Shown here piece by piece: positions 1 through 64,000 of a stretch of 64,000 nt of DNA. The stretch's first letter is position 1. Each line of letters begins with the position of its first letter. The translations under genes and the position numbers were made by a program. Source of the DNA: Dokdonella sp. (lineage in GTDB: Bacteria > Pseudomonadota > Gammaproteobacteria > Xanthomonadales > Rhodanobacteraceae); assembly GCA_023228465.1 (NCBI GenBank), contig JALOBC010000009.1:38443-102442 (forward strand), in the 5' to 3' direction. The notes beneath the pieces were generated by a model that saw only the letters and a list, made by a program, of their open reading frames with translations, was not told the origin of the DNA and did not search any database.

Positions 1-676
1 GCAGGGCGCGGTTGGCGTCGTCGAAGGCATCCTTCACTTCCGGTGGCGGGCGCACGTTCTGGAAGTTGAGTTCGGTCAGCACCAGCCCGGTCTTGTACTG
101 GTCCAGCGTCGCCTGGAGGATCTCCTTGGCCCGGGCCATCAGTTCGGTGCGCTGGCCGGACAGGATGGTGTCCATGCTGTTGCCGCCGATCACCGCGCGC
201 ACGGCGCTTTCGGCGGCCTGGCCGAGGGTGGCATCCGGGTCGCGCACGCCGAAGGCGAACTGCTCGGCATCACGCACCTGGTACTGCACGTTGAAATCGA
301 CCAGCACGATGTTCTCGTCGCGGGTCAGCATGCGGACCTGGTCGGTGGTCTGGCGCACCTGGCCCACATCCACGCGCACCACCGATTCGATGGGACGCGG
401 GAACTTGAAGCTGATGCCCGGCGTCATCAGGCGCGAGAACTCGCCGAAACGCAGCACGATCGCGCTTTCGCTCGCGTTCACGCGCACCACGCTGTCGAAC
501 ACGCACCAGGCGATGAAGATGCCGATGATGGCAATGCCGATGCCACCCCCGCTGCCGCCGCCAAAGCGGTTGAACAGCGCGCGAAGCCGCTTCAGCAGCG
601 CTTCCCACTCCTGTGAGCCGCCGCCATCGCGCCATGGATCGCGCTGCTTGCCGCCGCCCGGTTCATTCCAAGCCAT
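1..676 (-). CDS. hflK: HflK, membrane-associated protease regulator (partial, 3' end outside window)
   Basis: This is the N-terminal 225 residues of HflK, the SPFH/prohibitin-like partner of HflC that surrounds and modulates the FtsH protease in the inner membrane. The start is ATG at 676, with an AGAGG ribosome site about 8 nt upstream. The reading gives a glycine-rich cytoplasmic N-terminus (MAWNEPGGGKQRDPW), a single hydrophobic helix at about residues 45-60 (GIGIAIIGIFIAWCVF), then the SPFH domain with VRVNASESAIVLRFGEF. The frame is still open at base 1, so the C-terminus and hflC lie outside. It follows hflX by 207 bp on the same strand, the usual miaA-hfq-hflX-hflK order. Identification is firm. 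Confidence 0.95.
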   Translation of the reverse strand, partial: MAWNEPGGGKQRDPWRDGGGSQEWEALLKRLRALFNRFGGGSGGGIGIAIIGIFIAWCVFDSVVRVNASESAIVLRFGEFSRLMTPGISFKFPRPIESVVRVDVGQVRQTTDQVRMLTRDENIVLVDFNVQYQVRDAEQFAFGVRDPDATLGQAAESAVRAVIGGNSMDTILSGQRTELMARAKEILQATLDQYKTGLVLTELNFQNVRPPPEVKDAFDDANRAL

Positions 677-883
677 CGCTCATACCTCTTTCGCCGCCAG
701 CCGGCCACGTCGGGAAAACAGTTGGAGGGGTGACGCCTGGACGCCCGCGTCGGTGTGTGTGGCAGCCCGGGGGCCACGTCGCCGGTCGGCGACCCGGCGC
801 GCCAGCCGGCAACGGTCGCGCGCCACCCTGTGGGGGTTGCAGGATTGTAGGGAGCGCCTTGCCGGGCAGCAAGCCGGCGGGTC

Positions 884-2275
884 TCATCCGACGTGTCGTC
901 GCAGCCATTCGCCGTCGCCGTGCGGCAGGCCGAACAGCGGCTCCACCAGGTTGCGCGGTGCGTCGATGCGGATGCGCCAGCCGCTTTCTTCGGCCGCCTC
1001 GCCGGCGACCAGGCCCTGCGCATGCAGGCGTGCGCGCAGGCGCCCGCAGTCGGACGGCAGGTGCAGGTCGGCCTGCACGCGCTGCGCGCCCAGGCAGCCG
1101 GCGATGGCCTCGCGCAGGCCATCCAGGCCCACGCCGTCGCGCGCGGACAGCCAGGCGCGGGGCAACCGCCCGCCATCCAGATAATCCAGTCGCGGCGTGA
1201 TGCTGCTCGGCGTGTTTCGCGCCTGCGGCGCACCAGCCTCGCCGTCGGCGGGCTCGGCATCCAGCAGGTCGATCTTGTTGAACACCAGCACCTGCGGCAG
1301 GTCGCCCGCGCCGATTTCGGCCAGCACGGTCTCGACGTCGGCGATGCGCTGATCGCGTTCGCCGTCGCCGGCATCGACGACATGCAGCAGCAGATCCGCA
1401 TCGCGCGCCTCGGCCAGGGTCGAGCGGAAGGCTGCCACCAGGTCATGCGGCAGGTCGCGGATGAAGCCTACCGTGTCGGCCAGCAGGATCGGCCCGCAGG
1501 CCAGGCCATCCAGGCGCCGCAGGGTCGGATCGAGAGTGGCGAACAGCTGGTCGGCGGCATACACGTCGGCGCCGGTCAGGGTATTGAACAGCGTGGACTT
1601 GCCGGCGTTGGTGTAGCCCACCAGGGCCACCACCGGCAAGGCATTGCGACTGCGCGAGCGGCGTGCGGTGGCGCGCTGGGTCTCGACCTTCTGCATGCGC
1701 CTTTGCAGCTGCTTGACGCGCTCGCCGAGCAGGCGGCGGTCCATTTCCAGCTGGGTTTCACCCGGGCCACGCAGGCCGATCGCGCCGCCGCGCTGGCGCT
1801 CCAGGTGGGTCCAGCCGCGCACCAGGCGCGTGGACATGTGCTTGAGCTGGGCCAGCTCCACCTGCAGCTTGCCCTCGTGCGAACGGGCGCGCTGGGCAAA
1901 GATGTCGAGGATGAGGCCGGTGCGATCGACCACGCGGCATTCGGTGAGCCGCTCGAGGTTGCGTTCCTGCACCGGGCTCAGGGCGTGGTTGACGAGGATG
2001 AGGTCCGCGTCCAGCGCCTGGCGGTGCATCTTCAGTTCCTCGGCCTTGCCGCTGCCGACGAAATAGCGCGGGTTTATCCGCTCGATGCGCGCGCCCAGGC
2101 TGCCGACCACGCTGGCACCGGCCGAGCGTGCCAGTTCGGTGAACTCGACAAGCGCGGCGGGATCGTGCGCGCCGGCCAGCTGCGGCAGCAGCAGCAAGGC
2201 GCGTTCACCCTTCCTGGATCGTTCGAACAGTGGGCTATCCCCCGATTGGGTCAGAGCGGAACCGGGCGCAGGCAT
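884..2275 (-). CDS. hflX: GTPase HflX
   Basis: HflX is a ribosome-associated GTPase that splits or rescues stalled 70S ribosomes, especially under heat stress. The 463-residue protein has the N-terminal HflX domain with the family motif GPGETQLE (about residues 170-177), then a TRAFAC G domain. The P-loop is GYTNAGKST (about 220-228), the G3 motif is DTVGF and the G4 motif is NKID. The C-terminal part (from about 370) is an alpha/beta domain typical of gammaproteobacterial HflX. The start is ATG at 2275. The gene lies 113 bp after hfq and is co-directional, so it probably shares the miaA-hfq transcript. Length is slightly above the E. coli protein. Confidence 0.96.
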   Translation of the reverse strand: MPAPGSALTQSGDSPLFERSRKGERALLLLPQLAGAHDPAALVEFTELARSAGASVVGSLGARIERINPRYFVGSGKAEELKMHRQALDADLILVNHALSPVQERNLERLTECRVVDRTGLILDIFAQRARSHEGKLQVELAQLKHMSTRLVRGWTHLERQRGGAIGLRGPGETQLEMDRRLLGERVKQLQRRMQKVETQRATARRSRSRNALPVVALVGYTNAGKSTLFNTLTGADVYAADQLFATLDPTLRRLDGLACGPILLADTVGFIRDLPHDLVAAFRSTLAEARDADLLLHVVDAGDGERDQRIADVETVLAEIGAGDLPQVLVFNKIDLLDAEPADGEAGAPQARNTPSSITPRLDYLDGGRLPRAWLSARDGVGLDGLREAIAGCLGAQRVQADLHLPSDCGRLRARLHAQGLVAGEAAEESGWRIRIDAPRNLVEPLFGLPHGDGEWLRRHVG

Positions 2276-2388
2276 GCGACCGGGCAGTGCTCCCCTTCAT
2301 GCGGGCATCCGCAGGGGATTCAAGCGTGCACCGGCGCAGTCCCGACCTGCGCTGCCGGGTGCGCTGCACCCCGCGAGCCGGGTTCTGC

Positions 2389-2751
<363 letters not shown>

Positions 2752-2778
2752 TCAAGCCGCATTCAGCCACACGGCATC

Positions 2779-3765
2779 TTAGCGGCTTGCCGCAGGGAAG
2801 AAAACGTCGCCGGCGCTCGCCGCGCCGGCGGGCAGGAAGCGCGCCACGGCATCCACCGCCCTGGCAGTGAGGTCGGGCCTGTCCGGGTCCAGCCAGCGCG
2901 CATCGAGCTCGCTGCGCAGCCAGGTGATCTGGCGCTTGGCAAGTTGGCGCGTGGCATGGATGGCCCGCTCGCGGAATTGCGCCTGATCGACCTGGCCATC
3001 GAGGAAGGCAAAGGCCTGGCGATAGCCGACCGCGCGCATCGCCGGCAGGTCGGCGTGCCAGCCGGGCAGTGCGCGCAGGCGCGCGGCCTCGGCGAGGAAA
3101 CCGGCCGCCAGCATGGCGTCGAAGCGTTCGCCGATGCGCTGGCGCAGGGGGCCACGCTCGACCGGCACCAGCGCCAGCTTGAGGATGCGCCAGGGCAGGC
3201 GCGGCCGCGGCGCGCCCTGCTGCGCGGACAGCGGGCGGCCGCTCAGGGTGATCACCTCCAGCGCGCGCTGGATGCGCTGTGCATCATCCGCGCCGATGCG
3301 CGCGGCGGCGCGCGGATCGAGCCGCGCCAGGCGCGCATGCAGGGCGCGCCAGCCGGAACATTCGGCCTCGGCCGCCAGCGCCGCGCGCAGGGCCGGATCG
3401 GCCGCCGGCAGGTCGGAGAGGCCACGCTCCAGCGCCCTGAAATAGAGCCCGGTGCCACCGACCAGCAGCGGCACCGCGCCGGCGCGCGTGATGTCCGCCA
3501 TCGCCGCCAGCGCATCGTCGCGGAACCCGGCCGCCGAGTAGGCATCGGTGGGCTCGCGGATGTCGATCAGGCGGTGCGGATGACGCGCCAGGGTCGCCGC
3601 ATCCGGCTTAGCCGCACCGATGTCCAGGCCGCGGTACACCAGGGCCGAATCCACGCTCACGAGCTGCAGTCCGAACTGCTCGGCGAGCCGGCAGGCAAGC
3701 GCCGTCTTGCCGCTCGCGGTCGGTCCCATCAGGAAGATCGCAGGCGGTCGCAGGTCCTCGGGCAT
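2779..3765 (-). CDS. miaA: tRNA dimethylallyltransferase MiaA
   Basis: MiaA transfers a dimethylallyl group to N6 of adenosine 37 in tRNAs that read codons starting with U. The 328-residue protein begins with the P-loop GPTASGKT (about residues 14-21). It then has the family motifs [19 protein letters not shown] (substrate-binding Asp) and [17 protein letters not shown], and an [12 protein letters not shown] segment near the C-terminus that contacts tRNA. The start is ATG at 3765. It heads the miaA-hfq-hflX-hflK block and is divergent from tdh across a 99-bp promoter region. Length and motifs are normal. Confidence 0.97.
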
Positions 3766-3832
3766 GGCCGGATTGTTCCACGAACGGCCGTGGATCGCCC
3801 GGCCCGGCGCATCGCGCGTGCCCGGCAGTCCC

Positions 3833-3838
3833 TATAAT
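3833..3838 (+). promoter_or_regulatory. -10 box of the tdh promoter
   Basis: A perfect TATAAT lies in the 99-bp divergent gap, 26 bp before the tdh start codon. Transcription would begin near 3845. No good -35 hexamer is visible 17 bp upstream (the region reads CATCGC), so activation by a regulator is possible. A GGGAG ribosome site follows at 3854-3858. Confidence 0.65.
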
Positions 3839-3864
3839 CGCAGGCTCTCCAGCGGGAGTACGAA

Positions 3865-4899
3865 ATGCAAGCGACGATGAAGGCCCTGGTCAAGCGCGAC
3901 GCCGCCAGGGGGATGTGGATGGAAGAAGTGCCGGTGCCCGAGATCGGCCCCAACGAGGTGCTGATCAAGGTCGAGAAGACCGCCATCTGCGGCACGGACC
4001 TGCACATCTACCGATGGGACGAGTGGAGCCAGCGCACCATCAAGCCAGGGCTGGTGATCGGCCATGAGTTCGTCGGCAAGATCGCCGACATCGGCCCGGG
4101 CGTGCGCGGCTACGCGCTCGGCCAGCGGGTATCCGCCGAGGGCCACATCGTGTGCGGCGTGTGCCGCAACTGCCGCGCCGGGCGCCAGCACCTGTGTCCG
4201 AACACGGTCGGCATCGGCGTCAACCGCAACGGCGCGTTCGCCGAATACGTTGCCGTGCCGGCCTCGAACCTGTGGCCCATCCCCGACCAGGTGCCGAGCG
4301 AGCTGGCCGCCTTCTTCGATCCCTACGGCAATGCCGCCCACTGCGCGCTGGAGTTCGACCTGATCGGCGAGGACGTGCTGATCACCGGCGCCGGCCCGAT
4401 CGGCATCATCGCCGCCGGCATCTGCAAGCACGTGGGCGCGCGCAACGTCGTGGTCACCGACATCAACGACTATCGGCTCAAGCTCGCCGCCGACATGGGC
4501 GCCACGCGCGTGGTCAACGTCTCGCAGCAGTCGGTGAAGGACGTCGTCAAGGACCTGCACATGGAAGGCTTCGACGTGGGCCTGGAAATGAGCGGCAACC
4601 CGCGCGCCTTCAACGACATGCTCGGTTGCATGTACCACGGCGGCAAGGTGGCCATGCTCGGCATCCTGCCCAATGGCGCGGGCATCGACTGGGACAAGGT
4701 GATCTTCAAGGGCCTCACCCTGCACGGCATCTACGGTCGGCGCATGTACGAGACCTGGTACAAGATGACCCAGATGCTGCTGTCGGGTTTTCCGCTCGGC
4801 AAGGTGCTGACCCATCAGTTGCACATCGACGACTTCCAGAAGGGCTTCGACCTGATGGATGCCGGCCATTGCGGCAAGATCGTGTGTTCGTGGGGCTGA
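3865..4899 (+). CDS. tdh: L-threonine 3-dehydrogenase
   Basis: Tdh oxidises L-threonine with NAD+ to 2-amino-3-ketobutyrate, the first step of threonine catabolism to glycine. The 344-residue protein is a zinc-dependent medium-chain dehydrogenase. The catalytic zinc site is in [10 protein letters not shown] and GHEFVG, the structural zinc is bound by [15 protein letters not shown], and the NAD-binding Rossmann motif is GAGPIG. Tdh-specific segments such as [14 protein letters not shown] are well conserved. The GGGAG at 3854-3858 is 6 nt from ATG 3865 and 15 nt from the second ATG at 3874, so 3865 is preferred. No kbl gene is adjacent. Confidence 0.96.
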
Positions 4900-4915
4900 G
4901 CGGCAACGCGACCCC

Positions 4916-6295
4916 ATGAAGACCGATGACCGCGCGCCCGGACCGGCACGCGGGATGACGCCGCCCCTCGCGCGCGCCATCGGCAGCGGGCTGGCCACGC
5001 TGCCAGCCGGCGGCCTGCTGGTCGCCTACAGCGGCGGCATGGATTCGACCCTGCTGCTGCACGTGCTTGCGCACTGCCCGCAGGCGCGCCGCCGCGGCCT
5101 GCGCGCCGTGCACGTGGATCACGGCCTGCAGCCGGCCAGCCGCGCCTGGGCCGAGCACTGCCGCGCCGCGGCCGCCGCGCTGGACGTCGCGCTGATCGTG
5201 CAGGCGGTCAGCGTGCCTGAAACCGCCGGGCTGGGCCTGGAAGCGCGCGCCCGCCGCGCCCGCCATGCCGCGCTCCGCGCGACCCAGCATGCGGGCGAGA
5301 TCATCGTCTTCGCCCAGCACCTGGACGACCAGGCGGAAACCGTGCTGCTCAAGCTGCTGCGCGGCGCCGGCCCGGAAGGCCTGGGCGCCATGCGACCGCT
5401 GCGCCGCTTCGGCGCCGGCCATGCCTGGCGGCCGTGGCTGGACGTGCCGCGCGCCACCCTGCGCGCCGCGGCCGAGGCTGCGGCACTGCAGTGGATCGAC
5501 GACCCGACCAACCACGACCCGGCGATCGACCGCAGCTTCCTGCGGGTGGACATCCTGCCGCGGCTCACCCGGCGCTGGCCGGCGGCCACCGCCAGCCTCG
5601 CGCAGAGCGCGCTGTGGGCGCGCCAGGCGGCGGACTTCATCGACGCGCAGGCGCGCCAGGCCCTGGAGCGCATCCGCGGCAGCGACCCGGCCACGCTGCA
5701 CTGGGCGGCCTGGCTGGCCCTGCCCGAAGCCCTGCGTGATCCGGTGCTGCGGCACTGGCTGCGCGCGTTGGCGCTGCCGCCACCCACGCGCCACCAGGTC
5801 GCCGAGCTGGCGCGCCAGCTGCAGGGGGCGCGCGAGGATCGCCTGCCCTGCGTGCGCTGGCGCGACGCCGAACTGCGGCGCTACCGCGAACGCCTCTACG
5901 CACTGCCCCCCTTGCAGATGCCAGCGCCCGGCTGGCAGGCCGCCTTCGCCGGCGCCGAGCTCGTCCTGCCCGCCGACCTCGGCCGCCTGCGCCTGGTCGG
6001 CGCCGGCCAGCCGGTGCGCCTGGCGCGGCCGCTCACGGTGCGCTTTCGCAGCGGCGGTGAAAGCCTGCGCCTGCACGCCGATGGCCCGCGTCGCGCACTG
6101 CGCGACCTGCTGCAGGAGGCCGGCATTCCGCCCTGGCAGCGCGCGCGCCTGCCGCTGCTCTTCGACCACGAAGGACGCCTGCTTGCCGTGGCCGACCTGT
6201 GGCTGGATGTGGCGGGCGCCGAACTCCTGGCGACCGCGGGGGCACGCCTGGAGTGGTTGCGCGGGCCGTCGGCACGCGCCGCGCAGGCCCGCTGA
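4916..6295 (+). CDS. tilS: tRNA(Ile)-lysidine synthase TilS
   Basis: TilS attaches lysine to C34 of the CAU-anticodon tRNA-Ile, changing codon reading from AUG to AUA; the gene is usually essential. The 459-residue protein has the N-type ATP pyrophosphatase loop SGGMDS (about residues 40-45) and DHGLQPASRAWAEHC. It continues with the HLDDQAETVLLKLLRGAG motif and the C-terminal TilS substrate-binding domains, including RFRSGGESLRL and LQEAGIPPWQR. The frame is open further 5', but ATG 4916 lies just after tdh and avoids overlap; an internal ATG at 4955 is also possible. It sits 16 bp downstream of tdh, so co-transcription is likely. Confidence 0.93.
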   Translation: MKTDDRAPGPARGMTPPLARAIGSGLATLPAGGLLVAYSGGMDSTLLLHVLAHCPQARRRGLRAVHVDHGLQPASRAWAEHCRAAAAALDVALIVQAVSVPETAGLGLEARARRARHAALRATQHAGEIIVFAQHLDDQAETVLLKLLRGAGPEGLGAMRPLRRFGAGHAWRPWLDVPRATLRAAAEAAALQWIDDPTNHDPAIDRSFLRVDILPRLTRRWPAATASLAQSALWARQAADFIDAQARQALERIRGSDPATLHWAAWLALPEALRDPVLRHWLRALALPPPTRHQVAELARQLQGAREDRLPCVRWRDAELRRYRERLYALPPLQMPAPGWQAAFAGAELVLPADLGRLRLVGAGQPVRLARPLTVRFRSGGESLRLHADGPRRALRDLLQEAGIPPWQRARLPLLFDHEGRLLAVADLWLDVAGAELLATAGARLEWLRGPSARAAQAR

Positions 6296-6344
6296 GCGCC
6301 GCGCATGATTGATCTTGCGGCCCTGCTGAGCTAGCGTGCGGGCC

Positions 6345-6596
6345 ATGCCGAAGACCCCTGACGACACGTCGCAGATCGCCCGCTTCGAAGCCTCGCTCGA
6401 TGAACTCGAGCGCCTGGTGCAGCGCATGGAACAGGGCGAGCTCAGTCTCGACGATTCCCTGCAGTCCTTCGAACGCGGCGTGGCCCTGTACCGCGATTGC
6501 CAGGGCGCGCTGGAAGAAGCCCGGCTGCGCGTGAACGTGCTGCTCGATCCGGGTGCGCCCGAAACCGCCCAGCCGTTGCCCCCCGACACGCCCTGA
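6345..6596 (+). CDS. xseB: Exodeoxyribonuclease VII small subunit
   Basis: XseB is the small, multi-copy subunit of exonuclease VII, which degrades single-stranded DNA. The 83-residue protein has the helical XseB signature: FEASLDELERLVQRMEQGEL, then SLDDSLQSFERGVAL and LEEARLRV. ATG 6345 gives the usual MPK start; a GTG at 6336 is in frame but less likely. The stop at 6594-6596 is one base from the ispA start, which suggests translational coupling. The xseB-ispA pair is a common gammaproteobacterial arrangement, often followed by dxs, which is not present here. Confidence 0.92.
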   Translation: MPKTPDDTSQIARFEASLDELERLVQRMEQGELSLDDSLQSFERGVALYRDCQGALEEARLRVNVLLDPGAPETAQPLPPDTP

Positions 6597-6597
6597 G

Positions 6598-7488
6598 ATG
6601 CAACTTGGTGCCGCCCTGCAGGCGCTGCGCGTGCGCGCCAACGATGCGCTCGCGCGTGCCCTGCCCGGCGCCGACCAGCCGCCCACCGACCTGCACCGCG
6701 CCATGCGCTACGCCGTGCTCGGCGGCGGCAAGCGCCTGCGTCCGTTGCTGGTCTATGCCAGCGGCCGCGCCTGCGGGGCCGGCCTCGACACACTCGATGC
6801 CGCTGCGGTGGCGGTCGAGTTCGTGCATGCCTATTCGCTCATCCATGACGACCTGCCCGCCATGGACGACGACGCGCTGCGCCGCGGCCAGCCGACCTGC
6901 CACATCGTGTTTGGCGAAGCGACGGCCATCCTCGCCGGCGACGCGCTGCAGGCGCTCGCCTTCGAGCTGCTGGCCAATGATGCGGCGCTGGCCGTGGATG
7001 CACCCACGCGCCTGGACATGCTGCGCAGCCTGGCGGTGGCCTGCGGCTCGCAGGGCATGGCCGGCGGCCAGGCCTTCGACCTGGCGGCGGTCGGCGTGGT
7101 TCTCGATGCGCGCGAGCTGGAACGCATGCACGTGTACAAGACCGGCGCGCTGATCCGCGCATCGGTGCGCCTGGGCGCACTCGCCGCCGGCTGCCACGAC
7201 GACGCCACGCTCGCCGCGCTCGACCGCTACGGACACGCCATCGGCCTGGCCTTCCAGATTCGCGATGATCTGCTCGACGTCGAAGGCGGCAGCCAGCAGA
7301 TCGGCAAGACCGCCGGCAAGGACGCCGCAGCGCGCAAGCCCACCTATCCCGCCGTCCTTGGCCTGGAGGCTTCGCGCGCGCAACTGGACCAGCTCACGGC
7401 CGCCGCGTTGGCCGCCATCACGCCGCTGGGCCAGGCCGCGCAATGCCTGCACGAGCTGGCCCACTACGCCGCCGAGCGCGACCACTGA
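6598..7488 (+). CDS. ispA: Farnesyl diphosphate synthase (IspA-type polyprenyl synthetase)
   Basis: IspA condenses dimethylallyl or geranyl diphosphate with isopentenyl diphosphate to make farnesyl diphosphate, the precursor for undecaprenyl and quinone side chains. The 296-residue protein has GGGKRLRPLL, the first aspartate-rich motif DDLPAMDDD, the GQAFDL segment, the KTGALI motif and the second aspartate-rich motif DDLLDVEG. ATG 6598 follows the xseB stop by one base. Chain-length specificity is inferred from family resemblance and from its position beside xseB; I cannot exclude a geranylgeranyl product. Confidence 0.93.
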   Translation: MQLGAALQALRVRANDALARALPGADQPPTDLHRAMRYAVLGGGKRLRPLLVYASGRACGAGLDTLDAAAVAVEFVHAYSLIHDDLPAMDDDALRRGQPTCHIVFGEATAILAGDALQALAFELLANDAALAVDAPTRLDMLRSLAVACGSQGMAGGQAFDLAAVGVVLDARELERMHVYKTGALIRASVRLGALAAGCHDDATLAALDRYGHAIGLAFQIRDDLLDVEGGSQQIGKTAGKDAAARKPTYPAVLGLEASRAQLDQLTAAALAAITPLGQAAQCLHELAHYAAERDH

Positions 7489-7551
7489 AGGCGACCTGCG
7501 CGATCCAGGTGTCGCGCACCTGCACGCGCGCGCCCGCCAGGCGGCGCCGGA

Positions 7552-7962
7552 CTATTTCACCAGGCGCAGGCTGAAGGGATAACGGTAGGCCACGCCTTCG
7601 TTCGCCTTCAGCGCCGCGATGATCGTGAGCACGAACCAGCCGACCGCGAGCACGGCTCCGATCGGCCAGGCAATGATCAGGCCGATGCCGAAGGTGATGA
7701 TGCTGAACAGGGCCAGCGCGCACATGGCGATGGCCAGCGTGATGTTGAAGTTCAGCGCCTCCCTGGCCTGATCGGCGGCAAAGGGCATGCTGTCGCGCTT
7801 GATCAGCCACACGACCAGCGGCCCGATCACGCAGCCGATGCCCCCGGTGATGAAGGCCGCGAACGCGGACAGGTGGCCGATCAGGGCCCAGGTACGCTCC
7901 TCGTCCGAGGCGGGCGTCAGGACCGGCGGCGACTCGGTGGTGAGGGTGTCTTCTTCGCTCAT
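7552..7962 (-). CDS. DUF4870 (Tic20-like) membrane protein
   Basis: A 136-residue membrane protein of the DUF4870 type. After a polar N-terminus of about 25 residues it has hydrophobic segments at about 26-52 (TWALIGHLSAFAAFITGG and onward), 71-95 and 98-118. The family hallmark QAREALNFNI lies between the first two. No enzymatic role is known for the family. The start is ATG 7962, with GGAG about 8 nt upstream. It converges with ispA and lies downstream of pmbA on the same strand (100 bp gap); functional linkage is unclear. Confidence 0.85.
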   Translation of the reverse strand: MSEEDTLTTESPPVLTPASDEERTWALIGHLSAFAAFITGGIGCVIGPLVVWLIKRDSMPFAADQAREALNFNITLAIAMCALALFSIITFGIGLIIAWPIGAVLAVGWFVLTIIAALKANEGVAYRYPFSLRLVK

Positions 7963-8062
7963 GGCGGTGCTCCGCTGATGAATGATCCACTCTTTCGCGC
8001 GTGGATCGGGGTGTCAAGTGCCGACCGCATCGGGCTGGGCCCGGTTCATGGGCGCCGGCAGC

Positions 8063-9421
8063 TCAGGCCTCGCCGGCCACGGTCAGGCGTTCGAGCAGGA
8101 TCGAGCCGGTGAGGATGTGCGAACGCCGATCGACGTCGGCGCCGACGGCGACGATGCGGGAAAACATGTCGGCCAGGTTGCCGGCGATGGTGATCTCTTC
8201 CACCGGGTAGGCGATCTCGCCCTGCTCCACCCAGAAGCCGCTCGCGCCGCGCGAATAATCGCCGGTGATCAGCGACACGCCCTGCCCCATCAGCTCGGTC
8301 ACCAGCAGCCCGGTGCCCAGGCGCCCGAGCATGGCGGCGAAATCATCCGCGCCCGGCTTGACCAGCACGTTGTGCACGCCGCCGGCGTTGCCGGTACTTT
8401 GCAGGCCGAGCTTGCGCGCCGAGTAGCTGCCAAGGATGTAGCGGGCCAATACCCCGTCGGTGACGAGATCGGAATCGTGCGTGGCCACGCCTTCGGCATC
8501 GAAGGCACTGGAGGCCAGGCCACGCGGGATGTGCGGGCGCTCGGCGATCTGCATCCAGTTCGGGAACACCGGCTTGCCGAGCTGATCGAGCAGAAAGCTC
8601 GCGCGGCGGTAGAGGGCGCCGCCGCTGACCGCGCCGATGAAGTGGCCGATCAGGCTGCGCGCGACTTCCGGCGCGAACAGCACCGGGTATTCGCCGGTAC
8701 GCACGCGCCGCGCGCCGAGCCTGGCGATGCTGCGTTCGGCCGCCTTGCGTCCGATCTGCGCGACGGGCACCAGGTCGGCGGCCGAGCGCACGCTGTCATA
8801 CCAGTAATCGCGCTGCATGCCGTTGGCATCGCTGGCGATCAGCGCCACCGACAGCGAATGGTGGGTGCCCCGCTCGGCGCCCGCGAAGCCATGCGAATTC
8901 GCATAGGCCGCCAGCGTGGCGCTGGCCTGCACGGATGCGCCATCGGAATTGTCGATGCGCGCATCCACGGCGCGGCCGGCGTCCTCCATTTCCACCGCCA
9001 GGCGCACCGCTTCCTCGGCGGTGATGTCCCAGGGGTGCCACAGGTCCAGGTCCGGGAAGTCGCGCGCCAGCAGGGCCGGATCGGCCAGGCCGTTGGCCGG
9101 GTCGTCCTCGGTATGGCGGGCGATCGCACAGGCGTGCTCCACGGTCTGCGCGATCGAGGCGGGGTCGAGGTCGGCGGTACTGGCCGAACCCTTGCGCTTG
9201 CCGAACCACACCGTGAGCGCCACGCCGCGGTCGCGCGTGTGCTCGATGGTCTCCACTTCGCCAAGGCGTACATTGACGCTCAGGCCGGTATCGATGGTCG
9301 CCGCCACGTCCGCCTCGCTGGCACCGGCCGCCTTGCAGCGACGCAGCACGTCGGCGGAGATTTCCTGCAGGCGGCCGAGGTCGGTCAAGCTGGTATCTTT
9401 GTCGAGGACGATGGCGTTCAC
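8063..9421 (-). CDS. pmbA: Metalloprotease PmbA (TldE)
   Basis: PmbA/TldE forms a heterodimeric protease with TldD that processes peptides such as microcin precursors and CcdA. TldE is the subunit without the zinc site. The 452-residue protein shows the U62 fold with SGGALYRRASFLLD in the centre, LGLQSTGNAGGVHNVLVKPG, and the C-terminal GASGFWVEQGEIAYPVEEIT. The start is a GTG at 9421, with GAGGG about 10 nt upstream. It is divergent from yjgA (20 bp gap), and tldD lies on the other side of yjgA. A peptide-processing protease is of interest given the peptide loci at 41.5 and 44.5 kb, but no direct link is visible. Confidence 0.94.
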   Translation of the reverse strand: MNAIVLDKDTSLTDLGRLQEISADVLRRCKAAGASEADVAATIDTGLSVNVRLGEVETIEHTRDRGVALTVWFGKRKGSASTADLDPASIAQTVEHACAIARHTEDDPANGLADPALLARDFPDLDLWHPWDITAEEAVRLAVEMEDAGRAVDARIDNSDGASVQASATLAAYANSHGFAGAERGTHHSLSVALIASDANGMQRDYWYDSVRSAADLVPVAQIGRKAAERSIARLGARRVRTGEYPVLFAPEVARSLIGHFIGAVSGGALYRRASFLLDQLGKPVFPNWMQIAERPHIPRGLASSAFDAEGVATHDSDLVTDGVLARYILGSYSARKLGLQSTGNAGGVHNVLVKPGADDFAAMLGRLGTGLLVTELMGQGVSLITGDYSRGASGFWVEQGEIAYPVEEITIAGNLADMFSRIVAVGADVDRRSHILTGSILLERLTVAGEA

Positions 9422-9441
9422 TTGCTGGCTACCCTCAGGCG

Positions 9442-9969
9442 ATGCACGAAGACGAAATGTTGGAAGATCCGCGGCCGCCCAGTCGCAGCCAGAAGCGCCG
9501 CGAGGCGCTGGACGTGCTCCGGCTGGCCGAAACCCTGACCGCCATGAGCGAGGCGGAACTCGCGCGCGTGCCGCTGGAGGAAGCCCTGCGCGATGAGGTG
9601 CGGCGCACCCGCGCGATCAGTTCGCACGGCGCTCGGAAACGTGAAAACCAGTTCCTTGCCAAGCAGTTGCGCAAACTTGATGAGGAGTCACTCGAAGCCA
9701 TTCGGCGGATCATCGCGCACGACCGCAGCGAAACCCATCGCGTGGCCGCGGCCCTGCACCGGCTGGAGACCTGGCGCGAGCGCCTGCTCGACGGCGGCGA
9801 CGAGGCGCTGAACGAGTTCATGGTCGCGTACCCGCACGCCGACCGCCAGCAGCTGCGCCAGCTGGTCCGCAACGCGCTGGCCGAGCGCAAGGCCGACAAG
9901 CCGCCGCATGCGTTTCGCGAGCTGTTCCGCTACCTGCGCGGAGTGCAGCCGGACGCGCAGGCCAGCTAG
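9442..9969 (+). CDS. yjgA: Ribosome biogenesis factor YjgA/DarP (DUF615)
   Basis: YjgA/DarP associates with late 50S ribosomal assembly intermediates. The 175-residue, highly charged helical protein has the DUF615 pattern: PSRSQKRREALDVLRLAETL near the N-terminus, then the RENQFLAKQLRKL segment and FRELFRYLR near the C-terminus. ATG 9442 is used; an ATG six codons in is a weaker alternative. It lies between divergent pmbA and convergent tldD, an arrangement that recurs in gammaproteobacteria. Confidence 0.93.
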   Translation: MHEDEMLEDPRPPSRSQKRREALDVLRLAETLTAMSEAELARVPLEEALRDEVRRTRAISSHGARKRENQFLAKQLRKLDEESLEAIRRIIAHDRSETHRVAAALHRLETWRERLLDGGDEALNEFMVAYPHADRQQLRQLVRNALAERKADKPPHAFRELFRYLRGVQPDAQAS

Positions 9970-10047
9970 GCAGCCGCGCAGCGCCGGCGCGCATGTCGGG
10001 CACACCCGGCAGCCCGCATCGATCAGCCGCGCGCCCACCCTTGCGGC

Positions 10048-11487
10048 TCACGCGGTCCCGCCCACGGTCATGGCATCGATGCGCAGCGTGGGCTGGCCGA
10101 CGCCGACCGGCACGCTCTGGCCGTCCTTGCCGCACACGCCCACGCCCTCGTCGAGCTTGAGGTCGTTGCCGATCATCGACACGCGCTTGAGCACTTCGGC
10201 GCCCGAACCGATCAGGGTCGCGCCCTTCACCGGGCGCGTCACCTTGCCGTTCTCGATCAGGTAGGCCTCGCTGGCCGAGAAGGTGAACTTGCCGTTGGTG
10301 ATGTCCACCTGGCCACCGCCGAAGTTGACGGCGTACAGGCCGCGCTGCACCGAGGCGATGATCTCGCCCGGATCGCGCTCGCCGGGCAGCATGTAGGTGT
10401 TGGTCATGCGCGGCATCGGCAGGTGGGCGAAGGATTCGCGCCGGCCGTTGCCGGTCGGCGCCATGCCCATCAGGCGTGCGTTGAGCTTGTCCTGCATGTA
10501 GCCCTTCATCACGCCGTTCTCGACCAGCACCGTGCAGCGGGTCGGCGTGCCTTCGTCATCGATCGAAAGCGAGCCGCGGCGCCCCGCCAGCGTGCCGTCA
10601 TCCACCACGGTGACGCCATCGGCAGCGACCCTTTCGCCGAGCATGCCGGCGAAGGCCGAGGTGCCCTTGCGGTTGAAATCGCCCTCGAAGCCGTGGCCGA
10701 TCGCCTCGTGCAGCAGCACGCCGGGCCAGCCCGGTCCGAGCACCACCGGCATCACGCCGGCCGGCGCCGGTACCGATTCCAGGTTGACCAGCGCCACGCG
10801 CACGGCCTCGCGGGCGAACGCCTGCGCGCGCCCGTTGGCGAGCAGTTCCGGGAAACCGTAACGCCCGCCGCCGCCGCTGGTGCCGACCTCGCGCCGACCG
10901 CCCGCTTCGGCGATGACCTGCACGCTCATGCGCACCAGCGGACGCACGTCGGCCGCCAGAGTGCCGTCGGAATGGGCGATCAGCACCGTGTCATGGCTGG
11001 CCGACAGGCTGACGATCACCTGCCGGATGCGCGGATCGGCCGCGCGACAGGCCGCATCGACCTCGCGCAGGGCGGCCAGCTTGGCTTCGGTGGAAAGGGT
11101 ATCCACCGGATCATCCGCAGGATAGAGCGCGCGCACCGGCGCCAGTGCCAGCGGCCTGCCGACACCGCTGGCGCCCGCGCGGGCGATGGCGCGGGCCGAA
11201 CCGGCCGCTGCCAGCAGCGCCGGCAGCACGATCTCGTCGGAATAGGCGAAACCGGCCTTTTCACCGGCCAGCGCACGCACGCCCACGCCCTGCTCGATGG
11301 CATGGTTGCCATCCTTGACGATGCCATCCTCCAGCACCCAGGACTCGCTTCGCGAATGCTGGAAGTAGAGATCCGCCGCATCGATGGCAGGCCCCATCAG
11401 GCGCGCGAAGATGCCGTCGAGGTCGGAAGTGGCGAGGCCGCCGGGACGCAGCAGGCGCTGCTCGGCGCTGGCAATCAGTTCGGTCAT
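10048..11487 (-). CDS. tldD: Metalloprotease TldD
   Basis: TldD is the catalytic subunit of the TldD/TldE protease. The zinc-binding HExxxH appears as [20 protein letters not shown] in the middle of the 479-residue protein. Flanking conserved segments are [11 protein letters not shown] before it and [20 protein letters not shown] after it, with [15 protein letters not shown] and [20 protein letters not shown] near the C-terminus. The start is ATG 11487. The gene is co-directional with yhdP upstream (242 bp gap) and converges on yjgA. Together with pmbA the full protease pair is encoded here. Confidence 0.96.
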
Positions 11488-11577
11488 GGGCTGGGGGTCT
11501 GGAAAGGGGGAGGCCGCGGCAGGCCGCGCCCGGCAATGTCAGGCCCATCACGTGGGGGCACGCATGCTCGAGCACAA

Positions 11578-11602
11578 CCGGCGCCGGCGCAAACGGCGCC
11601 GG
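11578..11602. terminator. Hairpin between yhdP and tldD
   Basis: An 8-bp perfect stem (CCGGCGCC / GGCGCCGG) with a 9-nt loop lies 128 bp beyond the yhdP stop and 91 bp before tldD. No T-tract follows on either strand, so it could be a Rho-assisted terminator, an attenuation hairpin, or chance in such GC-rich DNA. Confidence 0.3.
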
Positions 11603-11729
11603 GAAACCCGTCCGGATGCAGCCCGGTCCTGGGCGGCCGACGGATTGCCGCAGCGGCGTCGCCAGGGCCGGTCGGGCGCGTGGCCCCGGCCTGCGACGCT
11701 GCGCCGGGCCGGGCCACGCAAGCCGGGCC

Positions 11730-14700
11730 TCAACGCGGCCCTGGCGGGCGCCGCGCGGGGGCGGTCTTCACCTGGGTCACCTGGGGATCGGCCCAGTCGC
11801 CGGTGACGTGGTAGCGGCGCGCCACGGCCTTGCCGAGCGGCTTGTTGAGCAGGCCCTGGGCCACCAGGCCGGCGGCGGCGCCGACCGGGCCGGCGGCCAG
11901 CGCGCCGACCACCGGCAGGGCACTGCCGGCGTGCGGGGTCACGTCCATGTACTGGTCGTAATCGTGCGCGCGCAGGCCGGTGCGTCCGCTGACCACGATG
12001 TCGGCCGCCGGGCCCTTGATGGTCAGGCCGTCGGTGTAGGCATTGCCATCGGCCAGGCGAAACGCGCCGGCGATGGAGCTGAAGGTGAAGCCGGACTTGA
12101 ACAGGTCGCTGAAATCCAGGCTGAGCCGGCGCGGAATCTCGGCCAGCGAGAACAGGCCGAGGATGCGCCCGGCGCCGGGATCGACGTTGGGGATGCGGCC
12201 CTCGCCGATGTCGATGGCCAGCGTGCCATCGAGCTTGGCCAGGGCGAAGCCGGAGGGCGGACCGGGCCAGGCCGCGTCGATGGTCGCGCGGGTATGACCG
12301 CCGTCGATCAGGCCGGGAAAACCCAGCGCCGTCATCATGGCGCCGAGGTTCCCGGCCGACAGCACGATGGTGAACTTCGAGCGGTCGCTGCCGGGCAAGC
12401 CGGTCCAGTCCCCGCGCGCGGTCATGTCGATGTTGGGCGAATGCGCTTCCAGCATGTCGATGCGCATCCCGTCCGCCACCGGGTGGGCCTGCAGCATCGC
12501 TGAACCAAAGCGCGCCTCGCCGAGGCGGAAATCATCGATGGCCACGCGCAAGGGGGGCAGCGAAGCCGGTGCCACGTCACCGAGGAATGCCGCGCTGTCC
12601 TCCACGCCCTCCGGCAGGTCCGGCCAGTGCAGGCGGCTGAAGCGCGCATCCACGCTGGCGCCGGCGGCATCTGGCAGCTTGATGCGCCCCTCCAGTGCCG
12701 GCGCGTCGAAACGCAGGGTGGTGGCGCCGGCATCCTCGCTGAGCACCAGATGCACGGCGGCGAACTGGCGCCCGGACAGCAGCAGGTCGTCGATGCGCAG
12801 GTCCGCGCCGCGCAGCAGCCGCGTACCACCGTCCGCACGGCTGCGCTGCAGCCATGCGCCGCCCGCCAGCGTGCCAAGGTGGCCGCCGAGGACCACGCCT
12901 TCGGCCGGCAGGCCGGTACTGGCGGCGACGCCGCCAAACTCGACCCGCGCGGCAAACGGCTGCGACGGCGACGGCACGCGCCCGGTGATGGTCGCCAGGT
13001 CGCCCAGGCTGGCCACGAAGGTCTGGCCAAGTGGCGGCAGCGGCAGATCCAGGTGGAAAGGCAGGCTCGCCCAGGCGCCCTTGGCCAGCGGCGCGGGCAG
13101 GTCGAAGGCAATGCCGCGCAGGTCGCTGTCCACCTGCAGCCTGGCGCTGCCGCCGGCCGCCGCCGCGGGTATCGCCAGCTGCGCCGTCCAGGCGGCCGTC
13201 CCGCTGATGTCGGCCAGTGCCGGGGCCAGCGCCGGCACGTCCGCCAGCGCGACCTGCGCCGTGTAGTTGCCATCCAGCGCGGCTTCCAGCACATGTGCGG
13301 GATCGCGCACCGCGCTGCTGCCGATGGCCAGCGAAAGCCGCGCCGGGGCTTTGCGGAAGCCCACCTCCAGCCCCTTGGCGGCCACGCCCGCCTGGTCGAA
13401 GCGCACCTCGCCGCGTGCATCGTCGAACACCAGCCCCCAGCCCTTTTCCGCGAGGCGCGCGCCCTGCAGCGCGACCCGGCCATCGAGCGCGAGCGCAGCG
13501 GTGTCATCGATCGGCAGGGTCAGGGCCAGCTGTACCTCGCCCTTGCCATCCACCGTGACGTCCTTGAGCTGGTCACGGTAGCGCGCACCAATGGGCGTGG
13601 CGCGCAGGTAGTCGATCAGCCGCGTGCCGCCGCCCTGGCCGGCGACGCTGAGTTCCAGCACCGGATCGCCCAGGTTGGCGATGCCGGCCTCGGCCTGGCG
13701 CACACCCACACCCAGGGTTTCGCCTGCGCTGGCCTGGATGTGCATGCCGTCGTTGACGAACTCGGCGACCGCCTCCAGGCCGGTGGCAACCGGCCAGTCG
13801 GCGGCAAACTCCAGGCGCGCATCGGCCACCTCGGCGCGCGCGATCATGCGCCCGCCACGGCCTTGGAACGGCCACTCGGCCAGGTCGCCGCGCAGTGCGG
13901 CGCGCCCGCCGGTGACCCGTCCGCCCACCAGTCCGCGATCCAGCCAGGCCACCGCCGAGGGCGGCATGACGTTGATCGGCCAGAAGCGGTGCGATGCGGT
14001 CACCGTGGCGCGCGTGACCACGGCCTGGAGGTCGAGAAAGGGCTTGCGCCCGGCCGCCAGCAGCACGTCGCCACGCAGCTCGCCGGCGTAGTCCGCAGCC
14101 TCGAAGGCCAGGCGGTCGGTGCCCAGGTGCCTGCCATCGCCCTCCTGCCAGGTCACCACGTCGCCGCCGAACGAGGTGAACGCGAACGGCTGGCGAAAGA
14201 CGTGCGGGTAGTTGACGATGAGCGCCTGGGCAGGCATGTGCAGCCACAGTGCCTGTGCGTCACCGGCCAGGTCGAGATCGAGGCCTGCGACACCGGGCAC
14301 CGCGCCGGCGGGCGCCAGCACGAGTGCGCGCAGCGACGCGCTCAGCGCATGTCGCTCCGGCCCGCTCCAGGTGAACGTTGCCGAGGCCAGGGTGCCGTGC
14401 GGGGCGGCCTCTTGCAGCCAGTGGCGTGCTCCGGCCGGCAACGGCGGCGCCAGCGCGGCCAGTGCCGCCACGGGGCCCAGCGCGACATCGCGGGCGCCGG
14501 CACGCCAGCGCGCCGTCGCGCCCCCGCGCCGCTCGATGGCGATGCGTCCGGACGCGCTGGCAGCCTCGCCGCCCAGCCTGGCGACGTCGAGATTCCAGCC
14601 GTCATCTGCCTGCTGCCAGCGCGCCGTGAAGGCCAGGCGCGCAAGTGCCACCTGCGCCTGCGCACCTGCATCCGGCGCAGCGCCGGGCGCTGCGGATGGC

Positions 14701-15524
14701 TGCAGCGCAAGTTCGGCCAGGTCCACGCGGGTGCGCACATCGACCAGCTGCGCTGCCTGCACGTGCAGCCACGCCTCGACATTGCCGCGGCCACTGCGCG
14801 CGCGCACCCCGGTCAGTGCCGGCAACATGTCCAGACGGGCGAGGTCGAGCTGCTCGCTGCCCAGGTAGACCACACCCGAGCGCGTCGCCGGCGCGAAATC
14901 GGCCACCAGACGCAGGCCCGGCGCGTCGGCGCCGGCAAGATACAGGCGTCCGGCGGCGCGCAGCGTGTCGCCGCGCTGGAACACGCGCAGTGTCGGCACC
15001 GTGAGTGCGACCTCCACGTCGCGTGCCGGGATCGCGACCTTGAGCCTGAGATCGCGCACTTCCAGCGCGTCCAGCGCGCCGAGCGAGACCGCTTCCGAGC
15101 CGCCGCCCAGCTCCAGCCCCTGCAGTCGCCAGCTGCCGGCGTCATGCACCAGGTCCAGATCCAGCCCGCGCATGCGGAACACGACCAGGGCGCCGCCACG
15201 GCGCAGCGGGCCAAACAGGTCGAAGGCCAGTTCCGCCTGCGGCACGCGCAGGCCCGGTGCGCCGTTGCCGGCGCCGATCTCCACGCCGTCCAGTTGCAGC
15301 ACCGGCCCGCCGACCACCCAGGCGCCGTCCACGCGTTCGACATGCACGGGCCGCCCCAGGCGCTGCGCAAGCCAGTGCTCGACGTGTCCGGGATGACCCG
15401 CAAGCCAGGGCATGACCAGCTGGGTCAGCCCGGCCAGCACGCCCAGCGTGATCACCAGCGCGGTCAACACGCCCAGCAGTCCCAGGCGCAGCCGGCGCAG
15501 GCACCACTTGCCGGATCGCTTCAT
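11730..15524 (-). CDS. yhdP: YhdP, AsmA-like intermembrane lipid transport protein
   Basis: YhdP is a long AsmA-family bridge protein that helps move phospholipids from the inner to the outer membrane. From the ATG at 15524 the protein is 1264 residues. It begins with a basic N-terminus and one transmembrane helix (about residues 12-38, LGLLGVLTALVITLGVLAGL), then long repetitive beta-rich DUF3971/AsmA-like sequence. The C-terminal region contains SKFTIVLSAGNLGAMMTALG, GRILGLFSLAEIPRRLSLDF and PAADIVVSGRTGLRAHDYDQ, which are typical of YhdP. An upstream in-frame ATG at 15596 would add 24 charged residues and is less likely. It follows rng by 147 bp. Confidence 0.93.
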   Translation of the reverse strand: MKRSGKWCLRRLRLGLLGVLTALVITLGVLAGLTQLVMPWLAGHPGHVEHWLAQRLGRPVHVERVDGAWVVGGPVLQLDGVEIGAGNGAPGLRVPQAELAFDLFGPLRRGGALVVFRMRGLDLDLVHDAGSWRLQGLELGGGSEAVSLGALDALEVRDLRLKVAIPARDVEVALTVPTLRVFQRGDTLRAAGRLYLAGADAPGLRLVADFAPATRSGVVYLGSEQLDLARLDMLPALTGVRARSGRGNVEAWLHVQAAQLVDVRTRVDLAELALQPSAAPGAAPDAGAQAQVALARLAFTARWQQADDGWNLDVARLGGEAASASGRIAIERRGGATARWRAGARDVALGPVAALAALAPPLPAGARHWLQEAAPHGTLASATFTWSGPERHALSASLRALVLAPAGAVPGVAGLDLDLAGDAQALWLHMPAQALIVNYPHVFRQPFAFTSFGGDVVTWQEGDGRHLGTDRLAFEAADYAGELRGDVLLAAGRKPFLDLQAVVTRATVTASHRFWPINVMPPSAVAWLDRGLVGGRVTGGRAALRGDLAEWPFQGRGGRMIARAEVADARLEFAADWPVATGLEAVAEFVNDGMHIQASAGETLGVGVRQAEAGIANLGDPVLELSVAGQGGGTRLIDYLRATPIGARYRDQLKDVTVDGKGEVQLALTLPIDDTAALALDGRVALQGARLAEKGWGLVFDDARGEVRFDQAGVAAKGLEVGFRKAPARLSLAIGSSAVRDPAHVLEAALDGNYTAQVALADVPALAPALADISGTAAWTAQLAIPAAAAGGSARLQVDSDLRGIAFDLPAPLAKGAWASLPFHLDLPLPPLGQTFVASLGDLATITGRVPSPSQPFAARVEFGGVAASTGLPAEGVVLGGHLGTLAGGAWLQRSRADGGTRLLRGADLRIDDLLLSGRQFAAVHLVLSEDAGATTLRFDAPALEGRIKLPDAAGASVDARFSRLHWPDLPEGVEDSAAFLGDVAPASLPPLRVAIDDFRLGEARFGSAMLQAHPVADGMRIDMLEAHSPNIDMTARGDWTGLPGSDRSKFTIVLSAGNLGAMMTALGFPGLIDGGHTRATIDAAWPGPPSGFALAKLDGTLAIDIGEGRIPNVDPGAGRILGLFSLAEIPRRLSLDFSDLFKSGFTFSSIAGAFRLADGNAYTDGLTIKGPAADIVVSGRTGLRAHDYDQYMDVTPHAGSALPVVGALAAGPVGAAAGLVAQGLLNKPLGKAVARRYHVTGDWADPQVTQVKTAPARRPPGPR

Positions 15525-15671
15525 CGACGCGTCGCGAGCGCGCCATCGCAGCGGCCGGCGGGCACGGCCGCAAGTCCGCGGCGCGTGCAGGTCCATCCGG
15601 CCGGCGCGCCGCCTGACGCTGCGGGCTGCGGCGCGCTGCGCCAGCGGGCCAGGCGACCGTGCGCAGGCCTG

Positions 15672-17471
15672 CTACAGCAGCACCACATCGTACTGCTCCT
15701 GCGAATAGTGCTCTTCGGGCTGGAAGCGGATGGTCTTGCCGATGAACTCTTCCAGCTCGGCGACGGCGGCCGAATCTTCCTCGAGGATGCGGTTGACGAC
15801 CTGGGGCGCAGCCAGCACGAGCAACTGCTTGGCCTCGAACTGGCGCACGGCGCGCGTGATTTCGCGGAAGATCTCATAGGTGACCGTTTCGGCGGTCTTG
15901 AGGATGCCGCGGCCCGAACAGGTCGGACAGGGCTCGCACAGCTGGCGGGCGAGGCTCTCGGTGGTGCGCTTGCGCGTCATCTCCACCAGGCCCAGCGCCG
16001 ACATGTCATAGACGGTTGCCTTGGCGCGGTCGCGCGCCATCGCCTTGTGCAACTGGCGCAGCACCTGGCGGCGGTGTTCCTCGTCGGCCATGTCGATGAA
16101 ATCGACGATGACGATGCCGCCGAGGTTGCGCAGGCGCAGCTGCCGCGCCGCCGCCTGGGCCGCCTCCAGGTTGGTGCGGAAGACGGTTTCCTCCAGGTTG
16201 CGCGAACCGAGGAAGGCCCCGGTATTGACGTCGATGGTGGTCATCGCCTCGGTCTGGTCGATGACCAGGTGGCCGCCGGACTTCAGCGGGACTTCCTTGC
16301 GCAGGGCCTTCTGGATCTCGTCCTCGACGCCGTAGAGATCGAAGATCGGGCGCTCGCCCGGGTAATGCTCGACGCGGTCGACCAGCTCGGGCATGAAGCG
16401 GCGCACGAAGTCGAGCGCGCGCTCCAGCGTCTCGCGCGAATCGATGCGCACGCTTTCCACCGACGGGCGCATCAGGTCGCGCAGCGCGCGCAACGGCAGG
16501 TTGAGGTCTTCATAGACGCGCTCGCCGACGCTCGCGCGGGCAATGTTCTCCTGCACCACGCTCCACAGGCGGCCGAGGTAGGCGATGTCTTCGGCCAGGG
16601 CCTCGCGCGGCTGCCCCTCGGCGTTGGTACGCACGATGTAGCCGAACCGATCGACGGGCGCCGGCACCGGCCGCAGGGCGGGCGCGGCGACGCTCCCGGG
16701 TGCCGCCAGGGGCGCCGCCGGCTGCGCCAGACCGGCAAGCCGGGGCTGCGCGTTGGCAGGATTCGTGATGGGTGGCGGGCCGGCCTGTGGCCAGCCGACC
16801 TCCGGGTCGCCACGCGCCGCCGCGCTCAGGGCGGCCACCAGCGGCCGCGGCGTCAGGCCGGCGGCAAGTGCACGCGGGGGCGGCAGCAGCGCCACCTCGG
16901 GCGGCTCGGGCACGCCGTGCCGGGCAGCCGGCGGGGCCGGGTCGTTTGCCGCCGGTTCGGCCTGGCCGGAAGTGAGTTCCACCAGCAGCTCCTTCAGGCG
17001 CTGGCGCTCGCTCTCGTCCTCGATGCGCACCGAGACGCCGAGGACCTTGCTGTATGGCAGCAGCACCAGGTAGCGCGAGGGGATGGACAGGTGGGTCGTC
17101 AGGCGCGCGCCCTTGGTCCCGATGGGATCCTTCACCACCTGCACGATGATTTCCTGGCCGTCGCGCAGCAGTTCGTTGATCGGTGGTGTCGGCAGCGGCG
17201 CGCCAGGCGGGGCTTCGCCGCCATCCTCGGGCAGCGGCGCGGTCGGCCGCACGATGTCCGAGGCATGCAGGAAGGCGGCACGATCCAGGCCGATCTCGAC
17301 GAAGGCCGCCTGCATGCCGGGCATCACGCGGCTGACCTTGCCCTTGTAGATGTTGCCGACATAGCCGCGGCGGCTGGCGCGCTCGACGTGCACTTCCTGC
17401 AGCATGCCGTTCTCGACCAGCGCCACGCGCGTTTCGCGCGGGGTCACGTTGATCAGGATTTCCTCGGACAT
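15672..17471 (-). CDS. rng: Ribonuclease G with a large proline/alanine-rich insertion
   Basis: RNase G is the RNase E paralogue that trims the 16S rRNA 5' end. From ATG 17471 the protein is 599 residues, about 110 more than E. coli RNase G (489). The S1-like start (RRGYVGNIYKGKVSRVMPGM), the catalytic segments TIDVNTGAF and VIVDFIDM, ALGLVEMTRKRT, and the zinc-link CxxC region CPTCSGRG are intact. The extra length sits mainly at residues 170-274 (bases about 16650-16964). This stretch is rich in Pro and Ala and lies exactly between the segments matching VAEYCDEQG and GFIIRTAAEG of E. coli. The gene is followed by yhdP and preceded by maf, the standard order. Confidence 0.94.
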   Translation of the reverse strand: MSEEILINVTPRETRVALVENGMLQEVHVERASRRGYVGNIYKGKVSRVMPGMQAAFVEIGLDRAAFLHASDIVRPTAPLPEDGGEAPPGAPLPTPPINELLRDGQEIIVQVVKDPIGTKGARLTTHLSIPSRYLVLLPYSKVLGVSVRIEDESERQRLKELLVELTSGQAEPAANDPAPPAARHGVPEPPEVALLPPPRALAAGLTPRPLVAALSAAARGDPEVGWPQAGPPPITNPANAQPRLAGLAQPAAPLAAPGSVAAPALRPVPAPVDRFGYIVRTNAEGQPREALAEDIAYLGRLWSVVQENIARASVGERVYEDLNLPLRALRDLMRPSVESVRIDSRETLERALDFVRRFMPELVDRVEHYPGERPIFDLYGVEDEIQKALRKEVPLKSGGHLVIDQTEAMTTIDVNTGAFLGSRNLEETVFRTNLEAAQAAARQLRLRNLGGIVIVDFIDMADEEHRRQVLRQLHKAMARDRAKATVYDMSALGLVEMTRKRTTESLARQLCEPCPTCSGRGILKTAETVTYEIFREITRAVRQFEAKQLLVLAAPQVVNRILEEDSAAVAELEEFIGKTIRFQPEEHYSQEQYDVVLL

Positions 17472-17555
17472 GGCGGTGCGGGAAGGGAAAGGGACACCCC
17501 TTATAGCGGCCCGCACGCACGATTGTCGATATGCGCCGGGGGCCCGGCCGCCGCC

Positions 17556-18128
17556 TCAGAACACGCCGAAGTGCCGCAGCAGCATGGCCGTCTCGTGCAG
17601 CGGCAGGCCCATGACACCGGAATGGCTGCCTTCCAGGCGGCGGATGAACGCCGCCGCGCGGCCCTGGACGGCATACGCGCCCGCCTTGCCGAAGGGTTCG
17701 CCGGTGGCCACATAGGCGGCAATGTCGGCCTCGTCCAGCGGCGCGAACTCGACGCTGGACACACACAGGGCCGATTCCCTGCGCGAGCCCGCCATGCACC
17801 ACAGCGCAGACAGCACCTGGTGGCGGCGCGCGGAAAGCCGGCGCAGCATGTCGGCCGCGGCCGCCGCATCGGCCGGCTTGCCGAAGATGGCATCGTCCAG
17901 CACCACTTCGGTATCGGCGCCGAGCACGACCGCACCGGGCAGCGCGCCGACCTGCGCCAGTCCGGCGGCAGTCTTGTCGCGCGCCACGCGCAGCACGTAG
18001 TCGCGCGGCGCTTCGCCGGCGCGCGGCTGTTCTTCGACTTCCACGTCCAGGACCTCGAACGGGACTTCGATCTGGCGCAGCAGTTCGGCACGCCGCGGCG
18101 ATCGCGAGGCAAGGAACAGGCGGGGCAC
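17556..18128 (-). CDS. maf: Maf family nucleotide pyrophosphatase
   Basis: Maf proteins hydrolyse non-canonical or free nucleoside triphosphates (dTTP/UTP in the YhdE class). The 190-residue protein begins LFLASRSPRRAELLRQI, the family signature with the Ser-Arg-Ser-Pro-Arg-Arg loop. It continues with VLGADTEVVLDDAIFGKP and GKAGAYAVQGRAAAFI, all conserved. No ATG is available near this point; GTG 18128 places the signature at the very N-terminus as in homologues and is preferred. The long in-frame extension further upstream lies antisense to the next gene. It lies 84 bp upstream of rng on the same strand. Confidence 0.93.
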   Translation of the reverse strand: MPRLFLASRSPRRAELLRQIEVPFEVLDVEVEEQPRAGEAPRDYVLRVARDKTAAGLAQVGALPGAVVLGADTEVVLDDAIFGKPADAAAAADMLRRLSARRHQVLSALWCMAGSRRESALCVSSVEFAPLDEADIAAYVATGEPFGKAGAYAVQGRAAAFIRRLEGSHSGVMGLPLHETAMLLRHFGVF

Positions 18129-18344
18129 GGCAGGCTCGGCAGTCGTGAAGCGCGACAGTCTAGCGCGCGCTGCGCATCGGCCGGTCGGGCAGGCGCAGCG
18201 TGCACGGCCGGACCGGCGCCCGGGACTTTGCCCCGCCATGCGGGCCCCAGGGCATGCGGAAAGCCGCCCGAAAGACGCCCGGCGCATGCTGGTCGTTGCG
18301 CACAGGCGTGTCCCTGGCGCCCGCTCCGTGCCTGCAATCGAGCA

Positions 18345-19208
18345 ATGATCAAACCCAGCGAGTTCCATCTCCCGGGCGGCCGTTCCGGCGTCCTCCTGAT
18401 CCACGGCCTGACCGGCACCCCGACGGAAATGCGCTTCGTCGGCAACGGCCTCAACCGTGCCGGCTTCAGCGTGTTCGGTGCGCAGCTCGCCGGCCATTGC
18501 GGCGACAGCGCCGATCTTCTGGCCACCGGCTGGAAGGATTGGCAGGCCAGCGTGGTCGCCGCGGCGGAACGCTTCCGCCCGCAGGTCGATCACCTGTTCG
18601 TGGCGGGCCTGTCGATGGGCGCGCTGCTGGCGCTCAAGCTGGCCATCGACCGGCCGCGCCTGGTCGATGGCCTGGGGCTCTACGGCACCACGTTCTTCCA
18701 CGACGGCTGGGCGACGCCGCGCATCGGCCGGCTGGCCTTCCTGCTGCCGCTGGTGACCGCGTTCGGCATCGGCCGCGGGCGCTACTCGCCCGAAGTCGAG
18801 CCCTATGGCATCAAGGACGAGCGCATCCGCCGGCGCATCGTGGAGGCCATGTTTTCCGGCGACAGCCAGGCGGCGGGCCTGGCCGGCTTCCCGTGGCCGG
18901 CCCTGGCCGAGTTCCAGCGCCTCTCGCGTCATGTACGCGCACGCCTGGGCCGCGTGCGCACGCCCTGCCTGGCGGTGCATTCCTCGCACGACGACGTGGC
19001 CAGCCTGCGCAACGTGCGCGTGCTCGAGCGCGGCGTGGGCGCGCGGGTGGAAACCCTGCTGCTCGATGACAGCTACCACATGGTCACGGTCGACCGCCAG
19101 CGCGGCGCGCTGGTCGAACGCTCGGCGGCCTTCTTCGGCGCGATCGCCCGGCAGCGCGAGGCCCATCCCGTCGAAGCGGTGCGCATGGTCGCCGCGCTGC
19201 ACGGCTGA
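18345..19208 (+). CDS. Alpha/beta hydrolase (carboxylesterase/monoacylglycerol-lipase type)
   Basis: A 287-residue soluble serine hydrolase. It has the oxyanion-hole motif HGLTGTP (about residues 20-26), a nucleophile elbow GLSMG (about 88-92, Ser90), an acid residue around AVHSSHDDVAS and a C-terminal His in DDSYHMVTVD. These give a complete Ser-Asp-His triad. The pattern resembles Est30-like carboxylesterases acting on lipid or acyl substrates; the true substrate is unknown. It is divergent from maf (216 bp gap) and 13 bp upstream of the acyltransferase gene that overlaps the arginase-like gene, so these three probably form an operon. Confidence 0.8.
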   Translation: MIKPSEFHLPGGRSGVLLIHGLTGTPTEMRFVGNGLNRAGFSVFGAQLAGHCGDSADLLATGWKDWQASVVAAAERFRPQVDHLFVAGLSMGALLALKLAIDRPRLVDGLGLYGTTFFHDGWATPRIGRLAFLLPLVTAFGIGRGRYSPEVEPYGIKDERIRRRIVEAMFSGDSQAAGLAGFPWPALAEFQRLSRHVRARLGRVRTPCLAVHSSHDDVASLRNVRVLERGVGARVETLLLDDSYHMVTVDRQRGALVERSAAFFGAIARQREAHPVEAVRMVAALHG

Positions 19209-19221
19209 GGGCGCCACGGCC

Positions 19222-20295
19222 ATGCTGCCGGCGCTGCACAACCTGCTCGAACCGCCGGGCCTGGTCGGCCACTTCCTCGCCCACCCGCCGGCCGGCTTTG
19301 CCGCGAGTGCGCTGCCTTCGGGGACGCCGGCCTTCGAAGCCCCTTTCGACCTGCTGACCACCGCCGACGCGGAGCTGCGCCGGCGCGTGACGCGCCTGCC
19401 CCTGTATCGCTGGTGGGGACGGTGCCTGCGCCCGCGCACGGCCTTCCTCGGCAGCACCGTTTCCGAGTATGCGCTGCTTCCGGCCGCGGTCGCCGCCGAC
19501 ACGCTGCTCGGTGAATGGATGGCTGCGCGCGCGCGCCACCACGCCTTCCTGATCGTCAAGGACATCCCGCAGGAATCGCCCCTGCTCGACCGCGCCAGCA
19601 ATGCCGCCTCGCGCGCCATGGCCGCGGCCTGCGCAGCGCGCGATTTCGTGCTGCTCGAGGGCCAGGCGCTGGCCTGGGCGCCGATCGACTTCGACTCGAC
19701 CGACGAGTACCTGGCGCGCCTCTCGGCCGCGCGGCGCAAGGACATCCGCCGCAAGCTGCGCGCGCGGGCAGGCCTGCAGATCGACGCGTATCGGACCGGT
19801 GACCCGGTGCTGGCCGACCCGGCGCTGCGCGAGGCGATCTATGCGCAGTACCTGCAGGTCTACGCACAAAGTGAAATCCATTTCGACCTGCTCACGCGCG
19901 CATTCTTCGACAGCGTGCTGCAGGATGCCGGGCTCGGCGGCACGCTGTTCACCTATCGGGCTGCGGGGCGGCTGATCGGCTGGAACCTCTGCTTCACGGT
20001 CGGCGAGACGCTGGTGGACAAGTACGTCGGCTTCGACTACCCCGCCGCACGCGAGTGGAACCTCTATTTCGTGAGCTGGATGCACAACCTCGAGTACGCG
20101 CGGCGCCACCAGCTGGCCTGCTACATCGCCGGCTGGACCGACCCGGAAATCAAGGCCAGCCTGGGCGCGCGCTTCACCTTCACCCGCCATGCGGTACGCC
20201 CGCGCAGCCGCCTGCTGCGCGCGGCACTGCGCCGGCTGGCGCCGCGCTTCGAGAGCGACCGGGCCTGGGCGGAGCAGCGCGGGGCCGGGGCATGA
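19222..20295 (+). CDS. GNAT-fold acyltransferase of the BioF2/FemAB-like type
   Basis: A 357-residue protein whose central and C-terminal part matches the BioF2-like/FemAB acetyltransferase fold. The acceptor-loop segment is LSAARRKDIRRKLRAR (about residues 170-187), with the acyl-CoA-binding core TLFTYRAAGRLIGWNLCF, then YVGFDYPAAREWNLYF, and a terminal KASLGARFTFTRHAV. Related enzymes transfer amino-acyl or acyl groups to peptidoglycan precursors or other acceptors. ATG 19222 follows the esterase stop by 13 bp. Its stop overlaps the next start (ATGA), indicating translational coupling. The specific substrate cannot be read from sequence. Confidence 0.75.
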   Translation: MLPALHNLLEPPGLVGHFLAHPPAGFAASALPSGTPAFEAPFDLLTTADAELRRRVTRLPLYRWWGRCLRPRTAFLGSTVSEYALLPAAVAADTLLGEWMAARARHHAFLIVKDIPQESPLLDRASNAASRAMAAACAARDFVLLEGQALAWAPIDFDSTDEYLARLSAARRKDIRRKLRARAGLQIDAYRTGDPVLADPALREAIYAQYLQVYAQSEIHFDLLTRAFFDSVLQDAGLGGTLFTYRAAGRLIGWNLCFTVGETLVDKYVGFDYPAAREWNLYFVSWMHNLEYARRHQLACYIAGWTDPEIKASLGARFTFTRHAVRPRSRLLRAALRRLAPRFESDRAWAEQRGAGA

Positions 20296-21164
20296 ACGCG
20301 CCGCTGGTGCTGGATTTCGACGGCTCGGTCGGCCGCCTGCCCGGCGAGCAGCGCCTCGCCCTCGGCGACTGGCAGGAAGCCATCCGCTTCGGTAGCCGCC
20401 TGCGCACCTTCAATGCCCTGCGTGGCGCGCTCGAGGCGCGCATGCCGGCCCGCTACGGCACGGTCTTCCTCGGCAGCGGCGACTTTCATCACCTCACCTG
20501 GCCGCTGGTCGAGCGCGTGGCGCAGGCCCGACCCTTCGAGGTGGTGGTGCTGGACAACCACCCGGACAACATGCGCTTCCCGTTCGGCGTGCACTGCGGG
20601 TCGTGGGTGCGCCGCGTCGCCGGCCTGCCGCAGGTGGCGAAGGTGCACGTGCTCGGCATCACCTCCGGCGACGTATCGCGCGCGCATGCCTGGGAAAACC
20701 ATCTGCTGCCGCTGGCGCGTGGCCGGCTGTGCTACTGGACGCTGGGCGTGGATACCGGCTGGGCACGGCGGCTGGGGCTGGCGCGCGCGTTCCGCGCCTT
20801 CGACTCGGCCGACGCCCTGCTCGAGCGCTTCGTGGAGGAGCGGCGCGCGCACCCCCGGCCGACCTACCTGTCCATCGACAAGGACGTGCTGGCACCGGAG
20901 GTGGCGCGCACCAACTGGGATCAGGGCCGATTCGGCGAGGCGCACCTGGTGACGGCGATCCGCGCCCTGGCCGGAAGCCTGGTCGGCAGCGACGTCACCG
21001 GCGATGTGTCTGCCTATCGCTACCGCAGCTGGTGGAAGCGACGCCTGAGTGCGCTGGACGGGCAGCCCGAGATCGCCGCCTGCGAGCTGGCGGACTGGCA
21101 AGGCCAGCAGCACGCCCTCAACCTGCGCCTGCTCGATCACCTGAACGCGGCCGCCGCGGCCTGA
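20292..21164 (+). CDS. Divergent arginase/ureohydrolase-fold protein
   Basis: A 290-residue protein with the metal-binding layout of the arginase superfamily but unusual motifs. GSGDFHHLTW (about residues 56-65) replaces the usual GGDHS, VVLDNHPDNM (about 86-95) replaces DAHxD, and SIDKDVLAPEV (about 196-206) replaces the third SxDxDxxDP motif. All three sites still offer His/Asp ligands for a binuclear metal centre. The start ATG overlaps the acyltransferase stop by 4 bp. Its 3' end overlaps the convergent lpxK by 47 bp. The likely chemistry is hydrolysis of a C-N bond in a guanidino- or formimino-like substrate, but this is inference. Confidence 0.72.
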   Translation: MNAPLVLDFDGSVGRLPGEQRLALGDWQEAIRFGSRLRTFNALRGALEARMPARYGTVFLGSGDFHHLTWPLVERVAQARPFEVVVLDNHPDNMRFPFGVHCGSWVRRVAGLPQVAKVHVLGITSGDVSRAHAWENHLLPLARGRLCYWTLGVDTGWARRLGLARAFRAFDSADALLERFVEERRAHPRPTYLSIDKDVLAPEVARTNWDQGRFGEAHLVTAIRALAGSLVGSDVTGDVSAYRYRSWWKRRLSALDGQPEIAACELADWQGQQHALNLRLLDHLNAAAAA

Positions 21165-22158
21165 TCCGGCCGCCCGCGATGCGCGCCGGTTCGCGCAGGC
21201 GCGCGGCGAGGGCATCCAGGAACTCGGCGGGCAGCACCGCCCGCACCGGCACCGACCACCACGCGTGGCGTGCGAAGGGCGCGCATTTGACGGCATCCTT
21301 TTCCGTCATCAGCAGCGGCAGTCCATCGTCGAAGGAGAAATCCTCGACGCTGAAGGCGTGATGGTCGGGAAACGGATGCGCCACCACCTCGATCCCGCGT
21401 GCCTGCAGGCTGGCGAAGAAGCGCTGCGGGTTGCCGATGGCCGCGACGGCATGCACGCGCTGCCCGGCGAAGTCGGCAAGCGGCCGGCGCACGCCGGCGT
21501 CGGCGAGGGCCACCGCCGTGTCCCCATCCAGGGTCATGGGAATCTCCCCTGGCCCGGGCGTGCCGCCGTTGCAGACCCGGAAGGGAATCGAGGCCAGGCG
21601 CGAGAGCGGCTCGCGCAGCGGTCCGGCGGGCAGCAGGCGGCCGTTGCCGAACCGGCGCCGGCCGTCGATCACGCAGATCTCCAGATCGCGGGCCAGCGCC
21701 GGATTCTGCAGGCCGTCATCGGCGATCACCAGGTCCACACCCTGGGCCGGCAGCAGTGCTGCGGCGCGTGGGCGGTCGCGCCCGATCGCGACCGGCGCGC
21801 CGGTGCGGCGCCGGATCAGGCAGGGCTCGTCGCCCACCGTCGCCGGCGTGGAGCCTGCGTCCACCAGCAGCGGCCCGGGCGCGCTGCCGCCATGGCCGCG
21901 GCTGACCACGCCGGGTCGGAAGCCACGTTCGCGCAATGCTTCGACCAGGGCGATCACCAACGGCGTCTTGCCGCTGCCGCCGACCGTGAGATTGCCCACC
22001 ACCAGCACCGCCAGCGGCAGGCGCACGGGCTGGCGCCAGCCCAGTCGCCAGGGTGCCAGGTGCAGCGCGCGCAGGCCGCGATAGACCGGCACCAGGGCGC
22101 GCAGCCACCACGGTGCGGGATGGTCCTCGTACCAGATGTGCAGGAGGGAGCGGGACAT
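21118..22158 (-). CDS. lpxK: Tetraacyldisaccharide 4'-kinase LpxK
   Basis: LpxK phosphorylates the 4' position of the lipid A disaccharide at the inner membrane. From ATG 22158 the protein is 346 residues. It has an N-terminal membrane-associated helix near APWWLRALVPVYRGLRALHL, the P-loop GNLTVGGSGKTPLV, GVVSRGHGG, VGDEPCLI and VIADDGLQNPALARDLEICV (catalytic Asp region). MTEKDAVKCAPF and the terminal WSVPVRAVLP also match the family. It lies 16 bp after msbA. The last codons overlap the convergent arginase-like gene. Confidence 0.96.
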   Translation of the reverse strand: MSRSLLHIWYEDHPAPWWLRALVPVYRGLRALHLAPWRLGWRQPVRLPLAVLVVGNLTVGGSGKTPLVIALVEALRERGFRPGVVSRGHGGSAPGPLLVDAGSTPATVGDEPCLIRRRTGAPVAIGRDRPRAAALLPAQGVDLVIADDGLQNPALARDLEICVIDGRRRFGNGRLLPAGPLREPLSRLASIPFRVCNGGTPGPGEIPMTLDGDTAVALADAGVRRPLADFAGQRVHAVAAIGNPQRFFASLQARGIEVVAHPFPDHHAFSVEDFSFDDGLPLLMTEKDAVKCAPFARHAWWSVPVRAVLPAEFLDALAARLREPARIAGGRIRPRRPRSGDRAGAG

Positions 22159-22174
22159 GAGCGCGGTGGCCGTG

Positions 22175-23950
22175 CTAGTCGGCGGCGGCGGGTTCGCCCT
22201 CGCCGAACTGCGTCCGGTGCAGCGCCGCGTAGGCGCCGCCGCGTGCCAGCAGGTCGGCGTGCCGGCCCTGTTCGACGATGCGGCCGCCATCGAGCACCAC
22301 GATGTTGTCGGCATGCTCGATGGTGGACAGGCGGTGCGCAATGACGATCACGGTGCGCTCGTGCATGAGCCGCTGCAGCGCCGCCTGGATCAGGCGTTCG
22401 GATTCGTTGTCGAGTGCACTGGTGGCCTCGTCGAGGATCAGGATCGGCGCGTTCTTGAGCAGTGCCCGGGCAATGGCGATGCGCTGGCGCTGGCCGCCGG
22501 ACAGCAGGCCGCCGCGTTCGCCGACGCGTGCATGGATGCCGCCCGGCAGCTGGCCGATGAACTCCATCGCGTTGGCGGCCTCGGCGGCGGCGATGATGTC
22601 GGCCTCGCTGGCACCGGCGAGCGCCCCGTAGGCGATGTTGTGCGCCACCGTGTCGTCGAACAGGGCCACCGTCTGACCCACCCAGGCGATCTGCCGGCGC
22701 AGGCTGGCCAGCGTGTACTCGTCGAGCGGGTGGCCGTCGAGCAGGATCTGGCCGGCGCTGGGCTCGCGCAGGCGCGGGATGAGACTGGCCAGGGTCGATT
22801 TGCCGCTGCCCGAGCGGCCCACCAGGGCGGTCACGCTGCCACGCGGACAGATCAGGTCGATGCCGCGCAGGGCCACGCGCCGATCCGTTCCATAGGACAT
22901 CGATACGTCGCGGAACTCGAGTGCATCGCGTACGCCGGTGAGCTCGCGCCAGCCGCTGTCGCGTTCGCCCGGCCGGTCGATCAGCGCGAAGATCTCCTCC
23001 GCTGCGGCCAGGCCGCGCTGCAGGTTGGCCTGTACCGTGGTGAGCCGCTTGAGCGAAGGCAGGATGCCGCCCATGGCCAGCACCAGCGAGGTGAAGTCGC
23101 CCGGGGTGAGCTGGTCGAGCATGCCGGGGCGCGTGGCCATGAACACGATGAGCGCCAGCGAAATCGCCGCGATGAGCTGCACCAGGGAACTGGCCAGCCC
23201 ATTGGTGGCAGCCACCTTCACGCCCAGCCGGCGGGTGTGCTCGGCCACAGCGTTGAAGCGCGCCGATTCGTAGTCCTGGCCGCCGAACACCTTGACTTCG
23301 CGGTGCGCACCGACGACCTCCTCGATCACCCCGGCGACCGTGCCCATCGAGCCCTGGATGGTGCGGCTGATGCGCCGGTAGCGGCGTCCGACCGCGACCA
23401 CCAGCAGGCCGACCAGCGGCACCATGACCAGCAGGGCAACCGTGAGATACACGCTCGCCATGAGCATGACGATGACGTAGAACACGATGCTCAGGCCATC
23501 GACCACGGCGGTCTTGAGCGCGTCGGTGCTGGCCTGGGCGACCTGCTCGGAACTGTAGGTGATGCGCGAGATCTGCTGGCCGGCGGGTTCGGCGTCGAAG
23601 AACGCCGAGGGCAGCACCAGGTAGCGGTCGAACACCAGCTGGCGCAACTGCTGCACCACGCCGCGGCCGATGTAGGCCATGCCGTAATCGGTGACGTAGG
23701 TGGCGATGCTGCGCGCGAGGAAGATGGCGACGATGATGATCGGCATCCAGAAGATGGTCTGCGCATCGCGTGCGATGAACAGGTTGTCCAGCATCGGCTT
23801 GATCGCGCGCGCGAAGATGCCCATGCAGGCCGCATCGACCACCATGCCGATGACCGCCAGCACGGCCACCGGCCAGTAGCGCCGCACGTGCCGCAGCAGG
23901 CGCGCATACAGCGCCAGTCCCGACGGACGTGGCGCGGCGGCCCTGCTCAC
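22175..23950 (-). CDS. msbA: Lipid A export permease/ATP-binding protein MsbA
   Basis: MsbA flips core lipid A across the inner membrane. The 591-residue half-transporter has six transmembrane helices in the first 320 residues. The ATPase domain has Walker A GRSGSGKST, the signature LLSGGQRQRIAIARALLK, Walker B ILILDEATSALD and H-loop VIAHRLST. The start is a GTG at 23950, overlapping the exbD stop by 4 bp (GTGA). It is the third gene of a co-directional exbB-exbD-msbA-lpxK cluster, a conserved arrangement that couples proton-driven ExbBD-like proteins with lipid A transport genes. Confidence 0.96.
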   Translation of the reverse strand: MSRAAAPRPSGLALYARLLRHVRRYWPVAVLAVIGMVVDAACMGIFARAIKPMLDNLFIARDAQTIFWMPIIIVAIFLARSIATYVTDYGMAYIGRGVVQQLRQLVFDRYLVLPSAFFDAEPAGQQISRITYSSEQVAQASTDALKTAVVDGLSIVFYVIVMLMASVYLTVALLVMVPLVGLLVVAVGRRYRRISRTIQGSMGTVAGVIEEVVGAHREVKVFGGQDYESARFNAVAEHTRRLGVKVAATNGLASSLVQLIAAISLALIVFMATRPGMLDQLTPGDFTSLVLAMGGILPSLKRLTTVQANLQRGLAAAEEIFALIDRPGERDSGWRELTGVRDALEFRDVSMSYGTDRRVALRGIDLICPRGSVTALVGRSGSGKSTLASLIPRLREPSAGQILLDGHPLDEYTLASLRRQIAWVGQTVALFDDTVAHNIAYGALAGASEADIIAAAEAANAMEFIGQLPGGIHARVGERGGLLSGGQRQRIAIARALLKNAPILILDEATSALDNESERLIQAALQRLMHERTVIVIAHRLSTIEHADNIVVLDGGRIVEQGRHADLLARGGAYAALHRTQFGEGEPAAAD

Positions 23951-24381
23951 TGCGCTTCCGCGGCCTGCTGCGCTGGCGTGGTCGCGATCGACAGCCGCGC
24001 GAAGCCGAGCTCACCGAGCGCATCCATGGCCGTCACCACCGCTTGGTGCGGCGTCATGGCGTCGGCGCGCAGCGTCACCGGCCGCGTGGTGCTGTCGCCG
24101 GCGACGCGGCGGATGGCTTCCTTGAGCGAATCCAGACCCGGGTTCAGCACTTCCTGGTTGTCGATGAAGTAGCGCCCGTCACGGTCGATCAGCACGGTCA
24201 GCGTGTCGACCGCCTGCGCCTGGTCGCTGGCCGCCGCCTTGGGCAGGGTCACCTTCATGCCGGATTGCTGCACGAAGGTGGTGGTCAGCACGAAGAACAT
24301 CAGCAGCGTCAGCAGCACGTCGATCAGCGAGATCACGTTGATCTCGAAATCGTCTTCGCGGCGGGCGGAAGCCAGGCGCAT
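23947..24381 (-). CDS. exbD: ExbD/TolR family biopolymer transport protein
   Basis: The 144-residue protein is an ExbD/TolR-type proton-channel subunit. It has a short cytoplasmic N-terminus, one transmembrane helix containing the conserved Asp (FEINVISLIDVLLTLLMFFV, about residues 12-31), and a periplasmic domain (about 40-140). It overlaps msbA by 4 bp and abuts exbB without any gap. It probably energises an outer-membrane transporter with ExbB. No tonB gene is nearby. Confidence 0.93.
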   Translation of the reverse strand: MRLASARREDDFEINVISLIDVLLTLLMFFVLTTTFVQQSGMKVTLPKAAASDQAQAVDTLTVLIDRDGRYFIDNQEVLNPGLDSLKEAIRRVAGDSTTRPVTLRADAMTPHQAVVTAMDALGELGFARLSIATTPAQQAAEAQ

Positions 24382-25044
24382 TCAGACCGCCTGCGCGGCT
24401 GCGCGGGCGACGCGCGGCGCGGCGCCCTGCGGCGCCAGCTCGACGGTCGCGGTCAGCTCGTCGGTGAGCAGAAACACCTGGCGCTCCATCTCGTCCACCA
24501 GGTCCGTGACCTTGCCGCGGAAATAGCGGTGGAACGCGTAGGCCGGGATCGCCACCACCAAGCCCGCCGCCGTGCAGACGAGCGCTTCGCCGATGCCGCC
24601 GGCCATCTTCATCGGGTCGCCGACGCCGCTCATCATCACGGCCAGGAACATCTTGATGAGACCGAACACAGTGCCGAGCAGGCCAAGCAGGGGCGAGATC
24701 AGGGCGATGGTGCCCAGCGTGTTGAGGAAGCGCTCCAGCCGGTGCACGACGTGGCGGCCGGTATCCTCGACCCGCTCCTTGATGATCTCGCGCGGGCGAT
24801 GGCGCACGCTCAGGGCGGCGGCCAGCAGCTCCCCGAGCGGCGAATTGGTGCGCAGCGCCTCGATGTGCGCCGGGTCGAGCCGGCGCGTGTGGGCCCACTC
24901 GCGCACTTCGACACCCAGCCCCGGCGGCACCACGGACTTGCGCCGCAAGCTCCAGAATCTTTCGAGGATGATCGCCAGCGCGATCGCGGAACACAGCAGG
25001 ATCGGCACCATCGCCCATCCGCCGGCCATCAGGAGTTCCAGCAC
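24382..25044 (-). CDS. exbB: MotA/TolQ/ExbB proton channel family protein
   Basis: ExbB-type partner of ExbD. The 220-residue protein has a first transmembrane segment near the N-terminus (MAGGWAMVPILLCSAIALAI), then a cytoplasmic loop. Two further helices follow with the family-typical GTIALISPLLGLLGTVFGLI and EALVCTAAGLVVAIPAYAFH. The start is a GTG at 25044 preceded by GGGTGGG; the reading MLELLMAGGW matches typical ExbB N-termini. It is the first gene of the exbB-exbD-msbA-lpxK cluster, with an extended -10 promoter candidate 37 bp upstream. Confidence 0.93.
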   Translation of the reverse strand: MLELLMAGGWAMVPILLCSAIALAIILERFWSLRRKSVVPPGLGVEVREWAHTRRLDPAHIEALRTNSPLGELLAAALSVRHRPREIIKERVEDTGRHVVHRLERFLNTLGTIALISPLLGLLGTVFGLIKMFLAVMMSGVGDPMKMAGGIGEALVCTAAGLVVAIPAYAFHRYFRGKVTDLVDEMERQVFLLTDELTATVELAPQGAAPRVARAAAQAV

Positions 25045-25080
25045 GAGCCCACCCTTGCACCACTCAATCGACAGGCGCGC

Positions 25081-25089
25081 ATGATAACA
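25081..25089 (-). promoter_or_regulatory. Candidate extended -10 promoter of exbB-exbD-msbA-lpxK
   Basis: Read on the minus strand the site is TGTTATCAT, an extended -10 (TG-N-TATCAT) with one mismatch to TATAAT. It is placed so that transcription would start about 30 nt before the exbB GTG. No clear -35 hexamer is seen at the right spacing, which is tolerated by extended -10 promoters. Confidence 0.45.
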
Positions 25090-25125
25090 GCGCGCGCAGC
25101 GCGGACTGTGCGGCGGGTGGCAAAC

Positions 25126-27477
25126 TCACTCGCGCCAGTAGCGGCGCTGCCGATCGCGTTCGTAGGCAAGCAGGCGTGGCGCGGCGTCGGCGGGGAACGC
25201 GACCCACAGGGCGCCATGCTCGGCGGTGTTGTGCAGCGGCGCGCCGTAATGGGCGTAGCGTTCGACCACTTCCGGATGCGGATGGCCAAAACGGCTGCGC
25301 CAGCCGGCCGACACCAGCGCCAGCGCCGGCTTGAGCGTGGCCAGGAAGGCGGCGCTGGATGAACTCCGGCTGCCGTGGTGCGGGGCCACCAGCACCAGCG
25401 GCGGGCCGCTGCCGACCGCGGCGGCGACGGCGGGCTCGAAGCGGCGGCCGATATCGCCGGTGAGCAGCAGGCGGCCGCCCTGCCCTTCGACCAGCAGCAC
25501 GCAGGAGCGGTCGTTGGCGCGCGCGGCCGTGCGGCCGGCGAGTGCCTGCGCATGCGGATGCACGACGCGGAAGGCGACCCCATCCCAGTCCCAGCGTTGC
25601 CCAGCCTGGCACTGGGCAGCCGTGAACGGCAGCCGCGCGGGCTCCCCGGCCAGCAGGCGCGCCTCCGGGTGGGCATCGGCCACGGCGGCCGCGCCGCCCG
25701 CATGGTCGTTGTCGCCGTGGCTGACCAGCAGGCGATCGAGCTGCGTGATGCCCAGCGCGCGCAAGGTCGGCAGCACCGCCGCCTCGCCCAGGTCGAAGCC
25801 CGAGGGAAAGCGCGGCCCGGCATCGAACAGCAGGGCATGGCCGCGCGTGCGCACCAGCACCGCCAGCCCCTGGCCCACATCGATCACGCCAGCCTCGAAG
25901 CCACCCGTCGCGGGCAGCGTGCGTGCCGGCAGCAGCAAGGGCAGGAACAGCACCAGGCCGAGCGCGCGCAACGGCACGCCCCGTGGCAGGAACAGCCACA
26001 CCGCGCCGAGCGTGGCCAGCAGCAGGGCCCACGGCGCGAGCTCGGGCAGGTACCAGTGGGCGCCCGGCCAGCCGGCCATGCGCTCCAGCAGCCACCATTG
26101 TGCGTGCGCGATCCAGCCGCCAACCGCCAGCACCGGCGTTGCCAGCGGCGGCGCCAGCAGCAGGCACAACAGGCCGACAAGGCACAGCGGCACGATCACC
26201 AACGTGACCAGCGGCACGGCGACCAGGTTGGACAGCGCCCCCACCAGGGATGCCTCGCCAAAGAACCACACGGTGAGCGGCAGCAGGGACACGCTCATCA
26301 CCAGCTGGCCGGCGCCCAGTTCCCGGACCGCACCGGCCAGGCTGCGCGGGCCGCGTTCCAGACACAGCATCAGGAAGGCCACGCCGACGAAGGACAGCCA
26401 GAATCCCGGGGCCAGGGTCGCCAGCGGATCGACCACGAGCATCGCCAGCAGGGCCAGCGCGAGCCCATGCGGCCCGCTGCCGGCGCGGCGCCCGCAGCGG
26501 CTGAGCATCACCACACCGATCATCAGCAGGGTACGCAGGGTGGGCAGGCTGCCGCCGGCCAGCAGGCCGTAGCCGGTGGCCACCGCCAGGGCGGCCGGCG
26601 CTTCGGCGATCTGCACCGGCAACAGCAGCGCGGCGCGCGGCCACAGCCACCAGGCGAGCCGCACCAGCAGCGCGCCGAACAGTGCCGCCATGCCGACGTG
26701 GAAGCCGGAAATCGCAATCAGGTGCGGCACGCCGTTGGCACGCGCGATCTCCCAGTCGTCGGCACTCAGCCCGCGCGTGTCGCCCACCGCGAACGTCTGC
26801 AGCAGGGTGGCATCGTGGGCGTCTCCGACGCGCCGGCTGATATCAAGCGCAAGCGCTTCACGCAGGCCGTCGATGCAAGCGGGCGTGACACCGATCAGCT
26901 GCGCCGAGGCCGCTTCACGCACATAGCCCACCGCCACGATGCCGCGCTCCAGCGCCTGGCGCTCGCCATCGTAGCCGCCGCGATTGACCAGGCCGCGCGG
27001 GCGCTTGAGCCGCGCGCGCAACTGCCAGCGGCTGCACGCAGCCAGTCCAGCGGGCGCCTCGCCATACCAGCTCAGGCGCGCCCTGCCGCGCAGCGCCAGT
27101 GGCGCACCAGCCAGCGCGGCCTGCTCGATCCGTACCTGCAGCCGGGTCGCATCGGTGCGTCGCCGCGGCAGGTCATCGACCACCACCACGAGATCGAAGT
27201 CGCGCCCTTCCAGAGCGCGGGGCAGGCGCGCGTCGAGCGCCACGTCGGCGCGCCACGCGCACCAGGCGAAGCCCAGCACGACCAGTGCCGCCCAGCGCAG
27301 GCGCGGATGCAGCAGGGCGGCCAGGGCCAGCGCGGCAAGCAGGCCATCGAGCCAGCGCGGCGGCAGTTCCGGCAGGGCATGCACGGCAAACACGCCAAGC
27401 AGCGCGGGCAGCGCGCCGGACACGCCCAGGAGGCCTGCCCGCAGGGGGCTGCCGCTCGCCCTTGCCCGGATCAGCAT
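25126..27477 (-). CDS. comEC: ComEC/Rec2 family DNA uptake channel
   Basis: ComEC carries transforming single-stranded DNA across the inner membrane. From ATG 27477 (GGGGAG about 7 nt upstream) the protein is 783 residues. N-terminal helices and a soluble OB-like region are followed by the competence domain with many helices (about residues 220-500, including ANGVPHLIAISGFHVGM). The C-terminal metallo-beta-lactamase-like domain has VIDVGQGLAVLV, LLFDAGPRFPSGFD, SHGDNDHAGGAAAV and LVAPHHGSRSSSSAAFL. Location next to exbB is standard in Xanthomonadales. It suggests that natural competence machinery is encoded. Confidence 0.94.
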   Translation of the reverse strand: MLIRARASGSPLRAGLLGVSGALPALLGVFAVHALPELPPRWLDGLLAALALAALLHPRLRWAALVVLGFAWCAWRADVALDARLPRALEGRDFDLVVVVDDLPRRRTDATRLQVRIEQAALAGAPLALRGRARLSWYGEAPAGLAACSRWQLRARLKRPRGLVNRGGYDGERQALERGIVAVGYVREAASAQLIGVTPACIDGLREALALDISRRVGDAHDATLLQTFAVGDTRGLSADDWEIARANGVPHLIAISGFHVGMAALFGALLVRLAWWLWPRAALLLPVQIAEAPAALAVATGYGLLAGGSLPTLRTLLMIGVVMLSRCGRRAGSGPHGLALALLAMLVVDPLATLAPGFWLSFVGVAFLMLCLERGPRSLAGAVRELGAGQLVMSVSLLPLTVWFFGEASLVGALSNLVAVPLVTLVIVPLCLVGLLCLLLAPPLATPVLAVGGWIAHAQWWLLERMAGWPGAHWYLPELAPWALLLATLGAVWLFLPRGVPLRALGLVLFLPLLLPARTLPATGGFEAGVIDVGQGLAVLVRTRGHALLFDAGPRFPSGFDLGEAAVLPTLRALGITQLDRLLVSHGDNDHAGGAAAVADAHPEARLLAGEPARLPFTAAQCQAGQRWDWDGVAFRVVHPHAQALAGRTAARANDRSCVLLVEGQGGRLLLTGDIGRRFEPAVAAAVGSGPPLVLVAPHHGSRSSSSAAFLATLKPALALVSAGWRSRFGHPHPEVVERYAHYGAPLHNTAEHGALWVAFPADAAPRLLAYERDRQRRYWRE

Positions 27478-27779
27478 CGTGTCTCCCCGTCCATGCCTGC
27501 ACGCCCGCGCCCCGGCCACCCGGCCTCGGGCGCGTCACGCGGCCCGCTCGGCAGGATGGCGCAGGGCGCCCGGCCCGGGTAGTGCGCTTGCGCGCGGCGG
27601 CATGTAGGAATTCAGCGCGCCCGCGCGTCGGCAGACGGCGCGACCGGCGGGCATCCGCGGCGCAAGATCCGCTGGAGCAGCTGGCCGGACGCTGGAGGGA
27701 CAGCGGCTGCACGTGCGCGCAGTGCCCGGCCTGCCGTTGCAGGGGCGGAGCAACCTGCCCCGCCTTCAGTCCATTCCTT
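27478..27779. other. Intergenic region, comEC-lolD
   Basis: No gene is supported in this 302-bp gap between two minus-strand genes. It holds the comEC ribosome site (GGGGAG near 27484-27489). A GC-rich stem-loop at 27742-27761 (7-bp stem with one G-U pair, 6-nt loop) just beyond the lolD stop might end the lolC-lolD transcript, but it lacks a U-tract. Confidence 0.5.
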
Positions 27780-28541
27780 TCAAGGAGAAGCGTGCGTGGG
27801 CAGGGCGTCCGCCCGTGCCGAACCGATCTCGCCAAGCACGCCACCGGAGAGCTCGAGCACCCGGTCGGCGCGCGCTGCGAGCCTGGGATCATGCGTGACC
27901 AGGACCAGTGCCGTGCCGACTTCCCGATTGAGTTCCAGCATCAATTCATAGACTTGCGCAGCATTCTTCTCATCGAGATTACCTGTGGGCTCATCGCCCA
28001 GCACGCAGGCCGGGCGCGTGACCAGGGCGCGTGCCACGGCACAGCGCTGGCGCTCGCCACCGGAAAGCTCGCCCGGCTTGTGCTCCAGGCGCGCCGCGAG
28101 GCCGACCCGCTCGAGCAGCGCGGTGGCCTGCGCGCGTGCCGCGGCGATGGGCGTGCCACGGATCAGCAGCGGCATGCAGGCGTTCTCCAGCGCGCTGAAC
28201 TCGGGCAGCAGGTGATGAAACTGGTACACGAAGCCGAGTGCACGGTTGCGCAGCTCGCCCCGCGCACGGTCGGACAAGCGCGACATCACCTGGCCCGCCA
28301 CGCGCACCTCGCCGGCCGTCGGCGTATCGAGCCCGCCGAGGATGTGCAGCAGCGTGCTCTTGCCCGTGCCCGAGGCGCCGACGATGGCCACCGTTTCGCC
28401 GCGCTGTACCGACAGGTCCACCGCGCGCAACACCTCGGTCCGCAGCCTGCCTTCCTGGTAGGTCTTGGCCAGCCCCCGCGCTTCCAGCACGACCGCGGGC
28501 GTCGGGGATCGGGAATCGGCAATCGTGGAAGCGCTCGTCAT
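27780..28541 (-). CDS. lolD: Lipoprotein-releasing system ATP-binding protein LolD
   Basis: LolD is the ATPase of the LolCDE complex that extracts outer-membrane lipoproteins from the inner membrane. The 253-residue protein has Walker [30 protein letters not shown] (the LolD-typical Q-loop region), signature [16 protein letters not shown], Walker [13 protein letters not shown] and VTHDPRLAA. Residues 5-16 of the N-terminus ([12 protein letters not shown]) are encoded inside one arm of an inverted repeat spanning the lolC-lolD junction. This may explain an N-terminus longer than that of other LolD proteins. It follows lolC by 78 bp. Confidence 0.95.
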
Positions 28542-28620
28542 CGACGTTCAATCCGGATGTGCAAGGTCACGTGCGCGCGACCCGCAGTTGGCCATTCACG
28601 AATCCCCCATCCCGATTCCC
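28504..28620. repeat. Imperfect inverted repeat spanning the lolC-lolD junction
   Basis: Two arms of about 24 bp (28504-28528 and 28597-28620) are imperfect inverse copies built on GGGATCGGGAATCGG-type sequence. They bracket the lolD start codon and ribosome-binding region. One arm encodes part of the LolD N-terminus and the other ends on the lolC stop codon. G-rich GGGAATCGGG-like repeats are, to my recollection, frequent between genes in Xanthomonadaceae. The RNA could fold to hide the lolD start. Confidence 0.6.
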
Positions 28621-29861
28621 TACTCATAGCGCAGCGCCGCCGCGGGTTCCGTCTTCGCCGCCCGCTGCGCCGGATACAGCGTGGCCAGCGTGCAGAAGAT
28701 GAAGGCGGTGACGGTGATCCAGATCACGTCGCGCCAATGCAGGTCGCTGGGCAGTTCGCTGATGTAGTACACATCGGGCGAAAGGAAGGTGACGTGGAAG
28801 GTGCGCTCGACCCAGTGCACCAGTTCCGGCAGGTTGAGCGAAAGCAGGACGCCGAACAGCACGCCCAGGGCGATGCCCAGCGTGCCGACCAGGGTGCCCT
28901 GCACCATGAACACGCCCATGATGCTGCGCGGGCTTTGTCCCAGCGTGCGCAGGATGGCGATGTCGGGCTGCTTGTCCTGCACCAGCATGACCAGGGTCGA
29001 GACCAGGTTGAAGGCCGCCACGGCGATGATCAGCGACAGGATGAGGAACATCACCTTCTTCTCCATCGCCACTGCCTTGAAGAAGTTGCTGTGGCCCTGC
29101 ATCCAGTCGCTGACCCGGTAGTACTGCCCCAGGTCCTGCGCCAGTTCGCGGCCGATCGCCCAAGCCTGGAACATGTCGTCCAGGCGCAGGCGGATGCCGG
29201 TCGGGCCATCCAGGCGATACAGGGTTTCGGCATCCTGCATGCTGGTGAAGGCAAGGCCGGAATCGTATTCCTGCATGCCGACCTCGAAGATGCCGACCAC
29301 GGTGAACGGCTTGAAGCGCGGCAAGGCGCCGATGGGCGTGGCGCTGAACACCGGCGCGAACACGGTCACGCGGTCACCCACGTGCACCCCCAGCGTCATC
29401 GCCAGTTCGCTGCCGAGCACGATGCCGAACCGGCCGGGCTGGAGATCGGCCAGCGCACCGGCGCGCATGTGGCTGGCGACATCGGACACCTTCGTTTCCA
29501 GGTCCGGCACCACGCCGCGGATGATCGCGCCGCTCACGCGCGCGCCCTGCAGCATCGCCTGGCGTTCGACGTAGGGCGCCGCGCCCAGCACATGCGGATT
29601 GCGGTCGGCGATCTCGATCGCGCGCGGCCAGTCCCTGACCGTCTCATCGATGCCTTCGATGGTGGCGTGCGCGACCATGCCGAGGATGCGGTCCTTGAGC
29701 TCCTTGTCGAATCCGTTCATTACCGAGATGACCGTGATGAGCGCCGTCACGCCCACCGCAATGCCGAGGATCGACACCAGGGAAATGAAGGAAATGAAAT
29801 GGTTGCGCCGCTTGGCCCGCGTGTAGCGCAGGCCGATGAAGACTTCGAGGGGACGAAACAT
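28620..29861 (-). CDS. lolC: Lipoprotein-releasing system permease LolC/LolE
   Basis: Inner-membrane subunit of the Lol ABC transporter. From ATG 29861 the protein is 413 residues and reads MFRPLEVFIGLRYTRAKRRN, the LolC/LolE N-terminal signature. A first helix (FISLVSILGIAVGVTALITV) is followed by a large periplasmic domain (about 50-270). Three C-terminal helices follow, including SLIIAVAAFNLVSTLVMLVQ and DIAILRTLGQSPRSIMGVFM. Only one permease gene is present next to lolD. This suggests a homodimeric LolF-type arrangement unless a second copy lies elsewhere. Confidence 0.93.
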   Translation of the reverse strand: MFRPLEVFIGLRYTRAKRRNHFISFISLVSILGIAVGVTALITVISVMNGFDKELKDRILGMVAHATIEGIDETVRDWPRAIEIADRNPHVLGAAPYVERQAMLQGARVSGAIIRGVVPDLETKVSDVASHMRAGALADLQPGRFGIVLGSELAMTLGVHVGDRVTVFAPVFSATPIGALPRFKPFTVVGIFEVGMQEYDSGLAFTSMQDAETLYRLDGPTGIRLRLDDMFQAWAIGRELAQDLGQYYRVSDWMQGHSNFFKAVAMEKKVMFLILSLIIAVAAFNLVSTLVMLVQDKQPDIAILRTLGQSPRSIMGVFMVQGTLVGTLGIALGVLFGVLLSLNLPELVHWVERTFHVTFLSPDVYYISELPSDLHWRDVIWITVTAFIFCTLATLYPAQRAAKTEPAAALRYE

Positions 29862-30048
29862 GCAGCGCGTGATCCTTGGGGACAGGGGCCGGCAGCGAGG
29901 GCCGAACGTCCGGACGTGGCCGGCAGAGTGCCGCAAGGCGGGCGGCCCGGCAAGCGATCAGCCGCTGCCCGCGGCCTGCGCCCTTGCGCATTGCCCGGGA
30001 TCGCGCAGCTGCGCAGCGCGGTTCGCAGGCGCCAGCCACGCCGCACGT

Positions 30049-30474
30049 TCAGGCAGGCTGGCCGACCTCGGCGCGTGCCAGCAGCAGGACCAGGCGCCGC
30101 CATGTTTCCCGATCCAGGTTGTCACGCGCGAACAGCGGCCGGAAGCGCACGCGCCCGGCACAACGAAAGTCCAGCGCGAGCAAGGTCCCCAGGCGCCGCT
30201 GGGCGACCAGTTCCGCCGCATGCTCGCTGCCATCGAGGGCAACCAGCAGCCAGCCCTCGGGTTGCCAGGCGATGCGCCGGAATGCCGGCTTCAGGAAACG
30301 GCGCAGGCCGCCCGCCGCCAGCACCAGCACGGCCAGCGCCAGCGCAGCGCGCGCAAGCGGCGCCAGGCCGCTGGCCGCCACCGCGAACAGCGCGCAGGCG
30401 ACGCCGGATGCGGCAACCCATGCGACCGTGCGCGAGGGCAGGTAGTCAAAGGCGATGGTGGGCGCGGATGTCAT
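30049..30474 (-). CDS. ygfX: YgfX/CptA-like membrane protein
   Basis: A 141-residue small membrane protein starting MTSAPTIAFDYLPSRTVAW, which matches the YgfX family (FxYxPSR motif). Two adjacent hydrophobic helices follow at about residues 17-60, then a soluble C-terminal part (LDGSEHAAELVAQRRLGTLL). YgfX is encoded beside SdhE (YgfY) in many proteobacteria. It was once described as the toxin CptA, but its role is unsettled. ATG 30474 overlaps the end of sdhE by 29 bp, so the two are translationally linked. Confidence 0.82.
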   Translation of the reverse strand: MTSAPTIAFDYLPSRTVAWVAASGVACALFAVAASGLAPLARAALALAVLVLAAGGLRRFLKPAFRRIAWQPEGWLLVALDGSEHAAELVAQRRLGTLLALDFRCAGRVRFRPLFARDNLDRETWRRLVLLLARAEVGQPA

Positions 30475-30688
30475 CGATGATGGCCGCGAAACGCGGGTCT
30501 TGCGGAACGGCATGGCCGGTCAGCCAATCCCACAAGTCCGGGTCGGACTGGTCGAGCAGGGCGTCGAATGCCGCCTGCTGCCGTTCACTGGCGGCCGCAT
30601 GACGCGCATCCAGCCACCAGCCGAGCATGAAGTCGAGTTCGCGCGTACCGCGCCGGCAGCGCCAGCGCAGGCGCGACAACGCATTCAT
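30446..30688 (-). CDS. sdhE: Succinate dehydrogenase flavinylation factor SdhE (YgfY)
   Basis: SdhE assists covalent attachment of FAD to SdhA. The 80-residue protein starts at ATG 30688 and contains the family segment RCRRGTRELDFMLGWWLD (RGxxE motif), then LDQSDPDLWDWLTGHAVPQD. It overlaps the preceding MAPEG gene by 4 bp (ATGA) and the following ygfX by 29 bp. It lies downstream of sdhB, supporting co-expression with its target enzyme. Confidence 0.92.
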   Translation of the reverse strand: MNALSRLRWRCRRGTRELDFMLGWWLDARHAAASERQQAAFDALLDQSDPDLWDWLTGHAVPQDPRFAAIIDDIRAHHRL

Positions 30689-31104
30689 TGCCAAAGCCGC
30701 CAGGCCAGCCGCGCCCACAGCGCCCACAGCACGAAGCCCCCGGCGGTATAGACCATGAAACGGTGCATCACGCGGTTGTAGCTGCAGTGGATGAGGCTGT
30801 GCACGACACGCAGGGCGACGAACAGCCAGGCCAGGGCGAGCAGCGGCCCATCCACCGCGCCGATGACGCAGGCGAAGCCCAGCGCCGCGTAGAACAGCAC
30901 CGGCAGTTCGAACAGGTTGCGGAAGTTGTCGGCCGCGCGGGTATCGACGTACTTCTCCGCCGCGCGCGCCGAGGTCGCCACGGCCTGCGGATGGATGCGC
31001 AGGCGGCGCATTTCCCCCACGCGGGTGAAGAACATGCGCAGCCAGACCACGAAGGTCAGCAGCGCCATCGCCATGGCGGGCCAGAACACCAGGCGCGCAT
31101 CCAT
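30685..31104 (-). CDS. MAPEG family membrane protein
   Basis: A 139-residue protein with four hydrophobic segments (about residues 5-25, 65-85, 88-105 and 115-135). It has the MAPEG pattern DNFRNLFELPVLFYAAL followed by LALAWLFVALRVVHSLIHCS. MAPEG proteins include microsomal glutathione transferases, but bacterial members mostly lack a defined function. It lies 10 bp after sdhB and overlaps sdhE by 4 bp, so it is embedded in the succinate dehydrogenase operon. A role in that complex is not established. Confidence 0.85.
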   Translation of the reverse strand: MDARLVFWPAMAMALLTFVVWLRMFFTRVGEMRRLRIHPQAVATSARAAEKYVDTRAADNFRNLFELPVLFYAALGFACVIGAVDGPLLALAWLFVALRVVHSLIHCSYNRVMHRFMVYTAGGFVLWALWARLAWRLWQ

Positions 31105-31114
31105 GCGGGCGCCC

Positions 31115-31900
31115 TCAGCTGCGCCGCTCGACCAGCAGCTTCTTGGTCGCGGCGATCGCCTTGGCCGGATTGAGGCCCTTGGGACAGGTGCGCGTGCAGT
31201 TCATGATGGTGTGGCAGCGGTAGAGCTTGAAGGGATCTTCGAGGAAATCCAGGCGCTCGCCGGTCGCCTCGTCGCGCGAATCGACGATCCAGCGATACGC
31301 CTGCAGCAGGATCGCCGGCCCCAGGTAGCGGTCCGCATTCCACCAGTAGCTCGGACAGCCCGCCGAGCAGCAGGCGCACAGGATGCATTCGTAGAGCCCG
31401 TCGAGCCTGGCCCGGTCCTCCTTGGACTGCAGGCGCTCGCGATCCGGCGGCGGCGGCGATTCGGTGCGCAGCCAGGGCTTGATCGAAGTGAGTTGCGCGT
31501 AGAAGTGGGTGAGGTCGGGCACCAGGTCCTTCACCACCGGCATGTGCGGCAGCGGGTAGAGCTTGACGTCGCTGCCACTGCATTCGGAAATCGGCTTGGT
31601 GCAGGCCAGGGTGTTGGTGCCGTCGATGTTCATGGCGCAGGAGCCGCAGATGCCCTCGCGACAGGAACGGCGGAAGGTCACGGTCGAATCGACCTCGTTC
31701 TTGATCTTGATCAGCGCATCCAGAACCATCGGGCCGCAGGTCGAAAGATCGACGTCGTAGCTGTCCATGCGCGGGTTGCGGTCGTCGTCCGGCGTCCAGC
31801 GATAGACGCGGAAGGTGCGCACGTCGGTCGCGCCGGCCTTGGCCGGGAAGTGCTTGCCTTCGGTGATCTTCGAGTTCTTGGGGAGCGTAAATTCGGACAT
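31115..31900 (-). CDS. sdhB: Succinate dehydrogenase iron-sulfur subunit
   Basis: SdhB carries the three iron-sulfur clusters that pass electrons from SdhA to quinone. The 261-residue protein has the 2Fe-2S motif [16 protein letters not shown], the 4Fe-4S motif [16 protein letters not shown] and the 3Fe-4S motif [17 protein letters not shown]. The start is ATG 31900. An 88-bp gap separates it from sdhA and contains a perfect small hairpin. Confidence 0.98.
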
Positions 31901-31948
31901 GATGGTTCCGGGATTCGATGGTCGCTATTCTGGGTTCCGGAGCGCGGG

Positions 31949-31966
31949 GCGGGAACGAATTCCCGC
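31949..31966 (-). other. Stem-loop in the sdhA-sdhB intercistronic gap
   Basis: A perfect 7-bp stem (GCGGGAA / TTCCCGC) with a 4-nt loop lies in the only sizeable gap inside the sdh operon. It sits 49 bp before the sdhB start and 23 bp after the sdhA stop. There is no U-tract. It could be an mRNA processing or stability element that sets SdhA:SdhB levels. Confidence 0.5.
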
Positions 31967-31988
31967 ATTCTGCTGCCGGGCCCTGCCC

Positions 31989-33776
31989 TCAGTACACGCG
32001 CTTGGCCAACGGCACCGACTTGACGTCCTGCGTGAGCGTGGCAAGGCGCACCGGGCGGAAGTCGAACGTGCACTTGCCCTTGGCGTCCACCTTGACCAGG
32101 GTGTGCTTGAGCCAGTTTTCGTCATCACGCTCGGGATAATCCTCGCGCGCGTGCGCGCCGCGGCTTTCATGGCGTTGCTCGGCCGAATTGATGGTCGCCA
32201 CCGCGTTGTAGAGCAGATTCTGCAGCTCCAGCGTCTCGACCAGATCGGAATTCCACACCAGCGAACGGTCGCTCACGTGCACGTCATCGAAGCTTGCGAA
32301 GATCTGGTTCATCTTGGCGCAGCCTTCCTGCAGGGTCTTTTCGGTGCGGAACACGGCCGCGTCGGCCTGCATGGTGCGTTGCATCGTCAGGCGCAGCTCC
32401 GCGGTAGGCGTCCCACCCTTGGCATGGCGCACGCGATCGAAGGCATCCAGCGCCTTGTCGCAGATCGTCGCGGGCAGATCCTTGTGCGGCTGGCGCGGCT
32501 TGATCGTCGCCGCGCAGCGCTGCGCGACCGCGCGACCGAAGACGACCAGGTCCAGCAGGGAATTGGATCCCAGGCGGTTGCCGCCATGCACCGACACGCA
32601 GGCCGCCTCGCCGACCGCGAACAGGCCAGGCACCACGCTTTCGGAGTTGCCGTCGCGCTTCTGCACCACCTCGCCGTGGATGTTGCTCGGGATGCCGCCC
32701 ATGTTGTAGTGCGCGGTCGGCAACACCGGAATCGGCTGGCGGGTGACGTCGACGCCGGCGAAGATGCGCGCCGATTCGGAAATGCCGGGCAATCGTTCGT
32801 GCAGCACTTCGGCACCGAGGTGCTGCAGATTCAGCAGGATGTGATCCTTGTGCTCGCCGACCCCACGCCCCTCGCGGATCTCGATGGTCATGGCGCGACT
32901 GACCACGTCGCGCGAGGCCAGATCCTTGGCATTGGGTGCATAGCGCTCCATGAAGCGCTCGCCGGCGGAATTGGTGAGGAAGCCACCCTCGCCGCGCACC
33001 CCTTCGGTAATGAGGCAGCCCGCCCCATAGATGCCGGTCGGGTGGAACTGCACGAACTCCATGTCCTGCAGCGCCAGGCCGGCGCGCAGGGCCAGGCCAC
33101 CACCGTCGCCGGTGCAGGTGTGTGCCGAAGTGGCACTGAAGTACGTACGACCGTAGCCACCCGTGGCCAGCACCACGCCGTGGGCGCGGAACAGGTGCAG
33201 CGTGCCTTCGTTGAGATCCAGCGCCAGTACCCCGCGGCAGGTGCCTTCGTCATCGAAGACCAGGTCGATGGCGAAGTACTCGATGAAGAAGCGCGCGTCG
33301 TGCTTGAGCGATTGCTGGTACAGCGTATGCAGCATGGCATGGCCGGTGCGGTCGGCCGCGGCACAGGTGCGCTGCGCCGTGCCCTTGCCATAGTGCGTGG
33401 TCATGCCGCCGAACGGACGCTGGTAGATGTGCCCGGAATCGGTGCGCGAGAAGGGCACGCCATAGTGCTCCAGCTCGATCACCGCTTCGGGCGCGTGCTT
33501 GCACATGTACTCGATGGCGTCCTGGTCTCCCAGCCAGTCCGAGCCCTTCACGGTGTCATAGAAGTGGAAGCGCCAGTCGTCCTCGCCCATGTTGCCGAGC
33601 GCGGCGGAAATGCCGCCCTGCGCGGCCACCGTATGCGAACGGGTCGGGAACACCTTGGAGATGCAGGCGGTTTCCAGACCGGTCTCGGCAAGGCCGACCG
33701 TCGCGCGCAGTCCGGCACCGCCGGCGCCGACCACGACGATGTCCATCTTGTGTTCCTGGATCTTGTAGCTTGCCAT
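31989..33776 (-). CDS. sdhA: Succinate dehydrogenase flavoprotein subunit
   Basis: SdhA oxidises succinate to fumarate using covalently bound FAD. From ATG 33776 the protein is 595 residues, the normal length. It shows the FAD-binding [16 protein letters not shown], the flavinylation region [36 protein letters not shown], the catalytic [12 protein letters not shown], and [15 protein letters not shown]. It is 4 bp from the sdhD stop. An upstream ATG at 33920 lies inside sdhD and is rejected. Confidence 0.98.
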
Positions 33777-33780
33777 CTGT

Positions 33781-34164
33781 TCAGCGCCCCAATGCGATAC
33801 GAAGAATGGCAAGCACGCACGCCGCGCCGCCGAGGACACACAGGAAGCGGATGGCGACCTGCAGTACCAGTTGCCAGCCGGAGGTGTGCACGTAGTCCTC
33901 AACCACCACCTGCAGGCCAAGCTGCGCGTGCCAGAACACCGCCACGACGAACAGCAGCATCAGGAGTGCGTTCACCGGCTCGGCCAGCAGGGCGCGCGCA
34001 GCTGCGTAGTCCAGACCGGGCAGGCGCAGCGCGAACCATACGAACCACAGCCCCAGCAGCACCAGCGCGATGGCGGTCAGGCGCTGGACGAGGAAATGAT
34101 GCACCCCGTGCTTGGCCGAGCCGAGCACCAGCGCGCGCTTCAACGGCGTACGGAACGTGCTCAT
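33781..34164 (-). CDS. sdhD: Succinate dehydrogenase membrane anchor SdhD
   Basis: The 127-residue hydrophobic anchor starts at ATG 34164, overlapping the sdhC stop by 4 bp. It has three transmembrane helices (about residues 25-45, 60-80 and 95-120). The motif [20 protein letters not shown] begins helix 1, and [15 protein letters not shown] contains the haem/quinone-site His and the Asp-Tyr pair typical of SdhD. Confidence 0.94.
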
Positions 34165-34556
34165 GCGCCACCCCACTGCAGATAGATGCCGATCCAGAGC
34201 AAGGCGGTCAGCACCAGGCTGCCAATGCTGGTGATGAAGCCGTTGCGCACGAACTGGTGGATTTCATAGCCCCACACGAAATCCTGGAACAGGTGGCGGA
34301 TGCCGTTGAGCAGGTGGAATGACAGGGCCCAGCTCCAGCCGACCAGCAGCACGATGCCGATCCAGGAGCGGCAGAACCCGGCCACCGTCGCATACGGGTC
34401 GGGCCCGGCCGCAAGCGCCAGCAGCAGCGCCAGCAGCAGGAGGGTACCGATGGCAAGCGCGATACCGGTCAGGCGGTGCAGGATCGACGTCACCATCTGG
34501 ACTTGCCAGCGGTAAACCGAGACGTGCGGTGACAAGGGGCGCGCAGTAGCTGGCAT
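34161..34556 (-). CDS. sdhC: Succinate dehydrogenase cytochrome b556 subunit SdhC
   Basis: The 131-residue membrane anchor begins MPATARPLSPHVSVYRW, a classical SdhC N-terminus. It continues with SILHRLTGIALAIGTLLLLA (the SxxHRxTG quinone-site motif). The second and third helices carry SFHLLNGIRHLFQDFVWGYE, which includes the haem-ligand His. ATG 34556 is chosen over an in-frame ATG at 34706 because the latter would run into the DUF1674 gene. Confidence 0.96.
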   Translation of the reverse strand: MPATARPLSPHVSVYRWQVQMVTSILHRLTGIALAIGTLLLLALLLALAAGPDPYATVAGFCRSWIGIVLLVGWSWALSFHLLNGIRHLFQDFVWGYEIHQFVRNGFITSIGSLVLTALLWIGIYLQWGGA

Positions 34557-34614
34557 GGCTGGCTCGTGCAGGCAGTGGAACAGGTGGATACATGCCGCGC
34601 CCGGCGCGACAGGT

Positions 34615-34797
34615 TCAGAAATCGATGCAGCGGCCGTTCTTTTCCCAATCCCCGTAACGCGTCGGATCGGGGTGCGGCGTGGGCGCGCTCCCGTCCTTGT
34701 CTTCACCCGGGCGAGTCAGGCGAACGCGCGACGGCGGCGCCGCAGGCGCACCGGGCTGATCGTTCGTTGCATCGTCGGACGGGTTTGCGTTTGACAT
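34615..34797 (-). CDS. DUF1674 protein, SDHAF4-like succinate dehydrogenase assembly factor
   Basis: A 60-residue protein whose last residues read DPTRYGDWEKNGRCIDF, the diagnostic DUF1674 (SDHAF4) motif. The N-terminal half is polar, with many Asp, Asn, Pro and Ala. The mitochondrial homologue binds flavinylated SdhA during assembly. It is the first gene of the DUF1674-sdhCDAB-MAPEG-sdhE-ygfX series, 58 bp upstream of sdhC, and thus completes an assembly set with SdhE. Confidence 0.88.
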   Translation of the reverse strand: MSNANPSDDATNDQPGAPAAPPSRVRLTRPGEDKDGSAPTPHPDPTRYGDWEKNGRCIDF

Positions 34798-34935
34798 GGC
34801 GCGTTGCTCACTGAAGGTTAAACCCTGGCGCGCGCGGCGGCAACCGCGTGCACCGGCATGGCCATCCGGCAGGCCGTCGGTCCACGAGTTGCCGCACACC
34901 TTCCGACGCACCACACTGGGCGCTCCGCCACGCTC

Positions 34936-35805
34936 ATGGTCGCCATGCCCCTGCCGCTCTGCCCTGCCGACATCCTGGTCATTTCCGGTGCTGACGCCAG
35001 CGCTTTCATGCACGGACAGTTCACCAACGACGTCGACACGCTGGCGCCCGGCCGCTGGCACTGGAACGCCTGGCTCGACCCACAGGGGCGGGTGCGGCAT
35101 TTCTTCGCGCTGCTGCATCCGCAACCCGGGCGCTGGCTGGTCTGGTTGCCGCTCGGCGGCGGCGCGGCCATGCGTGAGGCGCTTGTGCGCTTCGTATTGC
35201 GCGCGGCGGTGCGGATCGACGACACACCCGACTGGATGCTGCACAGGCTGGGCGCGGGCGATTCACCGGCAAGCCTGGCCGCCGACGAGCTGCACGACCA
35301 GGACGGCGGCCTGGTACTGCGCCAACCCGCGGGCCTGGCCTGGCTCGCGCCGGCCGCGAGCAGCACGCCCGACGCCGAGGCGCTCGCCGCCTGGCGCCTT
35401 GCCGAGGCCCGGGCGCGCCTGCCGTTGCTGGCCCCGGCGCTGACCGGCGAATTCGTCGCCCAGGCGCTCGAACTCGACCGTCTTGGCGCGCTGCGTTTCG
35501 ACAAGGGTTGCTATCCCGGCCAGGAAATCGTTGCGCGCCTGCATTTTCGCGGCGGCAACAAGCGCCAGTTGCGCCGGCTCGCAATCCACGGCCTGCCGCC
35601 CGCGCCCGGCACGCGGCTGAGCGGCGCGGGCGGGCGCAGCGTCGGCACCCTGCTGTATGCAGCCAGCGCGAACCCGCAGCGATCCGAAGGGCTGGGCGTC
35701 CTGGCCGAGGCAGGCGCGGCGACCGGCGAACTCAGCGCCGGCGGCTGCCGTGTGGAACTGATCGATGGCCCCAAACCGCCCGCGCCAGGCACGCCGGCAG
35801 CCTGA
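34936..35805 (+). CDS. ygfZ: Folate-binding protein YgfZ
   Basis: YgfZ is a folate-dependent factor related to the glycine-cleavage T-protein that supports iron-sulfur cluster enzymes. From ATG 34936 the protein is 289 residues (ATG 34945 is an alternative). It has the N-terminal ILVISGADASAFMHGQFTND, WLDPQGRVRHFF, and the hallmark KGCYPGQEIVARLHFRG with the conserved Cys. It is divergent from the sdh operon, whose SdhB needs iron-sulfur clusters, a fitting neighbourhood. Confidence 0.92.
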   Translation: MVAMPLPLCPADILVISGADASAFMHGQFTNDVDTLAPGRWHWNAWLDPQGRVRHFFALLHPQPGRWLVWLPLGGGAAMREALVRFVLRAAVRIDDTPDWMLHRLGAGDSPASLAADELHDQDGGLVLRQPAGLAWLAPAASSTPDAEALAAWRLAEARARLPLLAPALTGEFVAQALELDRLGALRFDKGCYPGQEIVARLHFRGGNKRQLRRLAIHGLPPAPGTRLSGAGGRSVGTLLYAASANPQRSEGLGVLAEAGAATGELSAGGCRVELIDGPKPPAPGTPAA

Positions 35806-36225
35806 ATTTCCGGCCAGGCCGCTGCCACAACCTGCCTTACACCAGCCTGAATGAATGCCGAGGAATTGCTGACATGCAGCATCGCTTCCGCTAGTCTGCG
35901 CGCCCAGTGCCCACCCGGGGGCAGAATTTCCGGGCTGAACGAAACCAGATAACCGATTGCGCCTGGCCCATTTGCCACGCAATCCATGCGTGGCGCCACC
36001 CGTGGTGGCGCCACAGTTTCGAGGCTGGAGCGACTGCCGGGGTGGCAGACGCGATCAGCCGGCGTTGTGTGTGCAGTCGCGCGATGGCGGGCTGCGGGCG
36101 CGCGCCACCCATTTCAATCCAGGATCCTGGGGTGCGGTTCGTCGGGGCATTGTCGCACCGTCGGATCACACCGGTGATGGCCGCGTGATTGCCCTCGCCA
36201 CAGGATCGTGAATGAGAGGTGTCGC
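35806..36225. other. 420-bp noncoding region with tandem palindromes and a diverged repeat
   Basis: No gene is supported here. At 35990-35999 and 36005-36014 two copies of the 10-bp palindrome GTGGCGCCAC lie 15 bp apart. A segment at about 35919-35976 resembles, with gaps, the 107-bp tandem repeat at 54.2-54.4 kb (shared blocks GCAGAAT, TGAAC, ACCAG, GCCTGGC). The region must contain the promoter of the cell-wall hydrolase gene. A GAGAGG ribosome site is at 36214-36219. Confidence 0.5.
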
Positions 36226-36660
36226 ATGAAACTCGCGTTCCTGCTGTGGCTGGCCACGATCGCGCCGCAGCCAGCCGCCGATCAGATCTGCCTGGCGACC
36301 ACGGTCTACCTGGAAGCCCGCAGCGAATCCACCCGCGGCCAGATGGCCGTGGCCGAAGTGGCCATGCGGCGTCGCGACAGCGGCCGTTGGGGCACGACCG
36401 TGTGTGACGTGGTGCGTGCGCCGGGCCAGTTTGCGCTCACGGTCGGCAGCCCCGAACGGATATTGCGCAACCCGGTGGCCTGGCAGAAGGCCTGGCACGT
36501 GGCCGGACAGACGCTCGACATGTGGGCCAAACCGCGCGATCAACGCCAGTTCGTGGTCCCCCATGCCGACTCGTTCGCGACCGTCGACATTGCGCCCTAC
36601 TGGACCAAGGGTCCGCCGCTGGCCACCATCGGCAGCCACAGCTTCTATCGCGTCAACTGA
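36226..36660 (+). CDS. SleB/CwlJ-type cell wall hydrolase
   Basis: A 144-residue exported protein. Residues 1-17 form a short signal-like hydrophobic stretch. The hydrolase domain follows, with LATTVYLEARSESTRGQMAV carrying the catalytic Glu30 of the SleB family (YxEAxxxxxxGQxAVAxV pattern). VCDVVRAPGQFALT and the terminal GSHSFYRVN also match. The family cleaves peptidoglycan glycan strands. ATG 36226 has GAGAGG 6 nt upstream; a GTG at 36208 is less likely. The size is that of a stand-alone catalytic domain. Confidence 0.85.
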   Translation: MKLAFLLWLATIAPQPAADQICLATTVYLEARSESTRGQMAVAEVAMRRRDSGRWGTTVCDVVRAPGQFALTVGSPERILRNPVAWQKAWHVAGQTLDMWAKPRDQRQFVVPHADSFATVDIAPYWTKGPPLATIGSHSFYRVN

Positions 36661-36696
36661 CGCCTGGCCACCGAGCGCCGTGCCGCTCCCGTGGCG

Positions 36697-37566
36697 ATGA
36701 GTTCCGCTGCAATCGACGACCCGCGCCTGCGGGCGCGCATCGTGCGCATCCATGCGCTGCCGGGCGTGCGCGCCGGCTCGGCCCTGCTGCGCTTGCCCGG
36801 GTGCCTGCTGGCGGTGCAGGACGATGCCTGGAGCATCGCCTGGATCCGCCTGCCTGATCTCGCCGTCACCCTGCAGGTGCTGCGCGGCCATGGCGGCGCG
36901 CTGACAAAGCTGGCCAAGCCGGACTTGGAAGCCGCGCTGGCAGCGCCGGACGGCCACATCTACCTGTTTGGCTCGGGGTCGCGGGCCAACCGCCGCGCGG
37001 TGGTGCGCATCAACCCGGATGGAACCGGCGTCGAAGTGCGCGAGCGCGCGGACATCTATGCGGCCATCCGTGACGCACTGGCTTTGCCAACCATGCCCAA
37101 TATCGAAGGCGCCGTGATGGCCCGTGGTCGCCTGAGGCTTTTCCACCGTGGCAGCGGGGTCGCCGCAAGTGCAAGCGTGGACCTGCCACCGGATGTCCTC
37201 GACGGAGGCGAGGCCGCTGTCATCAGCGTGCGCCGTTACAGTCTGGGCCACATCGATGGCATTCCGCTGCACATCACCGATGCCGCCGCAGCCGGCGCCG
37301 GCCGCACGGCGTTCCTTGCTGCCGCTGAAGACACTCCCGACGCGATTGCCGACGGCCCGGTCGCAGGATCCGTGATCGGGCTGATCGGTCCCGCTGGCGC
37401 GCCGGGTTGGACACGCGTGCTCGAGCCGGACGGTCGGCCCGGCACGCGCAAGTTCGAGGGACTTGTCCTGGACGCCGACCTGCGCGCCGCCTGGCTGCTG
37501 ACCGATCCCGATGCTGTCGATCGGCCGGCAGAGCTGTGCCGGGTGGAGCTGCAAGGCTTCGCCTGA
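36697..37566 (+). CDS. DUF6929-like beta-propeller protein
   Basis: A 289-residue soluble protein without a signal peptide or membrane segment. Repeating beta-rich blocks (SALLRLPGCLLAVQDDAWSI, DGHIYLFGSGSRANRRAVVR, NIEGAVMARGRLRLFHRGSG and KFEGLVLDADLRAAWLLTDP) give the pattern of a propeller related to phytase-like esterase domains. This matches what I recall of DUF6929. The function is unknown. It lies 36 bp after the cell-wall hydrolase gene and may be co-transcribed. Confidence 0.6.
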   Translation: MSSAAIDDPRLRARIVRIHALPGVRAGSALLRLPGCLLAVQDDAWSIAWIRLPDLAVTLQVLRGHGGALTKLAKPDLEAALAAPDGHIYLFGSGSRANRRAVVRINPDGTGVEVRERADIYAAIRDALALPTMPNIEGAVMARGRLRLFHRGSGVAASASVDLPPDVLDGGEAAVISVRRYSLGHIDGIPLHITDAAAAGAGRTAFLAAAEDTPDAIADGPVAGSVIGLIGPAGAPGWTRVLEPDGRPGTRKFEGLVLDADLRAAWLLTDPDAVDRPAELCRVELQGFA

Positions 37567-37577
37567 GAGGACGTGCT

Positions 37578-38861
37578 TCAGCTGCGCGCCTGTGCCAGGC
37601 GGTAGCGATGTTCGGCATGCCAGGCGCGGAAATTGGCCAGGACGGTGCAGAAGTAGATGAAGCGGAACAAATGCAGCTTGCGCTTCACCAGCGGGGTGTC
37701 GAAGAGATCCCCTGCCAGCATCGAAATCACGCCCTGCTCGACTTGCAGGGTATTGCGCGGTGCGCGGAACAGCTTCTGCATCACCGGATTGTTGAAGCGG
37801 TAGATGAAGAAGGCAAAACGCGCCATGCCGGCGCGCAGATGCTTCTCCATCCGCCGCTGCAGACGTGCTTCACACGCCGGTTCGTGCAGCGCGGCGTCCA
37901 CCACTTCGGCCGCGCGCTCCGCACCACGGGTGGCCAGATAGACGCCGGAGGAGAACACCGGGTCGAGGAAGGCGAAGGCATCGCCGACCAGTATCCAGCC
38001 CGGCCCGCCGAGCGTGCGCGCGTCATAGGAGTAGTTGCCGGAGACGTGCATGCGCCCCTCGACCAGGGTCGCACCCGCTACCCGCGCCCACAGGGCAGGA
38101 TTGAGTCTGAGGGTCTCCAGCAGGAACTCGCTGCCGCGGCCGCGACGCGTCTTGAGGTAGTCGGGCCGGCACACGGCGCCCACGCTCATCCGGCCATCGC
38201 GCAGCGGAATCATCCACATCCAGCCATGTTCGAAGTTGTAGATGCTGATGTTGCCCGCGTCTTCGCCATCGCGCCGCCGCGCGCCCAGGAAGTGGCCGAA
38301 CAATGCCGCGCTCTGGTGCTCGCGATTGCGTCGCTGCAGCTTGCCGTGGTGGGCAAGCAGCGCATCGCGGCCGCTGGCATCGACCACGTAGCGCGTCTGG
38401 ATGTGGTACTGGCTGCCATCCTCGCGGCGCACTTCGACCGTGTGCGCTCTCGGCCCGACGTGCTCAACGCCCGTCACGCAGGCGCCCTCGCGCCCATCGA
38501 CGCCCTGCTCGCGTGCATGCTCGAAGAGCATCGCATCGAAATCCGCGCGCCACACCTGGTACGCGTGCGGCGGACTCCTTCCCAATGCGCGCGCGAATGC
38601 GTAGGTGTTGTAGCCACGCTCATTATCGGCCTCGAAATCGGCGCCCGGCTTGCAGACTCCCAACGCGCGCACCTTGTCCAGCACGCCGAGTCGTTCGAAT
38701 ACCGGCAGGTTCATCGGCAACAGGGATTCACCAATATGGAAACGCGGGTGACGGGTCTTCTCCAGCTGGACCACCTTCCAGCCCTTGCGCGCCAGCAGCG
38801 TGGCCGCCGTGCTGCCGGCCGGCCCACCGCCAATCACCACGACGTCACAGGATTCAGTCAC
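37578..38861 (-). CDS. Flavin-dependent halogenase-like oxidoreductase
   Basis: A 427-residue flavoprotein. The FAD-binding motif GGGPAG is at residues 11-16. FHIGESLLPMN (41-51), a Lys in VCKPGADF (Lys71, near the position of the essential halogenase Lys) and the halogenase signature GWMWMIP (213-219) follow. DAFAFLDPVFSSGV (294-307) matches the FADH2 halogenase variant acting on carrier-bound or phenolic substrates. Related non-halogenating reductases share some of these motifs. The start is GTG 38861 with AGGAG 7 nt upstream. It lies 93 bp downstream of the first peptide/methyltransferase unit on the same strand, so it may be a tailoring enzyme of that locus. Confidence 0.72.
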   Translation of the reverse strand: MTESCDVVVIGGGPAGSTAATLLARKGWKVVQLEKTRHPRFHIGESLLPMNLPVFERLGVLDKVRALGVCKPGADFEADNERGYNTYAFARALGRSPPHAYQVWRADFDAMLFEHAREQGVDGREGACVTGVEHVGPRAHTVEVRREDGSQYHIQTRYVVDASGRDALLAHHGKLQRRNREHQSAALFGHFLGARRRDGEDAGNISIYNFEHGWMWMIPLRDGRMSVGAVCRPDYLKTRRGRGSEFLLETLRLNPALWARVAGATLVEGRMHVSGNYSYDARTLGGPGWILVGDAFAFLDPVFSSGVYLATRGAERAAEVVDAALHEPACEARLQRRMEKHLRAGMARFAFFIYRFNNPVMQKLFRAPRNTLQVEQGVISMLAGDLFDTPLVKRKLHLFRFIYFCTVLANFRAWHAEHRYRLAQARS

Positions 38862-38954
38862 GTTCGGTTCTCCTGCATGCGCTGTCTCGTGCCGTCGATG
38901 CCTGATCGAGGACCGCGGCGCGCACGCGCATGCCAATTGTCCCAGGCGCGCTCA

Positions 38955-41489
38955 TCAGGCCAGGCTGGCGCGCGTCTCGAGGCGGCTCGCGGGGTCCACG
39001 CACAGCTCGCCCAGCGGCGGGATGACCAGGGTGGTGTATTCCCGGTAATGCGCCGAGGGCAGATCGCCCAGGGCCAATCGATCCATCCGCGGCACGTCGA
39101 TCGGCAACTGCGCAGCCTCGTAGAGGATCACCTCGTGACCGGGTGGATAGAAGCGCAGCAGCTTGTCCACCAGGGCCTGCAGTCCCTCGCGTTCGGCGTG
39201 CAGGCGCGTGCAGGAAAGGTCGCCAGACAGGGCCACCTGCCACAACAGCACCAGGCCAAGCGGATCGAGCTGGCGGTCGTAATGAAGAAAGTGCGTCGCC
39301 TCGATCGATTGCACGCCGCGATGTCCGGGATCCAGGCCGAGATCGGCGTAGAGGCAGGCCTCGGCGGAAATCCCCGGCTCCATGCGCGCCGGACAACCCT
39401 CGGCACGCGCCTTGCGGATCACCCGATGCGGCACGTCGGCGAAGACCCCCGGATGGCCGTAGAACACGGCACAGACCTGCTTGCCGGCGCGCACCTCCTG
39501 CATGATCGCCGCATCGATCTCGCGGTAGGTCTGGCGCCGGTCCTTGCCGGGTGCGTAATGCAGGCCGAGATTGATCACGTCGGGGCGCATGGCACTGATC
39601 ATGCCCAAGGCAAACGGATCGGCCAGGCACAGCACGACCTCGGCCGCACGGATCTCCGACAGGCAGCGTTCGCTGGCATGGCGTCCGAACTGGATGCCAC
39701 CGCCCACCACCACGAGGCCCGCCGCCGCAGCCGGCGGTGACGCCGGATCGCGTACGCGCATCACCCGGCCGCGTCCTTCGTGCTTGGCGCGGTACAGCGC
39801 CTGGTCTGCCTCGTGAATGAGCTGTTCCAGGGATTGGGTGTGCTCATCGGCCTGACACACGCCAGCGCTGATGCCGACCCGGAAGGTCCGGCCGAAAACG
39901 GTGATGGGCTCATTGCGGTCGTGCAGGCGCTGTGCCACGGCTTCAGCCGCCTGCGCGTCCGCATCGAGCAGGACGGTGAACTCGTCGCCACCGCTGCGCC
40001 CGGCGATGCCGCGGCCATCGAGTGCCTCGCTGATCCAGTCGGCGAGCATGCGCAGCGTCGTATCGCCGGCGGCGTGACCATACCGGTCATTGACCTGCTT
40101 GAAGAGATCGACATCGATGACCAGCGCCGTGAACGCCCCGCCACTGCCACGGGCCCGCGCAAATGCCGCCTCACCGAGCCGGCGCACCTGCTGGTAGTTG
40201 TACAGGCCGGTCAGGCCGTCATGTTCGGATTGCCAGCGATAACGGCGCCGTTCGCGCGCCGATCGGTGCAGCAGGATCAACAGCAGCATCGCCGTGACCA
40301 GCGCTCCACCCAGGCCCAGTACCAGCACCAGTTGCCGACGCTGGTTCGCCGTTTCGCGTGCCTCGGCCAGTTGCTTGCCGGTTTCGAGCAGGGCGATCTG
40401 CTGTTCCCTGGACTGGGTGTCGAACTGCACCTGCAGATAGGTCAGTTGCCGTTCGCGCGCGTTGCGCTCGGCCGCGCCGTTGGCCGCCGCCGCGGCCTTC
40501 TGGTGCACCAGCGCGCTGGCCAGGTCGCCACGCAGTTCCATCAACCGCGCCAGCAAGCTCTGGGTGTCGGCGATGGAAAAATCGGAGCGTACCCGCCGGA
40601 AATACTCCAGGGCGTCGCCAAGCAGCGCCGCCGCCTGATCGAGGTCGCGACCGACGGCAATCAGGACTTCGGCGATCAGCAGCCTGGACCCATAGGCGCC
40701 GGCGACGAAGCCCGCCGAATCGAACTCCGCCAGGGATTCCTGCGCCCAGGTGAGCGCCTCGGCATGCTGCCCGCGGGCGGCAATCATCTTGCCCACGCCA
40801 TACTTTCCATTGGCGACGAAAATGGCGTCACCGGCACGCTCGCAGGCTTCGATCTGGCGATGACGCCAGGCTTCCGCCAATTGGGTATTGCCGGCCTTTT
40901 CTTCGGCGAGGGCAACATCGGCCGTGAGCCGGCAGATCACCAGGGCGTCGGGGCTGTGCGCGTCCCTGGCCAGATCCAGTCCGCGCATCGCCAGCGTGCG
41001 CGCACGGTTGACCTCGTCGACCGACGTGTACAGGTAGCTGGCTGCCTCGAGCAGGCGCGGGAATTCTTCCGGTACCGCCGGAACGTAGCTCAGCGCCTCG
41101 TTGAGCCAGGTGAAGGCCAGGGTCCAGTCTTCGATGTGGGCGGCAACATTCATTGCCGTGATGTACACGGAAATCCGCAAGCGGGGAGGAAGATCCTCAT
41201 CCAGCAACGCGCGCAATCCATCCACGGCGCTGACTTCCTCGCCGGCAATCGCGAGCTGGCGCAACCGCAGGTAATCCAGGCGCCACTTCTGGCTTGGCGA
41301 GAGCCGTGCGCGGTCGGCTTCCAGCGTCTTGATCCTGGCGCTCGATACCGCCCAGGGTGCGCTGTATACGAGCCGCTCGACCTCGCTCAGTCGCGATTCG
41401 GGATCATCGGCCGCCAGCACACCGCCAGCGACCATCAGCAGCGACAGCAGCCAGACCTCGATGCAGCGTGGCAGGGCGTAGCGCGGCAT
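38955..41489 (-). CDS. TPR - GGDEF diguanylate cyclase fused to borosin-type alpha-N-methyltransferase (copy 1)
   Basis: An 844-residue membrane protein with two catalytic domains. Residues 1-26 are a signal peptide, 30-335 a helical TPR-like periplasmic sensor, about 340-383 coiled coil, and 386-407 a transmembrane helix. The cytoplasmic GGDEF domain (about 420-580) has DVDLFKQVNDRYGHAAGD and an intact SGGDEF (499-504); the RxxD inhibitory site is absent. Residues 592-830 are a tetrapyrrole-methylase-fold domain closely matching the peptide backbone N-methyltransferases SonM and OphMA. Shared segments are VFYGHPGVF, MEPGISAEACLYADLGLDPG and LVLLWQVALSGD. Tyr645, Arg651, Tyr655 and Tyr677 fall at the OphMA Y66, R72, Y76 and Y98 positions (numbering from memory). 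It follows precursor 1 by 22 bp. Domain assignment is strong; coupling of the two activities is inference. Confidence 0.88.
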   Translation of the reverse strand: MPRYALPRCIEVWLLSLLMVAGGVLAADDPESRLSEVERLVYSAPWAVSSARIKTLEADRARLSPSQKWRLDYLRLRQLAIAGEEVSAVDGLRALLDEDLPPRLRISVYITAMNVAAHIEDWTLAFTWLNEALSYVPAVPEEFPRLLEAASYLYTSVDEVNRARTLAMRGLDLARDAHSPDALVICRLTADVALAEEKAGNTQLAEAWRHRQIEACERAGDAIFVANGKYGVGKMIAARGQHAEALTWAQESLAEFDSAGFVAGAYGSRLLIAEVLIAVGRDLDQAAALLGDALEYFRRVRSDFSIADTQSLLARLMELRGDLASALVHQKAAAAANGAAERNARERQLTYLQVQFDTQSREQQIALLETGKQLAEARETANQRRQLVLVLGLGGALVTAMLLLILLHRSARERRRYRWQSEHDGLTGLYNYQQVRRLGEAAFARARGSGGAFTALVIDVDLFKQVNDRYGHAAGDTTLRMLADWISEALDGRGIAGRSGGDEFTVLLDADAQAAEAVAQRLHDRNEPITVFGRTFRVGISAGVCQADEHTQSLEQLIHEADQALYRAKHEGRGRVMRVRDPASPPAAAAGLVVVGGGIQFGRHASERCLSEIRAAEVVLCLADPFALGMISAMRPDVINLGLHYAPGKDRRQTYREIDAAIMQEVRAGKQVCAVFYGHPGVFADVPHRVIRKARAEGCPARMEPGISAEACLYADLGLDPGHRGVQSIEATHFLHYDRQLDPLGLVLLWQVALSGDLSCTRLHAEREGLQALVDKLLRFYPPGHEVILYEAAQLPIDVPRMDRLALGDLPSAHYREYTTLVIPPLGELCVDPASRLETRASLA

Positions 41490-41511
41490 GGCGACATTCG
41501 GCCAGGCGATG

Positions 41512-41730
41512 CTATTCGTCGTAGGCCCGGATCGTGTGATCGGTGGCGAACTGCCCGTCCACCAGCCCGGTCAGGCGCTTGATCGCCGCGTAGTCCTTGT
41601 CGAGCATGGCCTTGCGCTCTGCGTCGGACAGGCCTGCGCGGCGCATGGTGGCATCCGCATCCTCGTGGTACTCGGCGGCCAACTTCGCGTCGCGACCGAG
41701 TTCGCGCATGAATTCAAGCAGCTTCGACAT
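41512..41730 (-). CDS. Split-borosin-like precursor peptide (copy 1)
   Basis: A 72-residue peptide resembling SonA of Shewanella: LLEFMRELGRDAKLAAEY, ATMRRAGLSDAERKAML and the helix ending IKRLTGL. This is the helical recognition domain that in split borosins docks on the methyltransferase (residues 3-56). The tail from about residue 60 (QFATDHTIRAYDE) is the expected core, where backbone amides would be N-methylated. AGGGG lies 9 nt before ATG 41730. Domain databases may label it LigA-like because the SonA recognition domain resembles the small subunit of LigAB dioxygenases, but no large subunit is nearby. No protease-cleavage motif is obvious. Confidence 0.85.
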   Translation of the reverse strand: MSKLLEFMRELGRDAKLAAEYHEDADATMRRAGLSDAERKAMLDKDYAAIKRLTGLVDGQFATDHTIRAYDE

Positions 41731-41854
41731 CTTGTGTTCCCCTGGGCGTGGTGAGCCGACGTGTCGCGGGGGCGCCTCGGGCGGCTCCACGACACCTTGG
41801 CAACGATCTCGAACAGGCAAGCGCCCCGGCACTCGGGGAGCCGGTGGACACTAG

Positions 41855-41876
41855 CACAAGAATTCGTGGACTTGTG
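41855..41876 (-). promoter_or_regulatory. CACAAG-N10-CTTGTG inverted repeat upstream of precursor 1
   Basis: A perfect 6-bp inverted repeat lies 125 bp before the precursor 1 start. A similar repeat (CACAAT-N8-ATTGTG) lies in the same relative place before precursor 2. On the minus strand it forms TTCACAAG...CTTGTGCTAGTG, overlapping a possible -35 (TTCACA) and a weak -10. It is a candidate operator for both units. Confidence 0.4.
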
Positions 41877-41953
41877 AAGCCTCCGACAGCTTGCCCGTCC
41901 CTCGTGTGCGTACCGCGCAGGCTGGCCTTGCGCGGCCGGGCCTGGCTGGCGAT

Positions 41954-44479
41954 TCAGGCAGGGCTGGCGTTGTACCGGCGTCGCTCCAGGGCACCGGGCC
42001 GCTGCTCATCGAGCGGCGGAATGACCAGCATGGTGTATTCATCGAAGTGCGCAGCGGGCAGGTCGCGCAGCGTGAGATGCTCGGCGCGCGGGTGATCGAC
42101 CGCCAGCTGCGGTGCTTCGTACAGGATCACCTCATGCGTGGGCGGATACCAGCGCAGCAGCTTCTGGGCCAGTGCCTGCAGCCCGGAGGACTCGGCCCGT
42201 TTGTAGTCGCCGGCAAGATTGCCCGGTCCCGCCGCCTGCCACAGCAGCACCAGCCCGGACGGATCGGGTTGGTGGTCGTAGAAGAGAAATGCGGTCGCTT
42301 CCATGGATTGCACGTCGCGCCCGCCCGCATCCAGACCCAGATCTTCGCGCAGGCAGGCGGCGGCGGAAATACCCGGTTCCACGCGCACCGGGAAGCCTTC
42401 CGCACGTGCCTTGCGGGTGACTTCCTGCGGAATGTCGGAAAACACGCCGGGGTGCCCGTAGAACACGACGCAGACCTGCTTTGCCGCGCGCACTTCCTTC
42501 AGGATCGCGCCCTGGATCTCGGCACCGGCCTGGCGCCGGTCCTTGCCGGCGGTGTAATAGCTGCCGAGGTTGACGACATCCGGGCGGAATGCGCTGACCA
42601 TGGCCAGCGCGAACGGATCGGCAAGGCAGAACGCGACCTGCGCCGAGCGGATCTCGGCCAGACAGCGCCCGCTCACGTGACGGCCGAACTGGATACCGCC
42701 CCCGACCACCACCAGGCCGGCCGCCGGGCCGGACGCGGCAGCGTCATCGCCGGCACGCACCACCCGGTCACGCCCTTCATGCTTGGCCCGATATAGCGCC
42801 TGGTCCGCTTCGTGGACGAGCTGTTCCAGGGTCATGCCCGGGGCCCTGGCCTGGCACAGCCCGGCACTGATGTTGAACTCGAAGGTGCGCCCAAACACGG
42901 TGACCGGCTCGATACGGTCGCGCAGGCGCTGCAACAGGGCATCTGCATCGTCGGCCCCGCCCTCCAGCAAGACCGTGAACTCGTCGCCACCGCTGCGCCC
43001 GGCGATGGCCTGGCTACCGGCAGCCTCGCTGATCCAGCTACCCAGTGCGCGCAGCGCCGCGTCACCCGCAGCATGGCCATAACGGTCGTTGACCTGCTTG
43101 AACAGATCGATATCGATGACCACCGCGGTAAATGGCCGGCCGCTGGCGCGCGCGCGGGCAAACGCCGGCTCGCCCAGCTTGCGCACCTGCTGGTAGTTGT
43201 ACAGGCGCGTCAGGCTGTCATGCTCGGACTGCCAGCGATAGCGCTGCCGGGCGCGCGCCGAACGGCGCAGCAGGATCGACAGCAGCACGGCAGTGATCAG
43301 CAGCCCGCCCAGCCCGAACACCAGCAGGAGCTGTCGGCGCTGGTTGGCGATCGCCTGCGCTTCCGCCAGGCGCTTTTCGGCTTCGAGCAGGGCAATCTGC
43401 TGCTCCTTGGCCTGGGTGTCGAATTGCACCTGGAGATAGGCGAGCTGGCGCTTGCGGGCCTTGCGCTCGGCGGCGGCCGTGGCAGCAATGGCCGCCTTCA
43501 GGTGCGTGAGTGCCGCAGCCTGATTGCCGGCGCGTTCGGCGAGGCGGGCGAGCAGATTCTGGGTCTCGGAAATGGCGGCATCGGCCTGCTGCTGCCGGTA
43601 GTATTCCAGGGTGCGTTCCAGCAGGGCATCGGCCCGTTTCGGATTCCGATCCAGGGCAATCAGGCTTTCCGCGACCAGCAACCTGGCGCTGTAGGCACCG
43701 CCCTCGAAACCGGCTTCCTCGAATTCGGCCAGCGCCTGGCTGCCCCAATCCAGAGCCTCTGCGTAGCGCTCCTGCCCGACGGCCATCTTGCCCACGCCAT
43801 ACTTGCCATTGGCAATGAAGATGCGATCGCCGGCACGCGTACAGGCTTCGATCTGGCGCTGGCGCCACCGCTCGGCGATCTGGAAGTTGCCTGCATGATC
43901 CTCGGCCAGCGCGACGTTGGCCAGGGCTCGGCACATGCCCAGTGGATCGCTGCCATCGGCCTCGACCTGGCGCAGCGCGCGCAGCGCCAGGTCGCGCGCC
44001 CGGCCGGTTTCGCCGACCAGCGTGTAGAGGTAGCTGGCCGCGCCCAGCAGGCGCGCCGACCCCGGTGGAGCGCTGGGCAGATAGACCAGCGCCTCGTTGA
44101 GCCAGGCGAAGGCCAGCGACCAGTCTTCGACATTGGCCGCAATGTGGATGGCCGTACCGTAGATCTGCAAGCGCAGTGCAGCCGACATGTCCTGCTTCAG
44201 CAGGGACGCCAGGCCGCGCAGGCCGGCCAACTCGTTGCCGGAAAGTGCCAGGTTGCGCAGCCGGACATATTCCACGCGCTGGCGCTGATTGGTCGTGAGG
44301 GCACCCAGCTGCGGGGCCAGGGCGTCGATTCTTGCGTTCGACTCCCGCGGCGGCGCCGTCGTGGAAAGCCGCTCGATCTCGCGGACCTGGCTCTCCAGGT
44401 CGTCGGCAGCCAGGCAAGGCATACCCACCCCTGCCAGGATCAGCAGGGCAGCAAGGGCGATGGCAAGCCGCCGGAACAT
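41954..44479 (-). CDS. TPR - GGDEF diguanylate cyclase fused to borosin-type methyltransferase domain (copy 2, altered active site)
   Basis: An 841-residue paralogue of the 38955-41489 protein. ATG 44479 gives a proper signal peptide (MFRRLAIALAALLILAGVGM); an upstream ATG at 44524 is rejected because it would add a polar leader. TPR-like region (26-330), coiled coil, transmembrane helix (about 384-404), GGDEF domain with SGGDEF (496-501) and no RxxD site, then a methyltransferase domain (588-825). VFYGHPGVF and EPGISAAACL are kept. Tyr642 and Arg648 remain, but the position of OphMA Tyr76 is Gly652 (RRQAG instead of RRQTY). RAGK is also changed to RAAK and LDPG to LDAG. The cyclase looks active; the methyltransferase may be weak or act only as a binding partner. 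It follows precursor 2 by 28 bp. Confidence 0.87.
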   Translation of the reverse strand: MFRRLAIALAALLILAGVGMPCLAADDLESQVREIERLSTTAPPRESNARIDALAPQLGALTTNQRQRVEYVRLRNLALSGNELAGLRGLASLLKQDMSAALRLQIYGTAIHIAANVEDWSLAFAWLNEALVYLPSAPPGSARLLGAASYLYTLVGETGRARDLALRALRQVEADGSDPLGMCRALANVALAEDHAGNFQIAERWRQRQIEACTRAGDRIFIANGKYGVGKMAVGQERYAEALDWGSQALAEFEEAGFEGGAYSARLLVAESLIALDRNPKRADALLERTLEYYRQQQADAAISETQNLLARLAERAGNQAAALTHLKAAIAATAAAERKARKRQLAYLQVQFDTQAKEQQIALLEAEKRLAEAQAIANQRRQLLLVFGLGGLLITAVLLSILLRRSARARQRYRWQSEHDSLTRLYNYQQVRKLGEPAFARARASGRPFTAVVIDIDLFKQVNDRYGHAAGDAALRALGSWISEAAGSQAIAGRSGGDEFTVLLEGGADDADALLQRLRDRIEPVTVFGRTFEFNISAGLCQARAPGMTLEQLVHEADQALYRAKHEGRDRVVRAGDDAAASGPAAGLVVVGGGIQFGRHVSGRCLAEIRSAQVAFCLADPFALAMVSAFRPDVVNLGSYYTAGKDRRQAGAEIQGAILKEVRAAKQVCVVFYGHPGVFSDIPQEVTRKARAEGFPVRVEPGISAAACLREDLGLDAGGRDVQSMEATAFLFYDHQPDPSGLVLLWQAAGPGNLAGDYKRAESSGLQALAQKLLRWYPPTHEVILYEAPQLAVDHPRAEHLTLRDLPAAHFDEYTMLVIPPLDEQRPGALERRRYNASPA

Positions 44480-44507
44480 GCGTGATCCACCGACGCCTGG
44501 GCGGGGC

Positions 44508-44726
44508 TCACCTGCCGTAGGCAATGATGGTGTGGTTGGTCGCGAACTGCCCGTCGACCAACCCGGTCAGGCGCTTGATCGTGGCGTAGTCCTTGTCGAG
44601 CATGGCCTTGCGCTCTTCGTCGGACAGACCCGCACGGCGCATGGTGGCATCCGCGTCCTTGCCGTATTCGGCGGCCAGCGTCGCATCACGACCGAGTTCG
44701 CGCATGAATTCGAGCAGCTTCGACAT
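44508..44726 (-). CDS. Split-borosin-like precursor peptide (copy 2)
   Basis: A 72-residue paralogue of precursor 1 (63 of 72 residues identical). The recognition region differs at only 5 of the first 63 positions, whereas the last 9 residues differ at 4 (NHTIIAYGR against DHTIRAYDE). This is the pattern of a conserved leader with a variable core. Hydrophobic IIA in the core is well suited to backbone N-methylation. A strong GGGAGGGG site is 5 nt before ATG 44726. In-frame sequence upstream of this ATG is not supported. Confidence 0.85.
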   Translation of the reverse strand: MSKLLEFMRELGRDATLAAEYGKDADATMRRAGLSDEERKAMLDKDYATIKRLTGLVDGQFATNHTIIAYGR

Positions 44727-44850
44727 TTCGTCCCCTCCCGGTGAAGAAACTTCGCCAGGCGCTACCGAAGGCACACGCTGGCGTTCGTCCAACTTCCCTG
44801 CCAAGGCAACCGGGTTTCCCCGCGCAGCCGTGGGACTGAGCGCATTAACG

Positions 44851-44870
44851 CACAATTGTTGCATATTGTG
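44851..44870 (-). promoter_or_regulatory. CACAAT-N8-ATTGTG inverted repeat and candidate promoter upstream of precursor 2
   Basis: The inverted repeat lies 125 bp before the precursor 2 start. Read on the minus strand, TTCACA (44867-44872) is followed after 18 bp by TTAATG, a plausible weak sigma-70 promoter with the repeat lying inside the spacer, as for a repressor operator. The match to the copy 1 site in sequence and distance supports a shared regulator. It also lies only 85 bp from the divergent SRPBCC gene. Confidence 0.45.
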
Positions 44871-44955
44871 AACACTTCGGGTAAAGCCCCAGCGCGCCAG
44901 CGCACGCGCACGCCACCACGACCGCACCTTCGAGCCGACGGCAAGCGAGGTTTCC

Positions 44956-45462
44956 ATGCACGAACAGTCCACTCCCAACGGACGCATCCGGCGCCTCGGC
45001 GACGGCCGCTTCGAAGGCCGCCTCCAGCGCACGTTCGAGGCTCATGCGCCAGCCACCGTATGGCGCATGCTGACCGATTCCGCCAGCCTCGCCCAATGGC
45101 TTGCCCCCGGCAGCATCGAACCGCGCCAGGGTGGCCGCGCACGCATCGACTTCGTGGACAGCGGCATTGTCATCGACAGCGAAGTGACCGAGTTCAGCGC
45201 GCCCGAGCGCCTGGCCTATTCCTGGAGCAGCAAGGATCAGCCCGCGCGTCCCCTGCGCTGGGAGCTTGCGCCCGCCGGCGCCGGCACCTGCGTCACGCTG
45301 ACGGTCGGCACGCCCGCTGGCGAGGATCCCGCCAAGGCCTGCGCCGGCTTCGAGGCCCACCTGGAAATGCTCGCCGCAGCGCTGGAAGGCGTTCCGATCA
45401 AGTTTCCGTTCGACCTGTTCATGGCGGCACGCAAGGCCTACAGCGCGCAGATCGGCGGCTGA
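44956..45462 (+). CDS. SRPBCC/AHSA1-like domain protein
   Basis: A 168-residue protein of the START/SRPBCC fold. The pattern is RTFEAHAPATVWRMLTDSAS, LAQWLAPGSIEPRQGGRARI, then EVTEFSAPERLAYSWSSKD and a C-terminal GFEAHLEMLAAALEG helix. This is the Activator-of-Hsp90-homologue-1 type (polyketide cyclase-like pocket). Such proteins bind hydrophobic ligands; the actual role is unknown. ATG 44956 has GAGG 5 nt upstream. It is divergent from precursor 2 (229 bp shared regulatory region), so co-regulation is possible but unproven. Confidence 0.82.
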   Translation: MHEQSTPNGRIRRLGDGRFEGRLQRTFEAHAPATVWRMLTDSASLAQWLAPGSIEPRQGGRARIDFVDSGIVIDSEVTEFSAPERLAYSWSSKDQPARPLRWELAPAGAGTCVTLTVGTPAGEDPAKACAGFEAHLEMLAAALEGVPIKFPFDLFMAARKAYSAQIGG

Positions 45463-45644
45463 GTTCCGCGGGTGCCAGGGAACCGGCCGTTTCCGCCAGC
45501 ACTCCGGTCGGGGCGTCGCTCGGAAAAGTGCAGAGGACGCAAGGGACTGGGCACCTTCACCACCCGGCAACCCGGCGGGCGCCGGGAGACCCCGGCGGCT
45601 CCTGGCGAATGGCGGCAGTGACGAAGACTGCGACCTGCTGCCGG

Positions 45645-45920
45645 TTACACCTGCAGGTCGGCGTACTCGGGATGCCCTGCCAGCCAGGCCTCGGCAGCGC
45701 TGTCCAGTGACACCACCTTCCAGCGCCGGGCGCGTGCGTAATCCAGTGCCGTGTGCATCAGTTCATCGAGCACGGCGCGCTCGGCATGCGACGCCGGCAC
45801 CAGGATGCGGGTGATCGCCATGCCGCCTTCGGCAAGCGTGTACTCCAGCGCGCAGCGCGTGTCGTCCAGGCTGGCCTCGAAGCAGCCTTCACCGCGGTTG
45901 TGCAGGATATCCAGTGCCAT
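45645..45920 (-). CDS. Small GNAT N-acetyltransferase (YjdJ/GTN type)
   Basis: A 91-residue minimal acetyltransferase: [20 protein letters not shown] (substrate strand), [20 protein letters not shown] (the shortened acetyl-CoA loop) and [11 protein letters not shown] at the C-terminus. This is the pattern of PF14542-type proteins. ATG 45920 is preceded by GGAGGG at good distance. It is convergent with the SRPBCC gene and divergent from the YaiI gene. Confidence 0.8.
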
Positions 45921-46023
45921 CTCGCCCTCCAGATCGCTGCCGGGAAGGATAGCGCCACGCACAGGCTTCGGTATGGTCCGGCGGCCCACCGCGGCTGAAA
46001 TCACGGCGCGACATGCGAAACTG

Positions 46024-46530
46024 ATGGCCCCGTTCGACACCAGGCCGCATCCCTTGGACGAGCAGACCGTGCAGGCGCCGCAGATCTGGGTGGACGCCGA
46101 TGCCTGCCCGGCCGTGATCCGCGACATCCTGTTTCGCGCCGCTGATCGGGCCCGGGTAACGGTGACCCTGGTTGCCAACCAGTGGTTGCGCACGCCGCCA
46201 TCACCCTTCCTGAACGCGTTGCAGGTCCAGAGCGGATTCGACGCCGCCGACGACCTGATCGCCGAGCGTGCCGGCCCCGGCGATCTGGTGGTAACGCAGG
46301 ACATTCCCCTCGCCGCCCGCGTGTTGGAGCGCGGCGCCGACGCGCTCAATCCGCGCGGTGAGCGCTACACCCGCGACGCCATCGCCGAACGCCTGTCGCT
46401 GCGCAACTTTATGGAGGAGCTGCGCGGCGCGGGCGTGCAGACCGGCGGTCCGGCCACGCTGCATGCGCGCGACCGCCAGGCATTCGCCAATCAGCTGGAT
46501 CGGTGGCTGGCCGCGCGCGCGCCGCGCTGA
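46024..46530 (+). CDS. yaiI: YaiI/YqxD family protein (UPF0178, DUF188)
   Basis: A 168-residue protein with the DUF188 (PIN-like nuclease-fold) signature [59 protein letters not shown] and LNPRGERYT. The family role is unknown. Homologues usually start close to [12 protein letters not shown] 46024 adds about 20 residues, and GTG 46069 would be closer to the family, so the start is uncertain. The frame and family are clear. Confidence 0.85.
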
Positions 46531-46561
46531 CGCCGGATCGCGCCCGGCCTGCGATCCTGCG

Positions 46562-46990
46562 CTACGCGCCTTCCACGCGCACGCCGTCGGCCACGATCCG
46601 GTACTCCACCGGCTCGACGAGGGCGCCCTTGCCGCCGTCGCGGTTGAAATGCTCGACCTGCTCAGGCGTGAGTTCCTTGCGCGACAGCACGCCATGCACC
46701 ACGGCGGCGCCCTTGGCATCCTTGGGCAGGAAGAACGCGTGATCGCCGAACATCACCCGCGCCGCCACCCCGTCGTCCTCCAGCATCATCCAGCACCCAC
46801 GCGCCTGGCAGACCTCGGTGATGCGGCCGCTGAAGCGCTGCGGCTCGCCGGCGTGGCTGTCGAAGGCCGCGACCGCCGTGGCGACCGATACCGCCGGCCC
46901 ATCGGCGAAGGCCTGGCCATAGGATGCCGGCTGCGCAGCATGGGCGAGCATGGCGGCGGTCGAGAGCAGCAGGAAGGCGAAGATGCGCAT
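46562..46990 (-). CDS. DUF4920 exported protein
   Basis: A 142-residue protein with a signal peptide (MRIFAFLLLSTAAMLAHA) and the DUF4920 core: FSGRITEVCQARGCWMMLED, VMFGDHAFFLPKDAKGAAVV and GVLSRKELTPEQ. The pair of cysteines in VCQARGCW is typical and may bind a metal or form a disulfide. Function is unknown. ATG 46990 is chosen because it begins the signal peptide. Confidence 0.82.
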   Translation of the reverse strand: MRIFAFLLLSTAAMLAHAAQPASYGQAFADGPAVSVATAVAAFDSHAGEPQRFSGRITEVCQARGCWMMLEDDGVAARVMFGDHAFFLPKDAKGAAVVHGVLSRKELTPEQVEHFNRDGGKGALVEPVEYRIVADGVRVEGA

Positions 46991-47107
46991 GGCATGCCAA
47001 TGGTGACGTATGGGGTCGCAAAGATAGCCGCGCCCGGTTCGGCAGACCAGTGCCGCACACCAGGGCAACGGACTTCACGCGCCACGCGCGGGAGCACCAG
47101 GCATGTG

Positions 47108-48205
47108 TCAGCGTTCGTACCCGACGGACTGCGGTGACAAGCCCACAGGCGCCTGCACGTCGAAGCCGTCGCAATAGATGCCGCTTTCTCGCTCGTAGGC
47201 GCAGGGTATCCAGGTCGGCACCTCGTACCACGCGCAATGCGCGGGCGAGGGATCATCGGCGCAGGCCAGCAGGGTCCCCGGATCGGCACTTGCACCGTCA
47301 TTGACCGCAACCACGACGGGCAAGGGTCCGGGAACCTCCATGCCCGCGCGCGGGCGGATGCCCAGGATGAGGTCCGTGTAGCGTTCCGCCGCCAGCGCTC
47401 CGCCGCTGCAGGTCACGATTTCCCCCTCTGTCTGCCAACTGCCGGTCTTCGAACAGTCCATCTGCATGGGCGTGGCCGAACTGGTGGCCGGATTCCACTG
47501 GAACCCGGGCGGCAGATGCGTCTGTACGTGGATGCCGGTGCTGGGCGCATTGCCACGGTTGCCAAGGAACACCATGATCTTCGAGGTGAGATCGTCGGGC
47601 TGGAACACCTCGGGATGGCGTCCCATCTGGTCGATGAAGAGATCGGCCGCGGGGGCCGCTTCGATCGGATAGGTCCGTTCTGCGCAGTAGTTGGGCAGCG
47701 AATCCACCAGGCATTCGGCGAGTGCGGTGGATTCACCCGGAAGCGAGTCATCGACTGCCATGACCAGGCGCGCCGCCCCCAGTGGCGCATTGGCGGCCAC
47801 CGCGACACGCAATTCCAGACTGCCCACGTTGTACATGCCGCCGCTCAATCCCCCGCCGCCGCAAGCGATGAGCTGGCTGCCATCGGGCGCCACGTCGAAC
47901 GTGCAGGTCAGGGGCAGGAGCGGCGCGTAGGTGGCATGGGAAACGTAGGTGATTCCCGGCGGCAGGCGGTAGTAGAGGCCGCTGCGTGCAAAGGTGCCAG
48001 GGCAACCCGGGACGCTGGGCGCGCACTTGCGGATGAACGTGCTGATCCGCCGTTCCGTGCCGCGCTGGAACGCAGAAGGCGCGCCGATCAGGCCCAGCTC
48101 CGCGCCGAGGTAGGGCGTGGGCTCCGCAGCGACGGAGCTCGGCGACATGCAATACAGGGCAACGGACGCGGCAACGAGCAGTGCCGGAAACAGGCGAAGC
48201 AACAT
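47108..48205 (-). CDS. Secreted cysteine-containing protein with DUF11-like repeats
   Basis: A 365-residue exported protein. The signal peptide is MLLRLFPALLVAASVALYCM... ending near SSVAA. Two similar beta-rich halves follow: GLYYRLPPGITYVSHATY with LELRVAVAANAPLGAARLV, and HVQTHLPPGFQWNPATSS with LILGIRPRAGMEVPGPLPVV. This is the layout of DUF11/bacterial Ig-like modules in which PPG-F/I-x-W/Y precedes a C-terminal Gly-rich strand. Ten or so Cys residues suggest disulfides. No enzymatic motif is seen. It could be a surface or outer-membrane vesicle protein. Confidence 0.65.
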   Translation of the reverse strand: MLLRLFPALLVAASVALYCMSPSSVAAEPTPYLGAELGLIGAPSAFQRGTERRISTFIRKCAPSVPGCPGTFARSGLYYRLPPGITYVSHATYAPLLPLTCTFDVAPDGSQLIACGGGGLSGGMYNVGSLELRVAVAANAPLGAARLVMAVDDSLPGESTALAECLVDSLPNYCAERTYPIEAAPAADLFIDQMGRHPEVFQPDDLTSKIMVFLGNRGNAPSTGIHVQTHLPPGFQWNPATSSATPMQMDCSKTGSWQTEGEIVTCSGGALAAERYTDLILGIRPRAGMEVPGPLPVVVAVNDGASADPGTLLACADDPSPAHCAWYEVPTWIPCAYERESGIYCDGFDVQAPVGLSPQSVGYER

Positions 48206-48448
48206 GGCAATGATCCCCCTTGAGCAGGGGTCATCGTGGGGGTTGGCGCCGCCCGGCGCCACCCCTCAAACGCGGGGTCCTGGGCGAAGGGTGCGCCGGC
48301 GCGAAGCCTCATGCGGCGCGGGCTTGGGCGCGCCTGAAAACCGCCATCGACGGCATTGCGCGCGCTCGCGCATCGTTGACGTTGGCACCTTGCATGAGGC
48401 CCTGGTCATCTCCCGCGATGTCCGGGCGCAGACGGCTTTGCATGGGCG

Positions 48449-48775
48449 TCAGGCCGGCGGCGCGCCCGCCGATGGAGCGGGCCGCCCGGCGCTGTCCCAG
48501 CCGCGCCGCATGGCACCGAGCAACTGGTGCACATAAGGCATGCGCCATGCCAGGGCAAGCATGTCCGCGGCGAATCCGCCCGCCTGCGTGATCGGACGGA
48601 GCGGCAGCAGTCCTGCCAGCATGCCAGCGGCGAACCCCCCGCCGAGCAGCCAGGCGATCGGCAGGCGGCGCGTTTGGGTCCTCAGTTCCACCATGCGGGT
48701 CGCGAAGCCGGCGCGCGCCTGCCGGTATTGCAGGGCAGCCGCGGCAAGTTCGCGTTGGCGAGCGCTGCGACTCAT
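48449..48775 (-). CDS. YqjK-like small membrane protein
   Basis: A 108-residue protein starting MSRSARQRELAAAALQYRQA, with one hydrophobic segment (about residues 45-62, IAWLLGGGFAAGMLAGLL) and a basic remainder. Position as the third gene after YqjD- and YqjE-like genes, with a 4-bp ATGA overlap, makes it a YqjK counterpart. Sequence similarity alone would not establish that. Confidence 0.6.
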   Translation of the reverse strand: MSRSARQRELAAAALQYRQARAGFATRMVELRTQTRRLPIAWLLGGGFAAGMLAGLLPLRPITQAGGFAADMLALAWRMPYVHQLLGAMRRGWDSAGRPAPSAGAPPA

Positions 48776-49185
48776 GGCTCGCGGTTCGCCAATTCGCGGA
48801 GCACCGCCCGCGTCTGCGGCAGACCCAGATCGCGGGCACACGCCTTCACGACGCGGGCGATCCAGACCAGCGCCAGCACATTGGCCAGGGCCACCACGCC
48901 CATGCCGATGAACACGCTGCCCGTGAGCTCATAGATACCGGCGGCGATGGTCGCCAGGATGGCGAGCCAGGCGCTGGCCGCGAGCACGAGCATGACCAGG
49001 CCAAGCACCACCACGCGGGAGCCACTCGCCTGGGCGAGGCGCAACTCGGCGCGCAGCACGCCCCACGCGGCCGTCGCCACCTGCGCGGCCTGTACGACCG
49101 CGCCGCGAGCCGCCACCAGGGAATCCACGGCTGCCGAAGCAGCCGCATCCTGTGCGTCCGGTCGCGCCTCCTCGCCGGCCTGCAT
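48772..49185 (-). CDS. Phage holin-like membrane protein (YqjE type)
   Basis: A 137-residue protein with a cytoplasmic N-terminal helix (VVQAAQVATAAWGVLRAELR) followed by two adjacent transmembrane helices (about residues 58-80 and 84-108). This is the layout of YqjE/holin-superfamily-6 proteins. It ends inside the next start codon. It is the second gene of a YqjD-YqjE-YqjK-like trio that in enterobacteria responds to stationary phase and stress. Confidence 0.75.
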   Translation of the reverse strand: MQAGEEARPDAQDAAASAAVDSLVAARGAVVQAAQVATAAWGVLRAELRLAQASGSRVVVLGLVMLVLAASAWLAILATIAAGIYELTGSVFIGMGVVALANVLALVWIARVVKACARDLGLPQTRAVLRELANREP

Positions 49186-49186
49186 G

Positions 49187-49483
49187 TCAGCGGCTGCGCA
49201 ACAACCGTGACAGCACCACACCCGCGGCGAAGGCGATTCCCGCAGCGGCGAGTGGATGCTCACGGATCTGCTCGCGGGCCGCCGTGCCGAAGGTCTGGGC
49301 CCCCTCGGCAAAGCGACCACCGGCCTCGCGCAGGTTTTCATTCAGTTCATCCGTGTTGGCACGCAATTTCGCCTTGAGCTTGCGGATCTCGCCGCGCGCT
49401 GCATCGGCGCCTGCCTCCACGCCGGCGGAAATCTGCTCACCAGCGGCCTTCAGGTGTTCCCTGGATTCTTTGATATCGGACAT
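49187..49483 (-). CDS. DUF883/ElaB-YqjD family ribosome-associated membrane protein
   Basis: A 98-residue amphipathic protein: a long helix (about residues 5-75, with repeated Ala/Glu heptads such as AAGEQISAGVEAGADAARGE) and a C-terminal hydrophobic anchor HPLAAAGIAFAAGVVLSRLL, followed by RSR. E. coli YqjD tethers ribosomes to the membrane in stationary phase. The start ATG 49483 has GGAGGGG 3 nt upstream. It is one base before the YqjE-like start. Confidence 0.88.
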   Translation of the reverse strand: MSDIKESREHLKAAGEQISAGVEAGADAARGEIRKLKAKLRANTDELNENLREAGGRFAEGAQTFGTAAREQIREHPLAAAGIAFAAGVVLSRLLRSR

Positions 49484-49658
49484 GACCCCTCCGGAAATCG
49501 ACGCCTGCCGGCATGGCAGGCTGGATGTCAAGACTATCGGCGCAAAGCTGAACGGCCCTGCGCCTGCCGAAGGCGGGCCGTGACCCACTCGCGCGCCGCC
49601 GGGCGCGGCCAGGCATCGTCAACGACCATGTTCCACGCGGTCGTACGAAACCCACCAC

Positions 49659-52079
49659 TCATTGCCCTGCCTTGCCTGCCTGCGCATGGCCATTGGCGCC
49701 CCGTGTGCTGATCGCCTGCATGAGCCGATCGGCCATTTCGGTCAGCACGGCCTGCTCTTGCGGATTCACGTCACGCGGCGTGCCATCCATGATGCACAGC
49801 GCACCGAGTACATGCCCGTCGTTGTCGCGGATCGGTACGGCCGCGTAGAAGCGCACGTCGCGCTCGGCCAACAGCGGATCCTCGGCGAAGCGCGGGTCGC
49901 GGCGAATGTCGTTGACGACGAGCGCCTGAGCATTCTCGGCCAGCACGTGCGAGCAGGGCGCACCTTCACGCGGCACGACGCGCGCTTCGCGCGAGAGTGA
50001 GCCAACCGGGGTATGCACCTGCTCGGCATCGATCCAGGAGATCTCGGCGAACTGCACGTCGAACGCATTGAGCGCCTGGCGAATGGCCGCCTCATGCAGT
50101 GGAACGCAGGCCTGATCGAGCGCGCCGCTGGCGTGCAGGGCGGCAACGCGTGCGGCATCGTCGGCGGGCAGCGGTGCATCCTTGGCGCCGGCCAGCCCAC
50201 CATCGACTGGCGCAAGATGATCGACCTGCAGGATCAGTTCGCGGAAGTTGCCGGCGATGGCGTCGACACCCAGGTGGCGCAGATCGCTTTCCTCGGGCAT
50301 TTCGCTGCCGACATCCCAGGCTGCGGCAACGATCCGCACGCGCGGCAGGCTCCGGCGCAAGCGCCGTGCGATCAGGCGGATGCGCGCTTGGGGCTGCGTA
50401 CCGAAGACCGAAATGCAGGCCGTCACGGGGCGGGTCGCGGCGTGTGGCAGGTCGAGTTCGCGCGATGGCAGTATCGCGTACCTGGCGCGCCAGGTCCGGT
50501 AGCCCTGCCATGCCAACGCGTGCGTGATCATTTCTGCCGCCGCCACGTCGATATTCGTGCGCGCACCCAGGCAGTACACCAGCGGGCCGGTCGGCGTGCC
50601 CGGGGACGGGTACTGTGCGCGCAATTCGGCGAGCAGGCCCTCCATGCCCGTGGCAAAGCGCAGGCGATGCCCGGCACCGGCCGCATGGATATGCTGGCGG
50701 GTTGCCAGGCACAGGGTGGGCACGCCCACGTCGGCGTAGAAATCGACCAGCGCCGCAGCCGTGTCGTCGCCGGGTCGCGCACTGCGCCGCTGGACGACGT
50801 AACCACGGGCGAAATCCGCCGCGTCCTCCCCGTCCCCCGCGAGCAGGCGCTGGTAGAGTCGCTGCGATGGCGCCAGCGTACTTTCGCTGCCGAGCAGCAC
50901 CTCGATGAAGCGCAGCGAAGGCAGATAACGGCCCGCCACCACCAGGCAGACGGTCAGCGGGGTCGAGAGAATCAGCCCGATCGGCCCCCACAGCGCGGTC
51001 CAGAAGATCGCGGCGACGATGATCGACATGGGGCTGAGACCGGTCGTCGAACCGTACAACCACGGCTCGATGGCGTTGGCGAAGATCAGCTCCAGCGAAG
51101 CGATCAGCGCCAGGGTCCACAGCACCATGCTCCAGTCGCGCGAGACCGCAAATGCCAACGCAAGCGGGAATACCGCCGAGACGATGGAGCCGACATATGG
51201 CACGAAGCGCATCAACGCGGCGACAAAACCCCACAAGGCCGCGGACGGCACGCCGATCCACCACAGACCCAGCCCCATCGGCACGCCGTAGCAGAGATTG
51301 ACCGTGAATTGCACCCGCAGGTAGCGCCCGATGCGTGCGGAAGCCTCGTCCATGGCGTCGGTAGCCACGTGCAGGTCGGTCCCGGACAGGCGCAACAGGC
51401 GCTCGCGAATGAAGCGCCAATCCATCAGCACGAAGACCAGGAACAGCAGCGCGATGCCGACCGTGACGACCGGTTCGCTGACCTTGTCGAGCCAGTTGAG
51501 GGCGACGTGCACCGGCCGGGATTCCGGCCCGACGATCTCGACCCGCGTCGGTGCAGGCGCGCGCCGGCCATTGGCTTCGGTATCGATCTCCTTCTGCACC
51601 GTTTCCAGCGTCTTCATGGCGCCGGACCAGGCGCCGGGCTCGTAGATGGCCGTGCGCAGGGCGTGCAGCTTGGTGCGAATGGTGTGCTGGTAGGTGGGCA
51701 GGTCGGCGCTCAGCGCCGTCAATTGCGTCGTCACGTAAGCCCCGATGCCGCCGACGACGCCAAGCGCCAACCCGACCACGAGCAGGACTGCGAGGGTTCG
51801 CGGCAGGCGCCAGCGGTGCAGACGACGGACCAGCGGATCGAGCAGGAAGCCCAGCAGCATCGCCAGCGCGAACGGGATCAGCAGCGAGCGGCCGAAGTAC
51901 AGCGCGCCGATGATGATGGTCGCGATCAGCAGCGCGCTCAACGCGCGCAAGGTCGGCACCAGCGACACCAGCGTGGCGGCGAGCGCGTCCAGCTCGCCGG
52001 GCGGAGTCGCGCGCCCGGGCGCCGAGCCCGCTACGCTGGGCTGCGCAGTTCCGTCTCGCGTGGCCGGATCGATGGGCAT
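49659..52079 (-). CDS. AI-2E family permease fused to a B12-binding-like domain and a GAF domain
   Basis: An 806-residue membrane protein. Residues 35-395 are an AI-2E/PerM-type permease with about 8 helices, including LLIPFALAMLLGFLLDPLVR and GSTTGLSPMSIIVAAIFWTA. Residues about 405-620 are a cytoplasmic alpha/beta region containing DVAAAEMITHALAWQGYRTW and VDAIAGNFRELIL, similar in layout to a cobalamin-binding or receiver-like fold; no DxHxxG motif is seen. Residues 655-795 form a GAF domain with FYAAVPIRDNDGHVLGALCI. Stand-alone AI-2E permeases are about 350 residues, so two sensor-like domains have been added. A signal-gated transporter is a reasonable inference. Confidence 0.8.
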   Translation of the reverse strand: MPIDPATRDGTAQPSVAGSAPGRATPPGELDALAATLVSLVPTLRALSALLIATIIIGALYFGRSLLIPFALAMLLGFLLDPLVRRLHRWRLPRTLAVLLVVGLALGVVGGIGAYVTTQLTALSADLPTYQHTIRTKLHALRTAIYEPGAWSGAMKTLETVQKEIDTEANGRRAPAPTRVEIVGPESRPVHVALNWLDKVSEPVVTVGIALLFLVFVLMDWRFIRERLLRLSGTDLHVATDAMDEASARIGRYLRVQFTVNLCYGVPMGLGLWWIGVPSAALWGFVAALMRFVPYVGSIVSAVFPLALAFAVSRDWSMVLWTLALIASLELIFANAIEPWLYGSTTGLSPMSIIVAAIFWTALWGPIGLILSTPLTVCLVVAGRYLPSLRFIEVLLGSESTLAPSQRLYQRLLAGDGEDAADFARGYVVQRRSARPGDDTAAALVDFYADVGVPTLCLATRQHIHAAGAGHRLRFATGMEGLLAELRAQYPSPGTPTGPLVYCLGARTNIDVAAAEMITHALAWQGYRTWRARYAILPSRELDLPHAATRPVTACISVFGTQPQARIRLIARRLRRSLPRVRIVAAAWDVGSEMPEESDLRHLGVDAIAGNFRELILQVDHLAPVDGGLAGAKDAPLPADDAARVAALHASGALDQACVPLHEAAIRQALNAFDVQFAEISWIDAEQVHTPVGSLSREARVVPREGAPCSHVLAENAQALVVNDIRRDPRFAEDPLLAERDVRFYAAVPIRDNDGHVLGALCIMDGTPRDVNPQEQAVLTEMADRLMQAISTRGANGHAQAGKAGQ

Positions 52080-52364
52080 GCCGTACTCGGTTGCGGATCA
52101 GGGGCCATCTTGCCGGAACCCTACTCGGCGCCGGACATCCAGCCGCGCGCCGCGGCACCTGCGCCCAGGCTTCCCTGCCGGGCCGCGCGACCATGGGCCA
52201 GGCGAACGCAGGCACGCACATCCTGCGCAGGCGGGTGCCGGCGGCCGCCGCGCGGGCGAGCCCGCAGGATACCGCGATCACGCGGACGTGCGCGCCACGA
52301 AGGCGGTACCGGCGCGATCACGCCGGTCGCTGCAGCGCCCGACGCCCGATCCTCCGGGCCGCGA

Positions 52365-54113
52365 TCACATCCGCTCGCGCCCGGTGCTCGCGTAGATCGT
52401 CCGGCCGTCCTTGATGGTCTCCAGCACGGCAATGTCCTTGATCGACATCGGCTCCACGGTCAACGGATCGGCATCCAGGATCACCAGGTCCGCGCGCTTG
52501 CCGGGCTCGATCGATCCCTTGCTGCTCTCCTCGAAATACTGGTAGGCGGCATTGATGGTGATGGCCTTCAAGGCCTGCAGCGGCGTGATCCGCTCCTCGG
52601 GCCCGAGCAGCACCCCGGATCGGGTGGTGCGGTTTACCGCGGTCCACACGGTCATCATCTGGTTGACCGGCACGACGAAGGCATCGGTATGGTTGGTCGG
52701 CCGCAGGCCTGCAGCGTAGGCACTGCGCATCGGACTGATGAAGGATGCCTGTTCCAGGCCGCGATTCCGGATGTGCGTGTCGCCGAAGAAGAAGGTGTGG
52801 TCGGTGAAGAGCGACGGGATGATCCCGTAGCGCGCGAACGCCTCGAGCTGGTCGGGGCGGACGAACTGGGCGTGGATGGCGACCGTGCGCCGATCCCGGG
52901 CCAGATCGCCGCGCGCGGCCTTTTCGTGCGCCTCGATGAGAAAATCGATCGCCGCGTCGCCGTTGCCATGGATCAGCACCTGCAGGTCGTTGTCGTAGCA
53001 CTTCTGCACGCCGGCCAGCATCACGTCCAGCGGCAGCCCGGGCTCGCCCTTCCAATCCGCCTCGCCGGCGGGCCCGCCGGTCAGATAGGGCGTCGTGAAC
53101 CAGGCGGTCTTGCCCTGCGGCGAGCCATCCGCGGTGATCTTGCAGCCGCCGAGCTTCAGGTGGTCGGAGTACGTCCCGAAGCGCGAGGGCGGATTGGCCG
53201 CCAGCACCGTGTCGAGATCGAGGATGAAGGGATAGGTGACCAGGTCCATGAACAATCCGCCCTGGCGGGCGATGCGCTGCAACTGCTCGACCTCGTGGGC
53301 ATGGGTGGCCCCTTCCTGCGCGGTCGTGACTCCAGCGGCCGCATACAGCATCTGCCCTGCCCTCGCCGCCTCCAGCTCCGTGTCGATCCCAGGCGTCGGC
53401 AACTGCGAGAACATCGGCAGGAAACCCGCCTCCATCACCAGGCCCTGCAGTTCCTGCGTACCCTCCTTGCGCAGGATCACGCCGCCGGGCGGGGTCGGCA
53501 TGCCATCGGCATACCCGTACCTGGCGAACGCCCGCGAGTTCAGCACGGCGCCATGCTTGGAGACATGGATCACCGCCACCGGATTGTCCGGGAAGGCTGC
53601 GTCGAGGAGATCGCGCGACAACAGCTGCCCATCGGGCATCAGGTTCTCGTCGTAGCCGTAGCCGAGCAACAGTTCTCCTGGGGCAAGATCCTTGTCTCTC
53701 GCAGCGGCGCGCAGGAGATCGACGATGTCCGCCGCGCTGGCGGCAGTCCCCACGGGCGGCGCCGAGACGTTCACCCGATCAGCCAGCGACAGCGCATCCA
53801 TGAAGTGGCTGTGCGGATCGATGAAGCCTGGCAGGAGCGTTCGGCCGTCCAGATCGACCATCTCCGTCGCCGCGCCGCGATGCCGCGCTTCGACATCGCT
53901 GCGATCACCCACCGCAAGGATGCGTCCATCCGCGATTGCCACGGCTTCGGCAGAGGGCTGCGCATCGTTGATGGTGATGATGGTGCCGCCAAAATAGATC
54001 CGCTCGGCCACGCCTTCGGCAGCGGAGGCGGGAGGTATGGCGTGCCTGGCCGCTGGATTGGCGCAGCCTGCCAGCACCGCGGCGGCCAGCAGGATAAGGA
54101 TCGGACGCAGCAT
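52365..54113 (-). CDS. Amidohydrolase lipoprotein (YtcJ/Amidohydro_3 type)
   Basis: A 582-residue amidohydrolase with a lipoprotein signal (LLAAAVLAGC, lipobox Cys at about residue 17), so it acts in the periplasm. The metal centre begins with GFIDPHSHFMDA (HxH). Later segments are LIHGNGDAAIDFLIEA, IHAQFVRPDQLEAFARYGII and DAFVVPVNQMMTVWTAVNR, typical of N-substituted formamide deformylase/YtcJ relatives. The C-terminus has GSIEPGKRADLVILDADPL. The natural substrate is unknown. ATG 54113 has AGGTG 5 nt upstream. Confidence 0.88.
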   Translation of the reverse strand: MLRPILILLAAAVLAGCANPAARHAIPPASAAEGVAERIYFGGTIITINDAQPSAEAVAIADGRILAVGDRSDVEARHRGAATEMVDLDGRTLLPGFIDPHSHFMDALSLADRVNVSAPPVGTAASAADIVDLLRAAARDKDLAPGELLLGYGYDENLMPDGQLLSRDLLDAAFPDNPVAVIHVSKHGAVLNSRAFARYGYADGMPTPPGGVILRKEGTQELQGLVMEAGFLPMFSQLPTPGIDTELEAARAGQMLYAAAGVTTAQEGATHAHEVEQLQRIARQGGLFMDLVTYPFILDLDTVLAANPPSRFGTYSDHLKLGGCKITADGSPQGKTAWFTTPYLTGGPAGEADWKGEPGLPLDVMLAGVQKCYDNDLQVLIHGNGDAAIDFLIEAHEKAARGDLARDRRTVAIHAQFVRPDQLEAFARYGIIPSLFTDHTFFFGDTHIRNRGLEQASFISPMRSAYAAGLRPTNHTDAFVVPVNQMMTVWTAVNRTTRSGVLLGPEERITPLQALKAITINAAYQYFEESSKGSIEPGKRADLVILDADPLTVEPMSIKDIAVLETIKDGRTIYASTGRERM

Positions 54114-54220
54114 GCATCACCTGGGGAGTGGGAATCGGTCCCGAGTGTAGCGGTTCGATGCGCCCGGCGAATCCCCGCGTGAAAGCCGGTCCGGGGCGCG
54201 TCGGCGCGATGAGTGCCTCG

Positions 54221-54434
54221 GCACGCCGATGCATCGCCGATCAGCCCGAAGGCGCGGCCGGTGCATGAACTTCAGGGATGAACGGAACCAGGGCAACCGG
54301 AATCGGGGCCTGGCAACGGATGCTTCTGCGCGCCGATGCATGGCTGATCAGCCAAAAGCCAGGGCTGCAGAATGTGATTCAGGGATGAACCCCACCAGGG
54401 CAACCTGGATCGGTGCCTGGCAAAAGCTGCCGCC
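54221..54434. repeat. Tandem direct repeat, two 107-bp units
   Basis: Unit A (54221-54327) and unit B (54328-54434) align without gaps at a 107-bp period. They share long blocks such as CGCCGATGCAT, GATCAGCC, TTCAGGGATGAAC, ACCAGGGCAACC and GCCTGGCAA. Variable positions cluster between the blocks. A diverged partial copy may lie near 35919-35976. The repeats carry no convincing reading frame of their own and lie between the amidohydrolase and a small gene. Confidence 0.85.
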
Positions 54435-54491
54435 CGCGCGGATCGAAACCTCGCGGGCGGTTCATTGCAGCGGCGCCTTCGGGCGCCGCTG
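54430..54491 (-). terminator. Pair of strong hairpins after the small ORF
   Basis: Immediately after the minus-strand small ORF stop lies a perfect 10-bp stem (CAGCGGCGCC / GGCGCCGCTG, 54468-54491) with a 4-nt loop (TTCG on the plus strand, CGAA on the minus). A second 9-bp stem (CCGCCCGCG / CGCGGGCGG, 54430-54460) with a 13-nt loop follows. No T-tract is present. The position fits a terminator of the small gene and may also insulate the 107-bp repeats. Confidence 0.55.
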
Positions 54492-54492
54492 T

Positions 54493-54744
54493 TCAAGCAA
54501 CACGGAATCGCGCCTGACGTCGGCGCGCATCGCTGCGCGAATCCGACAGATACGTGGCGCCGCGCCTGTAGGTCTCAGACCGCGAAGCCTCCCGGCGCGA
54601 CCTGCCTGCACCGCCCGAAGCGGACGCTGGGTATGCAGCGCCCGAAGGGGCCTGGAAGGCGTGCTTCACGGAAAAGCCGGGCACCCTGCGGCGACGCGGG
54701 CGGAGAAACAGACTCATGATGGAACTCTTCAAATAGTTGTTCAT
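54493..54744 (-). CDS. Small basic protein of unknown function with very strong expression signals
   Basis: An 83-residue ORF starting MNNYLKSSIMSLFLRPRRRR. It is rich in Arg (about 18), Ser and Ala and has no recognised domain or signal peptide. Evidence for expression is better than for most genes here: AGGAGG lies 5 nt before the ATG, preceded by an A/T-rich leader and an extended -10 (TGCTACAAT), and the ORF is followed directly by a hairpin. The first ten codons are A/T-rich, the rest GC-rich. It could be a small regulatory or secreted peptide, or translation may matter more than the product. Confidence 0.5.
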   Translation of the reverse strand: MNNYLKSSIMSLFLRPRRRRVPGFSVKHAFQAPSGAAYPASASGGAGRSRREASRSETYRRGATYLSDSRSDARRRQARFRVA

Positions 54745-55088
54745 TTCATCCTCCTATATAAAGTTTTATGTTTTCAGAGGCTTACGTGACACATTGTAGC
54801 ACAAATCGCACTTGCGCGCACCCACCAGACCCGCGTTGAGCAGGGCGCGGCGGAGCCTTTGAACTCAGGCAGGGCGCGCGCCGGGAGGGACCCTGCGGCG
54901 GCGCTTTCCGGCGCAGGGCCGGTGGGGAAATCAGCAAGCGGGCCCTGCAGTTCGGCCGTCACGGCCGCGAGTCACCCCGCGATCTGCAGCGAACTCGCCG
55001 CCCGGTGCCCTGCGCGCTTCGGTAGCTGATTCGCCCGGATTGGCGTTCAATAGCCCCCGCCCCTTGTCACACCATCCACGGAGAAGAC
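54745..55088. other. Intergenic region between the small ORF and the SDR gene
   Basis: The 344 bp hold the A/T-rich leader and promoter of the minus-strand small ORF (54745-54801) and, on the other side, the upstream region of the SDR gene. A CGGAG ribosome site is seen at about 55079-55083. The middle (54830-55040) is GC-rich and shows no gene or RNA that I can identify. Confidence 0.5.
54793..54801 (-). promoter_or_regulatory. Extended -10 promoter of the small ORF
   Basis: On the minus strand the site reads TGCTACAAT, that is TG-N-TACAAT, one mismatch from the consensus extended -10. Transcription would begin about 42 nt before the ATG. The leader is strikingly A/T-rich (AAACATAAAACTTTATATAG) for this genome and ends in AGGAGG. 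Confidence 0.6.
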
Positions 55089-55922
55089 ATGCGCAACGCC
55101 GAAGGCCAGATCGTGCTCATCACCGGCGCCGCCATGGGCATGGGACGGCTGTATGCCGAGCGGGCGATCGCCGAGCGCGCGGCGGCAGTGGCCCTGTGGG
55201 ACATCGATGCCACGGCGCTTGAAGCCACGCGTGCCGAGCTGGCTGGCCGTGGGGTACAGGTGCTGGCCCACGTGGTGGACGTCGCGTCCCAGCAGCGCGT
55301 TGCCGAGGCGGCCCGCAAGGTGCAGGCCGAGGCGGGTGACCCCGGCATCGTCATCAACAACGCGGGAATCGTCCGCAGCAAGCCATTCTGGGAGCACGCG
55401 CCGCAAGAGAGCGAGGCCATCATCCGCGTCAACGTGCTCGGGCCCATGCACGTCGCCCGCGCCTTCCTGCCGGCGATGATCGCCGCGGGTCGTCCGGCAC
55501 GCATCCTCAACGTGGCCTCCGCATCGGGCTATCTGTCGGTGCCGCGGATGAGCGTGTATACCGCCAGCAAATGGGCGGTGATCGGCTGGAGCGATTCGCT
55601 GCGGCTGGAACTGAAGCGTGCCGGCCACGGCCACGTGCGCGTCACCACCCTGATTCCGAGCTACATCAGGACGCCGATGTTCGCCGGCGCGCGCGCGCCC
55701 CTGCTGACGCCGCTGCTCGAACCGGAGTACGTGGTGGACCGCGCCTGGACCGCGATGCAGGCCGGCAAACCGCGCCTGATGCTGCCCTGGACGGTCGCGT
55801 TTGGCCGCGCCGTTGCCGGCCTGCTCCCGCAGCCGCTATGGGACTGGGTCGCGGGCCGGGTGTTCAAGGTTTACTCGTCCATGGACGGCTTTGTCGGCCG
55901 CGCTGACGGCGAGAAGGACTGA
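55089..55922 (+). CDS. Short-chain dehydrogenase/reductase
   Basis: A 277-residue classical SDR. It has the nucleotide-binding TGAAMGMG (about residues 12-19), an acidic residue at the end of beta-2 (WDID) suggesting NAD(H) preference, the NNAG motif (VINNAGIV), and the catalytic Ser and YTASK (Tyr/Lys) in VPRMSVYTASKWAVIGW. The C-terminus (LPQPLWDWVAGRVFKVYSSM) is longer and hydrophobic, like SDRs acting on fatty or sterol substrates. ATG 55089 has GGAG 6 nt upstream. The specific substrate is unknown. Confidence 0.88.
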   Translation: MRNAEGQIVLITGAAMGMGRLYAERAIAERAAAVALWDIDATALEATRAELAGRGVQVLAHVVDVASQQRVAEAARKVQAEAGDPGIVINNAGIVRSKPFWEHAPQESEAIIRVNVLGPMHVARAFLPAMIAAGRPARILNVASASGYLSVPRMSVYTASKWAVIGWSDSLRLELKRAGHGHVRVTTLIPSYIRTPMFAGARAPLLTPLLEPEYVVDRAWTAMQAGKPRLMLPWTVAFGRAVAGLLPQPLWDWVAGRVFKVYSSMDGFVGRADGEKD

Positions 55923-56101
55923 CCACCACCGGAGCATCCGCGACACCGACCAGGCGGCGCAGCCGCTCCTGCGCGCCGCAAACCGGATGGTCGGGCACGA
56001 ACCCCTCTCGCCGCGACGTGCGGCGCTGCCGTTGGCGCGCCCTGCCAACCGTCCGCTTCCCGCTCCGCGCAGGGCGCGGAGCGATGCGCGCACGGCCTCG
56101 A

Positions 56102-56536
56102 TCAGCGCCGTACCGGTTCGGAGGTCGTGTTCACCATCCACGGCACGCCGAAGCGGTCGACCAGGCTGCCGTAGCCGGGCGACCAGAATGTCTTGGCGAA
56201 GTCCATCACCACCTTGCCACCTTCCTTCAAGCCGTCGAACCAGCGGCGCGCCTGTTCGATGTCGTCGGTGTGCAAGGTGACGTCGAAGCCGTTCTTCGGC
56301 TTGGCAATGTTGGGCGCCCAGCGCTCGTCCATGTCCGCGCCCATCAGCGCCTGGTCGCCGACCTCCAGCCAGCAGTGCATCAGCCAGTCCTTGTGTGCAG
56401 GGTCCGTCGTCGGCATGTCGGGCGGCCCTTCGCCGTAGGTAAAGGCGCCCGTGATCCGGCCACCCAGCACCTTCGCATAGAACTCGAACGCCTCGCGGCA
56501 CTGGCCGCGGAAACTGAGGCTGGTCACGATCTTCAT
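56102..56536 (-). CDS. VOC family protein (PhnB/YjdN-like)
   Basis: A 144-residue vicinal-oxygen-chelate protein: LSFRGQCREAFEFYAKVLGG, the WLMHCWLEVGDQALMGADM strand region, FDVTLHTDDIEQARRWFDGL and SLVDRFGVPWMVNT. This matches the PhnB/DUF1338-unrelated YjdN class, commonly called glyoxalase-like. It probably binds a metal but has no assigned reaction. ATG 56536 has GAGGAAT upstream. Confidence 0.88.
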   Translation of the reverse strand: MKIVTSLSFRGQCREAFEFYAKVLGGRITGAFTYGEGPPDMPTTDPAHKDWLMHCWLEVGDQALMGADMDERWAPNIAKPKNGFDVTLHTDDIEQARRWFDGLKEGGKVVMDFAKTFWSPGYGSLVDRFGVPWMVNTTSEPVRR

Positions 56537-56868
56537 GATGATTCCTCGCGCATCAAACCCCCGGCGCAAGGATACGCCCAGGATCCGGTCGCGCGATCGC
56601 TCCGAGGAACGAGCATTCAGCCACCGGGCTGGACGAGGGCCGAGGTGTGGCGGGCCAGCATCCGGCGGCGGCGCATTCGGGTCCCGCCGCGCCCTTCTGG
56701 CAGGTCGACCGCCCGGGGCAAGGTTCAAGGACGCTGGGCCGCCGAGACCTCGCCTGCCTGCGTGAAACCCGCGGCATGCCCCGCGCAGTAGTCGCCAGCA
56801 GCGGAAGATGCGACCATGCGCGCCCATTCGCGCGGCACTCGCCGCGCCAGCCGCTGCTGCGAAAATCC
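56537..56868. other. Divergent intergenic region, VOC protein / RIO kinase
   Basis: These 332 bp separate divergent genes and must hold their promoters, but I see no clear -10 element. An in-frame ATG at 56776 would extend the kinase by 31 residues of poor resemblance to homologues, so the region is treated as noncoding. Confidence 0.5.
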
Positions 56869-57729
56869 GTGAAAACCCCCCAAGGCCTGCAAGCACTGAT
56901 CGATGACGGCGTGATCGACGAAGTGTTGCGCCCGCTCAAGAGCGGCAAGGAAGCAACCGTGTACATGGTGCGCAGCGGCGACGTGGTCCGCTGCGCAAAG
57001 GTCTACAAGGACATGGCGCAACGCAGCTTCCAGCAGCGCGTGCAGTACCAGGAGGGGCGCAAGGTGCGCGGCAGCCGCGAGGCACGGGCGATCGGCCGCG
57101 CCAGCAAGTACGGGCGCAAGCAGCAGGAAGCGGCCTGGAAGAACACCGAGGTCGATGCGCTCTACCAGTTGCGCGCCGCCGGCGTGCGGGTGCCCGAGCC
57201 CTACAGTTATGTGCATGGCGTGCTGGTCATGGAAATGGTGACCGACGCCGACGGTCATGCGGCGCCGCGCCTGGGTGAAGTCGAACTCACCGCCGAGCAG
57301 GCCCGCGAATATCACCGCGTCCTGCTGCGACAGGTCGTACGCATGCTGTGCTGCGGCCTGATCCATGGCGATCTGTCGGCGTACAACGTCCTGGTCGGGC
57401 CCGATGGTCCGGTCGTGATCGATTTTCCGCAGGTCGTCAGCGCCAGCGGCAACAACGCCGCACGCAGGCTGCTGCTGCGCGACGTCAACAACCTCACCGC
57501 GAGCCTGGGCCGTTGGGCGCCCGATCTGCTGGATACGTGGTATGGCGAGGAGATGTGGGCGCTGTTCGAGGCCGGCGCGTTGCAGGCCGAAACGGAACTG
57601 ACCGGAAACTTCGAGCCCGATGAAACGGCGGTGGATCTCGACAGTGTGCGACAGGCGATCAACGACGCACGCGAGGAAGCACTGATCCGCCAGCAGGGTC
57701 GCGAGGCCGCGGCGGAAGCCGACGCCTAG
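56869..57729 (+). CDS. RIO1-family serine protein kinase
   Basis: A 286-residue RIO kinase closely resembling the Pseudomonas PA4780-type protein. It opens VKTPQGLQALIDDGVIDEVL and has GKEATVYMVRSGDVVRCAKV (ATP-binding loop and Lys). It then has YQEGRKVRGSREARAI, the catalytic LIHGDLSAYNVLV and the metal-binding VIDFPQVVSASGNNAA. GTG 56869 is chosen because homologues start at this MKTP-like point. Targets in bacteria are largely unknown. Confidence 0.9.
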   Translation: MKTPQGLQALIDDGVIDEVLRPLKSGKEATVYMVRSGDVVRCAKVYKDMAQRSFQQRVQYQEGRKVRGSREARAIGRASKYGRKQQEAAWKNTEVDALYQLRAAGVRVPEPYSYVHGVLVMEMVTDADGHAAPRLGEVELTAEQAREYHRVLLRQVVRMLCCGLIHGDLSAYNVLVGPDGPVVIDFPQVVSASGNNAARRLLLRDVNNLTASLGRWAPDLLDTWYGEEMWALFEAGALQAETELTGNFEPDETAVDLDSVRQAINDAREEALIRQQGREAAAEADA

Positions 57730-57939
57730 CTTTGCGCCGTTCACCGCGAGGGGCCGGATGCACTCCGTGGTGTGTCCGCGAGGCACTCGGCCGCGGCCCT
57801 GCCGTCGATCACCGTTGAGCGCCTCACGGACCCGGTGCTGCGCGCATGGCGCACCGGACCCGCCTGGATAGGCAGACAGCGCGGACGCGGCATCACGCCA
57901 GACCGGGCGCCCGTCAGCTGCCCATGTCAGCTGCCCGTG

Positions 57940-60132
57940 TCAGTGCGCCGCGTCGGGTCGCCAACCGGGATCGCCAGCGCGCCAGAACATGAAGGCGATC
58001 CAGTCGGCGGTCAGCTGGTCGGTCTGCGTCCGGGTCGAGCCGACGCCATGGCCGGCCTTGGCGTCGATCCGCAGCAGCACCGGGTTGGGCGTACCCGAGG
58101 CCTGCAGGGCAGCGGCGAACTTGGCGGGTTCCCACGGCGAGACGCGCGGGTCGTTCAGGCCGGTGGTGATCAGCACGGCAGGATAGGTGACGCCATGCTT
58201 CACGTGCTGGACCGAATCCATCGCGTACAGGTTCTTGAAGCCTTGCGCATCCTTCACCGTACCGAACTCGGGGACGTTCGGTGGACCATTCGGCGAGAAC
58301 TCGGCGCGAAGCGTGTTGGCCGCCGGCACCAGGTCGATCACGCCCGCGAACAGATCCGGGCGCTCGGTCATCGCGCGACCCACGGTAATGCCCCCGGCCG
58401 AGCCGCCGATGATGAACAGCTTGTCTTTCGTGGTAATCCCGCGGGCAATCAGATCCTCGCCGCAGGCGATCAGGTCCTGCCAGGTATGGTGCTTGTTGGC
58501 GTCCTTGCCGCCCAGGCGCCAGGACTCGCCCTTCTCGCCGCCGCCGCGCACGTGGCAGATGCCGTAGGTGATGCCCTCGCGCATCGCCGCCGCGCGGCGC
58601 GTGCTGAAGTCCGCCAGATTGGAAATCCCGTAGGAACCATAGGCCTCGACCAGGGTGATCTGCGCGCCCTTGGCCGCCTTCGGCTGGATCAGGCTCAACG
58701 GCACCATCACGCCATCGGCTGCCTTCGCCTCGAGATCGCTGACCTTGAATGCGGCCGCGTCCATGTCGCCGCGATGCCCGATGTCCAGGGCCGCGAACTT
58801 CTGCGCGACGGGGTCATAGCGGAACGTGGTCGGCTGCACGACCCAACTGGACAGATCGAGCGTGATGCCCGGCTGGCGAGGATCGGTAAACGCCTCACCG
58901 ATATGGCCCTCGAACGGCAATGCGACCTGCTCGGCCTTGTCACTGCCGACCGGAATGCGCAGCAATTGCGAATACGCGCCCTTGCGCGCCAGGACGTACA
59001 ACGCATCCGATGCCGCAGAAATCCGCTCGATGACGCGATTGGGCTGTGCCGCCAGCAGCGTTCTTGCTGCCGATAAGGGCTCTCCGGCCTTGATCGCCAG
59101 CACCTTGAAGGTCGGTGCGTCCTTGTGCGAGAGCAGGAAGATCTCCCCGCTCCGCGCATCCATGCCGGTGACCTCGTCACTGCGATCGACGAGGAGCTTC
59201 CATGCGGTCTTCGGATTGGCCACCTCCGCGACAGGCACCACCCACGCCTTCCATTCGTTTTGCACGCCGTTGATCGAAAGCGCCAGCGCCTCGTTCGAAC
59301 CCGGGGCGATGGCCAGCACGGGAAATTCCTCGGGCGCGAATCTGGGACCATGGCCGACCTGGGCGCCGAGCACCGCGAAAGGCTGGTCGCGGAGGTTCCA
59401 CCCATACAGTGTGGAGTTCTTGTAGGTATCGGTTTCCGGCTCACCAGCCTTCAATTGACGCAGGCGATTGAAATACACCGTCTTCGAATCAGGGCTCCAC
59501 GCGGTCGCGCCGAAGCGCACGCGGTCGATCGGGCTGCCGATGGCTTTGCCGCTTGCCGCGTCGTAGACCGTCATCGCGGCGTTTTCCGAGCCGCCTTCGG
59601 AGACCCCGACGGCCACCTTGCTTCCGTCCGGCGCAGCGAGGAACCAGTTGATGGCATACGGCTTGCCGCCGTTCGCCGTGCGCAGGGCGGCGATATCGAC
59701 CAGCTTGCGGGTGCCGGCGGCGTCGCGCACGATCAGGTCGAAATCATCCGCACCCGGCGCCCGTTCCTCGTAGAACGCGCGACCTCCATAGGAAACGTAG
59801 CCCTGCACGAAACCGAAGCTGCCGGTGAAGGCGGAAACGCGCTTCTGCAGCGCCGCCAACGGCTTGATTGCATCCAGTACCTTGCGCGTATAGGCCCCCT
59901 CGGCGTTCATCCAGTCCAGGGTCGCCGGGTCCAGCTTTTCCATGTAGCGATAATCGTCCGTCACCTTGACGCCGTGAAGCGTCTCGGTCACCGGCTTGAT
60001 GGGTGCCTGGGGCGGCGCGGCACCCGCGCCGATTGGCGCCAGCGGATCAGTGGCGGCCAGCACCGGCGCAGCCACGAGAATGGCGAGGGACAGGCAGAAA
60101 ACCGAAACGGCCACGCGAGTTACGGCACGCAT
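57940..60132 (-). CDS. Prolyl oligopeptidase family (S9) serine peptidase, exported
   Basis: A 730-residue periplasmic peptidase. A signal peptide (MRAVTRVAVSVFCLSLAILV, ending in VLAA) precedes a seven-bladed propeller (about residues 60-460). The alpha/beta-hydrolase domain follows with HVRGGGEKGESW, the nucleophile GGSAGG (Ser578), an Asp in TGLNDPRVSPWEP (Asp661) and His695 in AGHGVG, giving a complete triad. Family members cleave short peptides after proline. Numerous Xanthomonadales paralogues exist. ATG 60132 has GGAG upstream. Confidence 0.92.
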   Translation of the reverse strand: MRAVTRVAVSVFCLSLAILVAAPVLAATDPLAPIGAGAAPPQAPIKPVTETLHGVKVTDDYRYMEKLDPATLDWMNAEGAYTRKVLDAIKPLAALQKRVSAFTGSFGFVQGYVSYGGRAFYEERAPGADDFDLIVRDAAGTRKLVDIAALRTANGGKPYAINWFLAAPDGSKVAVGVSEGGSENAAMTVYDAASGKAIGSPIDRVRFGATAWSPDSKTVYFNRLRQLKAGEPETDTYKNSTLYGWNLRDQPFAVLGAQVGHGPRFAPEEFPVLAIAPGSNEALALSINGVQNEWKAWVVPVAEVANPKTAWKLLVDRSDEVTGMDARSGEIFLLSHKDAPTFKVLAIKAGEPLSAARTLLAAQPNRVIERISAASDALYVLARKGAYSQLLRIPVGSDKAEQVALPFEGHIGEAFTDPRQPGITLDLSSWVVQPTTFRYDPVAQKFAALDIGHRGDMDAAAFKVSDLEAKAADGVMVPLSLIQPKAAKGAQITLVEAYGSYGISNLADFSTRRAAAMREGITYGICHVRGGGEKGESWRLGGKDANKHHTWQDLIACGEDLIARGITTKDKLFIIGGSAGGITVGRAMTERPDLFAGVIDLVPAANTLRAEFSPNGPPNVPEFGTVKDAQGFKNLYAMDSVQHVKHGVTYPAVLITTGLNDPRVSPWEPAKFAAALQASGTPNPVLLRIDAKAGHGVGSTRTQTDQLTADWIAFMFWRAGDPGWRPDAAH

Positions 60133-60218
60133 GCGCGACTCTCCGCTGGATTTTCGGCCGAGTCTACAACTGGTGAATCGCGCTGTCGCTACCCCCATTT
60201 CGTGAACTTTCCGACAGT

Positions 60219-61760
60219 TCAGCCAAAACTCGGCATGGGCGGCCACAGCTTCCGAATCGGCACCCTGAAATCGCGGCAGACAAAGATGTCGGGATGCCCG
60301 CTTTCTTCGTTCTTGACGCCGTGCGGGATGCGCACGCGCCCGGCCAGCGTGCAGGTGGCCGGCGTGTGGCTGATGCCGTCGGCGGTATCGTCCAGCACGA
60401 TGACGGTTTGCGGCGGCGGATCACCCGGGCCACGCGCCCAGTAGCTGTTGACGGTGCCGATGGCCGGCGGCAGTCCGAACCCTGGGCCAAGGCGATCGAT
60501 GGCGCCGGCCTCGCCATAGTTGTTGGCGAAGATTGCGGTGCGGGCGCGTTCCCCGGCCGGCAGCGCGTGGTAGACGCGGGCGACTTCGGCCACCAGTTGC
60601 GGCCAGCCGATCTGTTCGGCAAAGGTGTCGTGGAAGCGGCGACTGATCTGCCAGCCCATGGATCCCACCGCTGCCAGCGGCAGCGCCACCAGTGCCGTCA
60701 AACCGAACGCACAGGCGAGCACCACGCCGACGCCGGCGCGACTCCAGCGCGCAGCCGAGGGTCGCATTCCCGCGATGCCCCTTTCCAGCGCCACCGCACC
60801 CGCCGACAGCAGCATCGGATAGCCGGGCGCAACGTAATAGTCGCGCCCGCGCACCAGCAGGAACAGCAGCAGCGGGACCACGTACATCCATGCCAGAACC
60901 CGCCAGCGGGCCGCGGCGCGGGCCAACGCGAGCCAGGCCAGGCCGGCGATCCACAGCGGCAAGGTCAGGGGACTGGCGCCGACCGTCAGCTGGCCGACCA
61001 GGAAACCATCGGTGCGGCCGATGCGCACATCGCGCTCGTGCAGGTGGCGCGCGAAATCCAGATAGATGAAATCGTGCTGCCACTGCCACCACGCGTTGGG
61101 CAGGAACAGCAGCAGCGATACCGCCACCCCGGCCCATAGCCACGGGCTGCGCAGGTGCTGACGCACGGGGGTGGCCAGCACGCCGATCGCCAGGCCCGCG
61201 ACCCAGAACAGCATGGTGTAGCGCGTCATCATGCCCAGGCCAACGACCAGGCCCACGCCGAGCCACCAGCGCGCATCGCCACTGTTGGCCACGCGCAGCA
61301 CCAGCCACGCCAGCAGCACCACCCACAAATAGTCGAGGCTGGTGTACATCAGCATGCTGCCCATCAGCATGGACAGCGGCGCGCAGGCGATGGCCAGCGC
61401 CGCAAGCACCTGCGCCATGCGCCGCCCGCCGAGCTCGCGCGCGATCAATCCCGCCAGCAACATCGCCACGCTCTGCGCGAGCGCCGCGGGCACGCGGAAG
61501 GCAACCAGCGAATCGCCAAACAGCGCCATCGACAGCCGCGCCAGGAAGGGTGTCAACGGCGGATAGGCGACATAGCCCCAGGCCAGGTGCCGCGCGTCGT
61601 TCCACACCGCCAGCTCATCGCGATGGAAGCCGTAGTTGACGTTGGCGCAGAAGTGCAGCAACAGGCGTGCAAGCACCAGGCCGAACAGGATCAGCAGGGT
61701 TGTCCGCTGGCGTTCGTCCAACCGGGGCCGTCGCCCCGCATCGATGGTCGGCAGTGACAT
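60219..61760 (-). CDS. GT39/ArnT-like integral membrane glycosyltransferase
   Basis: A 513-residue protein with about 10 transmembrane helices in the first 400 residues. The periplasmic loop near the start, NYGFHRDELAVWNDARHLAW, carries the acidic Asp/Glu typical of GT39 (RxDE). GYVAYPPLTPFLARLSMALF matches the PMT/ArnT family. A soluble C-terminal domain (about 420-513) contains IFANNYGEAGAIDRLG and VCRDFRVP. Such enzymes use polyprenyl-phosphate sugars to glycosylate proteins or lipid A. The acceptor is unknown. ATG 61760 is used. Confidence 0.85.
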   Translation of the reverse strand: MSLPTIDAGRRPRLDERQRTTLLILFGLVLARLLLHFCANVNYGFHRDELAVWNDARHLAWGYVAYPPLTPFLARLSMALFGDSLVAFRVPAALAQSVAMLLAGLIARELGGRRMAQVLAALAIACAPLSMLMGSMLMYTSLDYLWVVLLAWLVLRVANSGDARWWLGVGLVVGLGMMTRYTMLFWVAGLAIGVLATPVRQHLRSPWLWAGVAVSLLLFLPNAWWQWQHDFIYLDFARHLHERDVRIGRTDGFLVGQLTVGASPLTLPLWIAGLAWLALARAAARWRVLAWMYVVPLLLFLLVRGRDYYVAPGYPMLLSAGAVALERGIAGMRPSAARWSRAGVGVVLACAFGLTALVALPLAAVGSMGWQISRRFHDTFAEQIGWPQLVAEVARVYHALPAGERARTAIFANNYGEAGAIDRLGPGFGLPPAIGTVNSYWARGPGDPPPQTVIVLDDTADGISHTPATCTLAGRVRIPHGVKNEESGHPDIFVCRDFRVPIRKLWPPMPSFG

Positions 61761-61931
61761 TGCGTAGCCTTGAGCGTGAAGGCGCGAGTTTATGACGGCC
61801 CCGTCCCTTTGGCTGAAAGGGTGCAACCTGAACCTTGCTTTGGTCTTGCACCTGCTTTTGCTCGGCCTGCTATCGTTGGCACACTCAGTCCATGACGCGT
61901 TACCCTGGTACAGTGACCGCAGGGGACGCCC

Positions 61932-62873
61932 GTGGCATTCTGGTGGGTCAATCACAAGCAGACACGGGACCATGAGGTCCAGGGCGGCTACATCTGGTCG
62001 CCTTATCGGAACGCCAACGGCGCGTTCAACCAGACGTACGAGAACATGCGGCATGTACGCGAGGGCGACACCGTCTTCTCGTTCGCACATGGCCGCATAG
62101 GCGCCGTTGGCAGCGTCACCGCCGCCGCGACTCCGTCACCCAAGCCACTCGAATTCGGCAGCATCGGCGACTATTGGTCCGACGAAGGCTGGCTCGTGGA
62201 AGTAGAGTTCATCGACGTCCCGCGGCCGCTGAAGCCCACCACGCACCTCGACGCCATTGGCCCGTTGCTCCCGATCAAGCATTCGCCCATCCAGAAAAAC
62301 GGGCACGGCAACCAGGGTTGCTACCTGGCTGGGATCTCCAATGCGCTGGGGCATCTCTTGATGGCGCTGACTGAAGCCGATGAGCTGAATCTGGGGCACG
62401 GCTTCGGCGTCCGGGAAGCAGAGCCCGATGGGCGCCTGCTAGAAGAACTGCACCAGATCGAGAGTGACCCGACCGTTCCGTACACGCAACGCGTTCAATT
62501 GGCCAAGGCACGCATCGGACAGGGCCTCTTCCGCAAGCGCGTCATCCTGCTGGATCAGGTTTGTCGTGTGACCGGCGTAAGCGACAAGCGTGTGTTGATC
62601 GCGAGCCACATCAAGGCGTGGAAGGACTCCAGTAATGCGGAGCGCATCAGCGGATACAACGGTGTGCTGCTCTCACCGCACGTCGATGCCTTGTTCGATG
62701 AGCACCTGATGAGCTTCGAGGATGATGGGCGGATGCACGTGCACCTGTCCCTTCCCGAAGAGGTGCTGGATCGTTGGTCGATCGATCCGAACCGGCGGGT
62801 TAAGCCATTCCGACCCGAGCAAGCCGATTTTCTTGCCCACCACAGATCGGTGTTTGCACGCAAAATCGCCTGA
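61932..62873 (+). CDS. EVE-HNH endonuclease, probable modification-dependent (type IV) restriction enzyme
   Basis: A 313-residue two-domain nuclease. Residues 1-105 form an EVE/PUA-like modified-base reader: FWWVNHKQT, GGYIWSPYRNANGAFNQTYE, VREGDTVFSFAHGRIGAVG. A helical linker follows, then an HNH_2 nuclease domain (about 195-285) with QVCRVTGVSDKRVLIASHIK and GYNGVLLSPHVDALFDEHLM. His226, Asn243 and His250 supply the HNH residues. EVE-HNH enzymes characterised elsewhere cut DNA with hydroxymethylated or methylated cytosine. The start is GTG 61932, with GGGG 8 nt upstream. Its codon use is visibly less GC-rich than its neighbours, suggesting transfer. No methyltransferase gene is adjacent, as expected for type IV. 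Confidence 0.85.
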   Translation: MAFWWVNHKQTRDHEVQGGYIWSPYRNANGAFNQTYENMRHVREGDTVFSFAHGRIGAVGSVTAAATPSPKPLEFGSIGDYWSDEGWLVEVEFIDVPRPLKPTTHLDAIGPLLPIKHSPIQKNGHGNQGCYLAGISNALGHLLMALTEADELNLGHGFGVREAEPDGRLLEELHQIESDPTVPYTQRVQLAKARIGQGLFRKRVILLDQVCRVTGVSDKRVLIASHIKAWKDSSNAERISGYNGVLLSPHVDALFDEHLMSFEDDGRMHVHLSLPEEVLDRWSIDPNRRVKPFRPEQADFLAHHRSVFARKIA

Positions 62874-63142
62874 CCGACATGGCCCTTGCGAGCGACACTC
62901 GCAAGAGAACGGCGCAAACCTGCGCAGGTCACGACCGATGCCGTATTCACGCGTACGTGTAATGACCAACCGCGCCCACATGCTGGTGACGGTGACGAAA
63001 GTCGCGCAGTTCAATGCACCGCGCCTTGCGACCTTGCCTGCGCGGCAGCGCCGCCTGCTGCCGATGCTGACGGTGAACTTGTGCGAGTCGGTGCGCCCGG
63101 CCGTGTACTGATGGCGTCGGTTCGCGGCGCCCGCACCTGTCA
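62874..63142. other. Noncoding region after the EVE-HNH gene
   Basis: These 269 bp show no supported gene. Frames on both strands are open over short stretches but lack ribosome sites or family resemblance. Confidence 0.4.
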
Positions 63143-63298
63143 TCATTTCGGCGTGTGAGCTGCGCGTTGCTCGCGCCACGGCAATGAACGCGTCAAAAAT
63201 TGCCGGACAATCGCCTGACCTGGCCGCTGCGTGTTGCGCACGATCGGCTGGCCGTCGCGCTGGACCATGACCTTCTTCGCGCCCAGCACTTCTGTCAT
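63143..63298 (-). CDS. Possible small protein, 51 residues
   Basis: A short frame reading MTEVLGAKKVMVQRDGQPIV at the start and ending in two consecutive stop codons (TGATGA). A GGAGGG lies 11 nt upstream of the ATG, slightly far. Codon choice is normal for the genome and the sequence is not of the Arg/Pro/Ala-rich shadow type, which argues for a real gene. No family is recognised. It precedes nothing co-directional within 240 bp. Confidence 0.3.
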   Translation of the reverse strand: MTEVLGAKKVMVQRDGQPIVRNTQRPGQAIVRQFLTRSLPWREQRAAHTPK

Positions 63299-63364
63299 GA
63301 GACAGCTCGCCCTCCTCCCGCAAAGTCGGCGCCTGGCGGCTGCTATCGGTAAGGAGGCCTGCCC

Positions 63365-63730
63365 TCACCCGCGCAACAGGATGACCGGCAACGCCACCAG
63401 GGCCAACGCGAAGAGTATGCCAAGCAGGGTCACCACGACGCGCAGCGGGTCCGCACGAAGGATGCTGGCGAATGTCTCCGCGGTGCCTGCGCGTTTGGCA
63501 GCGGCGTATTCGGCCCGGACGCGGATGCTGCGCTGCTGCTCGTAGTCGTCGAAGGCGCGCTTGGCGTCCGCGAAGTCCGCGTCGTCAGTGACCCAGATTC
63601 CGCCGGCCGAAATGCCCCACCGATTTGGCGCAGTTTCGTAGAATGCGATCCGCTTCGCGTCGAGCAGGGCCCGGACATCACCGGCCGCATCATCGGGCAC
63701 GTTTCGCAGGTTCAGGAGCAGCTTGGCCAT
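63365..63730 (-). CDS. DUF6164-like membrane protein
   Basis: A 121-residue protein. The N-terminal soluble domain (1-65) reads AKLLLNLRNVPDDAAGDVRA and IAFYETAPNRWGISAGGIWV, with a ferredoxin-like strand-helix pattern, followed by DADFADAKRAFDDYEQQR. One C-terminal transmembrane helix (about 97-118, RVVVTLLGILFALALVALPV) ends the protein. This is the layout I recall for DUF6164. Function is unknown. ATG 63730 is used. Confidence 0.72.
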   Translation of the reverse strand: MAKLLLNLRNVPDDAAGDVRALLDAKRIAFYETAPNRWGISAGGIWVTDDADFADAKRAFDDYEQQRSIRVRAEYAAAKRAGTAETFASILRADPLRVVVTLLGILFALALVALPVILLRG

Positions 63731-64000
63731 GGCGCCATGATAGCCGCCATGGCCTGTCCGCCTGCGTTGCCCGGCAGGTGCATCAAGGCCCCTGTTCAGC
63801 GCACCATCACCGCCCACGTGCCGCGTGAAGCCGCCAGGATGCCCGAGGCGTCAAGCCTGCGTCTGCCCTGGAGGGCGGAGCGTTCCGCTTAATTTCCTCC
63901 GTCCCTGAGGTTTCCCCACAAATGCAGCCGCTGAATCAACAGGTTGCAGCCACTTCTGGTGTTCGAAACGCGCATGACGCGGCATGTTCCTCGCAGGTTA
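63731..64000. other. Window-end region without a supported gene
   Basis: A GCGGA-GCGT-TCCGC hairpin followed by TTAATTT (63875-63895, plus strand) could be a weak terminator. A frame from ATG 63922 is open to the window end but has no good ribosome site. On the minus strand a 44-codon frame starting near 63986 has GAGG 5 nt upstream but no family resemblance. Neither is called. Confidence 0.35.

Follow-up and report, generated by a model that had tools for sequence, protein, structure and literature searches.

The locus described here raises the question of why a methyltransferase (MT) of the borosin type should be joined to a membrane protein with TPR and GGDEF domains, and what the TPR domain of such a protein senses. 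It lies in a window of 64,000 nt, the whole stretch of DNA that was analysed, on contig JALOBC010000009.1 of Dokdonella sp. (the host genus) in the Rhodanobacteraceae (the host family). Two tandem units are encoded on the minus strand, each with a gene for a 72-aa SonA-like peptide and a gene for a membrane protein of about 840 aa. The order of transcription is peptide P0004, 28 bp, P0002, 223 bp, peptide P0003, 22 bp, P0001. The gene positions were derived again, and the coordinates, the tandem arrangement, the 72-residue peptides and the 22–28 bp gaps in a preliminary description of this DNA were right. From position 37400 to 45500, no sigma-70 promoter was found (0.6 expected), and one terminator-like site was found vs 4.2 expected. 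The features are as follows.

44508..44726, minus strand: P0004, putative borosin precursor peptide of the upstream unit, 72 aa, SonA/LigA-like binding domain and tail; GQFATNHTIIAYGR
41954..44479, minus strand: P0002, 841 aa, predicted signal peptide, TPR, transmembrane segment (TM), GGDEF and degenerate borosin MT, with Gly as the equivalent of SonM Tyr71
41512..41730, minus strand: P0003, putative borosin precursor peptide of the downstream unit, 72 aa, five predicted helices between 3 and 54 and a disordered tail at 59–72
38955..41489, minus strand: P0001, 844 aa, predicted signal peptide, TPR, TM, GGDEF and borosin MT, with SonM Tyr58, Arg67, Tyr71 and Tyr93 kept
40335..41411, minus strand: predicted periplasmic part of P0001, about residues 27–385, with the TPR solenoid (30–319) and the start of a long helix
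39756..40226, minus strand: GGDEF domain of P0001, residues 422–578, GGDEF motif at 500, usual RxxD inhibitory site absent
38955..39728, minus strand: predicted borosin N-methyltransferase domain of P0001, residues 588–844 and stop

Pfam matches were obtained in both membrane proteins for GGDEF (E = 5e-36 and 4e-34) and TP_methylase (7e-17 and 1e-14), and the TPR_12 scores of the two proteins were sub-threshold (28.9 and 25.1 vs a cut-off of 30.1 bits). The two strongest hydrophobic segments of both proteins were the N-terminus and about residues 381–411, with arginines after the latter, and weaker hydrophobic windows were found in the MT domain of each protein and, in P0001, also within the TPR part. 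This pattern fits a predicted topology of signal peptide, periplasmic TPR, TM and cytoplasmic GGDEF-MT, and the order of signal peptide, TPR-like, TM, GGDEF and methylase proposed earlier agrees with the Pfam matches and the hydrophobic segments. The GG(D/E)EF active-site motif is present in both proteins (GGDEF, at 497 in P0002), and the RxxD inhibitory site is absent from its usual place in both GGDEF domains. In the predicted structure of P0001, a helix of about 100 residues passes through the membrane, and a disordered linker (581–588) lies between GGDEF and MT. The MT part of this full-length model, which is badly arranged (best match with a TM score of 0.50 by target and an rmsd of 16 Å over 254 columns), was used for domain identity alone. 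The TPR domain found no similar solved structure among PDB sequences (best E = 0.74).

When the C-terminus of P0001 was compared with PDB sequences, SonM was the first match (E = 9e-67), followed by the fungal OphM, OphMA and MroMA (3e-40 to 7e-33); the sole non-borosin among the 26 sequences listed was a precorrin-2 methyltransferase (0.0022). In a Foldseek search with the P0001 MT, all of the best 50 of 1668 matches were borosin methyltransferases. The preliminary description had assigned the methylase segment to the SonM/OphMA type and had named a placement with cobalamin or siroheme methylases as an outcome that would speak against it; the E values uphold the assignment and are clearly against such a placement. 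The MT domains of P0001 and P0002 are 48% and 41% identical to SonM, respectively, and in the alignment P0001 keeps all the equivalents of the catalytic Y58, R67, Y71 and Y93. By homology and catalytic residues, P0001 is thus a predicted split, type IV-like borosin N-methyltransferase.

The two units are not equivalent. In P0002, the equivalents of Y58, R67 and Y93 are kept, but that of Y71 is Gly in an alignment column with Y in 70 of 73 rows (the others being one G, one Q and one gap). As judged from the alignment, the full catalytic set is present in one of the two MT domains only, that of P0001. With L098, which is aberrant, and the decayed L046 MT fragment set aside, 9 of 41 near-invariant MT columns were changed in P0002, as compared with 0 of 38 in P0001. 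The MT of P0002 sits on the fastest branch (0.48 vs 0.10 for P0001), whereas for TPR and GGDEF it is P0001 that has the longer branches. In SonM, the Y71F mutation lowered kcat 84-fold (PMC8429565). Methylation by P0002 is probably weak or absent, and the MT fold of this protein would probably be kept as a peptide-binding or scaffold part next to the intact GGDEF domain. The earlier term tandem duplicate holds for the presence of two units and not for their equivalence, and the motif noted there as PGISAEACL reads PGISAAACL in P0002.

The precursor peptides gave scores just below threshold with Pfam LigA (24.1 and 24.5 vs a cut-off of 25.3 bits), and P0004 matched our precursor profile, which contains the P0004 row itself, with E = 1e-18. 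Among PDB sequences, SonA was the top match of P0003 (E = 1.6e-6). In the structure search with P0003, the first 21 matches were SonA chains (TM score 0.93 by target), with a best E of 0.013 and none at 0.001. The predicted helices are located at 3–13, 15–23, 25–31, 36–43 and 47–54, and the pLDDT of the tail is below 50. The predicted precursor has the five-helix bundle leader of SonA and an unstructured tail, and the likeness to the SonA recognition domain noticed earlier was confirmed by these comparisons.

The fusion was found as six unbroken frames of 829–893 codons (stop to stop) in 5 of 16 genomes of the host genus, and the unbroken frames in five genomes rule out an assembly error or a frameshift artefact as its source. 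In the neighbourhood count, the host genus has 7 MT frames, the MT fragment of L046 included. Long MT frames elsewhere in the host family (L050–L053 and L057–L060; 452–757 codons) were examined as possible fusions and had no TPR or GGDEF matches. Among the loci examined, the TPR-GGDEF-MT fusion is confined to the host genus. A tblastn search with P0001 against 72,556 plasmid records gave 4228 matching records, none covering 80% of the query, and carriage of the fusion on plasmids was rejected on this result. The fused proteins form one group (SH-aLRT 80) in an MT tree of 48 rows, from which every second row of the other host-family genera, the L046 fragment and L098 were omitted, and which was rooted at the midpoint for drawing.

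Gene neighbourhoods were then compared in relatives. In other genera of the host family, 45 loci out of 123 matching genomes were fetched; the eight named above were chosen for their long open frames, the others were spread over the genera with one from each genome, and neighbourhood played no part in the choice. A same-strand TPR-GGDEF gene was located within 3 kb of the MT at 44 of the 45 loci, and a precursor near the MT likewise at 44; the single locus outside the counts is at a contig end. Outside the host family, where all 20 loci that the searches found were used, a TPR sensor was located by the MT at 14 loci, as compared with 1 of 20 control regions, which were drawn from 20 host-family genomes only; this comparison leans towards the test loci, since some of them, but no controls, went into training the TPR and precursor profiles. 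The sensor is a protein separate from the MT at all 58 TPR-bearing loci outside the host genus. Four sensors outside the host family have the histidine-kinase output TPR-HisKA-HATPase-REC, and a TPR profile made from 74 TPR-GGDEF proteins only finds them (2e-52 to 6e-15; best control 3e-4). The output domain varies across relatives while the TPR stays. The stand-alone MT nearest to SonM in the set (L121; 78% identity) has a TPR-GGDEF gene adjoining its precursor.

In 20 whole genomes of the host family, a TPR gene was found within 5 kb of 26/26 MTs, and an MT within 5 kb of 31/40 TPR genes. Both were counted by eye from listed positions, and the first is not independent of the 44/45 above, the genomes being among those of the 45 loci. 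Two TPR genes have neither partner, and one of these is broken. That MT, precursor and TPR sensor are functionally coupled is well supported by these counts; a shared neighbourhood demonstrates the coupling but does not tell what is sensed by which part. Seven of the nine TPR-GGDEF genes that lack a nearby MT have a precursor-like peptide directly upstream. This suggests a pairing of peptide and sensor, and the comparisons as a whole make the peptide itself, rather than an outside signal, the likelier partner of that sensor; the borosin peptide is probably what the periplasmic TPR domain senses.

We propose, at a probability of about 0.5, that each unit is a signalling module in fused form, the parts of which have their own genes in relatives, and that the peptide is bound by the periplasmic TPR domain. 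From the architecture, the homology, the conserved catalytic residues and the gene coupling across genomes, we infer the following course. The helical leader of the precursor would dock on P0001 at its cytoplasmic MT domain, which, by analogy with SonM, would N-methylate backbone amides of the C-terminal tail. The mature peptide would be exported from the cytoplasm and bound by the periplasmic TPR solenoid, and the long transmembrane helix would relay the binding to a GGDEF dimer, by whose presumed cyclase activity the level of c-di-GMP would change. Several observations argue against this module. The precursor sequences open directly with the helical binding domain and have no signal-peptide-like segment that would direct the peptide to the periplasm. 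No exporter, leader protease or tailoring gene common to the fused loci was found when 7 flanking proteins of the window were looked for at L049 and 4 fused loci, over a few kb each; only DUF188 recurs, at one of the five (L045). In addition, 6 of the 20 MT loci outside the host family have no TPR sensor, and the precursor was undetected at 4 of the 6 f140 loci (L116, L117, L118 and L120), in one of which (L120) the TPR gene is on the opposite strand.

The preliminary description offered another model, in which the TPR domain responds to some periplasmic signal unconnected with the peptide and controls c-di-GMP synthesis as well as peptide methylation at the membrane, the peptide being an output and not a signal. 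Topology and fusion are compatible with it, and in Vibrio vulnificus the TPR domain of a TPR-GGDEF protein predicted to be cytoplasmic represses that protein until a TPR partner protein frees it (PMC12282931). However, TPR and MT are separate at the 58 loci outside the host genus, so that any gating of the MT by the TPR would have to act in trans at these loci, and the precursor-like peptides upstream of TPR-GGDEF genes without an MT also speak against it; we regard this model as possible but unlikely. A further idea is that docking of the precursor on the MT, or MT dimerisation, switches the GGDEF dimer in the cytoplasm, with methylation perhaps secondary and P0002 a pure peptide sensor. SonM works as a homodimer (PMC8429565), diguanylate cyclases typically act as dimers (PMC12282931), and P0002 combines a damaged MT active site and a fast MT branch with an intact GGDEF motif. 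This allostery is rather improbable: outside the host genus, the relatives examined make MT and GGDEF as two proteins, so that it would be peculiar to the fusion, and the predicted linker speaks against tight coupling. The genes could also be co-transcribed neighbours joined by chance, with methylation and c-di-GMP independent and the peptide, for example, an extracellular biofilm product. They are adjacent already in relatives, and the close unfused L115 has the same order of peptide, TPR-GGDEF and MT (orders were taken from stop-to-stop frames, in which a precursor inside the upstream-extended part of a TPR frame may be listed after the TPR gene). However, the fusion is maintained in five genomes and the TPR/precursor pair is maintained away from the MT, and we give this explanation little chance. 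Finally, a cobalamin/siroheme-type methylase beside a coincidental peptide, to which the broad TP_methylase assignment by Pfam would lend itself, is ruled out for practical purposes by the E values of SonM and the fungal enzymes vs that of the precorrin-2 methyltransferase and by the Foldseek result.

Among known systems, the peptide-modifying part is most like SonM/SonA, the type IV split borosin of Shewanella oneidensis (PMC8429565; PDB 7LTC), in MT homology, the catalytic residues of P0001 and a separate five-helix precursor with a loose tail. Here, unlike there, the MT forms the C-terminus of a TPR-GGDEF membrane protein, the units are duplicated and P0002 lacks Tyr71. The fungal fused borosins OphMA and MroMA belong to the same MT family, but their core peptide is fused to the MT, whereas the MT described here has a free-standing peptide and is fused to a signalling protein. 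In RcbB, the TPR-GGDEF cyclase of V. vulnificus, the TPR is likewise N-terminal to GGDEF and controls the cyclase, but the account of the RcbA/RcbB pair predicts it to be cytoplasmic and mentions no methyltransferase (PMC12282931), whereas the signal peptide and TM are predicted to place the TPR outside here. The preliminary description knew of no GGDEF-borosin fusion. The Figure 1 legend of a 2024 paper (PMC11395268) already names GGDEF among the parts of borosin architectures, which is the likeness to the present case; by the wording of the legend, which gives neither the type nor whether the domain is fused or neighbouring, and of the related text, a TPR sensor, a tandem and a degenerate copy go unmentioned. 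Literature searches for borosins, or RiPP precursor/methyltransferase, together with diguanylate cyclase and for borosins in Lysobacter gave no match, and one for borosins with c-di-GMP, histidine kinase and tetratricopeptide gave no borosin among the best 10 of 1,363. In view of that legend, the GGDEF-borosin link is not wholly new; as far as these searches go, the restriction of the fusion to the host genus, the TPR-sensor neighbourhood, the peptide-sensor pairing without an MT and the degenerate upstream MT are new.

The final natural product of a type IV borosin pathway from Shewanella was reportedly described in 2023. According to the 2021 SonM paper, no type IV pathway had by then been tied to one (PMC8429565). 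The frequent periplasmic TPR partner with c-di-GMP or histidine-kinase output leads to the hypothesis that the peptides are signals or ligands of this sensor, and the separate-gene arrangement in relatives suggests that modified peptides take part in bacterial signalling. With the same partner gene at L121, this idea may be testable in a laboratory strain of Shewanella. In the fused form a single chain carries both enzyme and sensor, a convenience for biochemistry, and the degenerate P0002 copy is a natural test of whether the MT fold also binds peptide. Tentatively, N-methylated ribosomal peptides may be signals in the host family and its relatives, read by dedicated periplasmic TPR receptors wired to c-di-GMP or histidine kinases; in the host genus, synthase, receptor and second-messenger enzyme would then have become one polypeptide, and the MT of the duplicate may have turned into a non-catalytic peptide binder.

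Two tandem units were found in the window, each consisting of a peptide gene and a gene for a large protein:

38955-44726, minus strand: two tandem units of peptide gene and large-protein gene

The peptide gene encodes 72 amino acids in both units and lies 28 or 22 bp upstream of the large-protein gene. The large proteins, P0002 (841 aa; upstream unit) and P0001 (844 aa; downstream unit), are built alike: a hydrophobic signal segment at the N-terminus, then a TPR-like region, a membrane segment and a GGDEF domain, and at the C-terminus a TP_methylase domain, which is the order given in the preliminary description. The membrane segment is located near residues 381-411 and is followed by arginines in both proteins. 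In the predicted model of P0001 (mean pLDDT 87, pTM 0.52), a TPR solenoid (30-319) is followed by a single unbroken helix (323-422) spanning the membrane position, the GGDEF domain (about 432-578), a disordered linker (581-588) and the methyltransferase (MT) from residue 591. The positive-inside rule would place the TPR part in the periplasm and the GGDEF and MT domains in the cytoplasm. Both proteins have kept the GGDEF motif intact; no RxxD inhibitory site was present at its usual place in either.

The best match of the P0001 MT domain was SonM, the split borosin enzyme of Shewanella oneidensis (E 9e-67), followed by fungal borosin enzymes, whereas the sole non-borosin among the listed matches gave an E value of 0.0022. 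This comparison bears out the earlier assignment of the methylase to the borosin type. P0003, the peptide of the downstream unit, matched the precursor SonA (E 1.6e-6); in the model of P0003, five helices extend to residue 54 and the tail is disordered from residue 59. SonA is described in PMC8429565 as a five-helix binding domain with a linker (54-61) and a core (62-71), and the modelled P0003 resembles it in its five-helix part and loose C-terminal tail. In a Foldseek search with this model, ranks 1-21 were all SonA chains (probability 1.00, TM 0.93 by target), with a best E value of 0.013 and none reaching 0.001; LigA was at rank 48. The tandem fused units are real, well above chance, and are a variant of the split borosin.

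Within Dokdonella, the MT was present in 5 of 16 genomes. Six of its seven matches were in fused frames, each with a precursor upstream, and the seventh was a fragment in genome G465; in a sixth genome, G487, a precursor and a TPR lie at the end of a contig. In the family Rhodanobacteraceae, a related MT occurs in 128 of 197 genomes, of which 123 lie outside the genus; a single locus was fetched from each of 45 of these 123. The fused form was absent at all 45. At 44 of the 45 loci, the same strand carries a TPR-GGDEF gene no more than 3 kb away, and 44 likewise have a precursor; the exception is L108, near a contig end. The commonest gene order was MT, precursor, TPR-GGDEF, exactly so at 31 of 65 loci outside the genus. 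At L052, L053, L056, L081 and L093, one MT is accompanied by several precursors or is followed by serial precursor/TPR-GGDEF pairs.

For a reverse test, a single TPR and a single MT sequence were run against 20 entire family genomes, so that the TPR and MT counts are independent of the neighbourhood profiles. This search found 40 TPR and 26 MT places; with positions counted by eye, a TPR gene was within 5 kb of all 26 MTs, and an MT within 5 kb of 31 of the 40 TPR genes. Of the other nine TPR genes, seven lie immediately downstream of a precursor-like peptide (E 2e-22 to 5e-6), one lacks such a peptide and one is broken. A TPR profile derived solely from 74 TPR-GGDEF proteins also matched four TPR-kinases at 2e-52 to 6e-15, with the best control at 3e-4. 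From these counts and the reach of the profile to kinases, we conclude that the precursor and the TPR sensor are the most constant pair, while the output domain differs between loci and the MT changes position.

Outside the family, a search of 369 class and 398 phylum genomes gave 20 loci, and all of them were examined. A TPR sensor was present at 14 (13 on the MT strand), as TPR-GGDEF at 11 and as TPR histidine kinase only at three. A precursor was found at 10 of these 14, one weak (L122, E 2e-4), and none was seen at four loci of family f140. The six sensor-less loci, at which no precursor was found, had MT matches of 3e-46 or worse, and the 14 sensor loci 2e-47 or better. Among 20 control regions taken from family genomes, one weak TPR-GGDEF match, three regions with any GGDEF and no precursor were found, a comparison that favours the test side because the neighbourhood profiles were trained on the test loci and not on the controls. 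One of the 11 TPR-GGDEF loci, L049:5788-11793, has the order precursor, TPR-HisKA-HATPase-REC, MT, TPR-GGDEF; two homologous TPR sensors that differ in output sit together at this borosin locus. At L127:4840-8373 (genome G583; same phylum, other class), a borosin-like MT occupies residues 73-314 of an open frame of 1177 codons in which Pfam finds no other domain; it may represent another type of fused borosin.

In the tree, the six fused MTs fall into a single group with modest support (SH-aLRT 80). Nearest to it are L049 (family f176) and L115 (f193), not the stand-alone MTs of Rhodanobacteraceae. At L115 the precursor, TPR-GGDEF and MT genes are separate and stand in the order of the fusion. 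A single fusion of an L115-like operon is the simplest account, and transfer between families is possible.

The two copies have diverged. In the alignment, P0001 keeps the equivalents of SonM Y58, R67, Y71 and Y93, and P0002 has Gly at Y71, a column with Tyr in 70 of 73 rows, Gln in the aberrant L098 and a gap in one fragment. SonM Y71F is reported to lower kcat 84-fold (PMC8429565). Near-invariant MT columns were changed at 9 of 41 in P0002, the highest of 71 rows compared, and at 0 of 38 in P0001. In separate domain trees, whose three topologies disagree, the P0002 branch was long for the MT (0.48 vs 0.10 for P0001) and shorter than that of P0001 for TPR (0.26 and 0.53) and GGDEF (0.17 and 0.24). 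Pairwise dN/dS of the MT against the G497 relative was 0.20/0.58 for P0002 and 0.10/0.75 for P0001. The Gly at Y71, the column changes, the long MT branch and dN/dS indicate that the MT of P0002 is relaxed or repurposed with some constraint remaining; its sensor and cyclase are retained. At L046:5594-6556 in G465, a decayed second copy was observed, of which the four profiles recognise only the C-terminal part of an MT, a fragment of about 90 residues. L098:6021-6947 (G275) is an MT-like frame with all SonM catalytic positions replaced in the alignment, and is probably either a TP methylase of a different kind or a distant one that was misaligned.

Three other genes of the window were considered:

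37578-38936, minus strand: Trp_halogenase/FAD-dependent oxidoreductase, directly downstream of P0001
49659-52079, minus strand: AI-2E family transporter and GAF domain in a single 806-aa protein
57940-60246, minus strand: prolyl oligopeptidase (Peptidase_S9), about 13 kb from the units

The oxidoreductase probably lies outside the system, because the stretches fetched around four other fused loci contained nothing that matched it. S9 peptidases are common. According to PMC12235650, cyclisation of the borosin omphalotin in fungi is carried out by OphP, which is itself a prolyl oligopeptidase.

The most likely scheme has five steps. By homology to SonM, the precursor leader would dock on the MT, and P0001 would methylate the core backbone. 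From gene coupling and topology, the methylated product would then exit the cytoplasm, the TPR part would bind it, and the long helix would pass the binding on to GGDEF. The export route is the weak point of this scheme. A precedent for control of a cyclase by a TPR domain is RcbB, which is predicted to be cytoplasmic (PMC12282931), whereas the TPR part here would be periplasmic.

The GGDEF-borosin fusion had been thought possibly undescribed. However, the Figure 1 legend of PMC11395268 names a 'GGDEF-sequence-containing domain' among borosin architectures, and therefore the bare GGDEF-borosin link is prior knowledge. Borosin types V-X are credited to Cho et al. and Imani et al. in the review PMC11285071. 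In literature searches surveyed mostly as listings, no report was found of the TPR-sensor pairing or the histidine-kinase variant, nor of precursor-sensor pairs lying apart from the MT or of a fused copy whose MT is degenerate; with subscription papers mostly beyond reach, this is weak evidence of absence. The main value of the finding is a testable function for bacterial borosins.
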